In this document: piece by piece, positions 1 through 64,000 of the stretch
How positions within the stretch are numbered: the stretch's first letter is position 1
Layout of the letters: the number at the start of each line of letters is the position of its first letter
Origin: Longitalea arenae
GTDB taxonomy: Bacteria; Bacteroidota; Bacteroidia; Chitinophagales; Chitinophagaceae
Reading direction: 5' to 3'
Length of the DNA: 64,000 nt
NCBI RefSeq assembly: GCF_016924755.1
Contig: NZ_JAFFJX010000013.1
Span: 62,001-126,000, forward strand
Made by a program: the position numbers and the translations under genes
The notes under the pieces: generated by a model
Databases searched by the model: none
What the model was told of the DNA's origin: nothing
What the model saw: only the letters and a program-made list of their open reading frames with translations

Positions 1-2505
1 GCTGGCTGCAGTCGGCAAATTCATGATCCTGATCTTTTGTTCTCCCGCGTTTTTACAGTAGTTCAACTGTAATCCACTTACTACAGGTGTGGGCGGAGCG
101 GGCACAGGAGTAAGCGCAATTACCGTCTCATGGTTATTTGTTTGTACCGGCAGGTTAAAGTCAAAGTAAATAGAAGCCGAGTTATAGATCTTATCGCCCA
201 ATTGCAAACTGTTCCTGGGTTTTATGCGATAAGTGATATAACCATGGCTGGCCGGTTCATTGGTATTATGATCAGGCAACAAAATATCGTTGAATGTCCA
301 GGCAGCATACTTGTTATCTTTTAAACTGAACTGGTACGGATGACTGGCGCTGACCATCTCCAATGCCGCAATATCCAGCTGATCGCTGAGGGTGTCTTTT
401 ATTATTATATTGAAGGCCGTATCGGTACCCATGTTCTGAAAACGAATGGTGTACGTCAGCGGCTGACCGGCCTGTAATTGCTCGATATACAAAGTACCGT
501 TATGGTTTTCGTGTTTATCATTGGGATCGAAGGAACCTATGACGGTTTGTTTTAAAGTATCTATATTATCTTCAGGTGTCACATCATTTGCAATTGGATT
601 AATGGCGGCTATGAAAGTGAGCACATCATGCAGGTTTACAGCCGGAGGCGGATCTATTTTCATTTGCAAATTAATATGAGAACCATCGAAAGGAGATAAA
701 CTGCCAATATTCCAGACAAGTGTATCAGCGTTCGTTGATGAAGGCGGTATTGATGAAGATATCAGGCTGACAACGGATGGCTTAACTAATTTAATCACTG
801 TATTGGTGATTACGGTTGTACCGACATTTGAATAATCGATCCTGAATCCTCCATTAAATCCGGGCCGCAATGCTCCCATCGACTGCAATGACAACTGCAG
901 ATCATTTTTACCAGCTATCGGGACAATTGCAAAGGAGAGTGAATCTTTGTTTTTATAGGAGCTAAAGCTTGATGTTTGTGATACAGGGCTCACTGTATAA
1001 TAGGGTCTTGTATTCAGCGTTAACCAGGTGATGTAAGTTCCGGTGTCTACCAAATTAATAAAATCACCGCCGTTACTGATGTTTGACCTGTTTACGGCGC
1101 CCTCTTTTTTGCTTTCAACAAAGCCGTACTTAAAGAATGGCTCTGCCGGCTCTTTTACCCCATTGCCGTTATTGTCAACAAACGCTTTACCTTTTATTTG
1201 ATTCAGGGCTTTTACCTTTATAATCCAAAAATCTTGATTTTTAACGCCTGCAGCGACATACTCATCATTCTCCAGTGCAAGAACTGCATTCAAAGCACCT
1301 CCGCCATAAGACACCTGGTATAGAAAACCAGCTTGAAAGAACGGAGGAGTTATTGTACTTATTCGATTAAGATTAATAACAGGACTACTGGATACGTATG
1401 CAGATAAACATGTAAGTATCGTACTGTCTGGTAAGAGTTGCACAGCCTCGGGACCAGCTTCTTTAACGGTCGAAGAGCCGAGTATTGGTGGTGTCGATGC
1501 ACTGGCACCAAAGCCATTAATAAATGTTCCGTCTGAACTATTTAATCTGCTAAAACTCCAACTTGAATTAGCAGCTGTTACAAAATTTATCGAACTGCTC
1601 ACTTTTATCAACTGGTTGCTGGGTAATTCCAGTATACGGCAATTGAAACGCGAAGGCCCCGGATTGCCCGGAGTAAAAAGGGGATATTGTTCCCACAATA
1701 CATTCCCCTGCCCATCAATTTTTAACGCCGCCTCTTCATAAATGGCATACACGGGAGAACCAGTCACTTGCGGATATCCATTATACTGCTGATACCCGCT
1801 GATAATATAATTGTTGTCGCTGGTTACCGTTAAACTCGACGTAAACTGGTGATTGGGATTACCATATGTTTTTTGCCATATCAGATCACCCTGACCGTTA
1901 ATTTTCAATACCCATATGTCGGCCCCACCATGATTTCCGCTTACATCAAAATCATTTGACCGCGCATCGCCGGCCACCATATAATTTCCATCTTCCGTTT
2001 TCCGTATAACCCATCCATGATCTTCTTCACTGCCTCCAAAGACTTTACTCCATTGAATAACACCATAACGATTAATTCTTACCACCCACAGGTCTGAAGC
2101 AACATTAGTGCTGGTATGCAAACCCGTTACATCGCCATCGACAGAGCGGGAAGTGCCCACGCAAATAAAATCACCATTACCAACTTGTATGGCATGCACA
2201 AACTCATCCGTATTGGAGCCACCATAACTTTGCTGCCACTCTATATCCCCGGAACTGTTCAGTTTGACCACCCAGGCGTCGCTGGAATCTGCAGTTCCAT
2301 GATGCCCACTGACCTGGCCATCATTTGAAAAGGAAAGCCCGACTACCAGAAATCCGTGATCGGAGGTTGGAACAATAGTTTTGGCCCGGTCTACTTTTGT
2401 GCCGCCCACATTTCTCTCCCAGTCAAGCGATCCAGGCAGCTTTTGGGTTTGTGCCGTTACAAACAAGGGAACAATTAAAAGGGTAAAGAGGTAGAATTTT
2501 TTCAT
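1..2505 (-). CDS. Secreted repeat protein with DUF7619-like region, 3' end outside window
   Basis: The reading frame is open from an ATG at 2505 to the window edge (835 codons, no stop), so the C-terminus is missing. It begins with a signal peptide (MKKFYLFTLLIVPLFVTAQ). Residues of about 20-330 carry repeated blocks such as GGSNTDEFVHAIQVGNGDF and GGSEEDHGWVIRKTEDGNYM, which look like beta-propeller blades. An SdrD-like segment (KGKAFVDNNGNGVKEPAEP) follows. Further on is a conserved stretch, GSFDPNDKHENHNGTLYIE, typical of large Bacteroidota surface proteins in the DUF7619 class. Such proteins normally end in a type IX secretion sorting domain, which would lie beyond position 1. The role is unknown; export to the cell surface is inferred. 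Confidence 0.8.
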   Translation of the reverse strand, partial: MKKFYLFTLLIVPLFVTAQTQKLPGSLDWERNVGGTKVDRAKTIVPTSDHGFLVVGLSFSNDGQVSGHHGTADSSDAWVVKLNSSGDIEWQQSYGGSNTDEFVHAIQVGNGDFICVGTSRSVDGDVTGLHTSTNVASDLWVVRINRYGVIQWSKVFGGSEEDHGWVIRKTEDGNYMVAGDARSNDFDVSGNHGGADIWVLKINGQGDLIWQKTYGNPNHQFTSSLTVTSDNNYIISGYQQYNGYPQVTGSPVYAIYEEAALKIDGQGNVLWEQYPLFTPGNPGPSRFNCRILELPSNQLIKVSSSINFVTAANSSWSFSRLNSSDGTFINGFGASASTPPILGSSTVKEAGPEAVQLLPDSTILTCLSAYVSSSPVINLNRISTITPPFFQAGFLYQVSYGGGALNAVLALENDEYVAAGVKNQDFWIIKVKALNQIKGKAFVDNNGNGVKEPAEPFFKYGFVESKKEGAVNRSNISNGGDFINLVDTGTYITWLTLNTRPYYTVSPVSQTSSFSSYKNKDSLSFAIVPIAGKNDLQLSLQSMGALRPGFNGGFRIDYSNVGTTVITNTVIKLVKPSVVSLISSSIPPSSTNADTLVWNIGSLSPFDGSHINLQMKIDPPPAVNLHDVLTFIAAINPIANDVTPEDNIDTLKQTVIGSFDPNDKHENHNGTLYIEQLQAGQPLTYTIRFQNMGTDTAFNIIIKDTLSDQLDIAALEMVSASHPYQFSLKDNKYAAWTFNDILLPDHNTNEPASHGYITYRIKPRNSLQLGDKIYNSASIYFDFNLPVQTNNHETVIALTPVPAPPTPVVSGLQLNYCKNAGEQKIRIMNLPTAAS

Positions 2506-2753
2506 GGCTTATCGAGTCGTTTCTATATAAATTTAAAATTTAATTCAAGTATCTCAAGCGATTTGTCGAGCCTTCTGTGCCCCAATCAGAGTTAGTCCAT
2601 TTTTGGGAAATCGGGGATCGTTGTCAATAGCAGGAGTTAAAACTAATTATTAAACCGGTGGATTGGACGAAAACTTAATATCCGTGTCGTTTTCGCTTAT
2701 AACCGTGCATTTTTGACTGATAAACGCGTAGCCAGTTACCACCAGCCCAGGCA
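2506..2753. other. Intergenic region, no gene seen
   Basis: About 250 bases lie between the start of the surface-protein gene and the fusA terminator. The 60 bases next to the ATG at 2505 are AT-rich and probably hold its promoter, but I could not fix a clear TAnnTTTG box. I see no ORF or RNA gene. Confidence 0.5.
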
Positions 2754-2790
2754 ATAAAAAAGCCCCTCCGGGCCGAAGCCGGGAAGGGCG
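2754..2790 (-). terminator. Intrinsic terminator of fusA
   Basis: Read on the reverse strand, an imperfect GC-rich hairpin (arms around GCCC..CCGG and CCGG..GGGC) is followed by a run of seven T. It lies 27 bases after the fusA stop, so fusA appears to end its transcription unit here and not to run on into rpsJ and the S10 cluster. Confidence 0.75.
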
Positions 2791-2816
2791 TATATCAAGA
2801 GATATGAAAACGCTGA

Positions 2817-4964
2817 TTAGTCAGCTTTCACTTTACCTTTCACCTTGGCGATCACTTCTTCAGCGATGTTGTTAGGTGCAGGCGAGTAATGGCTGAACTC
2901 CATGGTGCTGGTAGCGCGGCCAGATGACAAGCTACGCAACTGGGTTACGTAACCGAACATTTCGCTCAGCGGTACTTTCGCTTTAATTACCTGGGCGCCA
3001 CCGCGGCTGTCCATGCCTTCCAGCATACCACGACGACGGTTAAGGTCACCGGTAACATCACCCATGTATTGTTCAGGAGTAATAACTTCCACTTTCATGA
3101 TAGGCTCCAGTAATACGGGTTGCGCTTTACGGCCAGCTTCGCGGAAACCGCTTTTGGCGCATAACTCGAACGACATGGCGTCAGAGTCAACCTGGTGGAA
3201 GCTACCGTCGAAGATGCGCACCTTCATGTTCTCAACAGGATAGCTGGCGAGAACACCTGTGCCCATGGCAGCTTCAAAACCTTTCTGAATAGGCTGAATG
3301 AACTCACGGGGGATAGATCCACCGAAGATATCATTCACGAACTGGAAGCCTTTATCAGGATTTTCTTTCAGCCACTCTTCATCAGCGGGTCCGATCTCAA
3401 ACACGATGTCGGCGAATTTACCGCGGCCACCGGTTTGTTTTTTCAGGATCTCGCGATGTTCAACCTTTTTCCTGAAAGCTTCTTTATAAGCAACCTGGGG
3501 AGCACCCTGGTTAACTTCTACCTTGAACTCACGTCTCATACGGTCGATGATGATCTCCAGGTGCAGCTCACCCATACCACGTAAGATGGTCTGGCCGGTA
3601 TCTTCATCTGTATTAACACGTAATGTAGGATCTTCTTCCACCAGTTTGGCGATAGCCATACCCATCTTATCAACGTCGGCCTGTGTTTTAGGCTCAACGG
3701 CGATCGCGATCACCGGCTCTGGAATGAACATGTTCTCCAGTACGATCGGATGATTCTCATCGCAAAGGGTATCACCGGTCTTGATCTCCTTGAAACCAAC
3801 CGCAGCACCGATATCACCTGCTTCGATGAAATCGATGGGGTTTTGTTTGTTGGCGAACATCTTCATGATACGGCTGATACGCTCGTTCTTGCCACTGCGC
3901 ATGTTCTTCACATACGAACCGGCATCGAGGTGGCCGCTGTAACAGCGGAAGAAGGCCAAACGACCTACGAAGGGGTCGGTCATGATCTTGAAGGCCAGGG
4001 CTGCGAAAGGCGCTTTCGGATCGGCTTTACGAACTTCAGGCTCTCCGGTCTCAGGGTTGGTACCTACTGTATCTTCGATATCAACCGGTGAAGGCAGGTA
4101 GCGGCAAACGGCATCAAGCGCAGTTTGTACGCCTTTATTCTTGAATGAAGAACCGCACATCATGGGAACGATGCTCAGATCGATCGTAGCTTTGCGGATC
4201 GCTTCATGCACTTCGTCTTCAGTGATCGAGTTAGGATCGTCGAAGAATTTCTCCATCAGTTTGTCGTCGTATTCGGCAACAGCTTCGATGAGGTTCTGTC
4301 TCCATTCGTTCACTTCTTCGATCATATTCTCCGGTACAGGGATCTCATCGAAGGTCATACCTTCTGTTTCCATGTGCCAGATGATACCTTTCATCTTGAT
4401 CAGGTCAACCACGCCTTTGAAATCATCTTCAGCGCCGATGGGCAATTGCAGGGGAACTGCTTTTGCACCCAGCATTTCTTTCACCTGTTTAACCACCATC
4501 AGGAAGTCAGCGCCCGAACGGTCCATTTTATTTACGAAACCGATACGGGGAACCTTATAGCGGTTAGCCTGACGCCAAACGGTCTCAGACTGAGGCTCAA
4601 CGCCGTCCACGGCAGAGAACAGGGCGATCAAACCATCCAACACACGCATAGAACGCTCAACCTCTACAGTGAAGTCAACGTGTCCCGGAGTATCGATGAT
4701 GTTGAAATAGTATTTTTTAGTATTGGCATCCGCCTTACCTTTTACGGTAGGAAAGTTCCACTGGCAGCTAACCGCAGCAGATGTGATGGTGATACCTCTT
4801 TCTTTTTCCTGCTCCATCCAGTCGGTGGTAGCCGCACCATCATGCACCTCTCCTATTTTATGGATCATACCGGTATAGCGCAAAATACGCTCCGTAGTAG
4901 TTGTTTTACCGGCATCAATATGTGCCGCAATTCCAAAATTTCTTTGTAATCGTAAGTCTGCCAT
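2817..4964 (-). CDS. fusA: Elongation factor G
   Basis: This is the cytoplasmic GTPase that moves tRNA and mRNA through the ribosome after peptide bond formation, and helps recycle ribosomes. The 715-residue product has full family length. The G domain shows the P-loop [15 protein letters not shown] near residue 14, the switch region [18 protein letters not shown] and NKMD. Domains II-V follow, including [15 protein letters not shown] of domain IV and a C-terminal EF-G fold. In most bacteria fusA directly follows rpsL-rpsG. Here rpsG ends about 5 kb upstream and has its own terminator, with three peptidase genes in between. A second EF-G gene elsewhere in the genome cannot be excluded. Confidence 0.97.
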
Positions 4965-5087
4965 GACTTTTGTGTATTTTCTTTTTAATTATCCAGGGAA
5001 AAATGCCCTGAAAATGAGCGGGCAAAGGTATGAAAAATTCCATCGAATTTCTTATAGGCCAGGGTAAAAATAAATGACCACCCGCGA

Positions 5088-5124
5088 GGGTAAAAAGAAA
5101 GCCCTGTGTGATTTACAGGGCTTT
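5088..5124 (-). terminator. Intrinsic terminator after the first M57 peptidase gene
   Basis: A perfect 10-bp stem (AAAGCCCTGT and ACAGGGCTTT, 7-base loop) is followed on the reverse strand by a T-rich tract. It lies just after the stop codon at 5157 and insulates fusA from the peptidase genes. Confidence 0.8.
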
Positions 5125-5156
5125 GCGCTGCAGTAACCAAACGGGTAATGGTAAAA

Positions 5157-5963
5157 TTAATACAGATAATTCAAAGCGGTGATATCGTTGGCATTAAAGG
5201 GCCGGTTCTGACCCGATCCAATGCAGGACAGCATCCAGCTGTTAGGGTCAGGTCCGCTGGGGGTACCCGGAATAAGCACCGCGCCTACACCGGCAGAACC
5301 TTCATTCACCGGTGAACCGCCGCAGCTATACGAACGGTTCATATAATCGGTATGACGGAAGCCGATGCAATGGCCGATCTCATGCGCCAGAATGGTTGCC
5401 ACGGTGTTCTGGGGCTGACCGGATACCGCGCTGTTATTGAGGATCACCCGGTTATACGGATTACCACCGGATGGGAAACCGGCCGAAGCCAGGAAACCAC
5501 CCGATCCGTTCACGATCTGGATATTGCCGCCCGACGACACCCGGGTAAAGGTGATCCTGAGGCCCAGGGCATTATACCGCGAAAGGGCGGTATTCAAAGC
5601 GGTAGACCAGGTATTCAAAGCAGAAGACATACTTACGGTAATGTTACGCGGCAGGCCGGTAACCAGATTATTCGTACGATACTGCTCCTCTTCCCCCACC
5701 CGTAAAAACTGCATCTCGGGTTTGGCATCCAGTTCCTCCTGACTGATCAAAATATCACCTTCAACAATGTAATTGCCTTTTCCATCTGCTATTACATTTT
5801 TGTTACTGAAACCCAGGTTGTAAATTTTTGCCAGTACATCTGCTGAAACATCCGAAGAAGGGGGAGGCGTATCGCTATCGTTGGTTGCATTTTTGCGGCA
5901 GGCAAATAAGGTGAGCATGCAGGCTGCCACGACTGCAGTGAGCGCGAAAATAGTCTTTCTCAT
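5157..5963 (-). CDS. M57-family (HEIGH) zinc metallopeptidase lipoprotein
   Basis: Predicted secreted zinc protease of the dual-action HEIGH / peptidase M57 family (268 aa). The N-terminus is a lipoprotein signal with lipobox LFAC, Cys at about residue 22, followed by a polar linker. The zinc site is HEIGHCIGFRHTDYMNR near residue 193: HExxHxxGxxH with three His ligands, as in metzincins. A SCGG motif and a conserved tail (SCIGSGQNRPFNANDITALNYLY) follow. It is a close paralogue of the next gene upstream (6206-7000), so the pair looks like a tandem duplication. The substrate is unknown. The lipobox implies anchoring at the outer membrane or cell surface. Confidence 0.88.
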   Translation of the reverse strand: MRKTIFALTAVVAACMLTLFACRKNATNDSDTPPPSSDVSADVLAKIYNLGFSNKNVIADGKGNYIVEGDILISQEELDAKPEMQFLRVGEEEQYRTNNLVTGLPRNITVSMSSALNTWSTALNTALSRYNALGLRITFTRVSSGGNIQIVNGSGGFLASAGFPSGGNPYNRVILNNSAVSGQPQNTVATILAHEIGHCIGFRHTDYMNRSYSCGGSPVNEGSAGVGAVLIPGTPSGPDPNSWMLSCIGSGQNRPFNANDITALNYLY

Positions 5964-6139
5964 GTGACTGTAGATTTAAGTTTAATGGTTGGTTACTGCA
6001 TCTGATCTTCTATCAATTTAATCAAAATTATCTTGAGCAGTATGCAGCAAAATGGCAACTGCGTTGCAGAAGCAGCGCCATTTTACCCAATTACCGTTAG
6101 GCATAACCGTTAATGTGGAAAAGTTTTTTACCGAACCAC

Positions 6140-6176
6140 AAACCACAAACTACAAACTACAAATGACAAACGTTGA
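6140..6176. repeat. Short degenerate tandem repeat (accacaaact type)
   Basis: Four to five imperfect copies of a roughly 8-base unit (variants of cacaaacta) lie between the two M57 genes. The same unit family appears at 23.0-23.4 kb, at 27.7 kb and inside the M1 peptidase gene at 60.24 kb. Confidence 0.7.
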
Positions 6177-6205
6177 ACGCGCCGGCCGCATTTGCTGTTT
6201 GGCTT

Positions 6206-7000
6206 TTAATATAGATAATTGAGCGCCACCTTATCATTGGCATTGAATGGCCGGTTCTGCCCCGAGCCAATACATGACAACATCCAGGAATTGGGATCCG
6301 GATCGGGATTGGTGCCCGGAATAAATACCGCCCCTACCGTGCTCGCCCCTTCATTCACGGGCTGGCCGCCACAGCTGTAGGCGCGGTTCATATAGTCGGT
6401 ATGGCGGAAGCCTATACAGTGGCCCAGCTCATGCGCCAACACAGAAGCCACCGTCGCCTGCGGCTGACCGCTTAATGCAGCTGAATTCACCTTTACCTGG
6501 TTATACGGGTCTCCGCTGCTTGTAGGAAAACCTGCGGAAGCCAGGAAATTGCCATTCCCTTTTACAATAGAAATAGCGGCGCCGGAACTGACGCGTTGAA
6601 AACTGATCCGCAGATTCTCCGCATTGAATCGGGCAAGGGCCAGATCCAGGGCAGCTACATAGGAAGCCGGCAGTTTTGAAGAGATACTCACGGTAATGAC
6701 CCTGGGCAGGCGGGTTACCAGGTTATACGTACGGTACTGTTCTTCACTTCCTACCCGCAGGAACTGAAGATCCGGCGCCGCATCCAGCTGGGCCTGGCTT
6801 AATAAAATATCCCCTTCCACCACGTAATTCCCTTCTTCGTCCCTGGTCACCTGTTGATTACTGAATCCGAGTTTATAAATTTTATCGAGGGCTTCATCTG
6901 AAACCGTTCCCTGTTCTGTAGCACCATTTTTACGGCAGGAAAACAACACAACAATGCAGGCAGTCAACATCACTGCCATCTTCCCGGGAGATGTTCTCAT
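6206..7000 (-). CDS. M57-family (HEIGH-type) zinc metallopeptidase lipoprotein, paralogue
   Basis: 264-residue paralogue of the gene at 5157-5963. It shows the same layout: a lipoprotein signal with VLFSC lipobox, a short linker, then the conserved stretch LYKLGFSNQQV..EGDILLSQ-type region and the zinc motif HELGHCIGFRHTDYMNR near residue 188. The C-terminal block SCIGSGQNRPFNANDK is nearly identical in both. The most diverged part is the region just after the signal peptide. The ATG at 7000 puts the signal peptide directly at the N-terminus, so a longer start is not needed. No terminator is visible between the two genes, so co-transcription is possible. Function beyond proteolysis is unknown. 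Confidence 0.87.
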   Translation of the reverse strand: MRTSPGKMAVMLTACIVVLFSCRKNGATEQGTVSDEALDKIYKLGFSNQQVTRDEEGNYVVEGDILLSQAQLDAAPDLQFLRVGSEEQYRTYNLVTRLPRVITVSISSKLPASYVAALDLALARFNAENLRISFQRVSSGAAISIVKGNGNFLASAGFPTSSGDPYNQVKVNSAALSGQPQATVASVLAHELGHCIGFRHTDYMNRAYSCGGQPVNEGASTVGAVFIPGTNPDPDPNSWMLSCIGSGQNRPFNANDKVALNYLY

Positions 7001-7275
7001 AAGTGTTTCGTTTTAACAGTTTACAAATTAATAGTACTTTCAATTTAAGGAAATTAATCACATGACCGCCCGCTAATTCAGCAACCGGGTTGCAGATGAA
7101 AGTTTCCGGTTCCATAATTCAATGTGTTCTACCAGGATACACCAGAAATTATATGGCAGTTTAGGATGCCCGATCTGGTTAGATGAGATTTTCCCGCCTG
7201 GTGCCTGGTTTTGGCCGGCCTGTTTTGTAACATCATTAGTTGTCATTCACTTTCATTTATTCAGTAGATTGTATT

Positions 7276-9897
7276 ATGAAACGAACCGGGCTTTGGCTGC
7301 TTATACTAACATTGACCACCCAGCTGGCGCAGGCGCAGCAGCGGGATCTGCTGGCCAATCGCAAATTGTCGCCAGTGCTGTTAACCAACAAAAAACTGTT
7401 GACCAGCAAACAGCAACAGGTATTCTGGATTGTTACTTCCAACATCGATTCGGCCCGCACTTATTTCCGCACCAGACAGCCTTCCATACATATCATTCAG
7501 GAACATGCGGGCGGCCTGCTGGTGGTTTCGGCCAGGGGTACGCAGATCGACTCTCTCATCCTGACCCAGCCTTTCGTCCGTTTCGTTGATGTGCCCCGTG
7601 AGCCACGGGAGGAACTGGCGATTGCCACTTATGATAACAGCCTGAACACTATAAACATGGTGCATGATCAGTTCCCCCAGCTAAAGGGCAATAACATGGT
7701 GGTTTCCGTGAAGGAAAACAAACCGGATACCGCAGATATCGATCTCAAAGGCCGGTATATTTCTACCCCGCTTAGTTCAGCCCTTATCTCATCACATGCT
7801 TCTTACATGTGCACCATCATTGCAGGTGGCGAGAACTCTTATTATACCGGCGGCGGCGTGGCGCCTGCCGCTTCCCTGATTTCATCCAATTTCGCCAGCC
7901 TTTTACCCGATACCGATCATGACTATAAACAACAAGGCGTTTCTGTCCAAAACCATTCATATGGTACCGGTATTGAAAACTATTATGGGGCCGATGCAGC
8001 GGCTTATGATGCCAGCATCATCAATAATCCAAGCCTAATGCATGTGTTTTCATCCGGCAACTCAGGCAACCTGGTGAGTACCGGTCCATATGCCGGTATA
8101 AACAATATGGCCAATCTTACCGGCAGTTTTAAAATGGCCAAGAACATCCTCACAGTGGGGGCAACCGATTCCTTCGGTTTGGTTTCTTATCTGAGCTCCC
8201 GCGGCCCCGCCTACGATGGCCGGATAAAACCAGAGCTGGTGGCTTTTGGCGAAGATGGCAGTTCCGGCGCCGCCGCCCACACTTCCGGAACAGCGCTTTT
8301 ATTACAACAGTATTATAAAGAGAAACATAGTAACAACCTGCCGCCGGCTTCCCTCATAAAAGCGGTGCTTATAAACAGTGCCGATGACCGGGGCTCGCCG
8401 GGACCGGATTATCTCTCGGGATATGGCAGCCTGAATGCCTGGAAAGCCCTGCAGGGCCTGGTGAGTGAGAAGTATATGTCCGGCACCGTAATACCGGGGG
8501 GACTGCAAACATTTTCGTTACAGGTACCGGCCAATACGCGGCAGCTGAAGATCACCCTTTGCTGGCTCGATCCGCCGGCCGTTGCAAACGCCCGCAAAGC
8601 ATTGATCAATGACCTCGACCTGGAACTGGTATATAACGGCAATGGCCAGCTTTGGATGCCCTGGGTGCTGAGCCCGGCCCCCATCATCGACTCGCTGCTC
8701 TTACCCGCTGTACGAAAAAAAGACACACTGAACCCGGTTGAACAGATCACGATCCCCGATCCGGCTGCCGGCACCTATACCATCCGGGTAAAAGGAACTG
8801 CGATCCCGGCCGGCAATCAATCCTTTTATATAGCCTGGCAGACCGATGCCGCCGATCGCTTTCAATGGCATTTCCCCCTCAGTACCGATGTGATCAGAAG
8901 CCGGGAGAACAACCTGGTGCGTTGGTCTTCCACTTTCAATGCAGCAGCCGGCCTGCTGGAATACAGTGTTGACAGGGGCGCCAGCTGGCAACTGATTAAC
9001 AATGCCGCCTCCCTGACTACTGGCAGTAGCTACTGGCAGGCGCCTGATACCTGCAGCGCGGCCCTGCTGCGCATGACCATCAACGGCCAGGTCTTTATCT
9101 CCGATACCTTCACCATTTCTCCTACCCCCGTGGTGCAGGTTGGTTTTAACTGTGCCGATTCAGCGATGTTATTCTGGGACCGCATCCCCGGCATAAGTAC
9201 CTACCGGGTATACCAGTTGGGTGAAAAATACCTGCAACCGGTTCTTACTTCAGCAGATACCAGCATCATCGTTCGCCAGCCGGGCAACTCAGTGTATTAC
9301 ACGGTAGTACCGGTTACGGGCCAGCGGGAAGGACTAAAAGCATATACGATCAATTACCAGCTACAGGGGGTCGACTGCTACCTGAAAACCTTTTTTGCCG
9401 ACCTGGTGAATGGCAATACCGGTTCGCTGTATGCCGAGATCGGCACCCAGTTCAATGTAAAAAGCATTACGTTCGAAAAATTGAGCGGCAGCAGCTACCG
9501 GCCTTTGCATACCATTCAGCCGGTAACCAGCACCATCTTCGAATATGCCGATCTGAACCTGGTGGATGGAGTCAACACCTACCGGGTAAAAGTGGAACTC
9601 GCCAATGGACAGTTCGCTTACAGCAATACCCAAAGCATTTACTATTTCCTTACTACCCGTTATATCATCTTCCCGAACCCCGTGCCGTCAACCGGTTCTT
9701 TATGGGTGCTTACGAAAGAAGAGCCGGAAAACACGCAGCTGCTGCTCTTCAATACCCTTGGGCAGAAAGTATTACAACACCGGTTAACGCAAACAGCAGA
9801 AGCAGTACCATTACCGGGGCTGAAGAACGGGATCTATTTTATAATTATTCAGAAGAATGGAAAGCGCGAATATTCGGGCAAAGTGATGGTGCGGTGA
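7276..9897 (+). CDS. Subtilisin-like S8 peptidase with T9SS sorting tail
   Basis: Secreted serine peptidase (873 aa from the ATG at 7276; an earlier in-frame ATG at 7240 would sit before the signal peptide). The signal peptide is MKRTGLWLLILTLTTQLAQA. The S8 domain covers roughly residues 130-380. It has the His-site block SSHASYMCTIIAGG, the oxyanion Asn in FSSGNSGN and the nucleophile Ser in GSSGAAAHTSGTALLLQ. Where the first catalytic Asp is expected, the sequence reads VVSVKENKPD, so Glu may replace it. Beta-sandwich and fibronectin-like regions follow. The last 80 residues (FPNPVPSTG..GIYFIII..GKVMVR) form a type A T9SS sorting domain. It stands alone on the forward strand within the split str operon. 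Confidence 0.88.
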   Translation: MKRTGLWLLILTLTTQLAQAQQRDLLANRKLSPVLLTNKKLLTSKQQQVFWIVTSNIDSARTYFRTRQPSIHIIQEHAGGLLVVSARGTQIDSLILTQPFVRFVDVPREPREELAIATYDNSLNTINMVHDQFPQLKGNNMVVSVKENKPDTADIDLKGRYISTPLSSALISSHASYMCTIIAGGENSYYTGGGVAPAASLISSNFASLLPDTDHDYKQQGVSVQNHSYGTGIENYYGADAAAYDASIINNPSLMHVFSSGNSGNLVSTGPYAGINNMANLTGSFKMAKNILTVGATDSFGLVSYLSSRGPAYDGRIKPELVAFGEDGSSGAAAHTSGTALLLQQYYKEKHSNNLPPASLIKAVLINSADDRGSPGPDYLSGYGSLNAWKALQGLVSEKYMSGTVIPGGLQTFSLQVPANTRQLKITLCWLDPPAVANARKALINDLDLELVYNGNGQLWMPWVLSPAPIIDSLLLPAVRKKDTLNPVEQITIPDPAAGTYTIRVKGTAIPAGNQSFYIAWQTDAADRFQWHFPLSTDVIRSRENNLVRWSSTFNAAAGLLEYSVDRGASWQLINNAASLTTGSSYWQAPDTCSAALLRMTINGQVFISDTFTISPTPVVQVGFNCADSAMLFWDRIPGISTYRVYQLGEKYLQPVLTSADTSIIVRQPGNSVYYTVVPVTGQREGLKAYTINYQLQGVDCYLKTFFADLVNGNTGSLYAEIGTQFNVKSITFEKLSGSSYRPLHTIQPVTSTIFEYADLNLVDGVNTYRVKVELANGQFAYSNTQSIYYFLTTRYIIFPNPVPSTGSLWVLTKEEPENTQLLLFNTLGQKVLQHRLTQTAEAVPLPGLKNGIYFIIIQKNGKREYSGKVMVR

Positions 9898-9957
9898 CGA
9901 GGAACCATGAACTGGGAACTGTGAACTTTGAACAGTTAAGGTGAAGTAAATACAAAC

Positions 9958-9986
9958 AGAAAAACCCACCGGAAAACCGGTGGGTC
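9958..9986 (-). terminator. Intrinsic terminator of rpsL-rpsG
   Basis: An 8-bp perfect stem (CCCACCGG/CCGGTGGG, AAAA loop) is followed by five T on the reverse strand. It lies 28 bases after the rpsG stop and ends the rpsL-rpsG transcript before it could reach fusA. The hairpin could also stop the forward S8 gene. Confidence 0.85.
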
Positions 9987-10013
9987 GTATATGGTAAGAT
10001 GTACTTAACTGTG

Positions 10014-10481
10014 TTATACGCGGAAGTGAGCAAAAGCCTTGTTAGCTTCAGCCATACGGTGTGTATCTTCTTTCTTTTTGAAAGCACCACCTTCCCCTTT
10101 GCTGGCTGCGATGATCTCGTTGGCCAGTTTTTCCGACATGCTGCGGCCATTTCTTTCACGGCTGTAGCGGATCAGCCATTTCATGCTCAGGGAAACTTTC
10201 CTTTCAGCACGAACTTCGGCAGGGATCTGGAAAGTAGCACCACCAATTCTACGGCTGCGTACTTCTACAGCAGGCGTAACATTGTTCAGGGCTTTTTTCC
10301 ATACTTCATATCCGTTTTCACCGGTTGTTTTAGCAACGCGGTCCAATGCGGTATAGAATAGGTTGAAAGCTGTATTCTTTTTTCCTTCCCACATCAGGTT
10401 ATTGATGAACCTTGTAACCATCACATCATTATACCTGGCATCAGGCGCTAAGGGAATTTTTTTGGCTTTTGTCTTCCTCAT
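10014..10481 (-). CDS. rpsG: 30S ribosomal protein S7
   Basis: Primary 16S rRNA-binding protein of the small-subunit head, family uS7 (155 aa, full length). It shows the family start [29 protein letters not shown], the middle segment [17 protein letters not shown] and the C-terminal stretch [33 protein letters not shown]. It lies 29 bases downstream of rpsL on the same strand and is surely co-transcribed with it. A strong terminator follows, so fusA is not part of this transcript. Confidence 0.97.
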
Positions 10482-10510
10482 TTATAAAAATTTGTAGAAC
10501 GTCTTACTAA

Positions 10511-10891
10511 TTATTTTTTAGCCTTTTCCTTTTTGGTTCCGTATTTTGAACGGCTTTGTTTACGGTCTTTAACACCTGCAGTATCCAGGCTACCGCGAAC
10601 AATATGGTAACGTACACCTGGTAAATCTTTCACACGACCACCGCGCACCAGCACGATTGAGTGCTCCTGCAGGTTGTGACCTTCACCGGGGATGTAGGCA
10701 ATTACCTCTACTTTGTTTGTTAAACGTACTTTAGCCACTTTACGCAAAGCCGAGTTAGGCTTTTTAGGAGTGGTTGTATAAACACGGGTGCACACACCAC
10801 GACGGAAAGGACAGGAGTCTAAAGCCCTGGATTTACTTTTAGCCTTAATGATTTCTCTTCCTTTTCTTACCAATTGTTGTATAGTAGGCAT
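10511..10891 (-). CDS. rpsL: 30S ribosomal protein S12
   Basis: Decoding-centre protein uS12 (126 aa). It shows the conserved [15 protein letters not shown] and [19 protein letters not shown] blocks and the C-terminal lysine-rich tail. The Lys residues that mutate in streptomycin resistance are in wild-type context (TTPKKPNSA and the RVKDLPGV region). It is the first gene of the short rpsL-rpsG unit. The roughly 215 bases upstream are AT-rich and must hold the promoter. Confidence 0.97.
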
Positions 10892-11048
10892 TCTGAACCT
10901 TTTGATTTTGGGACGGCAAAGTTAAGCGGATAAAATTTATAACCAAAAAAATCGGCTCCATTTTTCATGGATTATCCCTCCAGCCGCCAGAAATGTGCAA
11001 AATAAGTTGAAAAACAGCTGATCTCCGGGTAAAAATACCTGAAAAACA

Positions 11049-11076
11049 TAAAAAAACAGACCCGATCCGGGTCTGT
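11049..11076 (-). terminator. Intrinsic terminator of ilvE, probably bidirectional
   Basis: A 9-bp perfect stem ACAGACCCG/CGGGTCTGT with a 3-base loop is followed on the reverse strand by TTTTTT. On the forward strand a run of eight T also follows a few bases later. Confidence 0.85.
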
Positions 11077-11107
11077 CAGGCATTTTTTTTAACCGGAACT
11101 GAGAGAC

Positions 11108-12172
11108 CTACACCTTGAACATCCAGCCATATTTATCAGCTGCCCGGCCTTCCCGGATGGCATCCAGCCGGCTTTTGATCTCCGGTGTAACCTTCCATGT
11201 ACCGGTATCGAAGGACATCACAAAATCTTTGTACTTCAGTTCGCGGATCAGCGAAACGGTGGCCGCAGTACCGGTCCCGAACACTTCCCGCAACTCCCCT
11301 GCCTTATAGGCATCCATCAGCATATCCACAGACACCGGCTTTTCTTCCACCCTCAGGCCCATTTCCTCCAGGATGGTCATAACACTGTCGCGGGTTACCC
11401 CGGCCAGGATCGTACCAGCGCTCAGTTCAGGCGTAACGGCGGTATCCCCGATCACAAAGAATACATTCATGGTGCCGATCTCCTGCACATATTTATGCTC
11501 ATATACATCCGTCCACAAGACCTGGTCATACCCCTGCTTTTTTGCCTGGGCGGTAACATACATGGCTGCTGCATAATTCCCCGCAGCTTTGGCAAAACCT
11601 ACCCCACCCGGCGCGGCGCGGGTATATTTCTCTTCTACATAAATACGCATGGGCGCACTGTAATAGGGGCCCGTCGGGCTCAAAATGATCATGAACTTGT
11701 ATTTCTCAGAAGCCCGTACGCCGATCATCTCATCGGAAGAGAACATGAACGGACGAATATATAAAGAGTGATTCTCCTGCGCAGGGATCCAATCCTTGTC
11801 CAGCGCTATCAACTGCCGCATCCCTTCGATAAATATATCTTCCGGCACATCCGGCATTTCCATGCGGGCTGCCGACAGGTTAAAACGTTTATAATTATCA
11901 TATGGCCTGAAAATATAAGCTTCTCCGGCCTCATTCTTATAGGCTTTGATGCCCTCAAAGATCGACTGGCCGTAATGAATGGCTGCCAGGGACGGACTGA
12001 CCATCAGTGGCTGGTAAGGCTTTATCTCCACATTTTTCCATTCGCCATTTTCATAATCGGCTTCCAGCATGTGATCGGTAAACGTTCTTCCAAAAGGAAT
12101 GTTCTCGAGCGTAATTCCGGGTAACCTGCTATGCTCAATTTTTGTAACAGGTATACTATAAGCTTCAACCAT
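11108..12172 (-). CDS. ilvE: Branched-chain amino acid aminotransferase
   Basis: PLP-dependent transaminase that interconverts Leu, Ile and Val with their 2-oxo acids. The 354-residue product starts at the ATG at 12172 (MVEAYSIPVTKIEHS). An upstream in-frame ATG at 12253 would add 27 hydrophobic residues not seen in the family. Visible features are the conserved IHYGQSIFEGIKAYKN segment, the PLP lysine in GVGFAKAAGNYAAAM, and the phosphate-binding region TGTAATVSLIRELKYKD. This length and these motifs fit the longer class II (BCAT-type) branched-chain enzymes. It stands alone, is followed by a strong terminator, and is divergent from the gene at 12302. Confidence 0.94.
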   Translation of the reverse strand: MVEAYSIPVTKIEHSRLPGITLENIPFGRTFTDHMLEADYENGEWKNVEIKPYQPLMVSPSLAAIHYGQSIFEGIKAYKNEAGEAYIFRPYDNYKRFNLSAARMEMPDVPEDIFIEGMRQLIALDKDWIPAQENHSLYIRPFMFSSDEMIGVRASEKYKFMIILSPTGPYYSAPMRIYVEEKYTRAAPGGVGFAKAAGNYAAAMYVTAQAKKQGYDQVLWTDVYEHKYVQEIGTMNVFFVIGDTAVTPELSAGTILAGVTRDSVMTILEEMGLRVEEKPVSVDMLMDAYKAGELREVFGTGTAATVSLIRELKYKDFVMSFDTGTWKVTPEIKSRLDAIREGRAADKYGWMFKV

Positions 12173-12301
12173 AATCAAGTATTTTTGAGCCGCAAATAAA
12201 CAAATAAAGTTTGGCGCTGTCAAATATATTACTAACAACTGTTCGTAAAACAAAGGGAGCCGCTGCTTGTTATTTATTTGATTACGAACATCTTTTGAAC
12301 A

Positions 12302-12919
12302 ATGAGCTTAACTAATATAAAATTACCCGGTTTTGTTATTGCCGATCTGTACCGCAACTCGCTGATAGCGCCGGAAGGATATACAGCGGGATCCGAAGCA
12401 GGAGCAGCCGCCGTGGCAGAACCCGAACCGGTGAAAAAGGAGCCGGCGCCTGTCAACAGAGCAGCCGAACCGGAACCGGTGGCCGTAAAAACGGCCCCAG
12501 CGCCAAAACCCGCCGATCTTCCGCCTTATAAATCGCTTGGAAACAATAAGAAACAGATCAGTGTTGTCGTGAACTATCCCAACGAAGTGTTTGTGCCGGA
12601 ATCTGACCTGCAGTTCCTGACGAAAATGCTGGACGCCTGTAAACTGAACATGGCCGATGTAGCCATCGTGAACCATGCCACGGCTCCGGTAGTCATTGAC
12701 CGCCTGAAAACGCAGTTACAACCTGCCTTCCTCTTATTATTTGGGGTAGAACCAGACGAAATTCAACTGCCGATCAACTTTCCCTCATTTAAAGAACAAC
12801 CTTATGCCGGCACTACCTACCTGTTTACACCGGCGCTTAGCCAGCTCAACCAGGAAGGCGATGCAGCCAAGGGACTGAAGAAGAAATTGTGGGAATGTTT
12901 GAAGAGAATGTTTCTTTAA
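12302..12919 (+). CDS. Conserved hypothetical protein with Pro/Ala/Glu-rich linker
   Basis: I do not recognise this 205-residue protein. It has a short N-terminal segment (KLPGFVIADLYRNSLIA), then about 50 residues rich in Pro, Ala, Glu and Lys (a flexible linker with repeats of EPEPV), then a compact alpha/beta domain from about residue 85. That domain contains VVVNYPNEVFVPESDLQFLTK and PAFLLLFGVEPDEIQLP. There is no signal peptide, so it is probably cytoplasmic. It lies 70 bases before rdgB on the same strand. The split of a short N-terminal peptide and a globular domain recalls small clamp-loader or polymerase accessory proteins, but that is only a guess. Confidence 0.75.
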   Translation: MSLTNIKLPGFVIADLYRNSLIAPEGYTAGSEAGAAAVAEPEPVKKEPAPVNRAAEPEPVAVKTAPAPKPADLPPYKSLGNNKKQISVVVNYPNEVFVPESDLQFLTKMLDACKLNMADVAIVNHATAPVVIDRLKTQLQPAFLLLFGVEPDEIQLPINFPSFKEQPYAGTTYLFTPALSQLNQEGDAAKGLKKKLWECLKRMFL

Positions 12920-12989
12920 AGCGGGCCATTCACCCACTAGCCACTATGCTACTGGTCACCAGACGTTCGGTTAAAATCGCAAACAAACA

Positions 12990-13580
12990 ATGAAACTAAT
13001 TTTCGCTACCAATAATCAACATAAAGTTCAGGAAATTCAGGCCGCCATTGGCAGCCAGTTAGAAGTGATCAGTCTGAAGCAGGCGGGGATCGATATCGAC
13101 ATTCCTGAACCGCACGACAGCCTCGAAGCGAATGCCAGCGAAAAATCACGCGCCATTCACCAGTTGACCGGATTATCGTGTTTTAGTGAAGATACCGGGC
13201 TCGAAGTAGAAGCCTTAAATGGTGAACCCGGGGTTAAAAGTGCCCGTTATGCCGGTGAGGACAAAGCTTTTGACCGGAATATTGATAAATTACTGCAGAA
13301 ACTGGGCAATGAAGAGAACCGGCGGGCACGGTTCCGGACGGTGATCTCGCTTATCTGGGAAGGCAAGGAATGGCTTTTTGAGGGTATCTGTGAAGGCACT
13401 ATTGCCCATGAACGAAGCGGTACCGGCGGTTTCGGCTACGATCCGGTATTTAAACCAGCCGGCAGTAACCGCAGTTTTGCGGAAATGACCATGGCAGAAA
13501 AGAATGAATGGAGCCATCGCAAAAAAGCAGCTGATAAACTTGTATTATTTTTGCAAAAAGCGGTAACAAACACACAATAG
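12990..13580 (+). CDS. rdgB: XTP/dITP diphosphatase (RdgB/HAM1 family)
   Basis: House-cleaning nucleotide pyrophosphatase that hydrolyses dITP, ITP and XTP to monophosphates, keeping deaminated purines out of DNA and RNA. At 196 aa it has the usual length. It starts with the substrate-binding MKLIFATNNQHKVQEIQ. The central SEDTGLEVEALNGEPGVKSARYAG and the C-terminal GTGGFGYDPVFKP and SHRKKAADKL motifs are all present. It sits between the hypothetical gene at 12302 and the ECF sigma gene, with a 27-base gap to the latter, suggesting one operon. Confidence 0.96.
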   Translation: MKLIFATNNQHKVQEIQAAIGSQLEVISLKQAGIDIDIPEPHDSLEANASEKSRAIHQLTGLSCFSEDTGLEVEALNGEPGVKSARYAGEDKAFDRNIDKLLQKLGNEENRRARFRTVISLIWEGKEWLFEGICEGTIAHERSGTGGFGYDPVFKPAGSNRSFAEMTMAEKNEWSHRKKAADKLVLFLQKAVTNTQ

Positions 13581-13607
13581 GCATAATTTTATACCTAGAA
13601 CGATTTT

Positions 13608-14186
13608 TTGGAGCAGAAAAGCAACTATACCATTTCAGAATCCGACTTAATAAGAGGATGCATTGCCGGGGACCGGCGGATGCAGGAAGAACTGTATCAC
13701 CGTTTTTCGCCCAAAATGTATGCGGTTTGTTTGCGCTATGCCAGTAATGTGGAAGATGCACAGGATCTGCTGCAGGAAGGTTTTATAAAAGTGTACAGGA
13801 ATTTACACCATTTCAGGGCCGAAGGCTCCTTTGAAGGTTGGATCAGACGGGTTTTTGTGAATACTTCCATTGAACATTTTCGTAAAAAATCGACCAAACT
13901 GTCGATGGTTACCGAAAAAGAGGAAGGCACCATCGAGAATGCCGATATCTCAGCCCTTGAAAACCTGGCAGAGAAAGATATTATTAAAATTGTACAGGAA
14001 TTATCCCCCGGCTACAGAGCAGTTTTCAACCTGTATGTAGTGGAGGGATATTCGCATAAAGAAATAGGTGATATGCTGGGCATTAGTGAAGGAACCAGCA
14101 AATCACAACTGGCGAGAGCCAAATCAGTTTTACAAAAAAAGATAGCCCAATATTTGAGCGATACGCAAAAATCCTACACCCGTTAA
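13608..14186 (+). CDS. ECF-type RNA polymerase sigma factor
   Basis: Alternative sigma factor of the sigma-70/RpoE class (192 aa). Region 2 is visible as YASNVEDAQDLLQEGFIKVY followed by the -10 recognition helix FEGWIRRVFVNTSIEHFRKK. Region 4 is the helix-turn-helix YSHKEIGDMLGISEGTSKS. The start is a TTG at 13608: an in-frame TAG lies four codons upstream, and the next ATG (codon 25) would cut into region 2. The TAA stop is separated by one base from the ATG of the following membrane protein, a classical sigma/anti-sigma arrangement. Confidence 0.92.
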   Translation: MEQKSNYTISESDLIRGCIAGDRRMQEELYHRFSPKMYAVCLRYASNVEDAQDLLQEGFIKVYRNLHHFRAEGSFEGWIRRVFVNTSIEHFRKKSTKLSMVTEKEEGTIENADISALENLAEKDIIKIVQELSPGYRAVFNLYVVEGYSHKEIGDMLGISEGTSKSQLARAKSVLQKKIAQYLSDTQKSYTR

Positions 14187-14187
14187 T

Positions 14188-15237
14188 ATGGCAACGAATA
14201 TTAAACATACGCTGAACAATCTGGAGGTAACGCCCCCGCCGGGCGTTTGGCCCGATATTGCGGCGCGTTTAAATGCGGAATATGATGCAGACGAGATCCC
14301 CGTTGCTAAAAAGATGTATGATCTCGCTGTTATGCCTCCGCAGGGCCTATGGTCCGATATTGCGGCGCAATTAAATACCCCATTGGCAGCAGATGAATTA
14401 TCAGCTGCTAAAAAGATGCAGGATCTTAGCATAGCTCCTCCTTTTAATGCCTGGGAAAACATCTCGGCCCATTTGGCGCAGCAGGCTGCCGCCAAAAAAG
14501 AAGGCCGGGTGATAGCCCTGCATTCCCGCAAAGCCATTGTGGCTGCGGCCGCCATCGTCTTGCTTACTGTTGGCGCCTGGTATTTGCTCGACCGCAACAA
14601 TACTGCGGACAGGCCGCCTGTGGTAGTCAACACTACAACTCATTCATCATCTGCCGATAAAAGTACCACCGCTCAAAACAGGAAACCGGCCGCAGACACC
14701 GAGATTGGTGAAAGGCCTGTTGAACGGGTTGAACGGCTGCATCAGAAACAACTGGCAGCCCTGACCGATGGGGGCGTTTTAACCAAACGCTATGGCAACC
14801 GCCTGGGCCGCCGTACCGCTTTTTATGACTACCAGCCTATTGCTACCAGTTATGCAGGTATGGATGATGTGCAGGCCGTTGAGTTTACCGAGATCAATCC
14901 ACCCGATGTGGAAGCTCCGCTCATTCGCGATGCCAACGGCCAGGTGATCCTCGATAAAAAGCTGATCACCTCTCCCGATAATTGCTATATCACCGTGACC
15001 AGTCCGAACGGCGAGCAAACCCGCATTTCTTCGAAATTCCTGCATATCATCAACACCATCAACCAGGATGTGGAACAGCAGGATTATTTTGATTTCATGA
15101 TGCAGGAGAATAGCCTGTGGAAGATCCGGTTCAACGAATGGAAAGAAAAATTCCTGAACCAGACCTCTTTCGTTCCTACCCCCACCAGCTTTACCGATAT
15201 TCTGGAGCTGAAGGACCTGCTGATGGCAGAAGAGTAG
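14188..15237 (+). CDS. Probable membrane anti-sigma factor with three 34-residue repeats
   Basis: 349-residue single-pass membrane protein translated immediately after the ECF sigma factor. The N-terminal cytoplasmic part holds three tandem 34-residue repeats starting near residues 12, 46 and 80, each with the pattern L..PP..xWxxIaaxL and the later block A(K)KMxDL. A transmembrane helix follows (AIVAAAAIVLLTVGAWYLL, about residues 112-130), then a roughly 210-residue outer part without a recognised domain. The PPxxxWxxI motif is common in Bacteroidota proteins encoded next to ECF sigma factors. I infer that it binds the upstream sigma factor. A direct role in another envelope function is possible. 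Confidence 0.8.
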   Translation: MATNIKHTLNNLEVTPPPGVWPDIAARLNAEYDADEIPVAKKMYDLAVMPPQGLWSDIAAQLNTPLAADELSAAKKMQDLSIAPPFNAWENISAHLAQQAAAKKEGRVIALHSRKAIVAAAAIVLLTVGAWYLLDRNNTADRPPVVVNTTTHSSSADKSTTAQNRKPAADTEIGERPVERVERLHQKQLAALTDGGVLTKRYGNRLGRRTAFYDYQPIATSYAGMDDVQAVEFTEINPPDVEAPLIRDANGQVILDKKLITSPDNCYITVTSPNGEQTRISSKFLHIINTINQDVEQQDYFDFMMQENSLWKIRFNEWKEKFLNQTSFVPTPTSFTDILELKDLLMAEE

Positions 15238-15317
15238 CTGGCGGGTTGATAAGTTGATAAAGTTAATACAGTTGATACAGGTGGTGGCGGAAAGTGCAGA
15301 CTACTCAATAGTGGAGC

Positions 15318-15350
15318 GCCCCATTCACCATTGACCATTCACCATTGACC
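15318..15350 (+). repeat. Short tandem repeat (caccattgac unit)
   Basis: Three to four imperfect copies of a 9-10 base unit (caccattga) lie between the anti-sigma gene and the thioesterase gene. Confidence 0.6.
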
Positions 15351-15369
15351 AATACTAACCCCATAAAGC

Positions 15370-15801
15370 ATGGCCAGAATAAAAGTTGAATTGCCCGAAC
15401 AATTTGTCTTTTCCACGACTATCCCTGTACGTATAACCGACCTCAATTATGGCAATCATGTGGGCAATGATACCATCCTGTCCATGATCCATGAAGCGCG
15501 GGTGCAATTCCTGCAACAACTTGGCTATGGTGAATTGAACCTGGCCGGCGTTGGCCTCATCATGAGCGATGTGGCTATTGAATTTAAAAGTGAGTTGTTC
15601 TATGGAGATGAAGTGATCGTTTCTGTAGCCGCCGCTGACATTTCGAAGATCTCTTTTGATCTGTATTATAAACTGGAGAAAGGTTCCGGCGATCCCATGC
15701 AGCTGGTGGCTGTGGCCAAAACCGGCATGGTCTGTTATGATTACAGCAAGAAAAAAGTGGCGGCGATCCCTGGGGAAGTGGCTGATAAGTTAAAGGGATA
15801 A
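15370..15801 (+). CDS. Hotdog-fold acyl-CoA thioesterase (4HBT family)
   Basis: 143-residue single-domain hotdog protein of the 4HBT/YbgC-FadM class. These enzymes hydrolyse acyl-CoA thioesters, usually as tetramers in the cytoplasm. The active-site strand reads ITDLNYGNHVGNDTILSMIHEARVQFL, with Asp and Asn/His at the positions used by the family. Downstream strands (FKSELFYGDEVIVSV) are also typical. The natural substrate cannot be deduced. It lies on the same strand as the sigma gene cluster, 130 bases away, and converges on aroE. Confidence 0.88.
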   Translation: MARIKVELPEQFVFSTTIPVRITDLNYGNHVGNDTILSMIHEARVQFLQQLGYGELNLAGVGLIMSDVAIEFKSELFYGDEVIVSVAAADISKISFDLYYKLEKGSGDPMQLVAVAKTGMVCYDYSKKKVAAIPGEVADKLKG

Positions 15802-15807
15802 AGAAAA

Positions 15808-16042
15808 CGTTAGCGGTTGCCGGTTACCAGTTACCAGTTGCCGGTTGCCGGTTACCGGTTGCCAGTTGCCGGTTAGCAGTTACCGGTTGCGTTACCAGGT
15901 ACCAGTTGCCGGTTACCGGTTAGCAGTTACCGGTTACCAGTTACCAGGTACCGGTTACCGGTTAGCAGTTACCGGTTGCCAGTTGCCTCGTTGCCTCCTT
16001 GCCTTTTGCCTCCATTAGCACATCAGCAAATCAGCACATCAG
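15808..16042. repeat. Degenerate tandem repeat array (ggttaccagttgcc) plus cagcacat repeats
   Basis: About 200 bases between two convergent genes are built almost entirely of 6-7 base blocks of the form (g/c)gtta(c/g)c or gttgcc in variable order. About 30 bases of cagcaaatcagcacatcag-type repeat follow, reaching the aroE stop codon. No ORF of interest is present. The region could fold extensively or act as a transcription block between the convergent genes. Confidence 0.85.
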
Positions 16043-16780
16043 CTAATCGTTATTCCAGATTCTCCAACTCTCCTCCGCCTGAATGATCAGCATATCATGC
16101 CCATTCTTGATTGCAGCGCCCTGCTCCTCCCCTCTTTGCAGGAATAATGTTTTCGCGGGATTATACACCAGGTCGAACAAATAATGGGTAGATGTCAGCG
16201 CCTCGTAGGGCAAGGGCGGACATTCATTGATGTTGGGGTACATGCCGAGCGGACTGGTATTAATGATCAGCTGGTGGTCTTTGATCAGCGTCTCATCGAT
16301 CTGATGGTAACCGATCTGGCGGCTCGTAACGGGATTGCGGGATACTTCCAGGAACTGTATGCCGAGTTTATCCAGCACATAATGCACGGCTTTGGCTGCA
16401 CCGCCTGTGCCCAGCACCAGCGCCTTTTTATGAAAAGCCTGCAGCAAGGGCCTTAACGACATTTCAAAACCAACTACATCGGTATTATGGCCTGTGAGGG
16501 TTCCCTGTTCTATTTTAATGCAGTTACAGGCGCCGATCCTTTGTACAACCTCACTCTGTGCAGTAAGGAAGGGAATGACTTTCTCTTTGTAAGGGATCGT
16601 AACATTCAGGCCCTGCAGCGCAGGCTGATCCTGGATAAGCGCCGGAAATTCATCAATAGAAGCCAGCGGGAAATTCTCGTATATACAGCCGGTGATATTT
16701 TCCCGCTGGAACTTCTCTGTAAAATATTTCTGAGAAAATGAATGGCTCAAAGGATAGCCGATCAGGCCATATTTTTTCAT
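16043..16780 (-). CDS. aroE: Shikimate dehydrogenase
   Basis: NADPH-dependent reduction of 3-dehydroshikimate to shikimate, in the chorismate pathway. The 245-residue product has the substrate site GYPLSHSFSQKYF near the N-terminus and NVTIPYKEKV with the catalytic Lys. NTDVVGFE, the nucleotide-binding LGTGGAAKAVHYVL and NTSPLGMYP follow. It is slightly shorter than the 270-residue E. coli enzyme but complete. The stop overlaps the end of the cagcacatcag repeat block. The upstream 190 bases contain a further ggttacc-type repeat. Confidence 0.95.
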   Translation of the reverse strand: MKKYGLIGYPLSHSFSQKYFTEKFQRENITGCIYENFPLASIDEFPALIQDQPALQGLNVTIPYKEKVIPFLTAQSEVVQRIGACNCIKIEQGTLTGHNTDVVGFEMSLRPLLQAFHKKALVLGTGGAAKAVHYVLDKLGIQFLEVSRNPVTSRQIGYHQIDETLIKDHQLIINTSPLGMYPNINECPPLPYEALTSTHYLFDLVYNPAKTLFLQRGEEQGAAIKNGHDMLIIQAEESWRIWNND

Positions 16781-16968
16781 GAGGCTGTTCTTTTAATGGA
16801 TACTTCCGGAACTTAACCGCGAATCGTGAACCGGCAAAGTTACCGGCTTACCGGTTCCCGGTTACCAGGACTTTATTCGAGAATACCCGCTATATTTTGT
16901 ATTTCCCCGGAACTGGTAACCGGCACCAATGACTTGTCAACCTGCCGGCTTTACTATACTCAACAAAC

Positions 16969-17742
16969 CTATTTCACTCCATTCCCATTCAGGAACAAAT
17001 TAAAGGTATCGCCCCTCAGGCCGATACGCATTGTTTCTAAAGGAATAACTTCAGTAGGCGCAATATTACCGAGGTTTACATTACAGCCCAGGAGCTCGAT
17101 AAAGTACAACTGCTGCGCTTTTTGCGGTGCTTCCCATAAGATCTTTTCACCGGGGATTTGTGTGAGGATCTCCTGAACCAGGCCTTCGCGTACTTCACCG
17201 GAACCGCGGTAAATACCTACGTTACCAGCTTCGCGCGCTTCAGCGATCACGTATGAGGAACCGGCATTCAGCTCGGCCCGCATCAGTTCAATCCATTTAT
17301 AAGGCGGGATAATATGTGCAGCATCTTTACTTCCTACTTCACTCAGCACGGTACCATGTTTGGCGAGCTTCTCAATATAACCGCATTTTTCAGCATGCGG
17401 AATATTGATAGAACCATCGCTTACTTCCATATAGGAAATACCATATTCTTTACAAACGCTGATATAATCATTAAACTGGTTACGGATCAGGAACGCCTCA
17501 AACAAAGTGCCTCCAAAATAAACGGGAATGTCGTACGATTGATAAACTTCAATTTTTTCGCGCAGGTTCGGTGTTACAAAAGAAGTTCCAAAGCCGAGCT
17601 TAACAATATCTATGTGCGGATGTCCAACGCTCATCATGTTTTGCGCTTCTGGAATGCTCAGGCCTTTGTCCATTACCATCGTAATACCGCTGTTGCGTGG
17701 TTTCTTAATCCTGTCGGGGATCTGTGTGAGGTTAAAATTCAT
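16969..17742 (-). CDS. Phosphosulfolactate synthase-like (ComA family) protein
   Basis: 257-residue TIM-barrel protein of the ComA family. The founding enzyme adds sulfite to phosphoenolpyruvate to form phosphosulfolactate. Conserved segments seen are GITMVMDKGLSI, VDIVKLGFGTS-like (HIDIVKLGFGTSFV), PVYFGGTLFEAFL, ISYMEVSDGSINI and NLGNIAPTEVIPLETMRIGLRGDT. Bacteria without coenzyme M also carry family members. In Bacteroidota a link to sulfonolipid synthesis is conceivable, but that is inference. It is a single gene with 225 bases to the next gene upstream. Confidence 0.85.
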   Translation of the reverse strand: MNFNLTQIPDRIKKPRNSGITMVMDKGLSIPEAQNMMSVGHPHIDIVKLGFGTSFVTPNLREKIEVYQSYDIPVYFGGTLFEAFLIRNQFNDYISVCKEYGISYMEVSDGSINIPHAEKCGYIEKLAKHGTVLSEVGSKDAAHIIPPYKWIELMRAELNAGSSYVIAEAREAGNVGIYRGSGEVREGLVQEILTQIPGEKILWEAPQKAQQLYFIELLGCNVNLGNIAPTEVIPLETMRIGLRGDTFNLFLNGNGVK

Positions 17743-17967
17743 TCCTTGTTTTTTTGTGCAACAATTTTTAAAGCCGCCGCAAAAATAATGGAAAACAGGT
17801 AAGAATCAATTCACAATAGACAATTGGCAATGGGCAAAAAAAATTAGCAACAGTGGTTAAAAACAAGTTAAAGTGAAGCAGGTAAACAATAAAGCCATGG
17901 AGCGGCTTTCACCAAACCATGGCGTTTAAAATTCTTGCTTTATCTATTGCTTCCTTGTTGTCTATGC

Positions 17968-19383
17968 TTATTGCTTCTTTTTGTGATGCGCGATCACATC
18001 GATCACCAGCGGATGGCGCAGCACGGCCGGATTGAGGTGGATCAACTTCTTCAACAACTTCGGAGAGGCATTTAATGCGGTTTCCAGTTGCAGTAATGCT
18101 TCCTTGGTTTTACCCAGGGCCAGATAGATGGCACTGAGATAATAAATGAAGATCGGCTTCGATTCGGTGATCTTTAATGCGGCTTTTGCCTGCTCTAAGG
18201 CCTCTTCATAAAATTCACCCTGGTATAAACAGCGGATAAGCGCTTCCCAGCTGGAAATATTACGCGGCCTTTGTCGTACAACATTAGAAAAATATTGAAT
18301 AGCTTCCTTGTAATCGCCCAGCTGCATTTTACATTCACCCATGGCCAGGTTATATTCCGGCTGCAGGCGATGGATCTGCATAGCGCTTTCCAGTTGCTTT
18401 ACGGCCATCGACCATTGCTGTTCGTTGATGTAGGTGCAGGCTATCTTGTAATAGAGTTTGCTATCGCCCTGGTTCAGGTGCGAGGCTTTGCGGTAATAGA
18501 AGCGCGCCTGTGCAAAATTCTTCATGCGATCGTAGCAGTGGCCTATGGCTTCATAGATCACATCTTCGGGGCGCGACAATTCAAGCACTTTCTCCAGTAC
18601 TTCGATCGCGTCTTTGTATTTACGCAAACGGATGTACGCATCGCCCATATTGCGGTAGGCATAATCGAATTTCTCGTCGATGGCAACAGCGTACTTATAG
18701 GAATCAATTGCTTTTTCGTAGAGTTTTAAGCCCTGGTAGGCAGCCGCCAGGTTGAACCAGGCCAGCTCGCTGTAAGGGTTTTCATCGATGATGTGCTGAT
18801 GCAGGGTAATGCTTTCTTCATTACGGCCGGTAAAGTCGGTCCAGAAGCAGATCTTGTACAACGCTTCCTCATTGGTAGGCTCCTGTTCCAGGATGAGCTT
18901 GAGGCAGTCGAAGATCTTATCGAACTCTTCGTAATCATCGTACACGTCGGCCAGTTCAAACAGCAATTCTATGCGTTCCTGGCCTTCGAAAAGCTGCAGG
19001 GCGTTCTGCAGCAGCTCCACTGCTTTTTCCTGCTGGTCGAGCGCCAGGTATACATCGGTCTTTAAAATGTACAGGTTAATATCGTTGCTATCGAGCAGTT
19101 CGGCATGATTCAGTATTTCGAGGGCCTCGTTATAATGACGGGTAGCAATTAAAAGATCGGCTTTTTTAATGAGCAGGGCGGAAGAATAGGGGTATTGCTC
19201 AATGCCCATTTCAGCAGCTTCCAGGGCCTGGGGCAGGTCCTCTACATCATCAAAATAGTCGATGATCTTTTCAAAGGCCTCTTCTTCGAGAAAGGAGTTG
19301 CCCCGTCCTGCTTTGAGATTCTGGAACTGCTTCACTAACTCACGAATTTCTTCATTATCCTGACGAAACGGATTTTCTCTCAT
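17968..19383 (-). CDS. Tetratricopeptide repeat protein
   Basis: 471 residues made almost wholly of TPR helices. At least ten 34-residue units can be followed, for example AWFNLAAAYQGLKLYEKAIDSYKYAVAI, YAYRNMGDAYIRLRKYKDAIEVLEK and YNLAMGECKMQLGDYKEAIQYFSN (parts quoted separately). There is no signal peptide or membrane segment, so it is probably a cytoplasmic scaffold. The C-terminus ends in a basic HHKKKQ tail. It is conserved in this family of bacteria as far as I recall, but no partner is known. The adjacent genes do not suggest a function. Confidence 0.88.
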   Translation of the reverse strand: MRENPFRQDNEEIRELVKQFQNLKAGRGNSFLEEEAFEKIIDYFDDVEDLPQALEAAEMGIEQYPYSSALLIKKADLLIATRHYNEALEILNHAELLDSNDINLYILKTDVYLALDQQEKAVELLQNALQLFEGQERIELLFELADVYDDYEEFDKIFDCLKLILEQEPTNEEALYKICFWTDFTGRNEESITLHQHIIDENPYSELAWFNLAAAYQGLKLYEKAIDSYKYAVAIDEKFDYAYRNMGDAYIRLRKYKDAIEVLEKVLELSRPEDVIYEAIGHCYDRMKNFAQARFYYRKASHLNQGDSKLYYKIACTYINEQQWSMAVKQLESAMQIHRLQPEYNLAMGECKMQLGDYKEAIQYFSNVVRQRPRNISSWEALIRCLYQGEFYEEALEQAKAALKITESKPIFIYYLSAIYLALGKTKEALLQLETALNASPKLLKKLIHLNPAVLRHPLVIDVIAHHKKKQ

Positions 19384-19708
19384 TTATTTAATTAGTAGGT
19401 TAATGTAAAATAGAATTTTTAGCGATGGGTACCAATTTTAATTTTATACGGGATGTGAATAATTATTATTAATAATAAAAACCACTTATGCTATACTAAC
19501 TACCGCCCGTTCTCGTATTATGCTTATCCTGTTAGCAAAGGGCAGTTAAACACTTATTTTTGAATTACAAGGGGTTATGAATAGCGATCAAAAAATTGTA
19601 AAAAAACCAACGATTTCGTTATGAAATCCGTAACATTTATGTATCTCATTCGTTAAGGGAAGTATAAACTTTAATCTGAAGGGTTAAAAAAAACTAAATT
19701 TTTTTCTA
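19384..19708. other. Divergent intergenic region, AT-rich
   Basis: About 325 AT-rich bases separate the divergent TPR gene and the small exported-protein gene at 19758. They must hold promoters for both. No ORF or RNA gene is recognised. Confidence 0.5.
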
Positions 19709-19716
19709 TATTTTTG
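19709..19716 (+). promoter_or_regulatory. Bacteroidota -7 promoter box (TATTTTTG)
   Basis: TATTTTTG matches the Bacteroidota -7 consensus TAnnTTTG exactly and lies 42 bases before the ATG at 19758. No clear -33 TTTG is seen at the expected spacing, where the sequence is A-rich, so this is a moderate-confidence call. Confidence 0.45.
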
Positions 19717-19757
19717 TAATCAATATGCAAGTGAACTCTACGCTAAAACTTAACCAC

Positions 19758-20111
19758 ATGCTTAAAAAGACCATCATCAGTTGTGCGATGATCGGGGCAT
19801 TCGCGCTTGCGCTGGCCAGCAGCGGAGGTGGTGATAAAAAGAAAGCGGAGGCGCTTCGCAAACCCGATTTTACTCCTATAAGAACAACCAATGGCTTTAC
19901 TTTGAAAGCCGGTCCGGCCTACTCAGGCAGCCACATCCTCAGTAGCGTACGCACCAATAACTACATTACCCACAATACCGTGGTAACGTATCAGCAAGGC
20001 AATAAGGTATTCATTTTACCTTATAAAGGCCGGGTGAATGTTTCGTGTGATCATTCCACGTATCGCAACAATCTGAACGCTTTAGATCTGAAGATCCGGT
20101 TACGTAAATAA
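19758..20111 (+). CDS. Small exported protein of unknown function
   Basis: 117 residues from the ATG at 19758. An in-frame ATG at 19725 lies too close to the promoter box. The N-terminus MLKKTIISCAMIGAFALALA is a good signal peptide, followed by a Gly/Lys-rich stretch (SSGGGDKKKAEA). The mature domain contains the segment VVTYQQGNKVFILPYKGRV, suggestive of beta strands. I do not recognise a family. It converges on the gene at 20119 with only 7 bases between the stops. Confidence 0.75.
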   Translation: MLKKTIISCAMIGAFALALASSGGGDKKKAEALRKPDFTPIRTTNGFTLKAGPAYSGSHILSSVRTNNYITHNTVVTYQQGNKVFILPYKGRVNVSCDHSTYRNNLNALDLKIRLRK

Positions 20112-20118
20112 TCCCGGA

Positions 20119-20784
20119 TCAATTACTTACGTTCATTTTTTTACTTTCCTCATAGGTCATTTCGCGGTAGCCTGATTTAGGGATGTCGAACTTTGAAGCC
20201 GGCACGGGGTTCATGTTGATTTTCGATACCGTGTATTTGATGGTCAGTTTACCCTGTACCAGTTCATATTCAAGAGGCAAACCGTTCAGGTTCTTGAACT
20301 GGTAATCGTATTCCTTGTTCTCCGGAACAATATCGGGGGTGTAGAATACGGTGAAATTAGTTCCATCAGGCAATGTAGCCACCGCCTTAATACAATTATA
20401 ACCGGCAATGGTCTTATTCTCGCTGGTATTGGCAAAAGTTATCCCATCGTAGCGTTTATTGTTTTCTGCCCAATTATCATTGGTCATCCTGATCAGTAGT
20501 TTCTGCCCGCTCACTTCTTTCAACACCACCGAGGTGCCTGCTTTGGAGTCATGGATAGTAGCTGAAGAAAACAGGGCGCTGGCTATTTCAGCCCGGCTCA
20601 TATTTCCTTTGATGTACATCGTTTTGGTATGCCCGTCAAGGGCATCGGCCATTTTAGGCTCTTTGCTGCCGCTGGAGATACTGGCATCATATACCAGGGT
20701 AAGCTCGCTTACCTTTCGCTGCGCACTGGCCGAAACCAGCAGGCCCATACAACTAACAAACAGTAACACAAGTCTTTTTTTCAT
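20119..20784 (-). CDS. Exported protein resembling the GLPGLI/DUF4412 type
   Basis: 221-residue protein with signal peptide MKKRLVLLFVSCMGLLVSASA. The mature part resembles the GLPGLI / DUF4412 class of Bacteroidota periplasmic proteins. It starts with a strand (VSELTLVYDASISS), has MYIKGNMSRAEIASALFSS and NKTIAGYNCIKAVATLPDG, then FTVFYTPDIVPENKEYDYQ, NGLPLEYEL and a C-terminal strand. The GLPLEYEL segment stands where the family name motif lies. Function is unknown; family assignment is by eye and only moderately sure. Confidence 0.7.
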   Translation of the reverse strand: MKKRLVLLFVSCMGLLVSASAQRKVSELTLVYDASISSGSKEPKMADALDGHTKTMYIKGNMSRAEIASALFSSATIHDSKAGTSVVLKEVSGQKLLIRMTNDNWAENNKRYDGITFANTSENKTIAGYNCIKAVATLPDGTNFTVFYTPDIVPENKEYDYQFKNLNGLPLEYELVQGKLTIKYTVSKINMNPVPASKFDIPKSGYREMTYEESKKMNVSN

Positions 20785-20931
20785 GATCTACGGTTGTAAT
20801 AATAGCAAGATGCGGACAAGGTCATAATAGTTGCTGCGTAAAATACAAAGACCAGCCAAATTTTAAAAGGTTAAAGCCTCTTTTATAGGCAAAAATGTTA
20901 AAAATGAATGCCTTGCGAAGGAAGGCAATTT

Positions 20932-21095
20932 CTGATTTCTGATTTCGGGATTGCGGAATTGGGGGATTTTGAGATTTCGGGATTGCGGGATTTCGGGATT
21001 GGGCGGTTTATCGGATGGTTCAATCCGGAGAAATCTCAAAATCTCAAAATCTCAAAATCTCAAAATCTCAAAATCAGAAATCAGAAATCAGCAAT
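20932..21095. repeat. Inverted arms of degenerate short repeats (gatttcgggattg / caaaatct)
   Basis: The left arm carries variants of gatttctgatttcgggattgcgg. The right arm carries six copies of aaaatctc followed by aaatcagaaatcagaaatcag, the reverse complement type. The two arms could pair over tens of bases. The element lies between the yidC terminator and the start of the gene at 20119-20784, so it is in or near that gene's upstream region. Confidence 0.8.
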
Positions 21096-21131
21096 CCAAA
21101 AAAAAGTGAGCCCGAATCAAGAGCTCACTTT
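21096..21131 (-). terminator. Intrinsic terminator of yidC
   Basis: A 9-bp stem AAAGTGAGC/GCTCACTTT with an 11-base loop is followed on the reverse strand by a run of T (eight A on the forward strand). It lies just after the yidC stop at 21155. Confidence 0.8.
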
Positions 21132-21154
21132 GCTATAAAAAGATTACTTCCAAT

Positions 21155-22987
21155 CTACTTCTTCTGGCTTCTCTCCCGGGCTTTTTGGGCCTCTTGCTGG
21201 GCTGCCTGCATTTGTTCCAAACGCTCCTGCCATTTCGATTTGGACTTTGGCTTCTTACGGTTCTCCTCGATCTTCGCCAGGATCTTGTCATGGTCGATGA
21301 TATAGTTCTGAATAACGAACTGTAAGATCAAAGTGATCACGTTCGACACGGTATAATACCAGGTAAGGGCCGCCGGCAATCCGTTGAACACAAATAATAA
21401 GATGAAAGGGAAAATATATGGCATGTACTTGAGCGCCGGGTTGTTCTGATCGGGCGTCATGTTCATGTTATAGATCGAGATCAGGAAGCTGGTAAGCACC
21501 GCAGTAATGGTAAACAAACTGAGGTGATTGCCCAATCCGATGATATTGAAATTCCAGCGAACGATGGCATCATATGCAGCCAGGTTATCGGCCCATAAGA
21601 AATCAACCCCGCGCAGATCGATATTCGAGTTAAAGAAACTATACAGGGCAAAGAAGATCGGGATCTGCAATAAGGCCGGGATACAACCACCCAATGGGTT
21701 CACCCCTGCTTCGCGGAACAATTTCATTTGTTCTACCCCCACCTGCTGCTGGTCGTTATTGTATTTTTCCTTTAGCTTTTCAATTTCGGGTCTTAATGCC
21801 TTCATTTTGGCGCCGCTCAGGTAACTGGTATACACCAGCGGTGAGGTGAGCAAACGGATGAATAAGGTAAGCAGGGCGATGGCAATACCCAGACTAACCC
21901 CAAACCCTTTAAAGAAGTCGAACACCGGCATCACAATATACTTGTTGATAGGGCGCACAAAAGCATACATGTCACGTCCCAGGTTCACGATCTTTTCCAT
22001 TTCCGGGATCTCGTTCCTATGCTTGCGCAGGATGCCATAATCGTTCGGACCGAAATACAATTGCATGGGGAATGTGGCATTCGGTCCCAATGGTAAACGG
22101 GTTTGCAGGGTCGTTGTTACTTCTGCTATTTTGCTGGTGGTATCTTCGAGGTTCTTGACGAATTTTACTTCGCCTGAACTGAATTTGTTCTTCGAAATAA
22201 TCGCCGTATTAAAGAACTGCTGCGAAACGCTTACCCATTGTACCGGCTTTTCAAAGGTCTTGGCAGATTTTGTCTGGATATAATCAAAATCATTGTCCTC
22301 ATAAAAACCAACCGTGCTTTGGGTACGCTCATACTTTACATCGGTCTCCTGCTGACTGGGCTGTTGTTGCCAGATCAGGTTAAAAGCACCTTGCGTCAGC
22401 ATCTGGTCGGCACCGGTTAACTGCAGGTCCCAGTCGATCAGGTAATCGTTGGGGCGGATGGTGAACTGGTGGGTGATGTTGCCCTTACCGGGAACAGGCG
22501 CCTGGTAGATCACGGTTTGACTGTTATCGGCATTACGAACGACCCTGGGCGCCATGAAATAAATATCGGCCACCTGGGCCGATGTATTGTTGCCGGCATT
22601 GATGCTGTACGACCATTTATCGAATGAGCTGTTGTTCAACAAAACCGGCTTGCCATTGATGAGCGATTTATAATTTTTGAGCTCTACCTGTTTGGGTTGA
22701 CCACCTTTATTGCTAAAACTGATCTTAACTACTTCATTTTCAACAATGGTTAATTGTTCGGCACCCCGGGTGGCCAGTTGGCCGGCTACTGCAGCTGTAT
22801 CAACAGCCACCGTATCAAATTTGGCCAGGGAATCCTGGATATGCTTTTGTACCCGGGCGACTGAATCTGTGTAGTGCTGCTTTTTTGCTTCCAGTTCGCG
22901 ACTGTTCTTGGTGGAAATAAAAAGATATACAAACAGTAAAAGCGCTAACAACACAAAGCCAATCACCGTATTGCGGTCCATATTCAT
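21155..22987 (-). CDS. yidC: Membrane protein insertase YidC
   Basis: Inner-membrane insertase/chaperone working alone or with SecYEG. The 610-residue product has the Gram-negative layout: one N-terminal transmembrane helix (TVIGFVLLALLLFVYLFI), a large periplasmic beta-supersandwich domain (about residues 60-350), then the conserved five-helix core. The core is visible as FIRLLTSPLVYTSYLSGAKM, the coiled cytoplasmic loop RPEIEKLKEKYNNDQQQV, and GVNPLGGCIPALLQIPIFFALY with later helices. The tail is basic and Gln-rich (SKWQERLEQMQAAQQEAQKA), as usual for ribosome contact. It is followed by its own terminator. Confidence 0.96.
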   Translation of the reverse strand: MNMDRNTVIGFVLLALLLFVYLFISTKNSRELEAKKQHYTDSVARVQKHIQDSLAKFDTVAVDTAAVAGQLATRGAEQLTIVENEVVKISFSNKGGQPKQVELKNYKSLINGKPVLLNNSSFDKWSYSINAGNNTSAQVADIYFMAPRVVRNADNSQTVIYQAPVPGKGNITHQFTIRPNDYLIDWDLQLTGADQMLTQGAFNLIWQQQPSQQETDVKYERTQSTVGFYEDNDFDYIQTKSAKTFEKPVQWVSVSQQFFNTAIISKNKFSSGEVKFVKNLEDTTSKIAEVTTTLQTRLPLGPNATFPMQLYFGPNDYGILRKHRNEIPEMEKIVNLGRDMYAFVRPINKYIVMPVFDFFKGFGVSLGIAIALLTLFIRLLTSPLVYTSYLSGAKMKALRPEIEKLKEKYNNDQQQVGVEQMKLFREAGVNPLGGCIPALLQIPIFFALYSFFNSNIDLRGVDFLWADNLAAYDAIVRWNFNIIGLGNHLSLFTITAVLTSFLISIYNMNMTPDQNNPALKYMPYIFPFILLFVFNGLPAALTWYYTVSNVITLILQFVIQNYIIDHDKILAKIEENRKKPKSKSKWQERLEQMQAAQQEAQKARERSQKK

Positions 22988-23024
22988 TATACTACTAGTT
23001 TAGAAGAGGTGCAAAGATAGGGAT

Positions 23025-23362
23025 ATACGGGTTTGTGGTTTATGGTTTGTTGTTTGTAGTTGCTACGCGATTTGGCGGTTTGTGGTTTATGGTTTGTTGT
23101 TTGTAGTTGCTACGCGCCTTGAACATTCCTACTGAATATCAACTTACTATATCCGCAACACCGCAGAATTAACCTTTTACACGCTACCATATACAAGTTT
23201 GTGGTTTATGGTTTGTTGTTTGTGGTTGCTCCGAGCCTTGAAGAAACTGCAATGATTATCAGCCTAATACATTCGCAAAACCATAAACTCATACCACAAA
23301 CCATAAACTAAACCCTTGCCGCGCCTGCGAACCATAAACGAGAAACTATAAACCATAAACCG
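23025..23362. repeat. Inverted arms of gtttgtggtttatg / accataaaccacaaa repeats
   Basis: The left part holds three blocks of gtttgtggtttatggtttgt followed by tgtttgtagttgctacgcg (near 23028, 23077 and 23198). The right part holds several blocks of the reverse complement type (caaaccataaac). The element fills the space between pyrG and yidC, and both genes are read leftward. It may form long RNA hairpins. Confidence 0.85.
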
Positions 23363-23363
23363 T

Positions 23364-25013
23364 TTATATTATCTCCCCTTGAAGTAAGGGATTTTTTACC
23401 GTTGTTTTTTGTTCTGAATATTCTTTCGCGGCTTTCACAAAGTTCACAAAGATCGGATGCGGATTTTCGACCGTGCTCTTTAACTCGGGGTGGTATTGAA
23501 CACCGATAAAGAACGGATGTGCAGGCAGTTCCACGATCTCAACCAGCTGGTTCTCATTGTTCTTACCGCTGGCCACCATGCCGGCTTCCTGGAACTGGTT
23601 CAGGTAGCGGTTATTGAATTCCCAGCGGTGCCGGTGCCGCTCACTGATCACTTCATTGGCATAGATCTGGCGGGCCAGGCTGCCTTCGGTGGTTTCGCAG
23701 GAATAAGCGCCCAAACGCATGGTTCCCCCTTTGGAGGTGATGGCCTTTTGCTCTTCCATCAGGTCAATGACCGGATCGGGTGTATTGGCATTCATTTCCG
23801 TAGAATGGGCTTCTTTCAAACCCAGTACATTACGGGCAAACTCGATCACCGCCATTTGCATGCCCAGGCAGATCCCAAAGAAAGGCAGTTTATTTTCACG
23901 GGCGTATTTTACCGCCAGTATTTTCCCTTCTACCCCGCGGTGACCAAAACCAGGGGCTACCAGCAGGCCATCGAGATTGGCGAGCTTCTCCCCTACATTT
24001 TCAGGCGTAATGAATTCACTGTGCACATTCTGGATCTGCACCTTGCATTCATTGAGGGCGCCGGCATGTACAAAAGCTTCGAGGATGGATTTGTACGCAT
24101 CCTGCAGCTCGATGTATTTACCGATCAGGCCAATGGTCACCTGGTTCTTGGGATATTTCAGCTTATCCAGGAACTCTTTCCACTTGTGCAGATCGGGTTC
24201 ATGGTAATTATTGATATTGAGTTTCTTCAGACAAATAAGATCGAGCTTCTCGCGCATCATGGCCAGCGGCACTTCATAAATAGTAGGCGCATCGGCTGCT
24301 TCAATAACGGCTTCCTGTTTTACATTACAGAAGAGGGCGATCTTGCGGCGCAGATCAGGCGTCATCGTTTTTTCGGTACGGCAAACGATGATATCGGGAT
24401 GTACTCCTTCCTGGCTCAGCATTTTAACACTGTGCTGGGTAGGTTTTGTCTTTAATTCCTTGGCTGCTTTCAGGTAGGGGATCAGCGTAAGGTGTACCAC
24501 TACGGTATCTTCCTCGGGCAGTTCCCATTGCAACTGACGCAATGCTTCAATGAAAGGAAGGCTCTCGATGTCGCCCACGGTACCCCCCAGCTCGGTAATG
24601 ATAATATCATATTCGTTGGTGGTGCCCAGCAGCAGCATGCGGCGTTTGATCTCATCGGTTATATGCGGAACCACCTGTACGGTCTTGCCCAGGTAAGCGC
24701 CTTCGCGTTCTTTATTAATGACGGTTTGATAAATACGGCCGGTAGTTACGTTGTTCGCCTGCGTAGTGAAAATATTCAGGAAGCGCTCGTAGTGGCCAAG
24801 GTCCAGATCGGTCTCAGCACCATCTTCGGTAACATAACATTCGCCATGTTCGTACGGGTTAAGCGTTCCCGGATCGACGTTGATGTACGGATCGAACTTC
24901 TGAATTGTTACCCTCAATCCCCTCGCCTGCAACAGTTTTGCTAGCGAAGCTGCAATGATCCCTTTTCCTAATGATGAAGTTACCCCACCGGTAACAAAAA
25001 TATGCTTGGCCAT
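23364..25013 (-). CDS. pyrG: CTP synthase
   Basis: Makes CTP from UTP, ATP and glutamine. The 549-residue product has both domains. The N-terminal amidoligase begins MAKHIFVTGGVTSSLGKGI and includes KFDPYINVDPGTLNPYEHGE and ITELGGTVGDIES. The C-terminal class I glutaminase has its nucleophile in FFGICLGMQM (Cys about residue 388) and the HPE motif in GVQYHPELKS. It stands between repeat-rich spacers, upstream of yidC in transcription order. No attenuator-like leader of the Gram-positive pyrG type was seen. Confidence 0.97.
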   Translation of the reverse strand: MAKHIFVTGGVTSSLGKGIIAASLAKLLQARGLRVTIQKFDPYINVDPGTLNPYEHGECYVTEDGAETDLDLGHYERFLNIFTTQANNVTTGRIYQTVINKEREGAYLGKTVQVVPHITDEIKRRMLLLGTTNEYDIIITELGGTVGDIESLPFIEALRQLQWELPEEDTVVVHLTLIPYLKAAKELKTKPTQHSVKMLSQEGVHPDIIVCRTEKTMTPDLRRKIALFCNVKQEAVIEAADAPTIYEVPLAMMREKLDLICLKKLNINNYHEPDLHKWKEFLDKLKYPKNQVTIGLIGKYIELQDAYKSILEAFVHAGALNECKVQIQNVHSEFITPENVGEKLANLDGLLVAPGFGHRGVEGKILAVKYARENKLPFFGICLGMQMAVIEFARNVLGLKEAHSTEMNANTPDPVIDLMEEQKAITSKGGTMRLGAYSCETTEGSLARQIYANEVISERHRHRWEFNNRYLNQFQEAGMVASGKNNENQLVEIVELPAHPFFIGVQYHPELKSTVENPHPIFVNFVKAAKEYSEQKTTVKNPLLQGEII

Positions 25014-25248
25014 AATAATGGTTATTTTTATTAAACGTCTCTATCTTTTTTACTGATTATCGAATCCCACTATAATTTGACCAGCGGAAACTTAAAACTC
25101 TTAATGATAGAATAATTCCGGAAGGTCGTGCAAAGTTACGGCAAATTACCGCGTGACAAAAAACCGATTTTAAGCTGTGGAAAACCAGGCCATTCTCTGT
25201 GAAATAGCTTTAAAAGCCGGTTAAGATCAATGAGTTAGAAAAGAAAAA
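25014..25248. other. Intergenic region upstream of pyrG, no gene seen
   Basis: About 235 AT-rich bases that should contain the pyrG promoter. No ORF, RNA or repeat was recognised. Confidence 0.5.
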
Positions 25249-25275
25249 TGTGCCACGTTCTGGAAGGGTGGCACA
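25249..25275 (-). terminator. Intrinsic terminator of the small gene at 25304
   Basis: An 8-bp stem TGTGCCAC/GTGGCACA is followed by TTTTTCTTTTC on the reverse strand. It supports real transcription of the short gene just upstream. Confidence 0.75.
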
Positions 25276-25303
25276 TTTGATAATAATGTTATGACAGATC
25301 AGC

Positions 25304-25471
25304 CTATTTAACTTTGGTAAGTGTCATCTGGTAAGGCGCGGCCGTGGCTGCTTTTTTTGCGCCGTACAACCTTTTCTCGCCTTCTGATTGCCTGTTCTTA
25401 GCAGAATGTAAAAAAACAATAGCTGCTATTTCAACGAAAAGAATAAAAAAACTGAGTCGCTCTTTCTTCAT
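25304..25471 (-). CDS. Small single-pass membrane protein, unknown
   Basis: 55 residues starting at MKKERLSFFILFVEIAAIVF (ATG at 25471); a longer frame starts at 25555 but adds a basic non-conserved-looking stretch. One hydrophobic helix is followed by a polar, Lys-rich tail (SAKNRQSEGEKRLYGAKKA). A terminator follows directly, which supports the gene. No family is recognised. Confidence 0.5.
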   Translation of the reverse strand: MKKERLSFFILFVEIAAIVFLHSAKNRQSEGEKRLYGAKKAATAAPYQMTLTKVK

Positions 25472-25707
25472 AAAGTGCTTGTGAGTTACTTGGGTACGAA
25501 ATGATGAACCAAAATTTCGCGCAACAAAAGAACGAAAATTTTGCTTCATCTGCAAGCAAACATATAGCTATTTAATATATTCGTAATATTACGTATATAT
25601 TACATGTTAGTTGTTACATCAACATAACTGCTATACGCTCACTGTTCCCGGACCGCCGCAAAATTAACGTTTAAACAGATACATAGAACAGCAGCTGGTT
25701 GTTTCCG

Positions 25708-26514
25708 TTAACTGTCCTTGGCAATTTTATCGTAGCTGGCCACAATGCCTTTAATGAGAGACGAGCTGAAACCCTGGTGCTCCATTTCGTTCAGTCCGGC
25801 AATCGTGCACCCCTTGGGGGTAGTTACTTTATCGATCTCCTGCTCCGGATGGGCGCCTTTCTTTAATAATAGTTCAGCGGCGCCTTTAACGGTTTGGGCG
25901 GCGATGAGGCTGGCAGTGGCTGCATCGAAACCAATTTCAATACCCCCCTGGATATTCGCCCGGATATAGCGCATGGCATAGGCTGTACCGCAAGCGCCGA
26001 GCACGGTAGCCGCATCCATCAGCTTTTCGTCGATCCAAACGGCCTTGCCCAGCTGATTGAACAGATCTTCAATATAAGAGATCTGTTCCGGGTTCAGATT
26101 CTGCGATCCGGCCAGGCAGGTCATGCTTTCCTGGATGGCGATGGCCGTATTGGGCATCGCCCTGATCACCGGTATTTGTGGCCCAACTGCTTTCTGCATA
26201 TGGCCTACCGTGATGCCGGTGATCACTGATACCAGTACATGTTTTTCGGGATTGAACAGGGCTTTGAGCTTTCCCAGAATATCATCTACCTGGAAAGGCT
26301 TTACAGCCAGGATGATCATATCGGCAAAACGAACGGCTTCTTCATTATTGTCGCTCACCAGTACGCCCCGTTTTTCCAGGGAAGCCAGTGTTTTGATATT
26401 CCGCTTGGTGATCAAAATATGTTCGGGCAGGGTAAATCCGCTATTGATCAAACCTTCTGCTATTGCAGTTCCTAAGTTGCCTCCTCCTATTATCGCTATT
26501 TTCTTGTTCATCAC
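25708..26514 (-). CDS. proC: Pyrroline-5-carboxylate reductase
   Basis: Last step of proline synthesis: NAD(P)H-dependent reduction of pyrroline-5-carboxylate. The 268-residue product has full length. The Rossmann motif IAIIGGGNLGTAIAEGL is at the N-terminus. The conserved C-terminal dimerisation/active-site region includes LGACGTAYAMRYI, AAQTVKGAAELL and TTPKGCTIAGLNEME. It lies 64 bases after hldD on the same strand, with a short degenerate repeat (cgttcaacgttcagcattcg) in the gap, so the two may be co-transcribed without being functionally related. Confidence 0.95.
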   Translation of the reverse strand: MMNKKIAIIGGGNLGTAIAEGLINSGFTLPEHILITKRNIKTLASLEKRGVLVSDNNEEAVRFADMIILAVKPFQVDDILGKLKALFNPEKHVLVSVITGITVGHMQKAVGPQIPVIRAMPNTAIAIQESMTCLAGSQNLNPEQISYIEDLFNQLGKAVWIDEKLMDAATVLGACGTAYAMRYIRANIQGGIEIGFDAATASLIAAQTVKGAAELLLKKGAHPEQEIDKVTTPKGCTIAGLNEMEHQGFSSSLIKGIVASYDKIAKDS

Positions 26515-26578
26515 TTCAGAGATTCATTTTTGTATTTACGCGTCCTGCCATTGGCGTTCAACGTTCAGCATTCGGCGT

Positions 26579-27577
26579 TTAGTAGTAATTGCCTTTAGCC
26601 AGGTAATTCCGCACATAATCATTCACGCCTTCTTCCAAAGAATAGAAAGCATCTGCATAACCAGCATCTTTCAGCTTTTGCATATTGGCTTCCGTAAAAT
26701 ACTGGTATTTGTCGCGAATGTCTTCGGGCATAGGAATGAACTCGATCACCGGTTCCTTGTCCAGCCCCCGGAAAGTGGCTTTGGCCAGGTCTTCAAAACT
26801 CCTGGCTTTACCGGTACCCAGGTTGAATAATCCATTGGCCAATTGCTCATTGCCTTTTTCATATTGTTCCATCAGCCAGTAGCAGATCTTCAGCACATCT
26901 TTTACATATACAAAATCGCGCAGCTGCTGCCCGTCTTTATATCCTTCTTTATGCGATTTGAACAGTTTCACTTTGCCCGACTGGTTGATCTGCCTGAAGG
27001 AATGCCAGATCACACTGGCCATCCGGCCTTTATGGTATTCATTGGGACCATACACATTAAAGAACTTGAGGCCGGCCCAGAAAGGCGGCTGGCTGGTTTG
27101 CTGCAGGGCCCATTTATCAAATTCATTTTTTGAAACGCCGTAGGGGTTCAATGGCTTCAACGCATACACAATGGCGTGGTCGTCGTTATAGCCCTCTTCG
27201 CCGGAACCATAGGTAGCTGCGGAAGAAGCGTACACCACCGGTACCTTATTTTCTGTACAGTAATTCCAGATCTTCTGCGAATAATCCACATTCAGGTGCT
27301 GATGCACCGAATAATCAAATTCGGTAGTATCGGTGCGGGCGCCAATATGGAAGATAAAACCGATCGAAGGTTTTTCTGCCTGCAGCCACTCGAAAAACTG
27401 CTCGCGCTCAACCTGCTGCAGGTATTGTTTGCCTTCGAGATTTTTCAATTTCTCGGGCTCGCTGAAATCGTCTACCAGGATCAGGCGCTTATATCCTTTG
27501 CTGTTCAGGAATCCGGTCAAACAACTTCCGATGAAGCCGGCGGCGCCGGTCACCACTATAATAGCATCTTTGTTCAT
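26579..27577 (-). CDS. hldD: ADP-L-glycero-D-manno-heptose 6-epimerase
   Basis: Short-chain dehydrogenase/reductase-type epimerase that makes ADP-L-glycero-D-manno-heptose for the LPS core. The 332-residue product has the NAD-binding motif VTGAAGFIGSCLTGFL, the acid VDDFSEPEKL segment characteristic of HldD (RfaD), the catalytic Ser region YASSAATYGSG and the YxxxK pair in NPYGVSKNEFDKW. FNVYGPNEYHKGRMASV is also family-specific. It implies a heptose-containing lipid A core and fits the cell-envelope glycan genes further along the window. Confidence 0.93.
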   Translation of the reverse strand: MNKDAIIVVTGAAGFIGSCLTGFLNSKGYKRLILVDDFSEPEKLKNLEGKQYLQQVEREQFFEWLQAEKPSIGFIFHIGARTDTTEFDYSVHQHLNVDYSQKIWNYCTENKVPVVYASSAATYGSGEEGYNDDHAIVYALKPLNPYGVSKNEFDKWALQQTSQPPFWAGLKFFNVYGPNEYHKGRMASVIWHSFRQINQSGKVKLFKSHKEGYKDGQQLRDFVYVKDVLKICYWLMEQYEKGNEQLANGLFNLGTGKARSFEDLAKATFRGLDKEPVIEFIPMPEDIRDKYQYFTEANMQKLKDAGYADAFYSLEEGVNDYVRNYLAKGNYY

Positions 27578-27727
27578 TAGTCAATAACAGGTTTAATTCA
27601 CGCGTTTGTGGTTAGTCATTTGGCGTCTGTCGTTGCTGCCGCACTTCGAGAAGCGATTACGGCGGCCTGTCAGCAATTGGTTATACTGGTTGAACCGGGA
27701 CAAAACCAAACCATAAACCACAAACTA

Positions 27728-29962
27728 TTATAATGCGCTTAAAGCGTGTTCGCTTTCGTGACCGGCCAGTAAATTTTCGATAGCCGTATCATATTTTTCT
27801 TTCCAGGATTGAATGGTGCCCCAATCGCTGCCATCAATGATAACGACGCCACTGGTAACCTGTCCCAGTTCTTCGTATGGATGATTGCCTACCACTTTTT
27901 TGAAGGCATCTACTTTATCGGCTTTCACACTCACTACCACCCGGCTTTGCGCTTCACCAAACCAGTACGCATCCTTGCGGATATCGGCTTTGGCCGCTTT
28001 TACATCAACGCCCAGGTTGCGGTTGAAGCCCGATTCCAGCAGGGTCACAAACAAACCACCTTCACTGGTATCATGGGCCGAAACAATAACCCCGGCTTTG
28101 ATAAGCTCAGCGATCTTGTTTTGCAGGGTTGCTTCTTCTTCCAGGTCGAAATGCGGGGCCGGACTGAACTCTACATTCCTGATCTTATGTAAATATTCTG
28201 AAGAATTGATATCGTTGCGGCTGGTACCGATCAGGAATAAGCGGTCGCCTGCTGCTTTGAGATCCATTGTCATTTTATCATTCACACTATCCAGCAAACC
28301 CACCATTCCAATGGTTGGTGTGGGATATACCGCACCATCCGGGTTCTGGTTATAGAAACTTACGTTACCGCCGGTTACCGGAGTATCGAATTTCTTACAG
28401 GCTTCGCTCATACCCTTTATGGCATGCACGAACTGGTAATAGACCTGCGGATCATAAGGATTACCGAAGTTCAAACAGTTGGTGATACCTAAAGGTTGAC
28501 CGCCACTGCATACGATATTGCGGGCGGCTTCTGCCACCGCGATCATGCCGCCGGTGAACGGATCGGCATACACATAGCGGCTATTGCAATCTGTTGTAAG
28601 GGCCAGTCCTTTATTGGTAGGCTTGGCAATCACTACGGCAGCATCAGAAGGGGTATTGGTAGTGGCCGTACCGGCGCCTACCATACTATCGTATTGCACA
28701 TATACCCAACGTTTATTGGCGATATTGGGAATCGTGATCAGTTGTTCAGCCACGGCTTTCAGATCGGCCGGCACATCGATGCTATCGGCTTTGAATGCTT
28801 TTATCTTTTCAAAATAAGCGGGCTCTTTGTATTCGCGGGTATATTGCGGCGCACCACCACCCAGTACCAGATCATTCGCAGGCAATTCAGCTTCCAGCAC
28901 GCCATACATATAAAAATGCAGGATGCCATCATCGGTCACTTCCCCGATCTCGGAACAGGGCAGGTCCCATTTATCGAATACCCGTTGCACTTCACTTTCA
29001 CGGCCTTTTTCCACCACCATCAGCATCCGCTCCTGGCTTTCGCTCAGCAGCAGCTCCCAGGCCTTCATATTTTTTTGACGGGTAGGTACTTTTTCGAGAT
29101 CGATGCGCATGCCTACTTCGCCTTTGGCGCTCATTTCAGCGGTAGAACAGATGATACCGGCGGCACCCATATCCTGCATGCCTACTACAGCCCCGGTCTT
29201 GATCACTTCCAGGCAGGCTTCCAGCAATTTCTTTTCCTGGAAGGGGTCGCCCACCTGTACGGCAGGCAATTCTTCCGCACTTTCAGCGGTGATATCGGCC
29301 GAAGCAAATGAAGCACCGCCAATACCGTCTTTACCAGTGGCAGAACCCACAAAGAATACGGGGTTGCCGATGCCTTTGGCGGTAGCCGAAATGGTTTCGC
29401 CATTTTTTACAATACCCACGCTCATGGCGTTCACGAGGGGGTTGGTATGATAACATTGTTCAAAGTAAATTTCGCCGCCCACGGTAGGAACACCAAAGCA
29501 GTTGCCGTAGTGGCCAATACCATGTACTACCCCGGCCAGCAGGTGCTGGGTCTTGGCTTCTTTCAGATTGCCAAAACGAAGGGAGTTGAGTGAGGCAATG
29601 GGGCGTGCGCCCATCGTAAATATATCGCGGTGAATACCCCCTACCCCGGTAGCGGCGCCCTGGAAGGGTTCAATAGCGGAGGGGTGGTTATGAGATTCTA
29701 TTTTAAATACAACGCCATAGCCGTCGCCGATATCCATTAAACCTGCATTTTCTTCACCGGCCTTTACCAGCATTTTTTTGCCTTCGCGGGGCAGGGTTTT
29801 CAACCATTTGATGGAGTTCTTGTAACTGCAATGTTCACTCCACATACCGCTGAAGGCGCACAATTCGGTAAAATTGGGCGTACGGCCAAGTTTTTGTTTT
29901 ATCAACTCGAATTCTTCTTCGGTAAGTCGTAATTGTTTAGCCGTTTTTACTGTTACTTCCAT
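27728..29962 (-). CDS. purL: Phosphoribosylformylglycinamidine synthase, small-type PurL subunit
   Basis: Fourth step of de novo purine synthesis (FGAR to FGAM, using ATP and ammonia). At 744 residues it is the short form that works with separate PurQ (glutaminase) and PurS subunits; neither is in the window. Seen motifs are SGMWSEHCSYKNSIKWL, the metal/ATP region ESHNHPSAIEPFQGAATGVG followed by GARPIASLNSLRFG, and the second half with VTGGNVSFYNQ and SAHDTSEGGL. It is monocistronic-looking: a roughly 350-base gap precedes it and a repeat-rich spacer follows. Confidence 0.96.
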   Translation of the reverse strand: MEVTVKTAKQLRLTEEEFELIKQKLGRTPNFTELCAFSGMWSEHCSYKNSIKWLKTLPREGKKMLVKAGEENAGLMDIGDGYGVVFKIESHNHPSAIEPFQGAATGVGGIHRDIFTMGARPIASLNSLRFGNLKEAKTQHLLAGVVHGIGHYGNCFGVPTVGGEIYFEQCYHTNPLVNAMSVGIVKNGETISATAKGIGNPVFFVGSATGKDGIGGASFASADITAESAEELPAVQVGDPFQEKKLLEACLEVIKTGAVVGMQDMGAAGIICSTAEMSAKGEVGMRIDLEKVPTRQKNMKAWELLLSESQERMLMVVEKGRESEVQRVFDKWDLPCSEIGEVTDDGILHFYMYGVLEAELPANDLVLGGGAPQYTREYKEPAYFEKIKAFKADSIDVPADLKAVAEQLITIPNIANKRWVYVQYDSMVGAGTATTNTPSDAAVVIAKPTNKGLALTTDCNSRYVYADPFTGGMIAVAEAARNIVCSGGQPLGITNCLNFGNPYDPQVYYQFVHAIKGMSEACKKFDTPVTGGNVSFYNQNPDGAVYPTPTIGMVGLLDSVNDKMTMDLKAAGDRLFLIGTSRNDINSSEYLHKIRNVEFSPAPHFDLEEEATLQNKIAELIKAGVIVSAHDTSEGGLFVTLLESGFNRNLGVDVKAAKADIRKDAYWFGEAQSRVVVSVKADKVDAFKKVVGNHPYEELGQVTSGVVIIDGSDWGTIQSWKEKYDTAIENLLAGHESEHALSAL

Positions 29963-30316
29963 AATTTGATGTAAGTAGCGAGCAGCAAATGCGGGTAGCC
30001 TGGAGGCGTTCTAAATGCCTGCTAGCCACCAGCCCCGCCCGGACGACGTTCAGTCGGGCGGGCATTTACCACTAGCCTGAATTTAAAGAAAGCGCAAAAG
30101 TACAAACAGTATGTCATCTAATTGATAAATTTATCCCGATTTAGCAGCTCATGATCATTGCTTTGTGCATAACGGAAAACCCTTTTTGCCTGAAACAGAG
30201 GCCTGTATCCGTTTCTTTTCCGGCTGCCAGATCAGCTGGGAAGGTGCGGGTCGGAAGGGACGAGTGGGTCATTTACCACCAGCTGTTCTCCACCGGCTTT
30301 TCTTAACTTAGCCGCC
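29963..30316. other. Divergent intergenic region between purL and a glycosyltransferase
   Basis: About 350 bases without an ORF. It should contain promoters for both flanking genes. The only structure seen is a GC-rich inverted repeat at 30034-30062 (listed separately). Confidence 0.5.
30034..30062. repeat. GC-rich inverted repeat upstream of purL
   Basis: CCCGCCCG and CGGGCGGG flank a 13-base loop. No T run follows on either strand, so it is not a standard terminator. It lies 72 bases upstream of the purL start and could be an operator or a leader hairpin. Confidence 0.5.
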
Positions 30317-31231
30317 ATGACCATCCGTTTCATTCACCCGCATAAGGCATTTCTGCCCGAGCTCATAGCTTATATTGATTTCTTTTCATCTTACGGAATT
30401 ACCACCAAAGTGGTTAGTCCGGCCGAATTGACGACAACGGATGGGGACGTGGAATGGCATTTTATGGGGCAGCATCTGCGCCGCCGTAAAAATGTGATCA
30501 CGATCCATGAATATGCTTCTGCATCGGTTCCACCCCTGAGTGTATTAAAAGACAGCATCAAGAAACTGATCAATGCCAAACCGGATTATCGCATATTCAA
30601 CAACGACTATGTACAGCAACAGTTCCAAACGAATGACGATATTCCTTTTGGTATCCGCAACTACGGCATTCCGCCCGGTACGGCGCACCTCCTGCCAGGT
30701 ATTCAAAAGCAATATGATTTTGTATATGTAGGCACAGTAGATAAAGGCAGAAAGCTGGAATTGTTATTCGACTGTTTTGCCAAAGGAGCATTAAAAGAAC
30801 GCAGCCTGCTGGTGCTTTCGCGGGTGTATGATTCACTGAGCGCCACCTATGAAGGCGCCGCCAATATCACGTTTAAGGGACCAATTCCTTACAATGAAGT
30901 GTATTTTCACATCCAACAGGCACGCTTTGGAATTAATTATATGCCTGATATTCTTCCCTACAATCAGCAGACATCTGCCAAATTCCTCGATTATGCCGCC
31001 TGCCGCCTGCCCATTATTACCACCGATTATGCCTGGGTGCGCCAGTTTCAAAAAAATTATGGGGGCAATTACTTTTACCTGCAGCCTCGCCTGAACAACT
31101 TTACCTGGGAGAACATCAGCCATTTCCGCTATGCCAATCCTGACCTCAGCAGCTGGACCTGGGAGCAACAGATCCGGAACTCGGGGATCCTTTCATTCCT
31201 GGAGAGTAAATTTATGGGATTGAAGTTCTGA
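30317..31231 (+). CDS. Glycosyltransferase-like protein (GT-B fold)
   Basis: 304-residue cytoplasmic protein that resembles GT4/GT1-type glycosyltransferases, mainly in its C-terminal half. The donor-binding region reads QTSAKFLDYAACRLPIITTD, a common motif in this fold, preceded by FVYVGTVDKGRKLELLFD. The N-terminal half begins MTIRFIHPHKAFLPELIAY. The classical EX7E motif is weak. Substrate is unknown. It lies among other envelope glycan genes (the GT at 31394, the membrane protein at 32676), so a role in surface polysaccharide or lipid glycosylation is inferred. Confidence 0.75.
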   Translation: MTIRFIHPHKAFLPELIAYIDFFSSYGITTKVVSPAELTTTDGDVEWHFMGQHLRRRKNVITIHEYASASVPPLSVLKDSIKKLINAKPDYRIFNNDYVQQQFQTNDDIPFGIRNYGIPPGTAHLLPGIQKQYDFVYVGTVDKGRKLELLFDCFAKGALKERSLLVLSRVYDSLSATYEGAANITFKGPIPYNEVYFHIQQARFGINYMPDILPYNQQTSAKFLDYAACRLPIITTDYAWVRQFQKNYGGNYFYLQPRLNNFTWENISHFRYANPDLSSWTWEQQIRNSGILSFLESKFMGLKF

Positions 31232-31393
31232 GTACTTTAAGAGTTCGCGGTTTGCAGTTGGCAGTTCACAGTTGGCAGTTCACAGTTCGCGGTTTGCAGT
31301 TCAAATAAGCACCACTTGTCCCGCTCTGCGGGATTAGTACATCAGCACATCAGCAAATCAGCATATCAGCAAATCAGCACATCAGCACATTGC
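31232..31393. repeat. Short tandem repeats (cagttggcagttcacagtt and cagcacatcagcaaat)
   Basis: Between two convergent genes lie two adjacent repeat families: six or more imperfect units of cagttcacagttggcagtt (31240-31303), then about nine units of the 7-9-base cagcacat / cagcaaat type (31329-31390). The second family is the same as at 16012-16042 and 63020-63062. Confidence 0.85.
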
Positions 31394-32542
31394 CTATTCC
31401 GCCCAATCCGCATTCAGCGTAGCGATATACTCGTCAATCACCAGTTTGATATCGAATTTTTTGATGACCAGCGCGCGGCCATGACGGCCAAGGCGGTTCC
31501 TTTCCTCCGCCGGCAAATTGATCATTTTTTCCATTTTATCGGCCAGGTCAAAGGGATCATGCACATGGCAGAGAAAGCCGGTGGTATTGTTCATCACCAC
31601 TTCCTTACAACCCCGGTTATTACTGGTGATCACCGGTAATTCCATACTGGCCGCTTCCATCAGGCAACGCGGCACCCCTTCATTATAAAAAGAGGGAAAT
31701 ACAAAACAATCGGCCCTTTGCAGGAAGGGACGAACATCTTTGGCAAAGCCGCCATAGTGGATCAATCCCTCCTTTTGCCAGCGGTCGAGGTCTTCCCGCG
31801 CAATGGAATCGGGATGATGCTGTTCAAAAAAGCCGATCAGTTCAAAGCGAACATCATAATGCTTTTTCTTGAGAATGCGGGCAGCATCGGCATAGAGACT
31901 GATGCCCTTGCTTTTCAGCAGGCGGGTGCTCATTAAAAAAGTAAAAGGTCCCTTGTCTTTTTTCGCACTGCGCTGGGGAAAGGAAAAATAATCGGTATCC
32001 ACACCTTCGCCGGGCATGACCTTCACTTTTTCAATATTTACAATATGTTCGTTGATGAATATTTTAGCATCTTCATTATTCAGGAACCATACCTCACGGG
32101 TTTTACGCAAGGCTCTTTTGTACAGCAGTTTTACAACATGGTAGAGCCAGTTGCGTTTGGCAAATGGATAGCCCAGCCCGGTAATAACGGCCACCGAGGG
32201 AATACCAACCGCAGCGGCGGCCAGAGACCCATAAATATTCGGTTTGGCTACATAATGAAAAATAAAATCAGGGCGATACTGGCGGTAGAGGGCATTCAGT
32301 TGCCGGTAAAAGGCAAGGTCCGCCACGGGGTTTTCTGTTTTATTGTTGAAATGGAGCGGAACGAACTGGCAACCAGCTTTCAGCAGGTACTGCGCATATT
32401 CATCTTCCGGAGCCAGTACCAGCACGGCAAACCCATTGTCAAGGAGGTAACGGATCACATCTAACCGGAAATTGTAGACAGACCACGCGCTGTTTGACAC
32501 AAAGGCGATCAACTTATGAGGTCCTACCTTATTATACATCAA
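31394..32542 (-). CDS. Glycosyltransferase family 4 protein
   Basis: 382-residue GT-B enzyme. N-terminal acceptor domain: HKLIAFVSNSAWSVYNFRLDV, with GYPFAKRNWLYHVVKLLYKRAL in the middle. The C-terminal donor domain has the EX7E motif in EGVPRCLMEAASMELPVI and the family tail TGFLCHVHDPFDLADKM. This architecture matches bacterial retaining GT4 enzymes of the PglA/WcaL kind that add hexoses to lipid-linked oligosaccharides. The sugar and acceptor cannot be read from the sequence. It is divergent from the membrane protein gene at 32676, and they may work in the same glycan pathway. Confidence 0.88.
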   Translation of the reverse strand: MMYNKVGPHKLIAFVSNSAWSVYNFRLDVIRYLLDNGFAVLVLAPEDEYAQYLLKAGCQFVPLHFNNKTENPVADLAFYRQLNALYRQYRPDFIFHYVAKPNIYGSLAAAAVGIPSVAVITGLGYPFAKRNWLYHVVKLLYKRALRKTREVWFLNNEDAKIFINEHIVNIEKVKVMPGEGVDTDYFSFPQRSAKKDKGPFTFLMSTRLLKSKGISLYADAARILKKKHYDVRFELIGFFEQHHPDSIAREDLDRWQKEGLIHYGGFAKDVRPFLQRADCFVFPSFYNEGVPRCLMEAASMELPVITSNNRGCKEVVMNNTTGFLCHVHDPFDLADKMEKMINLPAEERNRLGRHGRALVIKKFDIKLVIDEYIATLNADWAE

Positions 32543-32675
32543 CAGATATTAGTTTCAAATTTATACATTTGAGTGGTATAATCGACCATGTGCAATAGAC
32601 AAACGCCAGCCGCGTTGTTTTCTTGCCAATGATCAATTAATAATTGTCTGTTCGTTTCTACCAGGAAACAATCTC

Positions 32676-33935
32676 ATGCATTTACTCTTGCTATTAATAT
32701 ATAGTACCGTATTCATATACTTGCTGTACCGGCTTACCCGTAAGAAAGTACCACTCTCCCTGCCCGAACTGGCGGGCGCCTTTTTATTCAAAGTAGCCCT
32801 GGGCTGTTTATATGGGTATATCTACCTGCACTTTTATAATGGCGACGATACCTGGATGTATCACCGCTTCGGTTTGGAGAACCTCGAAAAACTGAAACAT
32901 CATACCCGCTCCTATTTTACCGAATTGCTCCCGGCCGAATCTTTTGCCTGGGCCGGCGGCAGTTTCTGGCATGGGCTCGGCGTATATATCCATACGCTTG
33001 AAAACGATGGCATTGCAAAAATATTGAGTATCGCCAATCTCTTCAGCGGGGGTAATTATTATATTAATGTCGTTTTCTTCAATTTCATCCTGTTCTGGGG
33101 GCATTACTTGATGTTCAGCCTCTTTGTACAGGAATTCCCTGACAAAAGAAAACCCTTATTCTTCCTCTTCTTTTTCTTTCCGCCCCTGGTATTCTGGCTC
33201 AGCGGCATTCGCAGCGATGGATTGATCTTGTTCTTCCTGGCCCTGGCGCTGGTACATTTTCGCCGCTGGTTGTATGAACAGAAAACGGGGTCCATCCTAT
33301 GGACTGTACTGGCAGCGACCGGCATCCTGATCTTCAGAAGCCAGGTATTATTATTATTGATCCCCGCCTTACTGGCCTGGTATATATCGGTAAAATTCAA
33401 CCGAAGACCGGTTCCCATTTTTCTGTGCGTATTCGGTTTTGGCGCTTTGGTATTCTTTGCCTCCGCCTGGATCTCGCCATCAAAGAACCTGCCGGGGCTC
33501 ATCGTTCAAAAGCAGCAGTCCTATATGGCCCTACAGGGTACCCGCTTCCGGCTGGATAGCCTGCAACCTACGGTGCCCGGCTTTATTAAAGTGTTGCCCC
33601 AGGCAGTGAGCCATACTTTTCTGCGGCCTTATCTCTGGGAGGCCAAAGGGGCGCTGCAGCTGTTGACTGCCCTTGAGATCATCGTTTGCTGGTTACTGGT
33701 ACTGGCAGCTATCCTTAAGAAGGAAACCCATTGGCGGCAACTGTGGAAAAAGCCGCTGGTCCCCTTTTGCCTTTGTTTTGGCATCACCTTATATATATTT
33801 ATAGGGTATACCATTCCATTTCCCGGCGCCATTGTGCGGTACAAAGCCATTCCCGAACTTTTATTGCTGACCATTCCGGTGATCAGCACCAATTGGAGCT
33901 TCCCACGCCAGATTAACAAAAAACTATATATTTAA
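32676..33935 (+). CDS. Multi-pass membrane protein, possible GT-C-like enzyme
   Basis: 419-residue integral membrane protein with about ten hydrophobic helices (for example LLLLIYSTVFIYLLYRL, PLFFLFFFFPPLVFWLSGI, VLLLLIPALLAWYISV). Between helices 2 and 3 is a loop with YNGDDTWMYHRFG, an acidic motif in the position where GT-C glycosyltransferases carry catalytic acids, and SGIRSDGLILF follows later. I cannot assign a family with confidence. The neighbouring glycosyltransferases favour a role in envelope glycan assembly. Confidence 0.75.
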   Translation: MHLLLLLIYSTVFIYLLYRLTRKKVPLSLPELAGAFLFKVALGCLYGYIYLHFYNGDDTWMYHRFGLENLEKLKHHTRSYFTELLPAESFAWAGGSFWHGLGVYIHTLENDGIAKILSIANLFSGGNYYINVVFFNFILFWGHYLMFSLFVQEFPDKRKPLFFLFFFFPPLVFWLSGIRSDGLILFFLALALVHFRRWLYEQKTGSILWTVLAATGILIFRSQVLLLLIPALLAWYISVKFNRRPVPIFLCVFGFGALVFFASAWISPSKNLPGLIVQKQQSYMALQGTRFRLDSLQPTVPGFIKVLPQAVSHTFLRPYLWEAKGALQLLTALEIIVCWLLVLAAILKKETHWRQLWKKPLVPFCLCFGITLYIFIGYTIPFPGAIVRYKAIPELLLLTIPVISTNWSFPRQINKKLYI

Positions 33936-34086
33936 AAAAATCGCATTTTTCGCCTTCATTTTAGTTCAAAAGCCAGTTTTGCCGCCGTTTTTTCTGTATT
34001 TTATCAAAAAAACTGCCTCATAAATTCAAAATTTTTTTTGGATACCTTATTTGTCGTTTATTTGCACAAAAGCAAAAATTTTAGTG

Positions 34087-36282
34087 ATGGAATCATTACG
34101 TTTTAAAGCAATTAACGACCTGACTGCCCAGTCGAACGGCCTGGATGTAGAAGGTTCAACCAAAATTACCGGCATCTTCGGTGAGAATGTGTTTACTTTA
34201 AAAACTGCACGTGAGTTTTTAAGTGATGAAGCGTACAAAAGTCTTAACGCCTCTATTAAAGGTGCTAAGAAAATTGACCGCGCTATGGCTAACCAGATCG
34301 CGGCCGGCCTTCGCCAATGGGCAGAAACAAAGGGTGTAACACACTATACACACTGGTTCCAACCACTGACAGGCACTACTGCAGAAAAACACGACTCATT
34401 CTTCACTATCAAAGGTGATGGCAGCGCTATTGAAACTTTCGACGGCGATGCGTTGATCCAGCAAGAGCCTGATGCTTCTTCTTTCCCCAGCGGTGGTATC
34501 CGTGCGACTTTCGAAGCCCGCGGTTATACTGCATGGGATCCTTCTTCTCCTGCTTTCATTATGGAGATCGGCCAGGGTAAAACACTGTGTATCCCTACCA
34601 TCTTCGTTTCTTATACCGGTGAAACACTCGACTATAAAGCACCTTTATTAAAATCACTGGAAGCTTTGAACAAAGCAGCCGTGGAAGTGTGCCATTATTT
34701 CGACAAGAATGTAACTAAAGTAAACGCTACCCTGGGTTGGGAGCAGGAGTACTTCGTTATCGACGAAGCATTCTTCAATGCCCGTCCTGACCTGGTACTG
34801 GGCGGCCGTACTGTATTCGGTCACTCACCTGCCAAAGGCCAACAGCTGGAAGACCACTACTTTGGTGCTATTCCTGACCGGATCTACGCTTTCATGCGCG
34901 ATTTCGAACAGGAGTCTTACAAACTGGGTATTCCTTTAAGAACCCGTCACAACGAGGTTGCGCCTGCACAGTTCGAGTGCGCTCCTATCTTCGAAGAAGT
35001 TAGCGTGGCTGTAGACCACAACACCCTGTTGATGGATGTTATGGACCGCGTTGCCCGCCGTCATAAATTACGTGCTTTATTGCATGAGAAACCATTCGCC
35101 GGCATCAATGGAAGTGGTAAACACAATAACTGGTCAATGGCTACCGATACCGGCATCAACCTGCTGGCTCCCGGTAAAACCCCCAAGACCAACCTGATGT
35201 TCCTGACCTTCTTCGTGAACACCATCAAAGCGGTATATGATTATTCTGAGATCCTGCGTGCGTCTATCGCATCTGCCGGCAACGATCACCGCCTGGGTGC
35301 CAACGAAGCGCCTCCTGCGATCATCTCTGTATTCATTGGCCAGTACCTGTACAAGGTATTGAACGATGTGAAAGAAAGAGTAGGTGGTAAATTCGATGAG
35401 CAGGATGAAGCCATCCTGAAATTAGACCTGCACAGAAGCATTCCTGAGCTGTTGCTCGATAACACTGACCGTAACCGTACTTCACCGTTCGCGTTCACCG
35501 GTAACAAATTCGAGTTCCGCGCTGTAGGTTCTACTGCAAACTGCGCCAACCCCATGACCACCCTGAACACGATCATGGCTGAAACGCTGAAGAAATTCAA
35601 AAAAGACGTAGACACCCTGATCGAAAAAGGCGAGAAAAAAGAGATCGCTATCATGCACGTGATTCGCGAGTATATCGTAGCCAGCGAAAAAGTATTGTTC
35701 GAAGGCGACGGTTACAGCGACGAATGGCACCAGGAAGCTGAAAAACGCGGCTTACCGAATGTACGCACTACGCCAAAAGCGCTGGATGCGATGGTAAGCG
35801 AAAAATCGAAACACCTGTTCGAAAGCAACAACGTGTTAACGCATGTAGAGCTGGAAGCCCGTCATGAGATCGAGCTGGAAAAATACATCAAGAAAGTACA
35901 AATCGAAGCCCGTGTAATGGGTGAGCTGGCTACCAGCCACATTTTACCGGCAGCTATCAAATATCAGAACGAGCTGATCACAAACATCAAAGGTTTGAAA
36001 GAGATCGGGCTGAGTGAAGAAAGCTATGCTAACCAGAAACAAATCCTTACCAAAGTTTCTGAGCATGTAAGCAAAATGTCTGAGCTGGTTGAAAAGATGA
36101 TCCAGGCCCGTAAAAAGGCGAATGCGATCGCTGATACCCGCGAGAAAGCCATTGCTTATTGCGATACTATTAAAGAAGCGTATTTTGATCAGATCCGTTA
36201 CCATGCCGATAAGCTGGAATTGCTCGTAGGCGATGAGTACTGGCTGTTACCAAAATACCGTGAGATGCTGTTCTTGCGCTAA
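34087..36282 (+). CDS. glnN: Glutamine synthetase type III
   Basis: ATP-dependent amidation of glutamate to glutamine, the main ammonia assimilation enzyme of many Bacteroidota. The 731-residue product from the ATG at 34087 (an earlier ATG at 34051 lies in the presumed promoter) matches the long GSIII class. The N-terminal beta-grasp-like segment is followed by the catalytic domain, with HNEVAPAQFECAPIFEEV, NGSGKHNNWSMATDTG and the Asn/Arg-containing DNTDRNRTSPFAFTGNKFEFR. The C-terminal helical extension includes EARHEIELEKYIKKVQIEAR. The codon choice is that of a highly expressed gene (few rare codons). Confidence 0.96.
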   Translation: MESLRFKAINDLTAQSNGLDVEGSTKITGIFGENVFTLKTAREFLSDEAYKSLNASIKGAKKIDRAMANQIAAGLRQWAETKGVTHYTHWFQPLTGTTAEKHDSFFTIKGDGSAIETFDGDALIQQEPDASSFPSGGIRATFEARGYTAWDPSSPAFIMEIGQGKTLCIPTIFVSYTGETLDYKAPLLKSLEALNKAAVEVCHYFDKNVTKVNATLGWEQEYFVIDEAFFNARPDLVLGGRTVFGHSPAKGQQLEDHYFGAIPDRIYAFMRDFEQESYKLGIPLRTRHNEVAPAQFECAPIFEEVSVAVDHNTLLMDVMDRVARRHKLRALLHEKPFAGINGSGKHNNWSMATDTGINLLAPGKTPKTNLMFLTFFVNTIKAVYDYSEILRASIASAGNDHRLGANEAPPAIISVFIGQYLYKVLNDVKERVGGKFDEQDEAILKLDLHRSIPELLLDNTDRNRTSPFAFTGNKFEFRAVGSTANCANPMTTLNTIMAETLKKFKKDVDTLIEKGEKKEIAIMHVIREYIVASEKVLFEGDGYSDEWHQEAEKRGLPNVRTTPKALDAMVSEKSKHLFESNNVLTHVELEARHEIELEKYIKKVQIEARVMGELATSHILPAAIKYQNELITNIKGLKEIGLSEESYANQKQILTKVSEHVSKMSELVEKMIQARKKANAIADTREKAIAYCDTIKEAYFDQIRYHADKLELLVGDEYWLLPKYREMLFLR

Positions 36283-36341
36283 TCACCTTCCCTACCGGGA
36301 ATATTATATTCAAGAAGGTATACTGACATGACAAGCAAGGG

Positions 36342-36374
36342 CCCTGTTCTGAATAAGGACGGGGTTCTTCTTTT
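36342..36374 (+). terminator. Intrinsic terminator of glnN
   Basis: An 8-bp stem with two G-T pairs (CCCTGTTC / GGACGGGG) is followed by TTCTTCTTTT, about 60 bases after the glnN stop. Confidence 0.65.
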
Positions 36375-36565
36375 ACCCACCTTTCTGCAAAATACATCTG
36401 CGCATTTTTTACCCGGGTGCTGGCCGGCTCCTGGTCCCCTTCCGGGGTTGCTGGTAATATAAAACAACCGATCCCGCCGAAGCAGAACCGGTTGTTACAG
36501 TATTCCCTGTTGGCTGCGCAGCCTTCCGGCCTGCCGGAAGCATCTGCAGGTTGCACTCCATTATT

Positions 36566-37180
36566 TTATTGAATGACCCAGGCCACAGGTGGCGAATACA
36601 CGGTTTGATTACCCTTGCCGATGGCTAGTACCCGGAACCAATACCTGCTTACCGATCTCAGGCTACTGAAGGTATGTTCCCGGTTGAGCGAAGTTTCGCT
36701 TACCCATACGCTATCGGGACCAAGCGGGTCGGTGGTATATTGATGTACATATGACCTGGCGCCCGTTACCCGTTTAACGCGGGTGGTTGCCGTACCAGGT
36801 AAGGCGCTTTGAACGGTAAGCTCAGTAATGGGCTGCAGCTCCCGGGACTCGCCTCTTATTCCCACGATCTCAAAACCACTTTGTAATAACATGGTTTTAT
36901 CGCCCTTACTGGTTGCAGTTACATATTCGTTCAATTCATCCAGGATCGAGATCAGGGCTGCCCGCTTGTCGTTCTTTGCCGATAAAAGCGCCCGGTCCTT
37001 TCTACCGGCCATGGATGAAGCCAACCTGAAATCGTCACAGGCTGCCTGTAATACAGACTGTGCCGGTTTGGGATCTGGAAATGCCGGATTCGTTTTCAGC
37101 ATATCCGAGATCGTATAACTTGATTTCAGCAGATTCGAATCACTGCTGATTCTGTACTTGGTGCTAATTCTGACTGACAT
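36566..37180 (-). CDS. Hypothetical protein with C-terminal fibronectin III-like domain
   Basis: 204 residues, not recognised. It begins MSVRISTKYRISSDSNLLKS without a signal peptide. The middle part is helical and charged (LSAKNDKRAALISILDELNEYV). The last 90 residues read like an Fn3 domain (TELTVQSALPGTATTRVKRV, GARSYVHQYTTDP, SRYWFRVLAIGKGNQTVYS). The layout resembles short proteins with helical bundle plus Fn3 that occur next to phage-tail-like or carbohydrate genes, but here the neighbours are glnN and a long gene-free stretch. It may be a recent insertion or a fast-evolving gene. Confidence 0.6.
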   Translation of the reverse strand: MSVRISTKYRISSDSNLLKSSYTISDMLKTNPAFPDPKPAQSVLQAACDDFRLASSMAGRKDRALLSAKNDKRAALISILDELNEYVTATSKGDKTMLLQSGFEIVGIRGESRELQPITELTVQSALPGTATTRVKRVTGARSYVHQYTTDPLGPDSVWVSETSLNREHTFSSLRSVSRYWFRVLAIGKGNQTVYSPPVAWVIQ

Positions 37181-38151
37181 ATAAATAGATTTAAAAAATT
37201 AAAAAATAGTGTTTACATACGCTACTTGTCAAAGCCCTGACCAGTCTGCATACCTTACCCAATCACCGTATTCCGGTAATATTGCCATAGCACAAATGCT
37301 AAAGCATGTAACACCAATCAATGAATGTAAGTGAATGAGGCCCGGATGAAGTACGTATTGGCCAATACGGGTGGAACAAGATCTCCCGGCTGTTTTACCG
37401 CTGTCACTGCTGGATTCCTTAACTAGTTACAGCAACTTCGGTTATCCGTTCAGGTGCCTTTGTTCATAACAAATATACGGTGGTTGAAAAGTGAAATCCA
37501 AATGACAGCACATTGAAACGGGTCAAAAGGGCCGAATATGGTCAATAATGACCGCTTTGGGTCTTGTTTGTCTCGCCCTGAATTGGCCATAACAGGAATT
37601 GCGAAGCACATTCAGTTCTACTTTTAACGCACTTGCCTTTGTTATTTCCGAAATTTATGGTCCTTTTGGCAGAAGCTCTCCTGCTTTTATCGAATGCGAT
37701 CATTTAAATAGTGAATACTATGGTACTTTGATCAATGGCAATGCGCAGGCGTTGATTCACTAAGCGCAATTTGCATTTTTGTGCATCCTTTTCTCAAATG
37801 CGTATACAGATTTTCCGAATGAGCTAAGCGCCGCAGCGCAGGAAGTGCCATTATTTTTAAATTACCGGCAGCATATCCATTATGAAGCGTGCTTTTAACG
37901 AATAACATGAAATAATGCTGAATAGACTGCTACATTGAACAGATCACCTTATACTTTTAACGAACAGGTTACGCAAATGAACGAATAAGCTACCCGGTTT
38001 ACTGAAAGTAAACACCAATTTGCAAAAAGAGACCGGTAAAACCGCCAATGGATCATCAAAAACGACAAACAAAAACATCAAATCAATAAAAGTAGAACGC
38101 AGGTTGAAAAATGAGCGATCAAATCATGGAAAAGTGAGGTAACTTAATAAG
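37181..38151. other. Gene-free stretch of about 970 bases
   Basis: No ORF with protein-like composition, tRNA, or simple repeat was recognised in this region between the unknown gene at 36566 and the Nudix gene. It is unusually long for this window. It contains a 16-base perfect palindrome at 37354-37369. It could hold a decayed gene or an unrecognised RNA. Confidence 0.6.
37354..37369. promoter_or_regulatory. 16-base perfect palindrome
   Basis: CGTATTGGCCAATACG is self-complementary over 16 bases. It lies about 170 bases upstream of the gene at 36566-37180 and could be the binding site of a dimeric regulator. No regulator gene is adjacent. Confidence 0.4.
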
Positions 38152-38625
38152 ATGAAAAAGCAAAGTGCCGGCATATTACCATACAAGTTTGTAAAGAAGC
38201 AGCTACACGTCTTTATAGCGCATCCTGGCGGACCTTTTTACCGCAGGAAGGACAATGGCTTCTGGACGATCGTAAAGGGCGAAATGGATGCAGGGGAAGA
38301 ACCGCTGGCCGCCGCCATCCGGGAGTTTAAGGAAGAAACCAATCTTGAGATCGATGGCGAATTTATACAACTAACTTCGCGCAGGCAAAAGAGCGGCAAG
38401 CTGGTACATGTATGGGCCATCGAAACCGATTTTTCAACCGATAATATTCAAAGCACTACTTTTCCCATGGAATGGCCACCCAAATCGGGCAAAATGATCG
38501 ATGTGCCCGAGCTGGACAAATTCGAATGGTTTGATGCGGCAACGGCTATGGATAAGCTATTACCGGCACAGGTGGGTTTTGTTGAGGAGGTGATGGGAAT
38601 GGTGGGAGGAAAAAATAGAACTTAG
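38152..38625 (+). CDS. Nudix hydrolase
   Basis: 157-residue Nudix-fold enzyme. The Nudix box GEMDAGEEPLAAAIREFKEE fits GX5EX7REUXEEXGU with all acidic ligands, except that Thr-Asn follows the EE in place of the usual Gly (EETNLEI). The N-terminus (KKQSAGILPYKF) and HPGGPFYRRKDNGFW are typical of the predicted NTP pyrophosphohydrolase branch (Ap4A-like or mutT-like). The substrate cannot be predicted. It lies just upstream of the CRISPR-Cas locus, pointing towards it, and is not part of it. Confidence 0.9.
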   Translation: MKKQSAGILPYKFVKKQLHVFIAHPGGPFYRRKDNGFWTIVKGEMDAGEEPLAAAIREFKEETNLEIDGEFIQLTSRRQKSGKLVHVWAIETDFSTDNIQSTTFPMEWPPKSGKMIDVPELDKFEWFDAATAMDKLLPAQVGFVEEVMGMVGGKNRT

Positions 38626-38704
38626 ACCAAGGCAGGATCAAGGAAAAGAAAAATACCTGTCTGTTCGCACACTCATAACTTATTATACAAGAAGTGTATA
38701 TAAA

Positions 38705-38840
38705 CACCAATCCCGCCTGTTGGCGGGACTACTGTAAAAGTTTTCACTGCGGAATAATCCTTACTGTGATTTACTTCAAAGCAAAGGTAAAAAGCTTTAC
38801 TTAATTCAACAAGCACCTATCACATTTCTTGATCTATCTC
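38705..38840 (-). ncRNA. tracrRNA of the type II-C CRISPR system
   Basis: Identified from an anti-repeat at 38764-38777: read leftward, GAAGTAAATCACAG is complementary to the 5' part of the crRNA repeat (GCTGTGATTTACTTTC), with one base gap. Directly downstream comes AAGGATTATTCCG (38750-38762), a small stem typical of the nexus region in Bacteroidota II-C tracrRNAs. Next are GCAGTGAAAAC and a 7-bp hairpin TCCCGCC/GGCGGGA (38711-38728), followed by a moderately T-rich stretch that may terminate transcription. A TATTTTTG box at 38847-38854 (reverse strand) matches the TAnnTTTG promoter consensus and would start the RNA near 38840. Both ends are estimates. It is transcribed away from cas9. Confidence 0.85.
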
Positions 38841-38846
38841 AATAAT

Positions 38847-38854
38847 CAAAAATA
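38847..38854 (-). promoter_or_regulatory. Putative -7 box of the tracrRNA promoter
   Basis: TATTTTTG on the reverse strand matches TAnnTTTG, about 70 bases before the anti-repeat. No convincing -33 box was found at 19-22 bases distance, so this is tentative. Confidence 0.4.
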
Positions 38855-38979
38855 TTTTCGCGGATTTTGTAGATAATATTTAACCCAAACTGTTTTTATA
38901 TTAAAGAACGTTTATTGATACAGTTAAAAACAACTGATCCTACTGTTCTAAAGATAATACTTATTCAATTCAATCCGAA

Positions 38980-38992
38980 TTGTACTGTACAA
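38980..38992. promoter_or_regulatory. Inverted repeat TTGTAC-T-GTACAA upstream of cas9
   Basis: A perfect 6+1+6 dyad lies 52 bases before the cas9 ATG and 10 bases before the degenerate repeat at 39003. It could be an operator controlling cas9. Confidence 0.4.
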
Positions 38993-39002
38993 ATATTATC
39001 TA

Positions 39003-39025
39003 GCTGTGATTTACTTTTTTTATTC
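39003..39025 (+). repeat. Degenerate CRISPR repeat copy in the cas9 upstream region
   Basis: The 15 bases GCTGTGATTTACTTT are identical to the start of the crRNA-oriented repeat. They continue TTTTATTC, matching CATTTATTC of the repeat with a two-base change and one deletion. The copy ends 18 bases before the cas9 ATG. In a cas9 mRNA leader it would pair with the tracrRNA anti-repeat; see findings. Confidence 0.8.
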
Positions 39026-39043
39026 AACCCCTAAACGATTGCT

Positions 39044-42000
39044 ATGCAAAAAATCCTTGGTTTAGACATTGGCACCAACAGCATTGGTTGGGCGCTTGTT
39101 AATAATGAATTCGGAAACAATGATAGTAAGATCCTTGGTATGGGTTGCCGCATTATTCCTATGGATGGGGAAATGCTTGGCAACTATGAAGCAGGCGTTT
39201 CTGTTTCCCAAACGGCTAACCGACGCCAGGCCCGCGGAGCCAGGCGGCTGAAAGACCGGTATAAACTGAGAAGAAAAAGGCTGATTGCCGTTTTAAAGGT
39301 CCTAGGATGGCTGCCGGACAACTTTGCACCAGGCCATGTACTACCCATATTACCAGAAAGACTGGCTGAAATGCACACACTATTTGGCACCACCCAAATA
39401 ACCCAGGACTGGCTGGTGTATTATTTACGCAAAAAAGCGTTAACCGAAAAAATAGAATTAGCAGAGTTAGCCAGGATATTACTGCACATGAACCAACGCC
39501 GTGGCTTCAAAAGCAACCGCAAAGCCAACAACGATGCTTCGGCAGAAAACAATAGTGAACAAGAAGATCAATTGCCATCCAGGGAGAACAAAATAGAAGT
39601 AGTTTCTATAACTGCCGTAAAAGATACTGGCGAAATAACCCGCGGGAAAAAAGTATTTGAGATCACTTTAGCAAATGGTATTAAAGGAACTATTAGCAGA
39701 GATACTCCGCCGGATTGGGAAGGAAAAGAAATGGAATTGGAGATCAGGACGATTAGAAGTAAAAAAGACCCGACGCCACGATACGAATTTGCCCTGCCAA
39801 ATAAAAGCGATTGGCAAAAAATGAAAGAAGCACTGCAAAAGGACATTTCTGCAGCAGGATTGCATATCGGCGAATACGTGCTTAATGAGATATTAAAGAA
39901 CAGGAACTACAGGGTCAGAGAAAGGATTGTCGACCGTTCCCTGTTCATTGCAGAGCTTATGGCTATTTGGGAAACACAACAACAATTCCATCCTGAGCTA
40001 TTGGCTCGGGATAAAAACAATGCGATAGCAGATGCGCTTTATGTTCACAATAAAGAAAAAAGGAAAGAAATCCAGGCGAATGACCTGTTACATGTGCTGC
40101 TTCACGATATCATTTATTATCAACGTCCGCTGAGATCAAAAGTAAGCTCTATTGGTGAGTGTCGTTTTGAAAAAAAATCTATCTGGCTGAAAGATGCAAA
40201 AGGCAATGACGTTCAACCTGCGTTAAAAGTTATTCCGGCCAGTGCTCCTCTTTTCCAGGAGTTCAGAATATGGAAAACCATTCACACGCTAAAAATTTTT
40301 GTAAAAGAAAAGCAAGTTAATGGCGAGCTGAAAACTGACGTTGATGAAACTTCGATTTATCTAACATCAGCCGTAAAAGAGTCCTTATTTTATTTTTTCG
40401 ACAACCGCGAGGAAGTTGAATTAAAAGATATTTTAAAATTTTTGAAGTTATCATCCGACACGCATTACATCAACTATCCGGACAACACCAGATTCAAGGG
40501 TAATCCAACAAAGTCTCAATTCAGAAAATTGTTCAACCGGTTCAAATTTGAAGCGGGCATTAACTTTATGCTGGACGCAGAAAAAATGAACAGCCTATGG
40601 CATCTGGTATATTCAATAGACGACAGCTCAGCCATTGAAAAAGCTTTACAGGGGAAGAGATGGCAATTCCCGGAAAACGTTGCTAAAGCTGTAGCCAATC
40701 TACCTGCGTACCTGTCCCAATATGGTGCTTATAGCAGCAAGGCGCTGAATAAAATGTTGCCTTTAATGCGATGTGGAAGACTATGGAGTCCAGCAGCCAT
40801 CGACAAAGATACACGCGCCAGAATTGAAAAGATAATAACCGGTGAATTCGATGAACATATTGATGACAGAACTAGGAGCCTGCTGACGCATTGTACCAGC
40901 CTTGATCAGTTTCAAGGGCTGCCGGAACACCTGGCTACTTATGTAGTTTATGGGAAACACAGTGAAAAGACAGGAGAACCGGTAGAAAATCCCGAGATGG
41001 TCAAAGGTTGGGAATACAAGGGGCCGGCCAACCCCATCGTAAAACAGATTGTTAATGAAACGATACAGGTTGTGAAAGCCATATGGAAGCATTATGGCAG
41101 ACCAGATGAAATAAGGATCGAGTTAGCAAGAGACCTAAAAAAAACGGCAGATGAAAGAAAGGAACTATCCGCTATAAATTTTAAAAACCAGGAAGATAAA
41201 CGCCGGATCAAAGCGATCCTCAGGGAGCTAAAGATAGGCGACCCTGAATCCCTGTCAGATATCGATAGAATGCGCATATTCGAAGAGAATGGTAACTACG
41301 CAGCACAGGCTAATTATTTAAAGTTCTTTAAAAAAGCATCAGAACCCACCCCTGCCGAGATCGAAAAATACAGGCTTTGGGTGGAGCAAAATTGTATTTC
41401 TCCCTATACTGGCAAACCTATTCAACTTTCGCGTCTATATACACGTGATTATGATGTAGATCACATAATACCGCGGTCAAGATACTACGATGATTCCATG
41501 GCTAATAAGGTAATTGTGGAAACCTGGGCCAATGCAGAAAAGGATAACCTCACTGCCATGCAATATATCCGTAAGGGAAGTGCAAAAGGGGAATTACTGT
41601 CTGCAGAACATTATTCAGCTTATGTTAACAAGATCTTCCGCCAGAAAAAACGTCGTCATTTGTTAAGCGATGAAATTCCCGAAGGTTTTATTCAACGACA
41701 ATTAAACGACACCAGATACATTACCAAAAAAGTGGCAGAGCTGCTGTCTCAGGTCGTTGAAAGCAAAAAAGTAAAAACTACCATTGGGCAAATAACCGAC
41801 GAGTTAAAACACAAATGGGGACTGAACGACATGATTAAACGTTTGCTGATTGAACGTTTTGAAAGGCTGGAAAAACTCACCGGCGAAAAAAAGGTTGAAT
41901 ATTATACAGATGAGGCCGGTAAACGCCGGCTACACCTGCATGGTTATGAAAAACGTATCGATCATCGCCACCATGCAATAGATGCGCTTGTTGTCGCCTG

Positions 42001-43246
42001 TACCCTAGATGAACATATTCAATATATAAATACACTCGAAGCACAAACAAAAGATGAAAACGAAAAATATAAATATCTAAAACTGCTTAAAAGCAAAAAG
42101 ACAAGAGATTTTAAGGAACCCTGGCATTATTTTATTCCTGCCGCCGAAGAAGCGTTGCAACAGATCATTGTTTCATTTAAAAACCGGCATCGGATATTGA
42201 ACAAAGGCGTGAATAAACACCTTAAATATGTGGAAAAAGATGGCCTATGGATCAAGGATTTCGTAACCCAAACACAAGGGGAACTATGGTCTGTAAGACA
42301 ACCATTGCATAAGGAAACGGTGTCAGGGAAACTGCAGTTTAGAAGATATAAATCAGGCAGCATTGGAGACGCTATAAAACAGCCGGAAAAAATTGCAGAC
42401 AGAAAAGTAAAAGCACATTTAGTATACCTCATACAGCAATTTGGACCCGATGAAAAAAAGATTAAAAAAGCGCTTAAAGAAAATCCGGCTTTTGACAGTA
42501 AAGGCAATCCCATTGATAAGATAACGATGTGGTACATGAAGGAATACTATGGCAACAGGGTGAATCTCGATGAAACGTTTACAGCTGAAAAAATAAAGGA
42601 AAAAATAGCGACCTACAATACGGAGAGTAAAAATGGCTTAAAAAACATTTTATTGACACATCTGGCCAAATGGAATAACGAACCTAAAGCCGCCTTTGCG
42701 GGAGAAGGCATGGAAGATCTTACCAAGACTCTTGGCAGGCCGATAACTAAAGTAACCATCTACGAAGATTCTAAAAGCAAATTTGAAATAAGAAAAGGCC
42801 AGTTCGTAGAAGCAGCCAAAGGCACCAATCTGTTTTTTGTCATCTATGAGAATCTACAGACAGGAGAAAGGCAATTTGAAACATTGAGACTGGATGAAGT
42901 AATCATTGCAAAAGCCAATGGCTGGCCGGTGGTAAAAGCTAAAGAGGGGTATAAGCATTTTACACTTTCACCAAATGATCTGGTGTATGTACCGGAAGAA
43001 GGCGAGAATGTAAAAATGATCAACTGGCAAACCGAAAAAGAAAAGATCTCAAAAAGAATTTACAAAGTAGTAAGCTTTACCGGACCTCAATGCTTCTTTG
43101 TTCCACATAACTATTCCAAAACTATCATAGAAAAAGTAGAATTAGGTTCCATGAATAAACAGGAAAAATCGCAGGACGAATTAATGATCAAAAAGTGCTG
43201 TATAAAATTGAAGGTTGATAGACTGGGGAATGTTTTGGAAATGTAA
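39044..43246 (+). CDS. cas9: CRISPR-associated endonuclease Cas9, type II-C
   Basis: RNA-guided DNA endonuclease that cuts both target strands with crRNA and tracrRNA. The 1400-residue product is long for type II-C but usual for Bacteroidota members. RuvC-I: LGLDIGTNSIGWAL with D8. The Arg-rich bridge helix lies at about residues 56-85 (NRRQARGARRLKDRYKLRRK). RuvC-II: IRIELARDLKKT with E693. HNH: YDVDHIIPRSRYYDDSMANK with D806, H807, N821 and N830. RuvC-III: RHHAIDALVVAC with H977 and D980. The C-terminal PAM-interacting region follows. All catalytic positions of SpCas9 have counterparts. Absence of csn2 and cas4 makes it II-C. The gene is visibly A-rich compared with housekeeping genes, consistent with transfer. 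cas1 follows 191 bases later. Confidence 0.98.
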   Translation: MQKILGLDIGTNSIGWALVNNEFGNNDSKILGMGCRIIPMDGEMLGNYEAGVSVSQTANRRQARGARRLKDRYKLRRKRLIAVLKVLGWLPDNFAPGHVLPILPERLAEMHTLFGTTQITQDWLVYYLRKKALTEKIELAELARILLHMNQRRGFKSNRKANNDASAENNSEQEDQLPSRENKIEVVSITAVKDTGEITRGKKVFEITLANGIKGTISRDTPPDWEGKEMELEIRTIRSKKDPTPRYEFALPNKSDWQKMKEALQKDISAAGLHIGEYVLNEILKNRNYRVRERIVDRSLFIAELMAIWETQQQFHPELLARDKNNAIADALYVHNKEKRKEIQANDLLHVLLHDIIYYQRPLRSKVSSIGECRFEKKSIWLKDAKGNDVQPALKVIPASAPLFQEFRIWKTIHTLKIFVKEKQVNGELKTDVDETSIYLTSAVKESLFYFFDNREEVELKDILKFLKLSSDTHYINYPDNTRFKGNPTKSQFRKLFNRFKFEAGINFMLDAEKMNSLWHLVYSIDDSSAIEKALQGKRWQFPENVAKAVANLPAYLSQYGAYSSKALNKMLPLMRCGRLWSPAAIDKDTRARIEKIITGEFDEHIDDRTRSLLTHCTSLDQFQGLPEHLATYVVYGKHSEKTGEPVENPEMVKGWEYKGPANPIVKQIVNETIQVVKAIWKHYGRPDEIRIELARDLKKTADERKELSAINFKNQEDKRRIKAILRELKIGDPESLSDIDRMRIFEENGNYAAQANYLKFFKKASEPTPAEIEKYRLWVEQNCISPYTGKPIQLSRLYTRDYDVDHIIPRSRYYDDSMANKVIVETWANAEKDNLTAMQYIRKGSAKGELLSAEHYSAYVNKIFRQKKRRHLLSDEIPEGFIQRQLNDTRYITKKVAELLSQVVESKKVKTTIGQITDELKHKWGLNDMIKRLLIERFERLEKLTGEKKVEYYTDEAGKRRLHLHGYEKRIDHRHHAIDALVVACTLDEHIQYINTLEAQTKDENEKYKYLKLLKSKKTRDFKEPWHYFIPAAEEALQQIIVSFKNRHRILNKGVNKHLKYVEKDGLWIKDFVTQTQGELWSVRQPLHKETVSGKLQFRRYKSGSIGDAIKQPEKIADRKVKAHLVYLIQQFGPDEKKIKKALKENPAFDSKGNPIDKITMWYMKEYYGNRVNLDETFTAEKIKEKIATYNTESKNGLKNILLTHLAKWNNEPKAAFAGEGMEDLTKTLGRPITKVTIYEDSKSKFEIRKGQFVEAAKGTNLFFVIYENLQTGERQFETLRLDEVIIAKANGWPVVKAKEGYKHFTLSPNDLVYVPEEGENVKMINWQTEKEKISKRIYKVVSFTGPQCFFVPHNYSKTIIEKVELGSMNKQEKSQDELMIKKCCIKLKVDRLGNVLEM

Positions 43247-43437
43247 AATCTATAAAAAAAGGAAAAAGGGGCATTAAAAAATCACGGTATAGAATTGATA
43301 GTGTTCAGAAGGCGATAAGTGAGCTTTTGAAAAATAGGTCGTCAAAATTGTTTACAATCAATAATTAGTTTGAATGTCGGCTTGTGAAAAAATAAAGGTA
43401 TTATCCTGCCCGTTGCAATGAGACAACTCCAGCCTTT

Positions 43438-44720
<1,283 letters not shown>

Positions 44721-44797
44721 AAAACCAGGTCGATAGGATTTAAAAAAACCATTATTATCCATTTTTTTCATCCTAAAAAACGGCTTAAAAGCACAAC

Positions 44798-44820
44798 AGG
44801 ACTGGGTTTCATCCAATCCT
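44798..44820 (-). terminator. Terminator-like hairpin at the cas2 end of the array
   Basis: Read leftward, AGGATTGG and CCAGTCCT (7 of 8 pairs) flank a short loop and are followed by GTTGTGCTTTTAAG, then a further TTTTTT. It would end the leftward pre-crRNA transcript just before cas2. The rightward strand has no T run, so the hairpin only suits the leftward direction. Confidence 0.45.
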
Positions 44821-47066
44821 GCTGTCGCTGATCTAAAGTACCGAATAAATGAAAGTAAATCACAGCTAGTAGCAGATGCCGAGAAATCCGCCTTCTGCTG
44901 TCGCTGATCTAAAGTACCGAATAAATGAAAGTAAATCACAGCTAAGAGGTAATAAATCTTACAATGCATGGGGCTGTCGCTGATCTAAAGTACCGAATAA
45001 ATGAAAGTAAATCACAGCTACATCACAGCACTGGCTTATATCGTTAAGCTGTCGCTGATCTAAAGTACCGAATAAATGAAAGTAAATCACAGCTACCTCG
45101 GCGCCAATATCCGTGACGAACGGGCTGTCGCTGATCTAAAGTACCGAATAAATGAAAGTAAATCACAGCGGCCGATTTACAAAGGATTGTCCGAATGAGC
45201 TGTCGCTGATCTAAAGTACCGAATAAATGAAAGTAAATCACAGCCGGCAACTGACGACCTTAACCGACACATGCGCTGTCGCTGATCTAAAGTACCGAAT
45301 AAATGAAAGTAAATCACAGCTATATTTTTTTATTGGATTAAAAATCTTTTTGCTGTCGCTGATCTAAAGTACCGAATAAATGAAAGTAAATCACAGCGAT
45401 TCACTGAAGAAAGACGGCTTGCCCTTCGCTGTCGCTGATCTAAAGTACCGAATAAATGAAAGTAAATCACAGCAATAGTCCTTAAATTCAGCCTTTAGGG
45501 TATGCTGTCGCTGATCTAAAGTACCGAATAAATGAAAGTAAATCACAGCTAAACGCTTCCTGCAAAACGAAGCCCGGTATGCTGTCGCTGATCTAAAGTA
45601 CCGAATAAATGAAAGTAAATCACAGCAAGCAGCGGCATATATTAACGCTAGAAATAGCTGTCGCTGATCTAAAGTACCGAATAAATGAAAGTAAATCACA
45701 GCAGCCCACTAGGGATACGGAATAAAATTGGGCTGTCGCTGATCTAAAGTACCGAATAAATGAAAGTAAATCACAGCCGCTATTTTGTGGCCTGAGAAAT
45801 TCTTATAGCTGTCGCTGATCTAAAGTACCGAATAAATGAAAGTAAATCACAGCCTTACTATATTGCAGTTGCAAAGTACCCAAGGCTGTCGCTGATCTAA
45901 AGTACCGAATAAATGAAAGTAAATCACAGCGCAAAAATTGATGGTGTTGAAATAGTTGTGGCTGTCGCTGATCTAAAGTACCGAATAAATGAAAGTAAAT
46001 CACAGCATAGACTTCATTCTGTCTATAATCTCCATAGCTGTCGCTGATCTAAAGTACCGAATAAATGAAAGTAAATCACAGCTGTGGGTGATGTTGTAAC
46101 GGCTGAAGTATAGCTGTCGCTGATCTAAAGTACCGAATAAATGAAAGTAAATCACAGCGGCGTACATAATAGCAGCTATATGGGCAAGCTGTCGCTGATC
46201 TAAAGTACCGAATAAATGAAAGTAAATCACAGCTTCGACCGGCATTGTATTGTTGATCGGGTTCGCTGTCGCTGATCTAAAGTACCGAATAAATGAAAGT
46301 AAATCACAGCCGCATGGCATTGCCGAATTCCTTATCGACTGCTGTCGCTGATCTAAAGTACCGAATAAATGAAAGTAAATCACAGCGCTGAAGGATGAAG
46401 ACGCCCGGGAAGATACGCTGTCGCTGATCTAAAGTACCGAATAAATGAAAGTAAATCACAGCAACATATGGTTTTTACAGGTCTGGGAAGGCTGTCGCTG
46501 ATCTAAAGTACCGAATAAATGAAAGTAAATCACAGCACATTCCAAACTGAACCATCCGTGGATTGTGCTGTCGCTGATCTAAAGTACCGAATAAATGAAA
46601 GTAAATCACAGCATAAGTGTCAGAAAATACTTTCTCCGCCTCGCTGTCGCTGATCTAAAGTACCGAATAAATGAAAGTAAATCACAGCTGGTGAGCGATT
46701 GACTTTCAACGCTGGGTCGCTGTCGCTGATCTAAAGTACCGAATAAATGAAAGTAAATCACAGCGGAGCAATTGTTAACTAATTTAGGTTACGGCTGTCG
46801 CTGATCTAAAGTACCGAATAAATGAAAGTAAATCACAGCATTGCCAGGTAGTGCCGTCTTCAAATGCGAGCTGTCGCTGATCTAAATTACCGAATAAATG
46901 AAAGTAAATCACAGCGCGTTGGCAATCTAAGAATGTTCACGTTATGCTGTCGCTGATCTAAAGTACCGAATAAATGAAAGTAAATCACAGCTAAAATTAA
47001 ATTGATAGGTAATATAAGGTTGCTGTCGCTGATCTAAAGTACCGAATAAAGAAAGTAAATCACAGC
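44821..47066 (-). CRISPR. CRISPR array, 30 repeats and 29 spacers
   Basis: The repeat is 46 bases. In crRNA orientation it reads GCTGTGATTTACTTTCATTT then ATTCGGTACTTTAGATCAGC then GACAGC, with 5-base inverted ends (GCTGT/ACAGC). Counting by eye gives 30 copies; spacers are 28-31 bases, mostly 30. Repeats look identical except near the cas-distal end: the copy at 46870 has one G to T change (forward strand) and the last, at 47022, lacks one base. The crRNA strand (leftward) is inferred from complementarity to the tracrRNA anti-repeat. Apparent ORFs across the array are artefacts of the repeats. Confidence 0.98.
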
Positions 47067-47278
47067 ACTTAATAATGGGTGGAATCTGTCCGTGTGGCGG
47101 ATGGGTTCTGTAACGCAGTCATATTTGCAGCAACTGCTTCGCATCTAATATACACAAATTTTGATAATTGCAACTCCTTTCACAACCAACCAGGCCCCGC
47201 CACTCATTCTTCAAAAATCCCGGCCAAACCCCACTCTTTGCCCGATATTCCCTAATTTGCCAGCCTAAAAACCTGATA

Positions 47279-47713
47279 ATGGAAATAAAACCTAAATATG
47301 GTATCGGCGACTTCACCTTCGGCATGAAGGCAGACCAGGTAGTGGCCAAACTGGGTAAACCCGATAAAATGTACCAGGACGAAGATGATGAGAACCAGGT
47401 TCTCTATCAATATAACCAACATAAACTGCGCCTCACCTTCTACCAGGATCACGACGGCAAACTGGGTTATATCAGATGCTCCAACCCAAAGCTTCAATTC
47501 CAGGGCAAACCGGTCATGAATACACCGATCGATAAAGTGAAAGACGAAACCTTCAGCTCCCTGATCGAAGAATGGGAAGAAGAAGACTACGACTTCTTTG
47601 TAACCTACGTAAATGAAGAAAACTGGATCGTATTGAACGTTGAATACGACGAAGTCACTGAGATCGAACTCGGCGTTCCCGTTAAAAATGACGACGAATA
47701 CGACTGGAAATAG
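47279..47713 (+). CDS. Hypothetical acidic protein
   Basis: 144 residues from the ATG at 47279 (MEIKPKYGIGDFTFGMKADQ). An upstream ATG at 47168 would add a stretch of unlikely composition. It is very acidic, with clusters such as QDEDDENQ and EEWEEEDYDFF. The opening pattern, FTFGMKADQVVAKLGKPDK, resembles the BamE/SmpA-like fold where G.s..eV...lG.P.. is a common motif. There is no signal peptide, so it is likely cytoplasmic. It follows the CRISPR array by 212 bases and is probably unrelated to it. Confidence 0.75.
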   Translation: MEIKPKYGIGDFTFGMKADQVVAKLGKPDKMYQDEDDENQVLYQYNQHKLRLTFYQDHDGKLGYIRCSNPKLQFQGKPVMNTPIDKVKDETFSSLIEEWEEEDYDFFVTYVNEENWIVLNVEYDEVTEIELGVPVKNDDEYDWK

Positions 47714-47912
47714 ATCACCCGCCAACCTCTGACGATTCGCTGCCGCTTATGAAGGGCTGCTTGACCGCTATCAACAAATGACCAGCCCCTACTCCCCTAA
47801 TCACCTGTTGTACACTGGTATATCTTCCTGCCTGCACGAAGTTGTTCTTCGTCAATAGGCCATGCGGCCTATAATTTCTACTTTCCCGCCCATAATTCAA
47901 AACCCTCACTTT

Positions 47913-48113
47913 ATGAAACGTATGCTTGCTGTATCCGCCCTGGTGGCTATTGCCGCCTTTGCTACTGCTTTTTCCGGCTATCGTTACCATGTAAAAGATG
48001 TAAAAGATCACCACGCTACCTGCAAAGGTTCGCGGTATTGCACTGCCTGTAAAAATTGTAAGTACTGTGGGCACTGCGCCAAAAATGGCGGCTCCTGCGG
48101 TGTTTGCAAATAG
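47913..48113 (+). CDS. Small exported Cys-rich protein
   Basis: 66 residues from the ATG at 47913: a signal peptide (MKRMLAVSALVAIAAFATAF), a short linker and a compact Cys cluster in the last 32 residues. Eight Cys are arranged as CKGSRYC, CKNCKYCGHC and CGVCK. The CxxC pairs suggest zinc or iron-sulfur binding or four disulfides. A family name is not known to me. It is followed by a terminator. It sits before a convergent T9SS-sorted protein. Confidence 0.7.
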   Translation: MKRMLAVSALVAIAAFATAFSGYRYHVKDVKDHHATCKGSRYCTACKNCKYCGHCAKNGGSCGVCK

Positions 48114-48135
48114 GCTGATTATTACTTTTTATCAC

Positions 48136-48168
48136 AAAGCCCTGACGTTTCCGCCAGGGCTTTTTCCT
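48136..48168 (+). terminator. Intrinsic terminator, convergent genes
   Basis: AAGCCCTG and CAGGGCTT flank a short loop, followed by a T run on the forward strand. It lies about 25 bases after the Cys-rich gene and can also serve the convergent gene at 48192. Confidence 0.8.
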
Positions 48169-48191
48169 GTTCTCCGTTTCAACCTTATTTC

Positions 48192-49664
48192 CTATAAAAC
48201 CACAATCTTCTGCGCTAATTTCCCGCTGGTCGTTTTGTTATTTACGATCAGCATATACACGCCGGTCTTCAATCCACTCAACACCAGGTTATCGTCATGA
48301 TAACTGTTCCATTGCTTTACAATCCTGCCACCGAGATCAGTTATGATAATATCCCTTACCGCACTGCTGCCAAACAATACATTCATATTACCCGATTTGG
48401 CCGGGTTCGGATATACAGTGAGTTTACTTAACTCTTCCAGTCCGCGCACGCCTTTGGCTGCTGTCACCGTGCGCTTGCCATCTTTATCGATCTGCACGAT
48501 CCGGTACCAGCTGTTTGCTTTTGCCAGATTGCTTTCTTTAAACTGGTAATACAAAGGCGCACTGCTGGTGCCATCCACGGACTTGCTGGCTACAAAACCT
48601 ACTTTCTCAAACACGCCATTCCCCGTGCTGCGCTCGATCTCAAATCCGGTATTATTACTTTCCATATTGGTAGTCCACTGTAAGGTCACATAGTTGCCGC
48701 TGCGGCTGCCATTGAAGTTCACCAGCGATACGGGTAATGGTCCGGCCACCGGCCAGTTAATGGTCACCGTAGCATCGTCGTACATATTATCGGCTAATGT
48801 ATTGATGTCATTGTCTGGACCATTATCCATCATCCGGTAGGTGAATGTGAGTTGCGTCACCGTCGTTGTATTACGGGTAACGATGAAGGTGCCATCGCTG
48901 TTTATGGTCACACTGCCGTTCGTGGGCTGCGTTACTACCGACCATTGCAGGTCTGCATATACATCATTCTGATCGTTATCCGTTCCGCCGGCATCTACTG
49001 TATTTCCCATGGGATAATTAATATTGGAACCATACAGGGCGCCATTGAAAGAGGTTTCCAAACCATTGGCCCGGGTGAACACATCGTTGAGGGCGATGGG
49101 CGGACAATTAGTTCCGCCGCAGATCAACTGCACACCGCTGATGGATACATTATCAAATACATACCGGATACCCGATTGTCCGCAGGCGGCATCAAATGAA
49201 ATAAATACTTTGAAACTGTTAGCTGTCACTGCGTCCGGGAAAGTAAACTGAAAACAGGTGGTACCGCCATTGGTTGGCAATTCATAATTATCCTGCCGGG
49301 CATAAATATTACCGGCTTTCTCCAGATCCTTGGAACTGGTGACCGCTGAATTTACAAACAGGATGTCGGCATAGGTAGCACAGGGAAAAGTCGTTTGGGT
49401 ATTCAGGTTGGCTTCATACGCATAAATATCAAAACAAACTTTTACCGTGTTGGAGGTTTTGTTCACTGCAGGGGTTCCGATATTGGCAGGGTTATGTCCA
49501 CCCACACCCGGGGTGATCACCACGCTGTTGCCGTGAACATCGCCATACCCTGCACCTTGTGATAAGATCCAGCCGCTGGGCGAAGTATCGAAACCTTCTT
49601 CCAGCTGCGCCTGCGCAATTGTCGTTATAGCCGCAAGCAAAACGAATAGTAAATACCGCTTCAT
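48192..49664 (-). CDS. Secreted adhesin-like protein with T9SS sorting domain
   Basis: 490 residues from the ATG at 49664 (an ATG four codons earlier would give MYLF before the signal). Signal peptide: MKRYLLFVLLAAITTIAQA. The N-terminal half is a lectin-like beta domain with Cys pairs (FDAACGQSGIRYVFDNVSIS). A cadherin/Ig-like unit follows (TQPTNGSVTINSDGTFIVTR). A later segment (VSLVNFNGSRSGNYVTLQWT, FEIERSTGNG) is the Fn3-like unit that commonly precedes the sorting domain in this phylum. The tail has KLTVYPNPAKSGNMNVLF and a final basic strand, a type A sorting signal. Function is probably surface attachment; the ligand is unknown. Confidence 0.85.
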   Translation of the reverse strand: MKRYLLFVLLAAITTIAQAQLEEGFDTSPSGWILSQGAGYGDVHGNSVVITPGVGGHNPANIGTPAVNKTSNTVKVCFDIYAYEANLNTQTTFPCATYADILFVNSAVTSSKDLEKAGNIYARQDNYELPTNGGTTCFQFTFPDAVTANSFKVFISFDAACGQSGIRYVFDNVSISGVQLICGGTNCPPIALNDVFTRANGLETSFNGALYGSNINYPMGNTVDAGGTDNDQNDVYADLQWSVVTQPTNGSVTINSDGTFIVTRNTTTVTQLTFTYRMMDNGPDNDINTLADNMYDDATVTINWPVAGPLPVSLVNFNGSRSGNYVTLQWTTNMESNNTGFEIERSTGNGVFEKVGFVASKSVDGTSSAPLYYQFKESNLAKANSWYRIVQIDKDGKRTVTAAKGVRGLEELSKLTVYPNPAKSGNMNVLFGSSAVRDIIITDLGGRIVKQWNSYHDDNLVLSGLKTGVYMLIVNNKTTSGKLAQKIVVL

Positions 49665-50105
49665 AAATAAATACATTTTGTGGTTAAAAGGAATGTTAGG
49701 GGTGGTTTACCAGCGGTGTATTGGTCTACTGTTACTTTTCAAGGGGTATGGGCAATAATATCCTGTACTCCGGCAGCCGGAGTGTATAGTCTTATTCTTA
49801 ACTGATCATTGGAAATGGTAAGCTGACTGCATTGCAATAGTTGCAGGTATACGCACAGGAGAGGTATTGTGCATACTTTCTTTAACGGTTACAAAGGTCA
49901 GGCCCAGCCATTCAGCGAATACTGGTAGCATTTAAATGGAGGTAAACAGAATCAATAGAGGCTTTGTGAACGAAAACGTAGGAGATTTGGATGTAGATGG
50001 GTCAAAAATAATATGCGCCGCCAATATATGCAATAGGATCACATATTTAATTGACTTGAAACAAGTGTACATTAAAGTTTCGCACATATATCATTGATCA
50101 TCAAT
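49665..50105. other. Intergenic region, no gene seen
   Basis: About 440 bases between the adhesin-like gene and the cmk terminator region. It must include the promoter of the adhesin-like gene. No ORF, RNA gene or repeat was recognised. Confidence 0.5.
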
Positions 50106-50128
50106 AGCCGGCCCGCTTCCGGCCGGCT
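50106..50128 (-). terminator. Terminator-like hairpin after cmk
   Basis: A perfect 8-bp stem AGCCGGCC/GGCCGGCT with a 7-base loop lies 22 bases after the cmk stop. There is only a weak T tract, so it may need Rho or act as a pause site. Confidence 0.5.
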
Positions 50129-50150
50129 TGTGTAGAAGTTGACTTTTTCA

Positions 50151-50840
50151 TTAAGCAGCAGCCTGCAGGCGCTCTTCCACCCATTTTTTGGCGATATCCA
50201 GCTGTTCTTTCATGGTAATATGGGAATTATCGAGCTCCAGGGCATCGTCGGCTTTGCGCAGCGGACTTACTTCGCGGTGAGAATCAATATAGTCGCGCAT
50301 TTCCAGGTTGGCCCTTACTTCTTCCATGGTAACGTTGGGGTTCTTTTCATACAATTCCTGGAAACGGCGTTTCACGCGGATATCATTATCGGCGGTCATG
50401 AAGATCTTTAGCTCGGCCTTGGGAAATACCACCGTGCCAATGTCGCGGCCATCCATCACAATCCCTTTATGTTTACCCATGTCCTGCTGCTGCCGCACGG
50501 CAAATTCCCGAACCTCCCTGATGGCGGCTACCTCGCTCACTTTTTCGGCAACCACCAGGTCACGGATCACATATTCCACATTCTCTCCATTCAGGTACAT
50601 CTCGCTCTGGCCGGTCTTGTGGTTCGACATAAACGTGAGCTTGATATGCTGCAAGGCTTCGGCTACCGCATCGTGATGCGTCCAGTCGACGTGATTCCGT
50701 AAAAAATAAAGTGTAATTGCCCGGTACATCGCTCCACTATCTATATAAAGGTATCCCAGCTCCCGGGCCAGCTGTTTGGCCAGTGTACTTTTTCCGCAGG
50801 ACGACCACCCATCGATGGTGATAATGATCTTTTGTTGCAT
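50151..50840 (-). CDS. cmk: Cytidylate kinase
   Basis: Phosphorylates CMP and dCMP with ATP. The 229-residue product from the ATG at 50840 begins MQQKIIITIDGWSSCGKSTL, with the P-loop GWSSCGKST. A longer frame from 50897 is not expected. Substrate motifs IDSGAMYRAITLYF, the conserved GIVMDGRDIGTVVFPKAELK and RDYIDSHREVSPLRKADDAL are present. The insertion characteristic of the bacterial enzyme is intact. The gene is followed by a hairpin and preceded by a roughly 150-base spacer. Confidence 0.95.
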   Translation of the reverse strand: MQQKIIITIDGWSSCGKSTLAKQLARELGYLYIDSGAMYRAITLYFLRNHVDWTHHDAVAEALQHIKLTFMSNHKTGQSEMYLNGENVEYVIRDLVVAEKVSEVAAIREVREFAVRQQQDMGKHKGIVMDGRDIGTVVFPKAELKIFMTADNDIRVKRRFQELYEKNPNVTMEEVRANLEMRDYIDSHREVSPLRKADDALELDNSHITMKEQLDIAKKWVEERLQAAA

Positions 50841-50995
50841 AGGTATTGTTGCAAAAGTAAAACACAACACATAAGAACCAAGGCCCGGGCCTTTCAATTT
50901 TTAACAGGCTGCATAATCGAAAACAATGATTGCTAAGGGACTGGCCTTCCGCCTCTATGCCGCACACCTCTATGCCTTTATGCCTTGTTGCCTTT

Positions 50996-51028
50996 CAAAA
51001 ACAATGTCGCCCCTGGTCAGGGACGACA
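50996..51028 (-). terminator. Orphan terminator without an assigned gene
   Basis: TGTCG-t-CCCTG and CAGGG-g-CGACA form a long stem (11 positions with one mismatch) followed by TTGTTTTTG on the reverse strand. The nearest reverse-strand genes are cmk (downstream) and clpC, which already has its own terminator at 51227. A short RNA transcribed from about 51200 would end here; see findings. Confidence 0.55.
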
Positions 51029-51226
51029 TCCAATTTGTAGTGGGACTAAATCGGCACACTACGCTGTGTCACCTGGTTAGCAGTCACCACCTTAGAGGTA
51101 ACCCTGATAATATGCCGGCACAGCGATAATGCCCCATAGTACCCGGGAATAATGTAAACCGAGGGACGCAGTTATATAAACGCTCCGTTACCTGATTAGT
51201 TGTTCAGCGCCCCCGGAAATGCATAA

Positions 51227-51252
51227 AAAAACCCCGGCGGTAGCGCCGGGGT
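51227..51252 (-). terminator. Intrinsic terminator of clpC
   Basis: An 8-bp perfect stem CCCCGGCG/CGCCGGGG with a 4-base loop is followed on the reverse strand by TTTTTTT. Confidence 0.85.
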
Positions 51253-51272
51253 CGGGTATATTGATCTAATAC

Positions 51273-53801
51273 TTAGTTGTTTGCTTCGGATTTTTCCTTT
51301 TCTGCCTTCAGCGTGAACCTGATCTTTGAGTTCTCTGCATCCAGGTCGGCCACCAGGGTGTCGCCTTGTTTAATATGCAGGCTCAGGATCTCTTCTGCAA
51401 GGGGATCTTCCAGGTATTTCTGGATGGCCCTGTGCAGCGGACGGGCGCCAAACTGCTGATCGTAGCCTTTTTCAGCAATGAAGTGTTTTGCTTCGGTCGT
51501 CAACTCCAGGGTGAATCCCAGGTTGGCCAAACGTTTCATCACTCCTTTCATCAGGATGTCGATGATGCTGAAGATATGGTCTTTGTTCAACGAGTTGAAG
51601 ATGATCACATCGTCGATACGGTTCAGGAACTCAGGCGAGAATGTGCGTTTCAGTGCCTTTTCAATAACGGCTTTGTTATTTTCATTAGCGCTTTGCGTAC
51701 GTGCCTGGGTGGCGAACCCTACGCCATCACCGAAATCTTTCAACTGGCGCACACCAATATTCGATGTCATGATGATGGTGGTATTCTTGAAGTCAACCCT
51801 TCTACCCAATCCATCGGTGAGCTGTCCATCGTCCAGCACCTGTAAAAGGATATTGTAGATATCAGGGTGTGCTTTTTCAATTTCATCCAGCAGGATCACC
51901 GAATAAGGTTTGCGGCGAACTTTCTCGGTCAGCTGGCCACCTTCTTCGTAACCAACATATCCCGGAGGCGCACCGATCAAACGGCTTACCGTGAACTTTT
52001 CCATGTATTCACTCATGTCGATGCGGATCAGCGCATCCTCTGAGTCGAACATATAACGGGCCAGTGAACGGGCCAGCTCGGTTTTACCAACACCGGTAGG
52101 TCCCAGGAAGATAAAGGTACCGATCGGCTTTTTGGGATCTTTCAAACCCACGCGGTTACGTTGAATGGCTTTCACCACTTTCTCGATCGCATCATCCTGA
52201 CCGATCACCATACCGCGCATATCTTCGGCCATGCGGCGCAGTTTTTCGCTTTCTGCCTGCACCATCCGTTTAACCGGGATGCCGGTCATCATGCTCACCA
52301 CTTCGGCAATGGCTTCATCGTCGATGGGATAGCGTTTGTGTTTGCTTTCTTCTTCCCAGCTTGCTTTCGCTTTTTCCAGCTCTTCCTGCAAACGTTTTTC
52401 GGTATCGCGTAAAGAAGCTGCTTCTTCGAATTTCTGGCTCTTTACGACCTTATTCTTTTCCACCTTTACATCTTCGATCTTCTTTTCCAGATCGAGGATC
52501 TCTTTCGGCACGTTGATGTTCTTCAAGTGAACACGGGCGCCTACTTCATCCATTACGTCAATCGCCTTGTCGGGCAATAAACGGTCGGTAATATAACGGT
52601 CGCTTAATTTTACGCAGGCATCGATCGCATCGTCACTGTAAGTAACATTGTGATAGTCCTCGTATTTCGATTTGATATTGTTCAGGATCTGAACGGTTTC
52701 ATCAACACTTGGTGGTTCTACCATTACCTTTTGGAAACGACGATCGAGGGCGCCATCTTTTTCGATGTACATTCTGTATTCGTCGAGGGTAGAAGCGCCA
52801 ATGCATTGGAGCTCGCCACGGGCCAAAGCCGGTTTAAAGATGTTGGAAGCATCCAGTGAACCGCTGGCGCCGCCGGCGCCTACGATGGTATGAATTTCGT
52901 CGATGAACAGGATCACATCCCGGTTCTTCTCGAGTTCATTCATGATGGCTTTCATCCGTTCTTCAAACTGACCACGGTATTTGGTACCGGCTACCAGGGC
53001 AGCAAGGTCTAATGAAATAACGCGTTTATCAAACAATACTCTCGATACTTTACGTTGAACGATGCGCAGCGCCAAACCTTCCACGATCGCTGTTTTACCT
53101 ACACCGGGCTCACCGATCAGGATCGGGTTGTTCTTTTTACGGCGCGACAGGATCTGGGATACCCGCTCAATTTCTTCTTCACGTCCGACGATCGGGTCAA
53201 GGGCACCACTCTCGGCTAAACGGGTAATGTCGCGGCCAAAATTGTCCAGTACCGGTGTTTTGCTTTTTGTATTGCCGGCAGAGCGTGATTTCTGCTGTGA
53301 ATACTTCTTTTCATCATCAAAATCGTCTTCGTTCTCGTCGGCATATTCACTGCGTACGTCGTTGCTTTTTACAACGCCTAATTCGTTTCTGAATAAATCG
53401 TAATCCACGTCGAACTGATTTAAGATTTGAGTTGCTATGTTTTCCTTATTCTTAAGAATGGAGAGCATTAAATGTTCCGTTTCTACAGTGGGACTCTTGA
53501 GCGCTTTTGCTTCCAGCACAGTTACGCGGATCACCTTTTCGGCCTGCTTGGTGAGTGGCAAACTGTTTATGTTAGCAATGTTTTTACCGGTCTTGTCTTT
53601 TACTGCCAGTTCTACCTCTTTCCGCAATTCGTACAGATCCACATTAAAGCTTTTCAATATACGGACAGCAGTGTTCTCTCCTTCACGGATCAACCCCAGC
53701 AACAAATGTTCAGTTCCGATAAAATCGTTCCCCAACCGTAAAGCCTCCTCTCTGCTAAAAGAAATGATCTCCTTTACCTGGGCTGAAAAATTGTTGTCCA
53801 T
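51273..53801 (-). CDS. clpC: Clp protease ATP-binding subunit ClpC
   Basis: HSP100-class AAA+ unfoldase that feeds proteins to ClpP. The 842-residue product starts at [20 protein letters not shown] (ATG at 53801). Layout: N-terminal double Clp_N domain (two repeats with [20 protein letters not shown] and [14 protein letters not shown]). AAA-1 carries [13 protein letters not shown], a Walker [10 protein letters not shown], and the M-domain coiled coil with a UVR-like segment. AAA-2 carries [19 protein letters not shown] and the sensor region. The full length and both P-loops support function. The final tail is Lys-rich. It ends at a strong terminator and is preceded by a divergent STAS gene. 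Confidence 0.95.
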
Positions 53802-53910
53802 TTTATTTATAATTTGTTGTGTGTTATACAATAATAACGAATATTTTTGACATTTAGTTGTTCCCTTTATTAACGGATTCCAGCTAATTAAAAGTACTTA
53901 AAAGGTCAAT

Positions 53911-54285
53911 ATGCAGTTCAAAATTGATACCAGTGAGAAATTCCATGCCATTCAGATCAAAGAGCCGGTTTTATCTGCTAATATGACAGTAGATTTGGAT
54001 GCCTGTTTAATGCCCCTCTTGCAACAGGAAGTTAAAAACGTGGTGCTTATTTTACAAGACATTCAAAACATAGATAACGCTGCCGGTGAACACCTGGTGA
54101 AGCTGCAGCACCAGTTTTACGAACAAAGTGCTTCCTTCGTGATCTGTTGCCTGCAAAAGCAGGTTGAAAAAGAACTGGACGGGGCCGGACTGCTGGAATT
54201 ACTGAACTTTGCGCCCACGGAAAGCGAAGCCTGGGACATCGTGCATATGGAAGAGATCGAACGCGAACTGGGCGACTCCCTCTAG
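53911..54285 (+). CDS. STAS-domain protein (anti-anti-sigma-like)
   Basis: 124-residue single STAS domain. It begins MQFKIDTSEKFHAIQIKEPV, with the central segment KNVVLILQDIQNIDNAAGEHLVK where SpoIIAA-like proteins place their regulatory Ser. Here the residues around that position are Asp-Asn-Ala rather than Ser, so phospho-regulation is doubtful. The C-terminal part has the usual helices and an acidic end (EIERELG). In Bacteroidota such proteins often serve in partner-switching or in ABC-transporter control. Nothing nearby indicates the partner. Confidence 0.8.
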   Translation: MQFKIDTSEKFHAIQIKEPVLSANMTVDLDACLMPLLQQEVKNVVLILQDIQNIDNAAGEHLVKLQHQFYEQSASFVICCLQKQVEKELDGAGLLELLNFAPTESEAWDIVHMEEIERELGDSL

Positions 54286-54417
54286 TTTGAATTTGACAAT
54301 TGACCGGTTGGTAAAGAACGGAAAGGAACATCAAAAGGCAGAACCGCCGATGTGTCAGCCGGGGTTGATGTAGATGCGTCCTATTATTGGATATGTTAAA
54401 ATTGAGAGAACGCGGTT

Positions 54418-54700
54418 TATAGGGATGTGTTACAGGTTACAAATTGCATGTTACAGGGAAATGCGCCCTAAAAGAAGTGATCCTGGTTATTAAACGTGTG
54501 TGTCTATAAGAGGAGCGTTACAGGTTACAAGTTACATGTTACAAGGCAAAGCCGGGTCCAACGCCCTGCAACCAAGAACCTGAAACTTGAAACTTGTAAT
54601 CCTTGAAACCTGTAACCCCGTGAAACCTGAAACCTGTAACCCTGCAACCTGTAACCTGAAACTTGTAACCCCTGAAACCTGTAACCTGCAACTTGTAACG
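54418..54700. repeat. Inverted arms of ggttacaagttacatg / cctgtaacctgaaac repeats
   Basis: The left arm has blocks of caggttacaagttacatgttac (54430-54545). The right arm has about fifteen imperfect units of acctgaaacttgtaacc type (54570-54700). The arms are reverse-complementary in type and could form a long imperfect hairpin. The element fills the space between the STAS gene and ispD. Confidence 0.85.
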
Positions 54701-54758
54701 CATGACCAACACCAGAAAGCCTGCATTTAAATCGAGACAATAAAAGAACGCAAAGCCT

Positions 54759-55436
54759 TTGAAAAAATACGCTATCATCGTCGCCGGGGGATCCGGTTTG
54801 CGCATGGGCACCGCCCTCCCCAAACAGTTCCTGCCGGTAGCCGGAAAGCCGGTATTATGGCATTCACTCAATACTTTCCTCTCTGCCTGGAAAGATCTCG
54901 GGATCATTCTCGTGCTGCCATCAGCGCATCAAAACACAGGCCAGGCCATCGTGAACACGACAAGCGATCCAACCCGCATACGCATTACGGTAGGTGGCGA
55001 CACCCGCTTTCATTCCGTAAAGAACGGTCTTGCCCTGATCCATGAAACATCGATCGTATTTGTGCACGATGCCGTGCGCTGCCTGATCACAACGGACCTC
55101 ATTCACCGCTGCTACGAGAAAGCCCTGGATAAAGGAAATGCCATCCCCGCCATTCAACCCATCGATACCCTGCGGATCGAAACACCTGCAGGCAATCAGC
55201 CGCTCGACCGCGATAAAGTGCGCATCATTCAAACCCCGCAAACTTTTCACAGCGAGATCATCCAAAAAGCATTTGAACAAGCCTACGATGCTTCGTTCAC
55301 CGATGAGGCCAGCGTCGTGGAAAAACTGGGTATTCCCATTCAGCTGACCGAAGGCGAATCGACCAATATCAAGATCACCCGGCCGCTGGACCTCCTGCTG
55401 GCGGAAAAGATCCTGGCCGCAAATAACCCTTCCTGA
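54759..55436 (+). CDS. ispD: 2-C-methyl-D-erythritol 4-phosphate cytidylyltransferase
   Basis: MEP pathway enzyme for isoprenoid precursors (MEP + CTP to CDP-ME). The 225-residue product has the nucleotide-binding IIVAGGSGLRMGTALPKQF, then VAGKPVLWHSL, VHDAVRCLITTDL, the SENTRY-like TIRVET region (IDTLRIETP) and IQTPQTFHSEIIQKAF. Start is a TTG at 54759: an in-frame TAA lies six codons upstream and the first ATG would remove the glycine-rich loop. Its TGA overlaps the ATG of the FkbM gene by one base, so the two are coupled in translation. Confidence 0.93.
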   Translation: MKKYAIIVAGGSGLRMGTALPKQFLPVAGKPVLWHSLNTFLSAWKDLGIILVLPSAHQNTGQAIVNTTSDPTRIRITVGGDTRFHSVKNGLALIHETSIVFVHDAVRCLITTDLIHRCYEKALDKGNAIPAIQPIDTLRIETPAGNQPLDRDKVRIIQTPQTFHSEIIQKAFEQAYDASFTDEASVVEKLGIPIQLTEGESTNIKITRPLDLLLAEKILAANNPS

Positions 55437-56272
55437 TGCCGGCGCTTCCGCAAATAGTAAAAAGGGTATTCACCGCTTTCAGCAAATTCGGCTTTTGCTG
55501 CCGCAGCGCTGCCACTCCGCTAAGCTTCTGGCGTTTACTCGTGCATACGAAAAAAGCAAAGCGCAGCAGGAACAATCCCGCGCTTTACAGCAATGCATTG
55601 CAGGTGGCATATACGCTGCAATTGCATAAACATATCCGCCTTTTTTACCTGCGCACCTACCAGGGCGATCTCCAGATCTTTTATGATGTTTTCTGGCGTT
55701 CGATCTATCAATTGCCGGCGCCGCTTTTTGCGCGCGCCAAAACCATTCTCGATCTCGGCGCCCATATCGGGATGACCGCCGCTTATTTCAATATTCAGTG
55801 CCCCCAGGCAACCATCTATTGCATCGAAGCCGATGAAGCCAATTACGAATTACTCACCAATAACCTGCAACCTGCGATCCGCAATGGTAAAGTAAAAGCC
55901 ATCCATGCGGCCATCAGCAACAGCAGGGAAACCGTGTATCTGCAGAAAGCCAGCTATTCTTATAATTCGCAACTCTCCGATGCCATTACACCTTTCCCGG
56001 TAAAAGGCATCGTCCTGGATCAATTCATCCAGGAACAACATATCACCCATATCGACATCATCAAGATCGATATCGAAGGCGCTGAATCTTTTTTATTACA
56101 TGATCCACAGCACTGGATGGTCATCACCGATACCATTCTCATTGAAATTCATTCGGAGCAGAACCTGCAGTTGTTCAAGAGCGCCGCCGCCCGCTTTGGT
56201 TTCCGGGTGGAAAAAAGAGCGCTGGACTTTGAAAATTTGTATGTTGCTTATAAAGGCACCATTGATTCTTAA
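55436..56272 (+). CDS. FkbM-family methyltransferase
   Basis: 278-residue S-adenosylmethionine-dependent O-methyltransferase of the FkbM class. The N-terminal about 80 residues include a Arg/Lys-rich stretch. The SAM motif is ILDLGAHIGMTAAYF, followed by YCIEADEANYELL (motif II) and HIDIIKIDIEGAESF. Members commonly methylate sugar units of surface glycans. It is translationally coupled to ispD by TGATG overlap and followed in the same frame, after its TAA, by a second methyltransferase gene. Confidence 0.9.
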   Translation: MPALPQIVKRVFTAFSKFGFCCRSAATPLSFWRLLVHTKKAKRSRNNPALYSNALQVAYTLQLHKHIRLFYLRTYQGDLQIFYDVFWRSIYQLPAPLFARAKTILDLGAHIGMTAAYFNIQCPQATIYCIEADEANYELLTNNLQPAIRNGKVKAIHAAISNSRETVYLQKASYSYNSQLSDAITPFPVKGIVLDQFIQEQHITHIDIIKIDIEGAESFLLHDPQHWMVITDTILIEIHSEQNLQLFKSAAARFGFRVEKRALDFENLYVAYKGTIDS

Positions 56273-56362
56273 CCCGGTAAATCCTTTTGTATAAAACAAT
56301 TACTCATTTCCATACTGAAAAAACTAAAGCTCTATCACGGGCTGCAGGGCAATTACCGGCTT

Positions 56363-57127
56363 TTGCTCTTTTATGCACAGCGAGGCTGGCTCCGGTTCAG
56401 CTACCGTTCGCGCAAAGGCGATCGCTTCACCTGTAACAACTGCGGTAAACAGTACGATGCTTTCGCGCCGCGTTACCCATCTGCTGCCGATAAAAATGCG
56501 CTGGAACAATTCGAGGTGGTAGCGGGTTATGGCGAAAATGTGTATTGCCCCTGGTGTATGTGTACCAGCCGCGAACGTTTGATGATCGCGATCTTCTCCA
56601 CCAAAATACCGGTGGCCGGTAAACGTATTTTGCATTTATCGCCCGAACCTTTTCTCTTCCGCTTTCTGCACAAACAGGCTTCGGTCATTAGCACCGACCT
56701 GGTGCCGGGTTTCTACAAGCAGATCGATCCCCATATTCAATATGCCGATGCTACCCAACTCCCCTTCCCCACCCATTCCTTCGACATGGTCATCGGTAAC
56801 CATATTATGGAACATATTCCCGACGACCGCCGCGCCATGCAGGAGGTCTACCGCGTATTGAAACCCGGCGGAATAGCGGTTTTACAGGCGCCTTTTTCTG
56901 AAAGGATTCCGATTACCCGGGAAGAACCCACGATCAATGACCCGCAAAAACAATCGGCGTGGTTTGGACAAAAAGATCATGTGCGTATTTATTCCCTGAC
57001 CGATTACCTCGAGCGCCTCAAAGCAGCCGGTTTCCAGGTGAACTACTGGTCATACGATTCGCTGAAGGAATATTACCGCTATGCGATCCAACCCGGGGAG
57101 GGCTTTATTCATTTGTTGAAAGTGTAA
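56363..57127 (+). CDS. Methyltransferase with N-terminal zinc-ribbon-like region
   Basis: 254 residues if started from the TTG at 56363. Before that the same frame is open back to the FkbM stop at 56270 without an ATG, and reads IKQLLISILKKLKLYHG from 56291, which looks like a real N-terminus but begins with ATA. Cys pairs (CNNCGKQYDAF and CPWCMCTSRERL) form a putative zinc site. The class I SAM domain shows RILHLSPEPFLFRFL, then DMVIGNHIMEHIPDDRRAMQ and LKPGGIAVLQAPFS. It likely modifies a sugar or lipid near the envelope glycan genes; the substrate is unknown. Confidence 0.85.
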   Translation: MLFYAQRGWLRFSYRSRKGDRFTCNNCGKQYDAFAPRYPSAADKNALEQFEVVAGYGENVYCPWCMCTSRERLMIAIFSTKIPVAGKRILHLSPEPFLFRFLHKQASVISTDLVPGFYKQIDPHIQYADATQLPFPTHSFDMVIGNHIMEHIPDDRRAMQEVYRVLKPGGIAVLQAPFSERIPITREEPTINDPQKQSAWFGQKDHVRIYSLTDYLERLKAAGFQVNYWSYDSLKEYYRYAIQPGEGFIHLLKV

Positions 57128-57136
57128 ACGAGCCCT

Positions 57137-58045
57137 TTATTTCTTGAATAAACGCAATGGCCAGGGCAGGCGGTTATAGGTGTAGAAAAAATAAGGCTGA
57201 TCGATACTGCCGAAATTTTTATAGAAATGCGCAATGCCGGGTTGATCTGAACCTTCAAAGTCAAGGATCAAGGCGGTGCCGGCAAATTCCCTTATCAGGG
57301 CATCGATCAGAAAATGATTCGCGCCTGCGGAACGCCCTTCTGCGCCCGTAACAGAAGCCATTAAATAGAGCCGCTTGGCATCCTGCAGCAAGACGGCTGA
57401 AGAAAGCAATTTACCATTCGCACTAACCGTTCTTACGAGTAAGCGGCCCTGCTTGTGCAGGTAAGCAAATACTTTTCCCAATCGATCATAATCTGCATCG
57501 GTGATATGCTGCAGGCGTTCTCCATATAATGCTTTAAAGGAAAGCAGGGTTTGGCTGTAATCGCCTTCGGCGGAATAGAACAGCTGAAACCGTTCGCAGC
57601 GTTTCAGATTTTTAAGCAGGTCGGTTTTATAGTTCTTGCGTAAAAGTTCATAAGGCGCCTGCAGGGGCAAAATAAAATTCGAATGTTTTGGAAGATCAAC
57701 AACAGGATGTGCATGGTTCAAAAAGACCGCGGCGTATTTAAAATGCAGAGGCAGCAATTCCAGGAAAAGATTCATTAACTCAACGGTTAATGGCAGATCA
57801 GTAAATATCCCCAATTGTTGAATAAAAGCCGGTTTATACAGGTATTTGATGCCGCCTTTTTTTCGCCAGGGCAAAGGCATTACCGCTTCATAATCGCCCA
57901 GCACCAGGGCATCCCAATGCGTGGCCATTGTATCGAGGAAAAAAGTATGGGCATAGATCAATCCATTCGCAGCGCGTATGATACATCGATCCCATTTGCC
58001 GGTATCGAGCTGGTGACGCTGCAGGTATTGAATCTTTCGGTGCAT
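57137..58045 (-). CDS. FemAB/GNAT-like acyltransferase
   Basis: 302-residue protein with a GNAT-type fold, likely of the FemAB/BioF2-like group. Features are PWRKKGGIKYLYKPAFIQQL, LRKNYKTDLLKNLKRCERF, a central RLLVRTVSANGKLLSSAVLL and the CoA-site-like SAGANHFLIDALIREFAG, with LILDFEGSDQPGIAHFYKNFG near the end. The group contains enzymes that transfer amino acids or acyl groups to cell-wall precursors or lipids. The exact reaction is not evident. It converges with the methyltransferase gene; only 9 bases separate the two. Confidence 0.75.
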   Translation of the reverse strand: MHRKIQYLQRHQLDTGKWDRCIIRAANGLIYAHTFFLDTMATHWDALVLGDYEAVMPLPWRKKGGIKYLYKPAFIQQLGIFTDLPLTVELMNLFLELLPLHFKYAAVFLNHAHPVVDLPKHSNFILPLQAPYELLRKNYKTDLLKNLKRCERFQLFYSAEGDYSQTLLSFKALYGERLQHITDADYDRLGKVFAYLHKQGRLLVRTVSANGKLLSSAVLLQDAKRLYLMASVTGAEGRSAGANHFLIDALIREFAGTALILDFEGSDQPGIAHFYKNFGSIDQPYFFYTYNRLPWPLRLFKK

Positions 58046-58153
58046 AGTGGGTGATAAATGGGACCTGTCAGGCGCCAGTCAATTTACTAAAGATGCAAAC
58101 GCAAATGATGCATCTGGCAAATAGGCGGACAAGCTCTTACAGGTCTTCAGGTC

Positions 58154-61100
58154 TTAGAACGGGATCTTATTTCCCGTTGCCTTACGAATATTAAAGCGAT
58201 GCACGTCGATGCTGAATGAAAGCTTTTTAAAGAATCCATTTTCATCGGGAACCGTCTTCAGGTTATCCCTGAATTCCTTGCTATAGAGCACCGGCGCATA
58301 GATCTGTAAAAGGTCTTTGAACAGGCTGAGCTGCAAACCGGCTACATATAAAAAGCGGCTGGTAGCGGCATTCTTCTTCCAGGCCTCGGCATAAGTGCCT
58401 GCATCGAAGAAGATCTTTATTGGTGGATTAAAAGGCAATAAACCCTTGGGCAGCGTAGTGTTCAGGTTCATCGAAGCCACCCAGTTGTCTGACCGCCCCT
58501 GCAATCCCTGGAACAGATCGGTGCGCAGTTTCAGGCCGCCATCCCGCATCATGATCTGCTGGCTGCTGATCCCATCTGTTTCATTACGGCCGATAAAATA
58601 ATTGCTATAGGTATAATCTTCATTGCCCCGTACCGCGGTGAGCTTGGGCTGGTAGATCGAAGTCTGCGCCTGCTTGAACACGGTCTTCTCGCCCAGATAA
58701 CCAAACTTGGCGGCAAAGACCCGCATTTGCAAACCACCAGAATTCGCATAGTTGAAGAAATAATGGCCCGTGGCAGAAGCGCGATAGAAACCTTCCCCCT
58801 GCTGTACCTGTAATAACACATCGTACGGATATAAAGCCCGGTAATCGGTGATATTAAAACCAAGCTGGTTCAAATAGCGATGGGTTGATGTGCCTTCTGT
58901 GGGATAGAATTCCCCATCCTCGCTTTTCAACACATAGCGGAAATTCTTTTCCCAGAGCAGGAAGCTGCGCCATTCCAGCCATTTTTCTACAGTGCTGCGC
59001 GGGTTCGCATTCGCAAAAGTAAAACGCAGCGCAGGCGTTATTTTCTGCACACCCGCATGTACTTTATGCGCGTTGCTATCGACCCCGGCGCGGGTTGAAA
59101 AGCGGGCGCCGCTCACCGAGAGATCAATTTTTTCAAAGGCGCCATCCGGCCGCCAGGTATAACCGACGCGGCCCAACCCGGTAAATTCCTTACTGCTGGG
59201 CGCATACATGGGCGACAGGAAGAACTGCAGTTTATGCGCAGGCATCGTATAGTTATGCAGTATTAAACCGACCATCCATTTATCATACACATTATAGCCC
59301 AGGGCCGGCATCCAGTTTACATAATTCACCTTGTCATAATCTTTCAGCGAGAACATAAATGCCGGCCGCAATTTCTTCCGTTTGGCATCGGCATTGATCC
59401 CGCCCGTTGTTTGCAGGGAATCAAAAAAGGCATTTACCGCCTTGCCATCGCCAACGGTAAAATGCTGTTTGAAATCGGCCGGTGAAGGATGTTTGAATTG
59501 CCATTGCTGGTAATAGGCCTGCATACAGCTATCGAAGCGGGCGGTGCCCATGGCCTGCTCCAGGTGCTCTAACAGGATCGCCGTTTTCATATAGGTCATG
59601 GCCGCATAATTCAAATAGGTAAAATCGGCGGAAGGCGTAGCAATGGGTTGATCTTTTTTGATCTTTGCCAGCGCATCGATCAGGAGCTCTTCTTCCCGCC
59701 GGGGTATTTTTTGCTGCACCCACCTGATCAGATCGGATTTCGGGTATTTGAGCGCTTTATACCGGTTATCATAATAAGAATTCACGCCTTCATCGAGCCA
59801 GGCATGTTCGCGTTCATTATTGGCCAAAATGCCATAGAACCAGTTATGGCCCACTTCATGTTCGATGGTCACATCGAGTTGTTTGGCATCTATGCCCGGA
59901 CTGATACTCGTGATGGTCGGATATTCCATTCCACCGGCAGAACCCATTTTGGCTTCCACCACACTCACTACATTATACGGGTATTCGCCAATCAACCTCG
60001 ACCGGAAATGCACCGCATCCTTGATATACTGTATACTGTTTGTCCAGCCCTTACTCTCCGCCGAACGGTAAAAGCTCATGGCCTGCACTACTCTTCCTGA
60101 TGGCAGTTGGATGGTATCTTGTTGTACGATGAAATTGGAGTCGGCAAACCAGGCAAAATCGTGGATCTTATTTTGTATGTATCTCAGGGTTTTGGTAGTC
60201 TGTGGTGTTAGGATGGCTTTTCGTTTAGATGCAAGCGTTTGTGGTTTGTGGTTTGTGGTTTGTGGTTTCGCGGCCTTCGTTTTTTTGGCTATCGTTTTGT
60301 CGGCTGGCGCCTCCTTTGCCGCTTTCTTTCCTACCCCTTTAGCCACTACCTCCTTTTTGTCCCTTGCGGATTGCCTATTGCCTTTTGTCAATTGTTCATT
60401 GTCCCTTGCCGATTGCCTATTGCCTTTTGCCAATTGTTCATTGCCCCTTGCCGATTGCCTATTGCCTTTTGTCAATTGTTCATCGCCCCTTGCCGATTGC
60501 CTATTGCCTTTTGCCAATTGTTGATTGCCGATTGTCGATTGTCCATTTCTCATTGCCGCTTTTCCTTTCAGCCACTCTTTTTCGCTTTCATTCTGCAGCT
60601 CGCCAGTCGCCGCTACTACATACTGATCGGGTACGGTAATGCGCACGTCAAAACTGCCGAACTCGCTGTAGAATTCGCCCTGGTCCAGGTAAGGCATGGG
60701 ATGCCAGCCATAACGGTCATAGACCGCCGGTTTGGGATACCATTGCGTGACCTGGTAAGAATGTTTTGTATGTCCGCCCCGGGAAAAATTCGCCGGCAGC
60801 TGCACATGAAAAGGCGTGGTGATCTCAGTTTCCTGTCCGGGCAATAAAGGCGCCGGCAATACCACTTTTACAATATCGATGTATTGGGGATGATCTTCCG
60901 TTTTAACCGTATTATTGCCCACCCTGAAATCGAGGCGGTTGATATACCCTCTCTTCTCGCGGGCAGAAAAATAAAAATCCGTATTACCGTTCGCCAGCGT
61001 CTGCTCCGTAAAAGCCGTGCGGTCATTCTTGAACGCATTGGGCCAAAGATGGAACCAGATAAAGGTGAGCGTATCGGGCGAATGATTGATATAACGCAGC

Positions 61101-61240
61101 TTTAAAAATCCATCCAGTGTATGCTCGCGGTCGTTCAGGCTTACATCAATGGTATAATGTACTTCCTGTTGCCAGTAAGATTGGGCAAGACCCCGCATGC
61201 CAATCAGGACGATCAATATAAGCAGGTAAAACTTTTTCAT
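58154..61240 (-). CDS. M1 aminopeptidase-like protein with C-terminal barrel-like region
   Basis: 1028-residue secreted zinc peptidase. Signal peptide: MKKFYLLILIVLIGMRGLAQ. The gluzincin motif is HEVGHNWFYGILANNEREHA then WLDEGVNSYYDNRYK: HExxH plus the downstream Glu ligand 18 residues on. The C-terminal roughly 380 residues contain alternating beta strands, aromatic-rich, resembling an outer-membrane barrel. Between about residues 225 and 345 lies an insertion absent from the paralogue at 61346: four 14-residue repeats (GNRQSARGDEQLTK type) encoded by 42-base units, then a Lys/Ala-rich linker and KPQTTNHKPQT. The insertion keeps the frame open. Confidence 0.85.
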   Translation of the reverse strand: MKKFYLLILIVLIGMRGLAQSYWQQEVHYTIDVSLNDREHTLDGFLKLRYINHSPDTLTFIWFHLWPNAFKNDRTAFTEQTLANGNTDFYFSAREKRGYINRLDFRVGNNTVKTEDHPQYIDIVKVVLPAPLLPGQETEITTPFHVQLPANFSRGGHTKHSYQVTQWYPKPAVYDRYGWHPMPYLDQGEFYSEFGSFDVRITVPDQYVVAATGELQNESEKEWLKGKAAMRNGQSTIGNQQLAKGNRQSARGDEQLTKGNRQSARGNEQLAKGNRQSARDNEQLTKGNRQSARDKKEVVAKGVGKKAAKEAPADKTIAKKTKAAKPQTTNHKPQTLASKRKAILTPQTTKTLRYIQNKIHDFAWFADSNFIVQQDTIQLPSGRVVQAMSFYRSAESKGWTNSIQYIKDAVHFRSRLIGEYPYNVVSVVEAKMGSAGGMEYPTITSISPGIDAKQLDVTIEHEVGHNWFYGILANNEREHAWLDEGVNSYYDNRYKALKYPKSDLIRWVQQKIPRREEELLIDALAKIKKDQPIATPSADFTYLNYAAMTYMKTAILLEHLEQAMGTARFDSCMQAYYQQWQFKHPSPADFKQHFTVGDGKAVNAFFDSLQTTGGINADAKRKKLRPAFMFSLKDYDKVNYVNWMPALGYNVYDKWMVGLILHNYTMPAHKLQFFLSPMYAPSSKEFTGLGRVGYTWRPDGAFEKIDLSVSGARFSTRAGVDSNAHKVHAGVQKITPALRFTFANANPRSTVEKWLEWRSFLLWEKNFRYVLKSEDGEFYPTEGTSTHRYLNQLGFNITDYRALYPYDVLLQVQQGEGFYRASATGHYFFNYANSGGLQMRVFAAKFGYLGEKTVFKQAQTSIYQPKLTAVRGNEDYTYSNYFIGRNETDGISSQQIMMRDGGLKLRTDLFQGLQGRSDNWVASMNLNTTLPKGLLPFNPPIKIFFDAGTYAEAWKKNAATSRFLYVAGLQLSLFKDLLQIYAPVLYSKEFRDNLKTVPDENGFFKKLSFSIDVHRFNIRKATGNKIPF
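60236..60262. repeat. gtttgtggtttgtggtttgtgg repeat inside the M1 gene
   Basis: Four head-to-tail copies of a 7-base unit (ttgtggt), coding for KPQTTNHKPQT on the reverse strand. The unit is the same family as the intergenic repeats at 23.0-23.4 kb. Confidence 0.8.
60362..60553. repeat. Four tandem 42-base units inside the M1 gene, plus remnants
   Basis: Units begin near 60362, 60404, 60446 and 60488, each built on ccttgccgattgcctattgc and cttttgccaattgttcatt-like blocks. A diverged partial unit follows to 60553. The period is a multiple of three and the copies are nearly identical, so the repeat is translated as four near-identical 14-residue units. Confidence 0.9.
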
Positions 61241-61242
61241 AA

Positions 61243-61345
61243 TGTGCTAATTAGCTGATGTGCTAATGTGCTGATATAAATACAGATGAGGTTCTGAAAA
61301 AAAGGTGTTTTCATTAGCTAATTAGCATATTAGCACATTAGCTAA
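61243..61345. repeat. Inverted arms of gtgctaattagctgat / attagctaattagcac repeats
   Basis: The left arm has gtgctaattagctgatgtgctaatgtgctgat-type units. The right arm has attagctaattagcatattagcac-type units. The element lies between the two M1 genes, which are read in the same direction, and forms a strong potential hairpin. Confidence 0.85.
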
Positions 61346-62926
61346 TTATTTCACGAGTTTGCCTTCCTTATCCAATAAAGCAAAGTACTCACTAAGATCG
61401 CGTCCACTCACCTTCTCGAGTTCCCGCTTCAGATCTTCCGGGGTCGGATGTTTAAACTGCCAGTTGGCAAAATAGGCTTGTAATCCTTTATCCAGCACAT
61501 CGCGGCCCAGCACATTCTCCAGGATATACAACCATACGGCAGTCTTAACATACACTACCAATCCATACTCATCCTTATTATTAAAGCCGGTAGAACCGGT
61601 GCTGATCGGCTGATCGGCCGGAATGGAATTCAACACATCGTAGATCCTTGCCTGAAAAGCCGCCACATCCAATTCCTTCACATCTTTGGGGATCATGGAT
61701 CCGAACAGGCTGTTGGTGCGGTATTTCTCAGCTTCATAACGGAACTGGAAATAGGTATTTATGCCTTCATCCATCCAGGGAAAATCGCGCTCATTGGTGC
61801 CCAAGATGCCCATGAACCAGTTATGCCCTACTTCATGGGTGATCACCGCATCCATTTCTTCTTCTTTGGCGTTCGGACTGGTAATCAAAGTGATCATCGG
61901 GTATTCCATGCCGCCGGAAGAAAGGTTCTTGGGACCTTCCACGGCCTGCACCACCGGGTAGGGATACTGCCCGATCCATTTGGAATAATGACGCACCGCG
62001 TCTTTAATATAGCTTACGCTGTTCTTCCAGGTCTTATTACCAGCGGGTTGTCCGTAAGAAAATACATTGATGGCGGTATCGCGGCCGCTCAGTTGCAGGG
62101 TATCATACCGGATGATATAATCCTTGCCCGCAAACCAGGCAAAATCATGAATGCGTTCGCCGGCATATTGCAGCGTCTTCGGTTTACCAGGCGTGGTTGT
62201 TTTATAAGTAAGCGTTTTGAGCCCTTTGTTATTCTCCATGCCCAGCTGTTTGTATTTATTCAGTTCGCTTTGGGTTAAGAGGGTACCCGTTGCGCCCACT
62301 ACATATTCAGCCGGTACGGTGATGTTCACCTTGAAGCTGCCGTATTCGCTGTAAAACTCGCCCTGGTCGAGATAAGGGAAAGCATGCCAGCCCGTACGGT
62401 CATAGACCGCCGGTTTGGGATACCACTGGCAGACCATGAACTGATCGCCGCTGTAGCCGGAGCGGGAATAATAGTTCGGCAGTTTCACATAAAAAGGCGT
62501 GGTGATGGTCACCTGTTTGCCAGGCAATAAAGGTTGCGGCAGCAGCAGCTTCACCACATCGATATTTGAATCGCTTTGCGCGGTGATGGCTTGTCCGTTC
62601 ACTGCAAAACGCAGGCTGTCGATATAACCGGGTTCGGTCTCCGTGATCTTTTTGTCGTGGCTTTTATCGGCTGCCAGTTGTTTGGCCAGGGCGGTATTTT
62701 TATTTTTATACGCATTGGGCCAGATATGGAACCAGATATAAGTCAGCGTATCGGGTGAGTGGTTGATATAATCTACCTGCAGGTTGCCTTTGAGGCTATG
62801 CTGTTTATCGTTCAGCGCCACCTGGATATTATAATGCACTTCCTGTTGCCAGTAAACGTTAGTCTGCGAGAAACCCATTTGTGGCAATGCCGCTATCATC
62901 ATCAATAAACCACAGAACGTTTTCAT
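61346..62926 (-). CDS. M1 aminopeptidase-like protein, paralogue
   Basis: 526 residues from the ATG at 62926 (an ATG at 62965 lies upstream of the signal peptide). Signal peptide: MKTFCGLLMMIAALPQMGFS. The N-terminal domain is closely similar to the larger paralogue (TNVYWQQEVHYNIQVALNDK, HSPDTLTYIWFHIWPNAYKN). The zinc motif reads HEVGHNWFMGILGTNERD followed by WMDEGINTYFQFRYE. It lacks the repeat insertion and the C-terminal barrel-like region, ending soon after the catalytic domain (FKHPTPEDLKRELEK). Presumably periplasmic. The two genes likely arose by duplication. Confidence 0.88.
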   Translation of the reverse strand: MKTFCGLLMMIAALPQMGFSQTNVYWQQEVHYNIQVALNDKQHSLKGNLQVDYINHSPDTLTYIWFHIWPNAYKNKNTALAKQLAADKSHDKKITETEPGYIDSLRFAVNGQAITAQSDSNIDVVKLLLPQPLLPGKQVTITTPFYVKLPNYYSRSGYSGDQFMVCQWYPKPAVYDRTGWHAFPYLDQGEFYSEYGSFKVNITVPAEYVVGATGTLLTQSELNKYKQLGMENNKGLKTLTYKTTTPGKPKTLQYAGERIHDFAWFAGKDYIIRYDTLQLSGRDTAINVFSYGQPAGNKTWKNSVSYIKDAVRHYSKWIGQYPYPVVQAVEGPKNLSSGGMEYPMITLITSPNAKEEEMDAVITHEVGHNWFMGILGTNERDFPWMDEGINTYFQFRYEAEKYRTNSLFGSMIPKDVKELDVAAFQARIYDVLNSIPADQPISTGSTGFNNKDEYGLVVYVKTAVWLYILENVLGRDVLDKGLQAYFANWQFKHPTPEDLKRELEKVSGRDLSEYFALLDKEGKLVK

Positions 62927-62964
62927 TAGAAAATTCTTAGTTAAAAGATTGTATTTAATTATCA

Positions 62965-63063
62965 CATTAGCTAATTATCACATTGCCATCAGCACAGCAG
63001 CTAATTTGTATTTGTATTTTGTATTTCCATTAGCACATCAGCACATTAGCACATCAGCACATC
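62965..63063. repeat. Short tandem repeats (cacattagctaatt and cagcacatcag)
   Basis: About 100 bases between the sugar transferase gene and the M1 gene are made of cacattagctaattatc and cagcacatcagcacattag units in direct order. The same units occur at 16.0 and 31.3 kb. Confidence 0.8.
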
Positions 63064-63064
63064 G

Positions 63065-64000
63065 CTACCGCCCCTTCCCCATAAAGATGATCCGCAAGGT
63101 ATGCACCATGATCTTGAAATCCAGCGCCAGGGAAATATTCTCAATATAGATCAGGTCGTATTTCATGCGTTTGATCATTTCATCTACATTTTCAGCATAG
63201 CCGAACTGCACCATCCCCCAGGAAGTTAAACCGGGTTTCACTTTCAGGAGGTAGGAATAATAAGGCACTTTCTGATGAATACGATGAATATAATAAGCCC
63301 GTTCCGGCCGGGGCCCTACCAGGCTCATTTCCCCCTTAATGATATTCCATAACTGCGGCAGTTCATCGAGGCGCCATTTCCGCATCACCCGCCCCCAGGG
63401 CGTTACGCGGGGGTCGTTCTCTGAGGATAACTGCGGACCATTCTTTTCCGCCGGATGGTACATCGAGCGGAATTTATAAATGCGAAATTTCCGGCCTTTA
63501 TACCCGATCCGTTCCTGCGAATAAAAGATGGGACCGGGTGAACACATCTTTACCCGGATGATCACATATAACATCAGCGGCAATCCGAAAATAAATGCCA
63601 GGATGGCCACCGAAACATCGATCACCCGTTTGATATTCTGCTGCCACTCAGGCATCAGGCCCGATTTAATGTCAATGAGCACGGCGCCAAAGAGGCTGCT
63701 GGTCTTCACCGAACCGGATAAGATATCCAGTACATCGGGCACGATCTTCACTTCCACATCCATTTCGCTCAGGCGGTTCACGATCTTTTCCACCTGGGCC
63801 TTTTCTTCTTTTTCCAGCGCGATCACCACCAGCTGAATATGATGCTTCTGCACCACTTTTTCCATATCGTGCAGCTGCCCATGCCAGTCGAGGTGTTTGC
63901 GAATGCCATTGGGCTCGCCGGTGCAAATAAATCCGGTATAATGGTAGCCGGCGATGCGCAGGCCGTCGCGGGTTTCCAGGTAGATCTTTTCGGCAATACT
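63065..64000 (-). CDS. Undecaprenyl-phosphate sugar phosphotransferase, 5' end outside window
   Basis: The frame stays open to the window edge (311 residues visible), so the true start lies beyond 64000; an internal ATG at 63865 is not the start. The membrane anchor region [25 protein letters not shown] is followed by the bacterial sugar transferase core. The core contains [27 protein letters not shown] (in two parts), the [21 protein letters not shown] block and [19 protein letters not shown]. These motifs fit WcaJ/PglC-type enzymes that start polysaccharide repeat assembly on the lipid carrier. The N-terminal part visible is the CoA-binding-like regulatory domain. Confidence 0.9.

Follow-up and report, generated by a model that had tools for sequence, protein, structure and literature searches.

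A crRNA-like guide encoded in the leader of cas9 probably directs the Cas9 of Longitalea arenae to bind, and not to cut, the DNA upstream of its own gene, repressing cas9; the reading comes from sequence comparison. The window, that is, the whole stretch of L. arenae DNA analysed, is 64,000 nt long (contig NZ_JAFFJX010000013.1, positions 62,001-126,000, assembly GCF_016924755.1). It holds a type II-C CRISPR-Cas locus with cas9, cas1, cas2, a tracrRNA and a CRISPR array. The genes follow one another in the order cas9-cas1-cas2, and the array comes after them. Among the open reading frames listed between positions 36000 and 48000, neither csn2 nor cas4 was found beside cas9-cas1-cas2, and no extra gene lies between cas2 and the array. 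The signature TAAGGAT is present with the anti-repeat of the tracrRNA. The sole Rfam match, to cow-rumen-3, was below threshold (E 0.36) and was taken as chance. The features of the locus are collected in Table 1.

Table 1. Positions of the assigned and candidate features of the II-C locus, numbered from the first nucleotide of the window.
Feature	Position	Strand	Basis and remarks
tracrRNA	38695..38777 (approximate ends)	-	Assigned from sequence; anti-repeat 38763-38776, hairpin 38712-38727
Candidate tracrRNA -7 box, TACCTTTG	38782..38789	-	TAnnTTTG type; just before the anti-repeat
Candidate cas9 promoter	38829..38860	+	TTG 38829-38831, 21 nt, TATTTTCG 38853-38860
Putative target	38864..38881	-	Protospacer 38870-38881 (12 nt); PAM-side flank CAAAAT 38864-38869
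Putative seed (PAM-proximal guide end), AAATATTATCTA	38991..39002	+	12-nt exact inverted match to 38870-38881
Repeat-like element	39003..39025	+	First 15 nt are the repeat start; predicted to pair with the tracrRNA
cas9	39044..43246	+	1400 aa; TIGR01865, E 2.1e-140; ATG at 39044
cas1	43438..44334	+	TIGR03639 (type II Cas1), E 2.5e-89
cas2	44286..44720	+	TIGR01573, E 8.2e-21
CRISPR array	44821..47066	-	30 repeats; crRNA sense is the - strand

The initial annotation of this DNA had pointed to a degenerate CRISPR repeat 18 bp before the cas9 start, opening with 15 bases identical to the start of the repeat, and both parts of this description hold. The element begins 41 nt and ends 18 nt 5' of the cas9 ATG, and it is the one repeat-like element on the + strand in the 900 nt 5' of cas9, lying 3' of the putative seed. 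Its first part, GCTGTGATTTACTTT (39003-39017), agrees at every base with the opening 15 nt of the repeat read in the crRNA sense, and over 23 nt the element shares 96% identity with the variant terminal repeat (47044-47066). In the 64-kb window, the 13-mer TGTGATTTACTTT has a single + strand copy, which is the element, against 30 copies on the - strand, in the array; a chance origin of the element is therefore unlikely. Its predicted duplex with the tracrRNA reaches -20.2 kcal/mol, compared with -20.4 kcal/mol for the array repeat, and the best of 200 shuffles of this pairing gave -14.5 kcal/mol. The element might still be a functionless remnant, either a decayed repeat or a second tracrRNA anti-repeat, and it is true that its - strand reads like an anti-repeat and that the tracrRNA is close by. 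This is scarcely credible, however, as the TAAGGAT signature is absent on both sides of the element, and three species retain the element, with changes that match in each.

The spacer of a type II crRNA stands 5' of the repeat, and its final 10-12 nt form the seed. The 12 nt that abut the repeat-like element without a gap have an exact inverted copy 174 nt before the cas9 ATG. This match was not remarked on in the initial annotation, which described the repeat copy. Exact copies of the seed number two in a 17-kb slice around the locus, and the 10-nt seed combined with the flank pattern NNRAAT has a single occurrence in the 7.28-Mb genome, which is the target upstream of cas9. A 12-nt match by itself is not striking in such an AT-rich stretch: 12 of 1150 junctions attain one in the window, and in a close relative (L031) the odds of its match are likewise modest, at up to 32 of 1150. 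A single locus is thus not decisive, and it is the comparison between species and loci that decides. The earlier suggestion that the bases before the repeat copy act as a self-guide is well supported, at the level of sequence, by the PAM-proximal seed match in the cas9 upstream region, by the co-change of seed and target and by recurrence in other lineages.

Two close Cas9 orthologs were present in the searched data, those of Longitalea luteola (L031, 91%) and Niastella yeongjuensis (L032, 83%); the next-closest Cas9 stands at 49%. Both species carry the element 41 nt before cas9, as in the window, and an inverted seed copy 119-130 nt upstream. The seeds themselves differ (AAATATTATCTA in the window, AATAGTACTA in L. 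luteola and AATATTACTA in N. yeongjuensis). Each seed matches its own target over 12, 10 and 10 nt, respectively, compared with 3-5 nt across species, and the flanks of the targets are CAAAAT, TAAAAT and CAAAAT in the same order. Judged by these alignments, the target has changed together with the seed across the three close species. The repeat copy has changed as well. Its base 2 is C, T or G, and the opposite base of the tracrRNA is G, A or C; in N. yeongjuensis, base 4 is A and the tracrRNA has T. The best predicted partner of each repeat copy is the tracrRNA of its own species. Failure of the element to be conserved where the anti-repeat has changed had been named beforehand as an outcome that would speak against a regulatory role, and the element was found to co-vary with the anti-repeat.

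In N. yeongjuensis, the tracrRNA lies on the opposite strand compared with its relatives, yet guide and target have held their positions; a transcript common to guide and tracrRNA is thus not required. The same observation bears on the idea that the guide acts on the tracrRNA promoter and not on cas9. In the window and in L. luteola, approximately 90-110 nt do separate the target from the anti-repeat, and the target is upstream with respect to the tracrRNA, but guide and target persist in N. yeongjuensis where the tracrRNA is on the other strand, and the candidate -7 box of the tracrRNA adjoins the anti-repeat, away from the target; this idea is hardly to be entertained. An array with a matching repeat was not found in the N. 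yeongjuensis genome (G009) with the two patterns tried, and the genome keeps cas9, the tracrRNA, guide and target.

The strength of the pairing also raises the reading that the element serves as an antisense site only. The tracrRNA would pair with the leader, RNase III would cut the duplex, and the stability or translation of the cas9 mRNA would drop, with the seed being irrelevant; pairing and RNase III cutting of this kind had been put forward in the initial annotation, beside a self-guide, as a possible feedback loop on Cas9. Such a site would agree with a pairing as strong as that of the array repeat, with the tracking of the anti-repeat in three species and with the closeness of the element end to the ATG. 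It leaves the seed-target match, the co-change and the flank unexplained, and in 6 of the 10 guide loci described below the guide lies on the strand opposite cas9. We regard the antisense site as improbable on its own; an antisense effect may act alongside the self-guide.

The recurrence of such guides was surveyed in 100 Bacteroidota II-C cas9 loci together with L031, L032 and the window (103 in all), a non-random sample picked by similarity to the window Cas9. Two loci were left out before counting (L116, in which no start was found, and L117, with 69 nt upstream), which left 101 whose upstream region was usable. In these (61 + 40 loci), as much as 900 nt before cas9 was scanned for repeat-like words other than the tracrRNA anti-repeat. 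A guide whose seed is matched exactly over 10-14 nt ending at the junction was found in 10/101 loci. Four of these guides lie on the cas9 strand upstream of the ATG (window, L031, L032 and L174), and six lie on the opposite strand (L095, L098, L100, L106, L109 and L139). The seed is present exactly twice in a 10-17 kb slice around every one of the ten, and a 10-nt match is attained by 1.6% of 18,300 random junctions. The predicted pairing of guide and tracrRNA exceeds all 200 shuffles in eight of the ten loci, the exceptions being L109 and L139. The remaining repeat-like words in the scan, which had up to 3 mismatches and were not labelled tracr, showed no match of at least 10 nt; several of them are array repeats (L175) or tracrRNA variants (L177, L179). 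A 13-nt match at a repeat-like word in L156 was not counted, its copies being same-strand parts of a longer repeated segment.

The guide loci share a feature of layout. The tracrRNA signature lies more than 290 nt from cas9 in all ten, and none of the 86 loci with the signature within 240 nt of cas9 has a guide. Three more loci with an apparently long tracrRNA gap (L119, L141 and L176) have no guide. In L119 and L141, the gap was judged to result from a cas9 start called too far downstream; in L176, the hit at -735 is a second, weak one, and the tracrRNA is at -67. Two further usable loci, L179 and L180, showed no tracrRNA signature at the cut-off used. On a quick tree of 99 Cas9 proteins, the guide label requires 8 changes, 7 of them forced by starred branches, and 17/500 label shuffles gave as few as 8. 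The locus of a 72% ortholog of the L174 Cas9 has its tracrRNA near cas9 and, as judged by eye, no guide. Self-guides may have been gained or lost repeatedly across Bacteroidota II-C in two arrangements, a claim weighed jointly with the reading of the cas9 mRNA given further below.

Several loci have features of their own. In the cas9 leader of L174, target and guide have a tRNA-like sequence with an odd anticodon (2702-2773) between them, and cleavage at the 3' end of this sequence could release the guide. In L139, a small open reading frame, helix-turn-helix-like by eye, lies approximately 190 nt before cas9 and overlaps the cas9 start. Hairpins, some with T-runs, occur just 3' of the repeat-like part of the guide in L095, L098, L100 and L106, and some divergent guides may thus end as separate small RNAs that do not run into the tracrRNA. 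In the six divergent loci, those with the guide opposite cas9, guide and tracrRNA share a strand. In L095, L106 and L139, the predicted folds pair the repeat-like part of the guide with a downstream anti-repeat on one strand, and on these models the guides could be single RNAs like tracr-L of Streptococcus pyogenes.

The flanks of the targets offer a further line of evidence. NNRAAT stands on the PAM side of 9/10 self-targets, the exception being L100 with TGAAGC, against a background of 1.4-2.7% in these regions. Since the pattern was drawn up with the targets already in view, an independent test of the flank matters. In the array of L106, two spacers match a microvirus, one over 29/29 nt with the flank ATAGAT and the other over 27/29 nt with the flank GGAAAT. 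The self-target of L106 is flanked by AAAAAT and thus reads NNAAAT, beside NNAGAT and NNAAAT in the phage; ATAGAT fits NNARAT and not NNRAAT. The matched phage is Apis mellifera associated microvirus 59, and the match suggests that it, or a relative, has a Bacteroidota host. Fp2Cas9, a characterised Bacteroidota II-C enzyme, is described as having the PAM NNAAAG (PMC10309648), later narrowed to SNAAAG in the available text of another report (PMC12609912). On sequence grounds, CAAAAT is a candidate for the PAM of the window Cas9. The spacers of the window array gave weak, chance-like matches only, both against phages and against plasmids, as did the array of the 91% relative against phages. Of 76 spacers (29 + 47), eight were represented by their 20-nt ends in a scan of IMG/VR; seven of these ends had no match, and the contig found with the remaining one was rejected, with 21/30 nt in agreement. 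No usable protospacer came from the arrays of L098, L100, L109 and L139 or from a downstream stretch of L174; the L109 array gave one weak hit.

The geometry of the pairs is constant. All ten are inverted, and along the strand of the guide the target precedes it by 119-181 nt, an arrangement that may reflect how such guides arise. The same geometry is what a long-range RNA hairpin or the two halves of a protein operator would show, with the repeat being incidental, and a transcript spanning both copies could fold. It speaks against both that one half abuts a repeat-like element in 10/10 loci. The seeds share no sequence across lineages, unlike an operator, and neither the NNRAAT flank nor the microvirus flanks of L106 would play a part in a hairpin. 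This alternative is quite improbable in our view.

Candidate promoter boxes were allowed at most one mismatch in total. In the window, TATTTTCG has one mismatch to TAnnTTTG, and the candidate cas9 promoter is based on this consensus match; it is not clear in L031 and L032. Nine nucleotides separate TATTTTCG from the target. Candidate boxes stand beside the target in 5/10 loci (window, L098, L106, L109 and L139), and none was found beside it in L031, L032, L174, L095 and L100. In L106, L109 and L139, the target lies between candidate -33 and -7 boxes, in L139 within a promoter-like stretch upstream of the small open reading frame that precedes cas9. In L098 and the window, the target lies just after a candidate -7 box. 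In CRISPR interference, elongation is blocked when the guide pairs with the non-template strand, and targets within promoters are effective in both orientations. Pairing would be with the non-template strand of cas9 for the leader guides and with the template strand for the divergent ones, which fits but is no test.

A second, weak box, TAGCTGTG, with TTG 18 nt upstream, overlaps the repeat-like element itself. If this box is the cas9 promoter, the cas9 leader would be without the guide. The overlap would also suit the alternative in which the element is a piece of promoter, or else one of the isolated repeat-like words that precede genes in the genus, with the seed match a coincidence. The word TGTGATTTACTTTC, mostly inside TTGTGATTTACTTTCAA (the start of a II-C repeat), has 20 isolated copies outside arrays in 6/10 genomes of the genus (G005, G004, G009, G007, G008 and G000); a reversed-pattern control gave 0. 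Four of the 20 are in G005, in which Cas9 was not found. Often a copy is closely followed by a start codon or a terminator-like hairpin. Thirteen of the 20 were examined (L207-L211, L213, L215, L216, L218, L220, L221, L223 and L225), and at three junction offsets they showed no seed match of at least 8 nt in the range from 700 nt upstream to 300 nt downstream. They were rejected as further guides (0/13 with a seed match). The presence of TTGTGATTTACTTTCAA-like words in a genome such as G005, and their frequent position just upstream of start codons, would suit an isolated word, but the CAA end is missing from the cas9 copy, which co-varies with the anti-repeat, and the absence of a seed match in the 13 words sets them apart from it. 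This alternative, with its two versions taken together, is highly improbable.

The self-guide would operate as follows. The natural crRNA-like guide in the cas9 leader would consist of the seed and the repeat-like element (Table 1). Transcription from upstream of the seed would yield a leader RNA. The tracrRNA, transcribed from the opposite strand, would pair with the repeat-like part of this RNA, and RNase III would cut the duplex to give a guide bound to Cas9 and tracrRNA. Only 12 PAM-proximal nucleotides match, so Cas9 would be expected to bind the protospacer without cutting; matches of 10-14 nt, the range of the ten loci, would permit the former and not the latter. Bound Cas9 would then block transcription of cas9 and of the guide itself. 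Pairing of leader and tracrRNA would also expose the cas9 mRNA to RNase III, a possible second layer of control. Since the window carries its guide on the + strand and its tracrRNA on the - strand, the guide would be an RNA separate from the tracrRNA, with the cas9 leader as its precursor. The chances are balanced that in this clade the cas9 mRNA doubles as the message for Cas9 and as the precursor of a cas9-silencing guide, with repeated gain or loss across II-C. If it does, each cas9 transcript can yield a repressor guide that needs free Cas9 and free tracrRNA, and the loop would sense Cas9-tracrRNA that is neither occupied by crRNAs nor blocked by inhibitors. If such guides work, they extend the logic of tracr-L to II-C in another gene arrangement, allow PAMs to be predicted for Cas9 proteins without known phage targets and provide a direct handle on why bacteria limit Cas9. 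The ten natural sets of seed, target and flank are offered for testing.

There are common features of the predicted self-guide and known regulatory systems. CreR and mini-array crRNA-like regulators, mainly of types I and V-A, were reportedly described by Liu in 2023 and Shmakov in 2023. The guide resembles them in having a stand-alone degenerate repeat and a spacer that partly matches a cas promoter (predicted here); those regulators serve other effectors and usually have two repeats, whereas here the effector is Cas9 and one repeat stands 3' of the seed. In the II-C system of Campylobacter jejuni, noncanonical crRNAs also arise when an mRNA segment pairs with the tracrRNA and becomes a guide; the source describes guides from many cellular RNAs with no known role (PMC8224270), in contrast to a cas9 leader with a co-changing target. 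The Francisella novicida II-B scaRNA is likewise a separate RNA of the cas9 locus (predicted here for the guide) that pairs with the tracrRNA and has a short match, and its binding without cutting is described as repressing other host genes (PMC8616872). Unlike it, the 10-nt seed with NNRAAT occurs in its own genome only upstream of cas9. The Neisseria meningitidis scaRNA also belongs to a II-C locus and is a small RNA with a link to Cas9, but it is reported to act post-transcriptionally on the efeUOB 5' UTR and not on a cas9 promoter (PMC13431127).

A further close parallel is tracr-L of the S. pyogenes II-A system (Workman et al. 2021), described as a natural single-guide RNA formed by a 5'-extended tracrRNA, whose 11-nt seed matches the cas promoter next to a PAM and lets Cas9 bind there and repress its own operon; an 11-nt match is reported to be enough there, also with crRNA and tracr-S (PMC11417352, PMC8616872). 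As far as the available text of a 2021 review goes, no other subtype has been found to have tracr-L (PMC8616872). Structured RNAs at CRISPR loci were surveyed in 2022; that study puts the II-C tracrRNA of Bacteroidetes, as a rule, no more than 100 bases from cas9, and the available part of it makes no mention of such a guide (PMC9067536). Open-access literature, covered by titles and the starts of abstracts and with few subscription papers, gave no recognised account of self-guides of Bacteroidota II-C Cas9. The likeness to tracr-L lies in the 12-nt match beside CAAAAT at the predicted cas9 promoter of the window and in the predicted pairing of the repeat-like part with the anti-repeat. The difference is that tracr-L is one RNA, whereas in the window the guide and the tracrRNA lie on opposite strands and the guide stands in the cas9 leader; L095, L106 and L139 come closer to tracr-L, with guide and tracrRNA on one strand and folds that pair them. 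The logic of tracr-L, scaRNA and CreR is known, and what appears to be new is a self-guide in II-C, placed within the leader of cas9.
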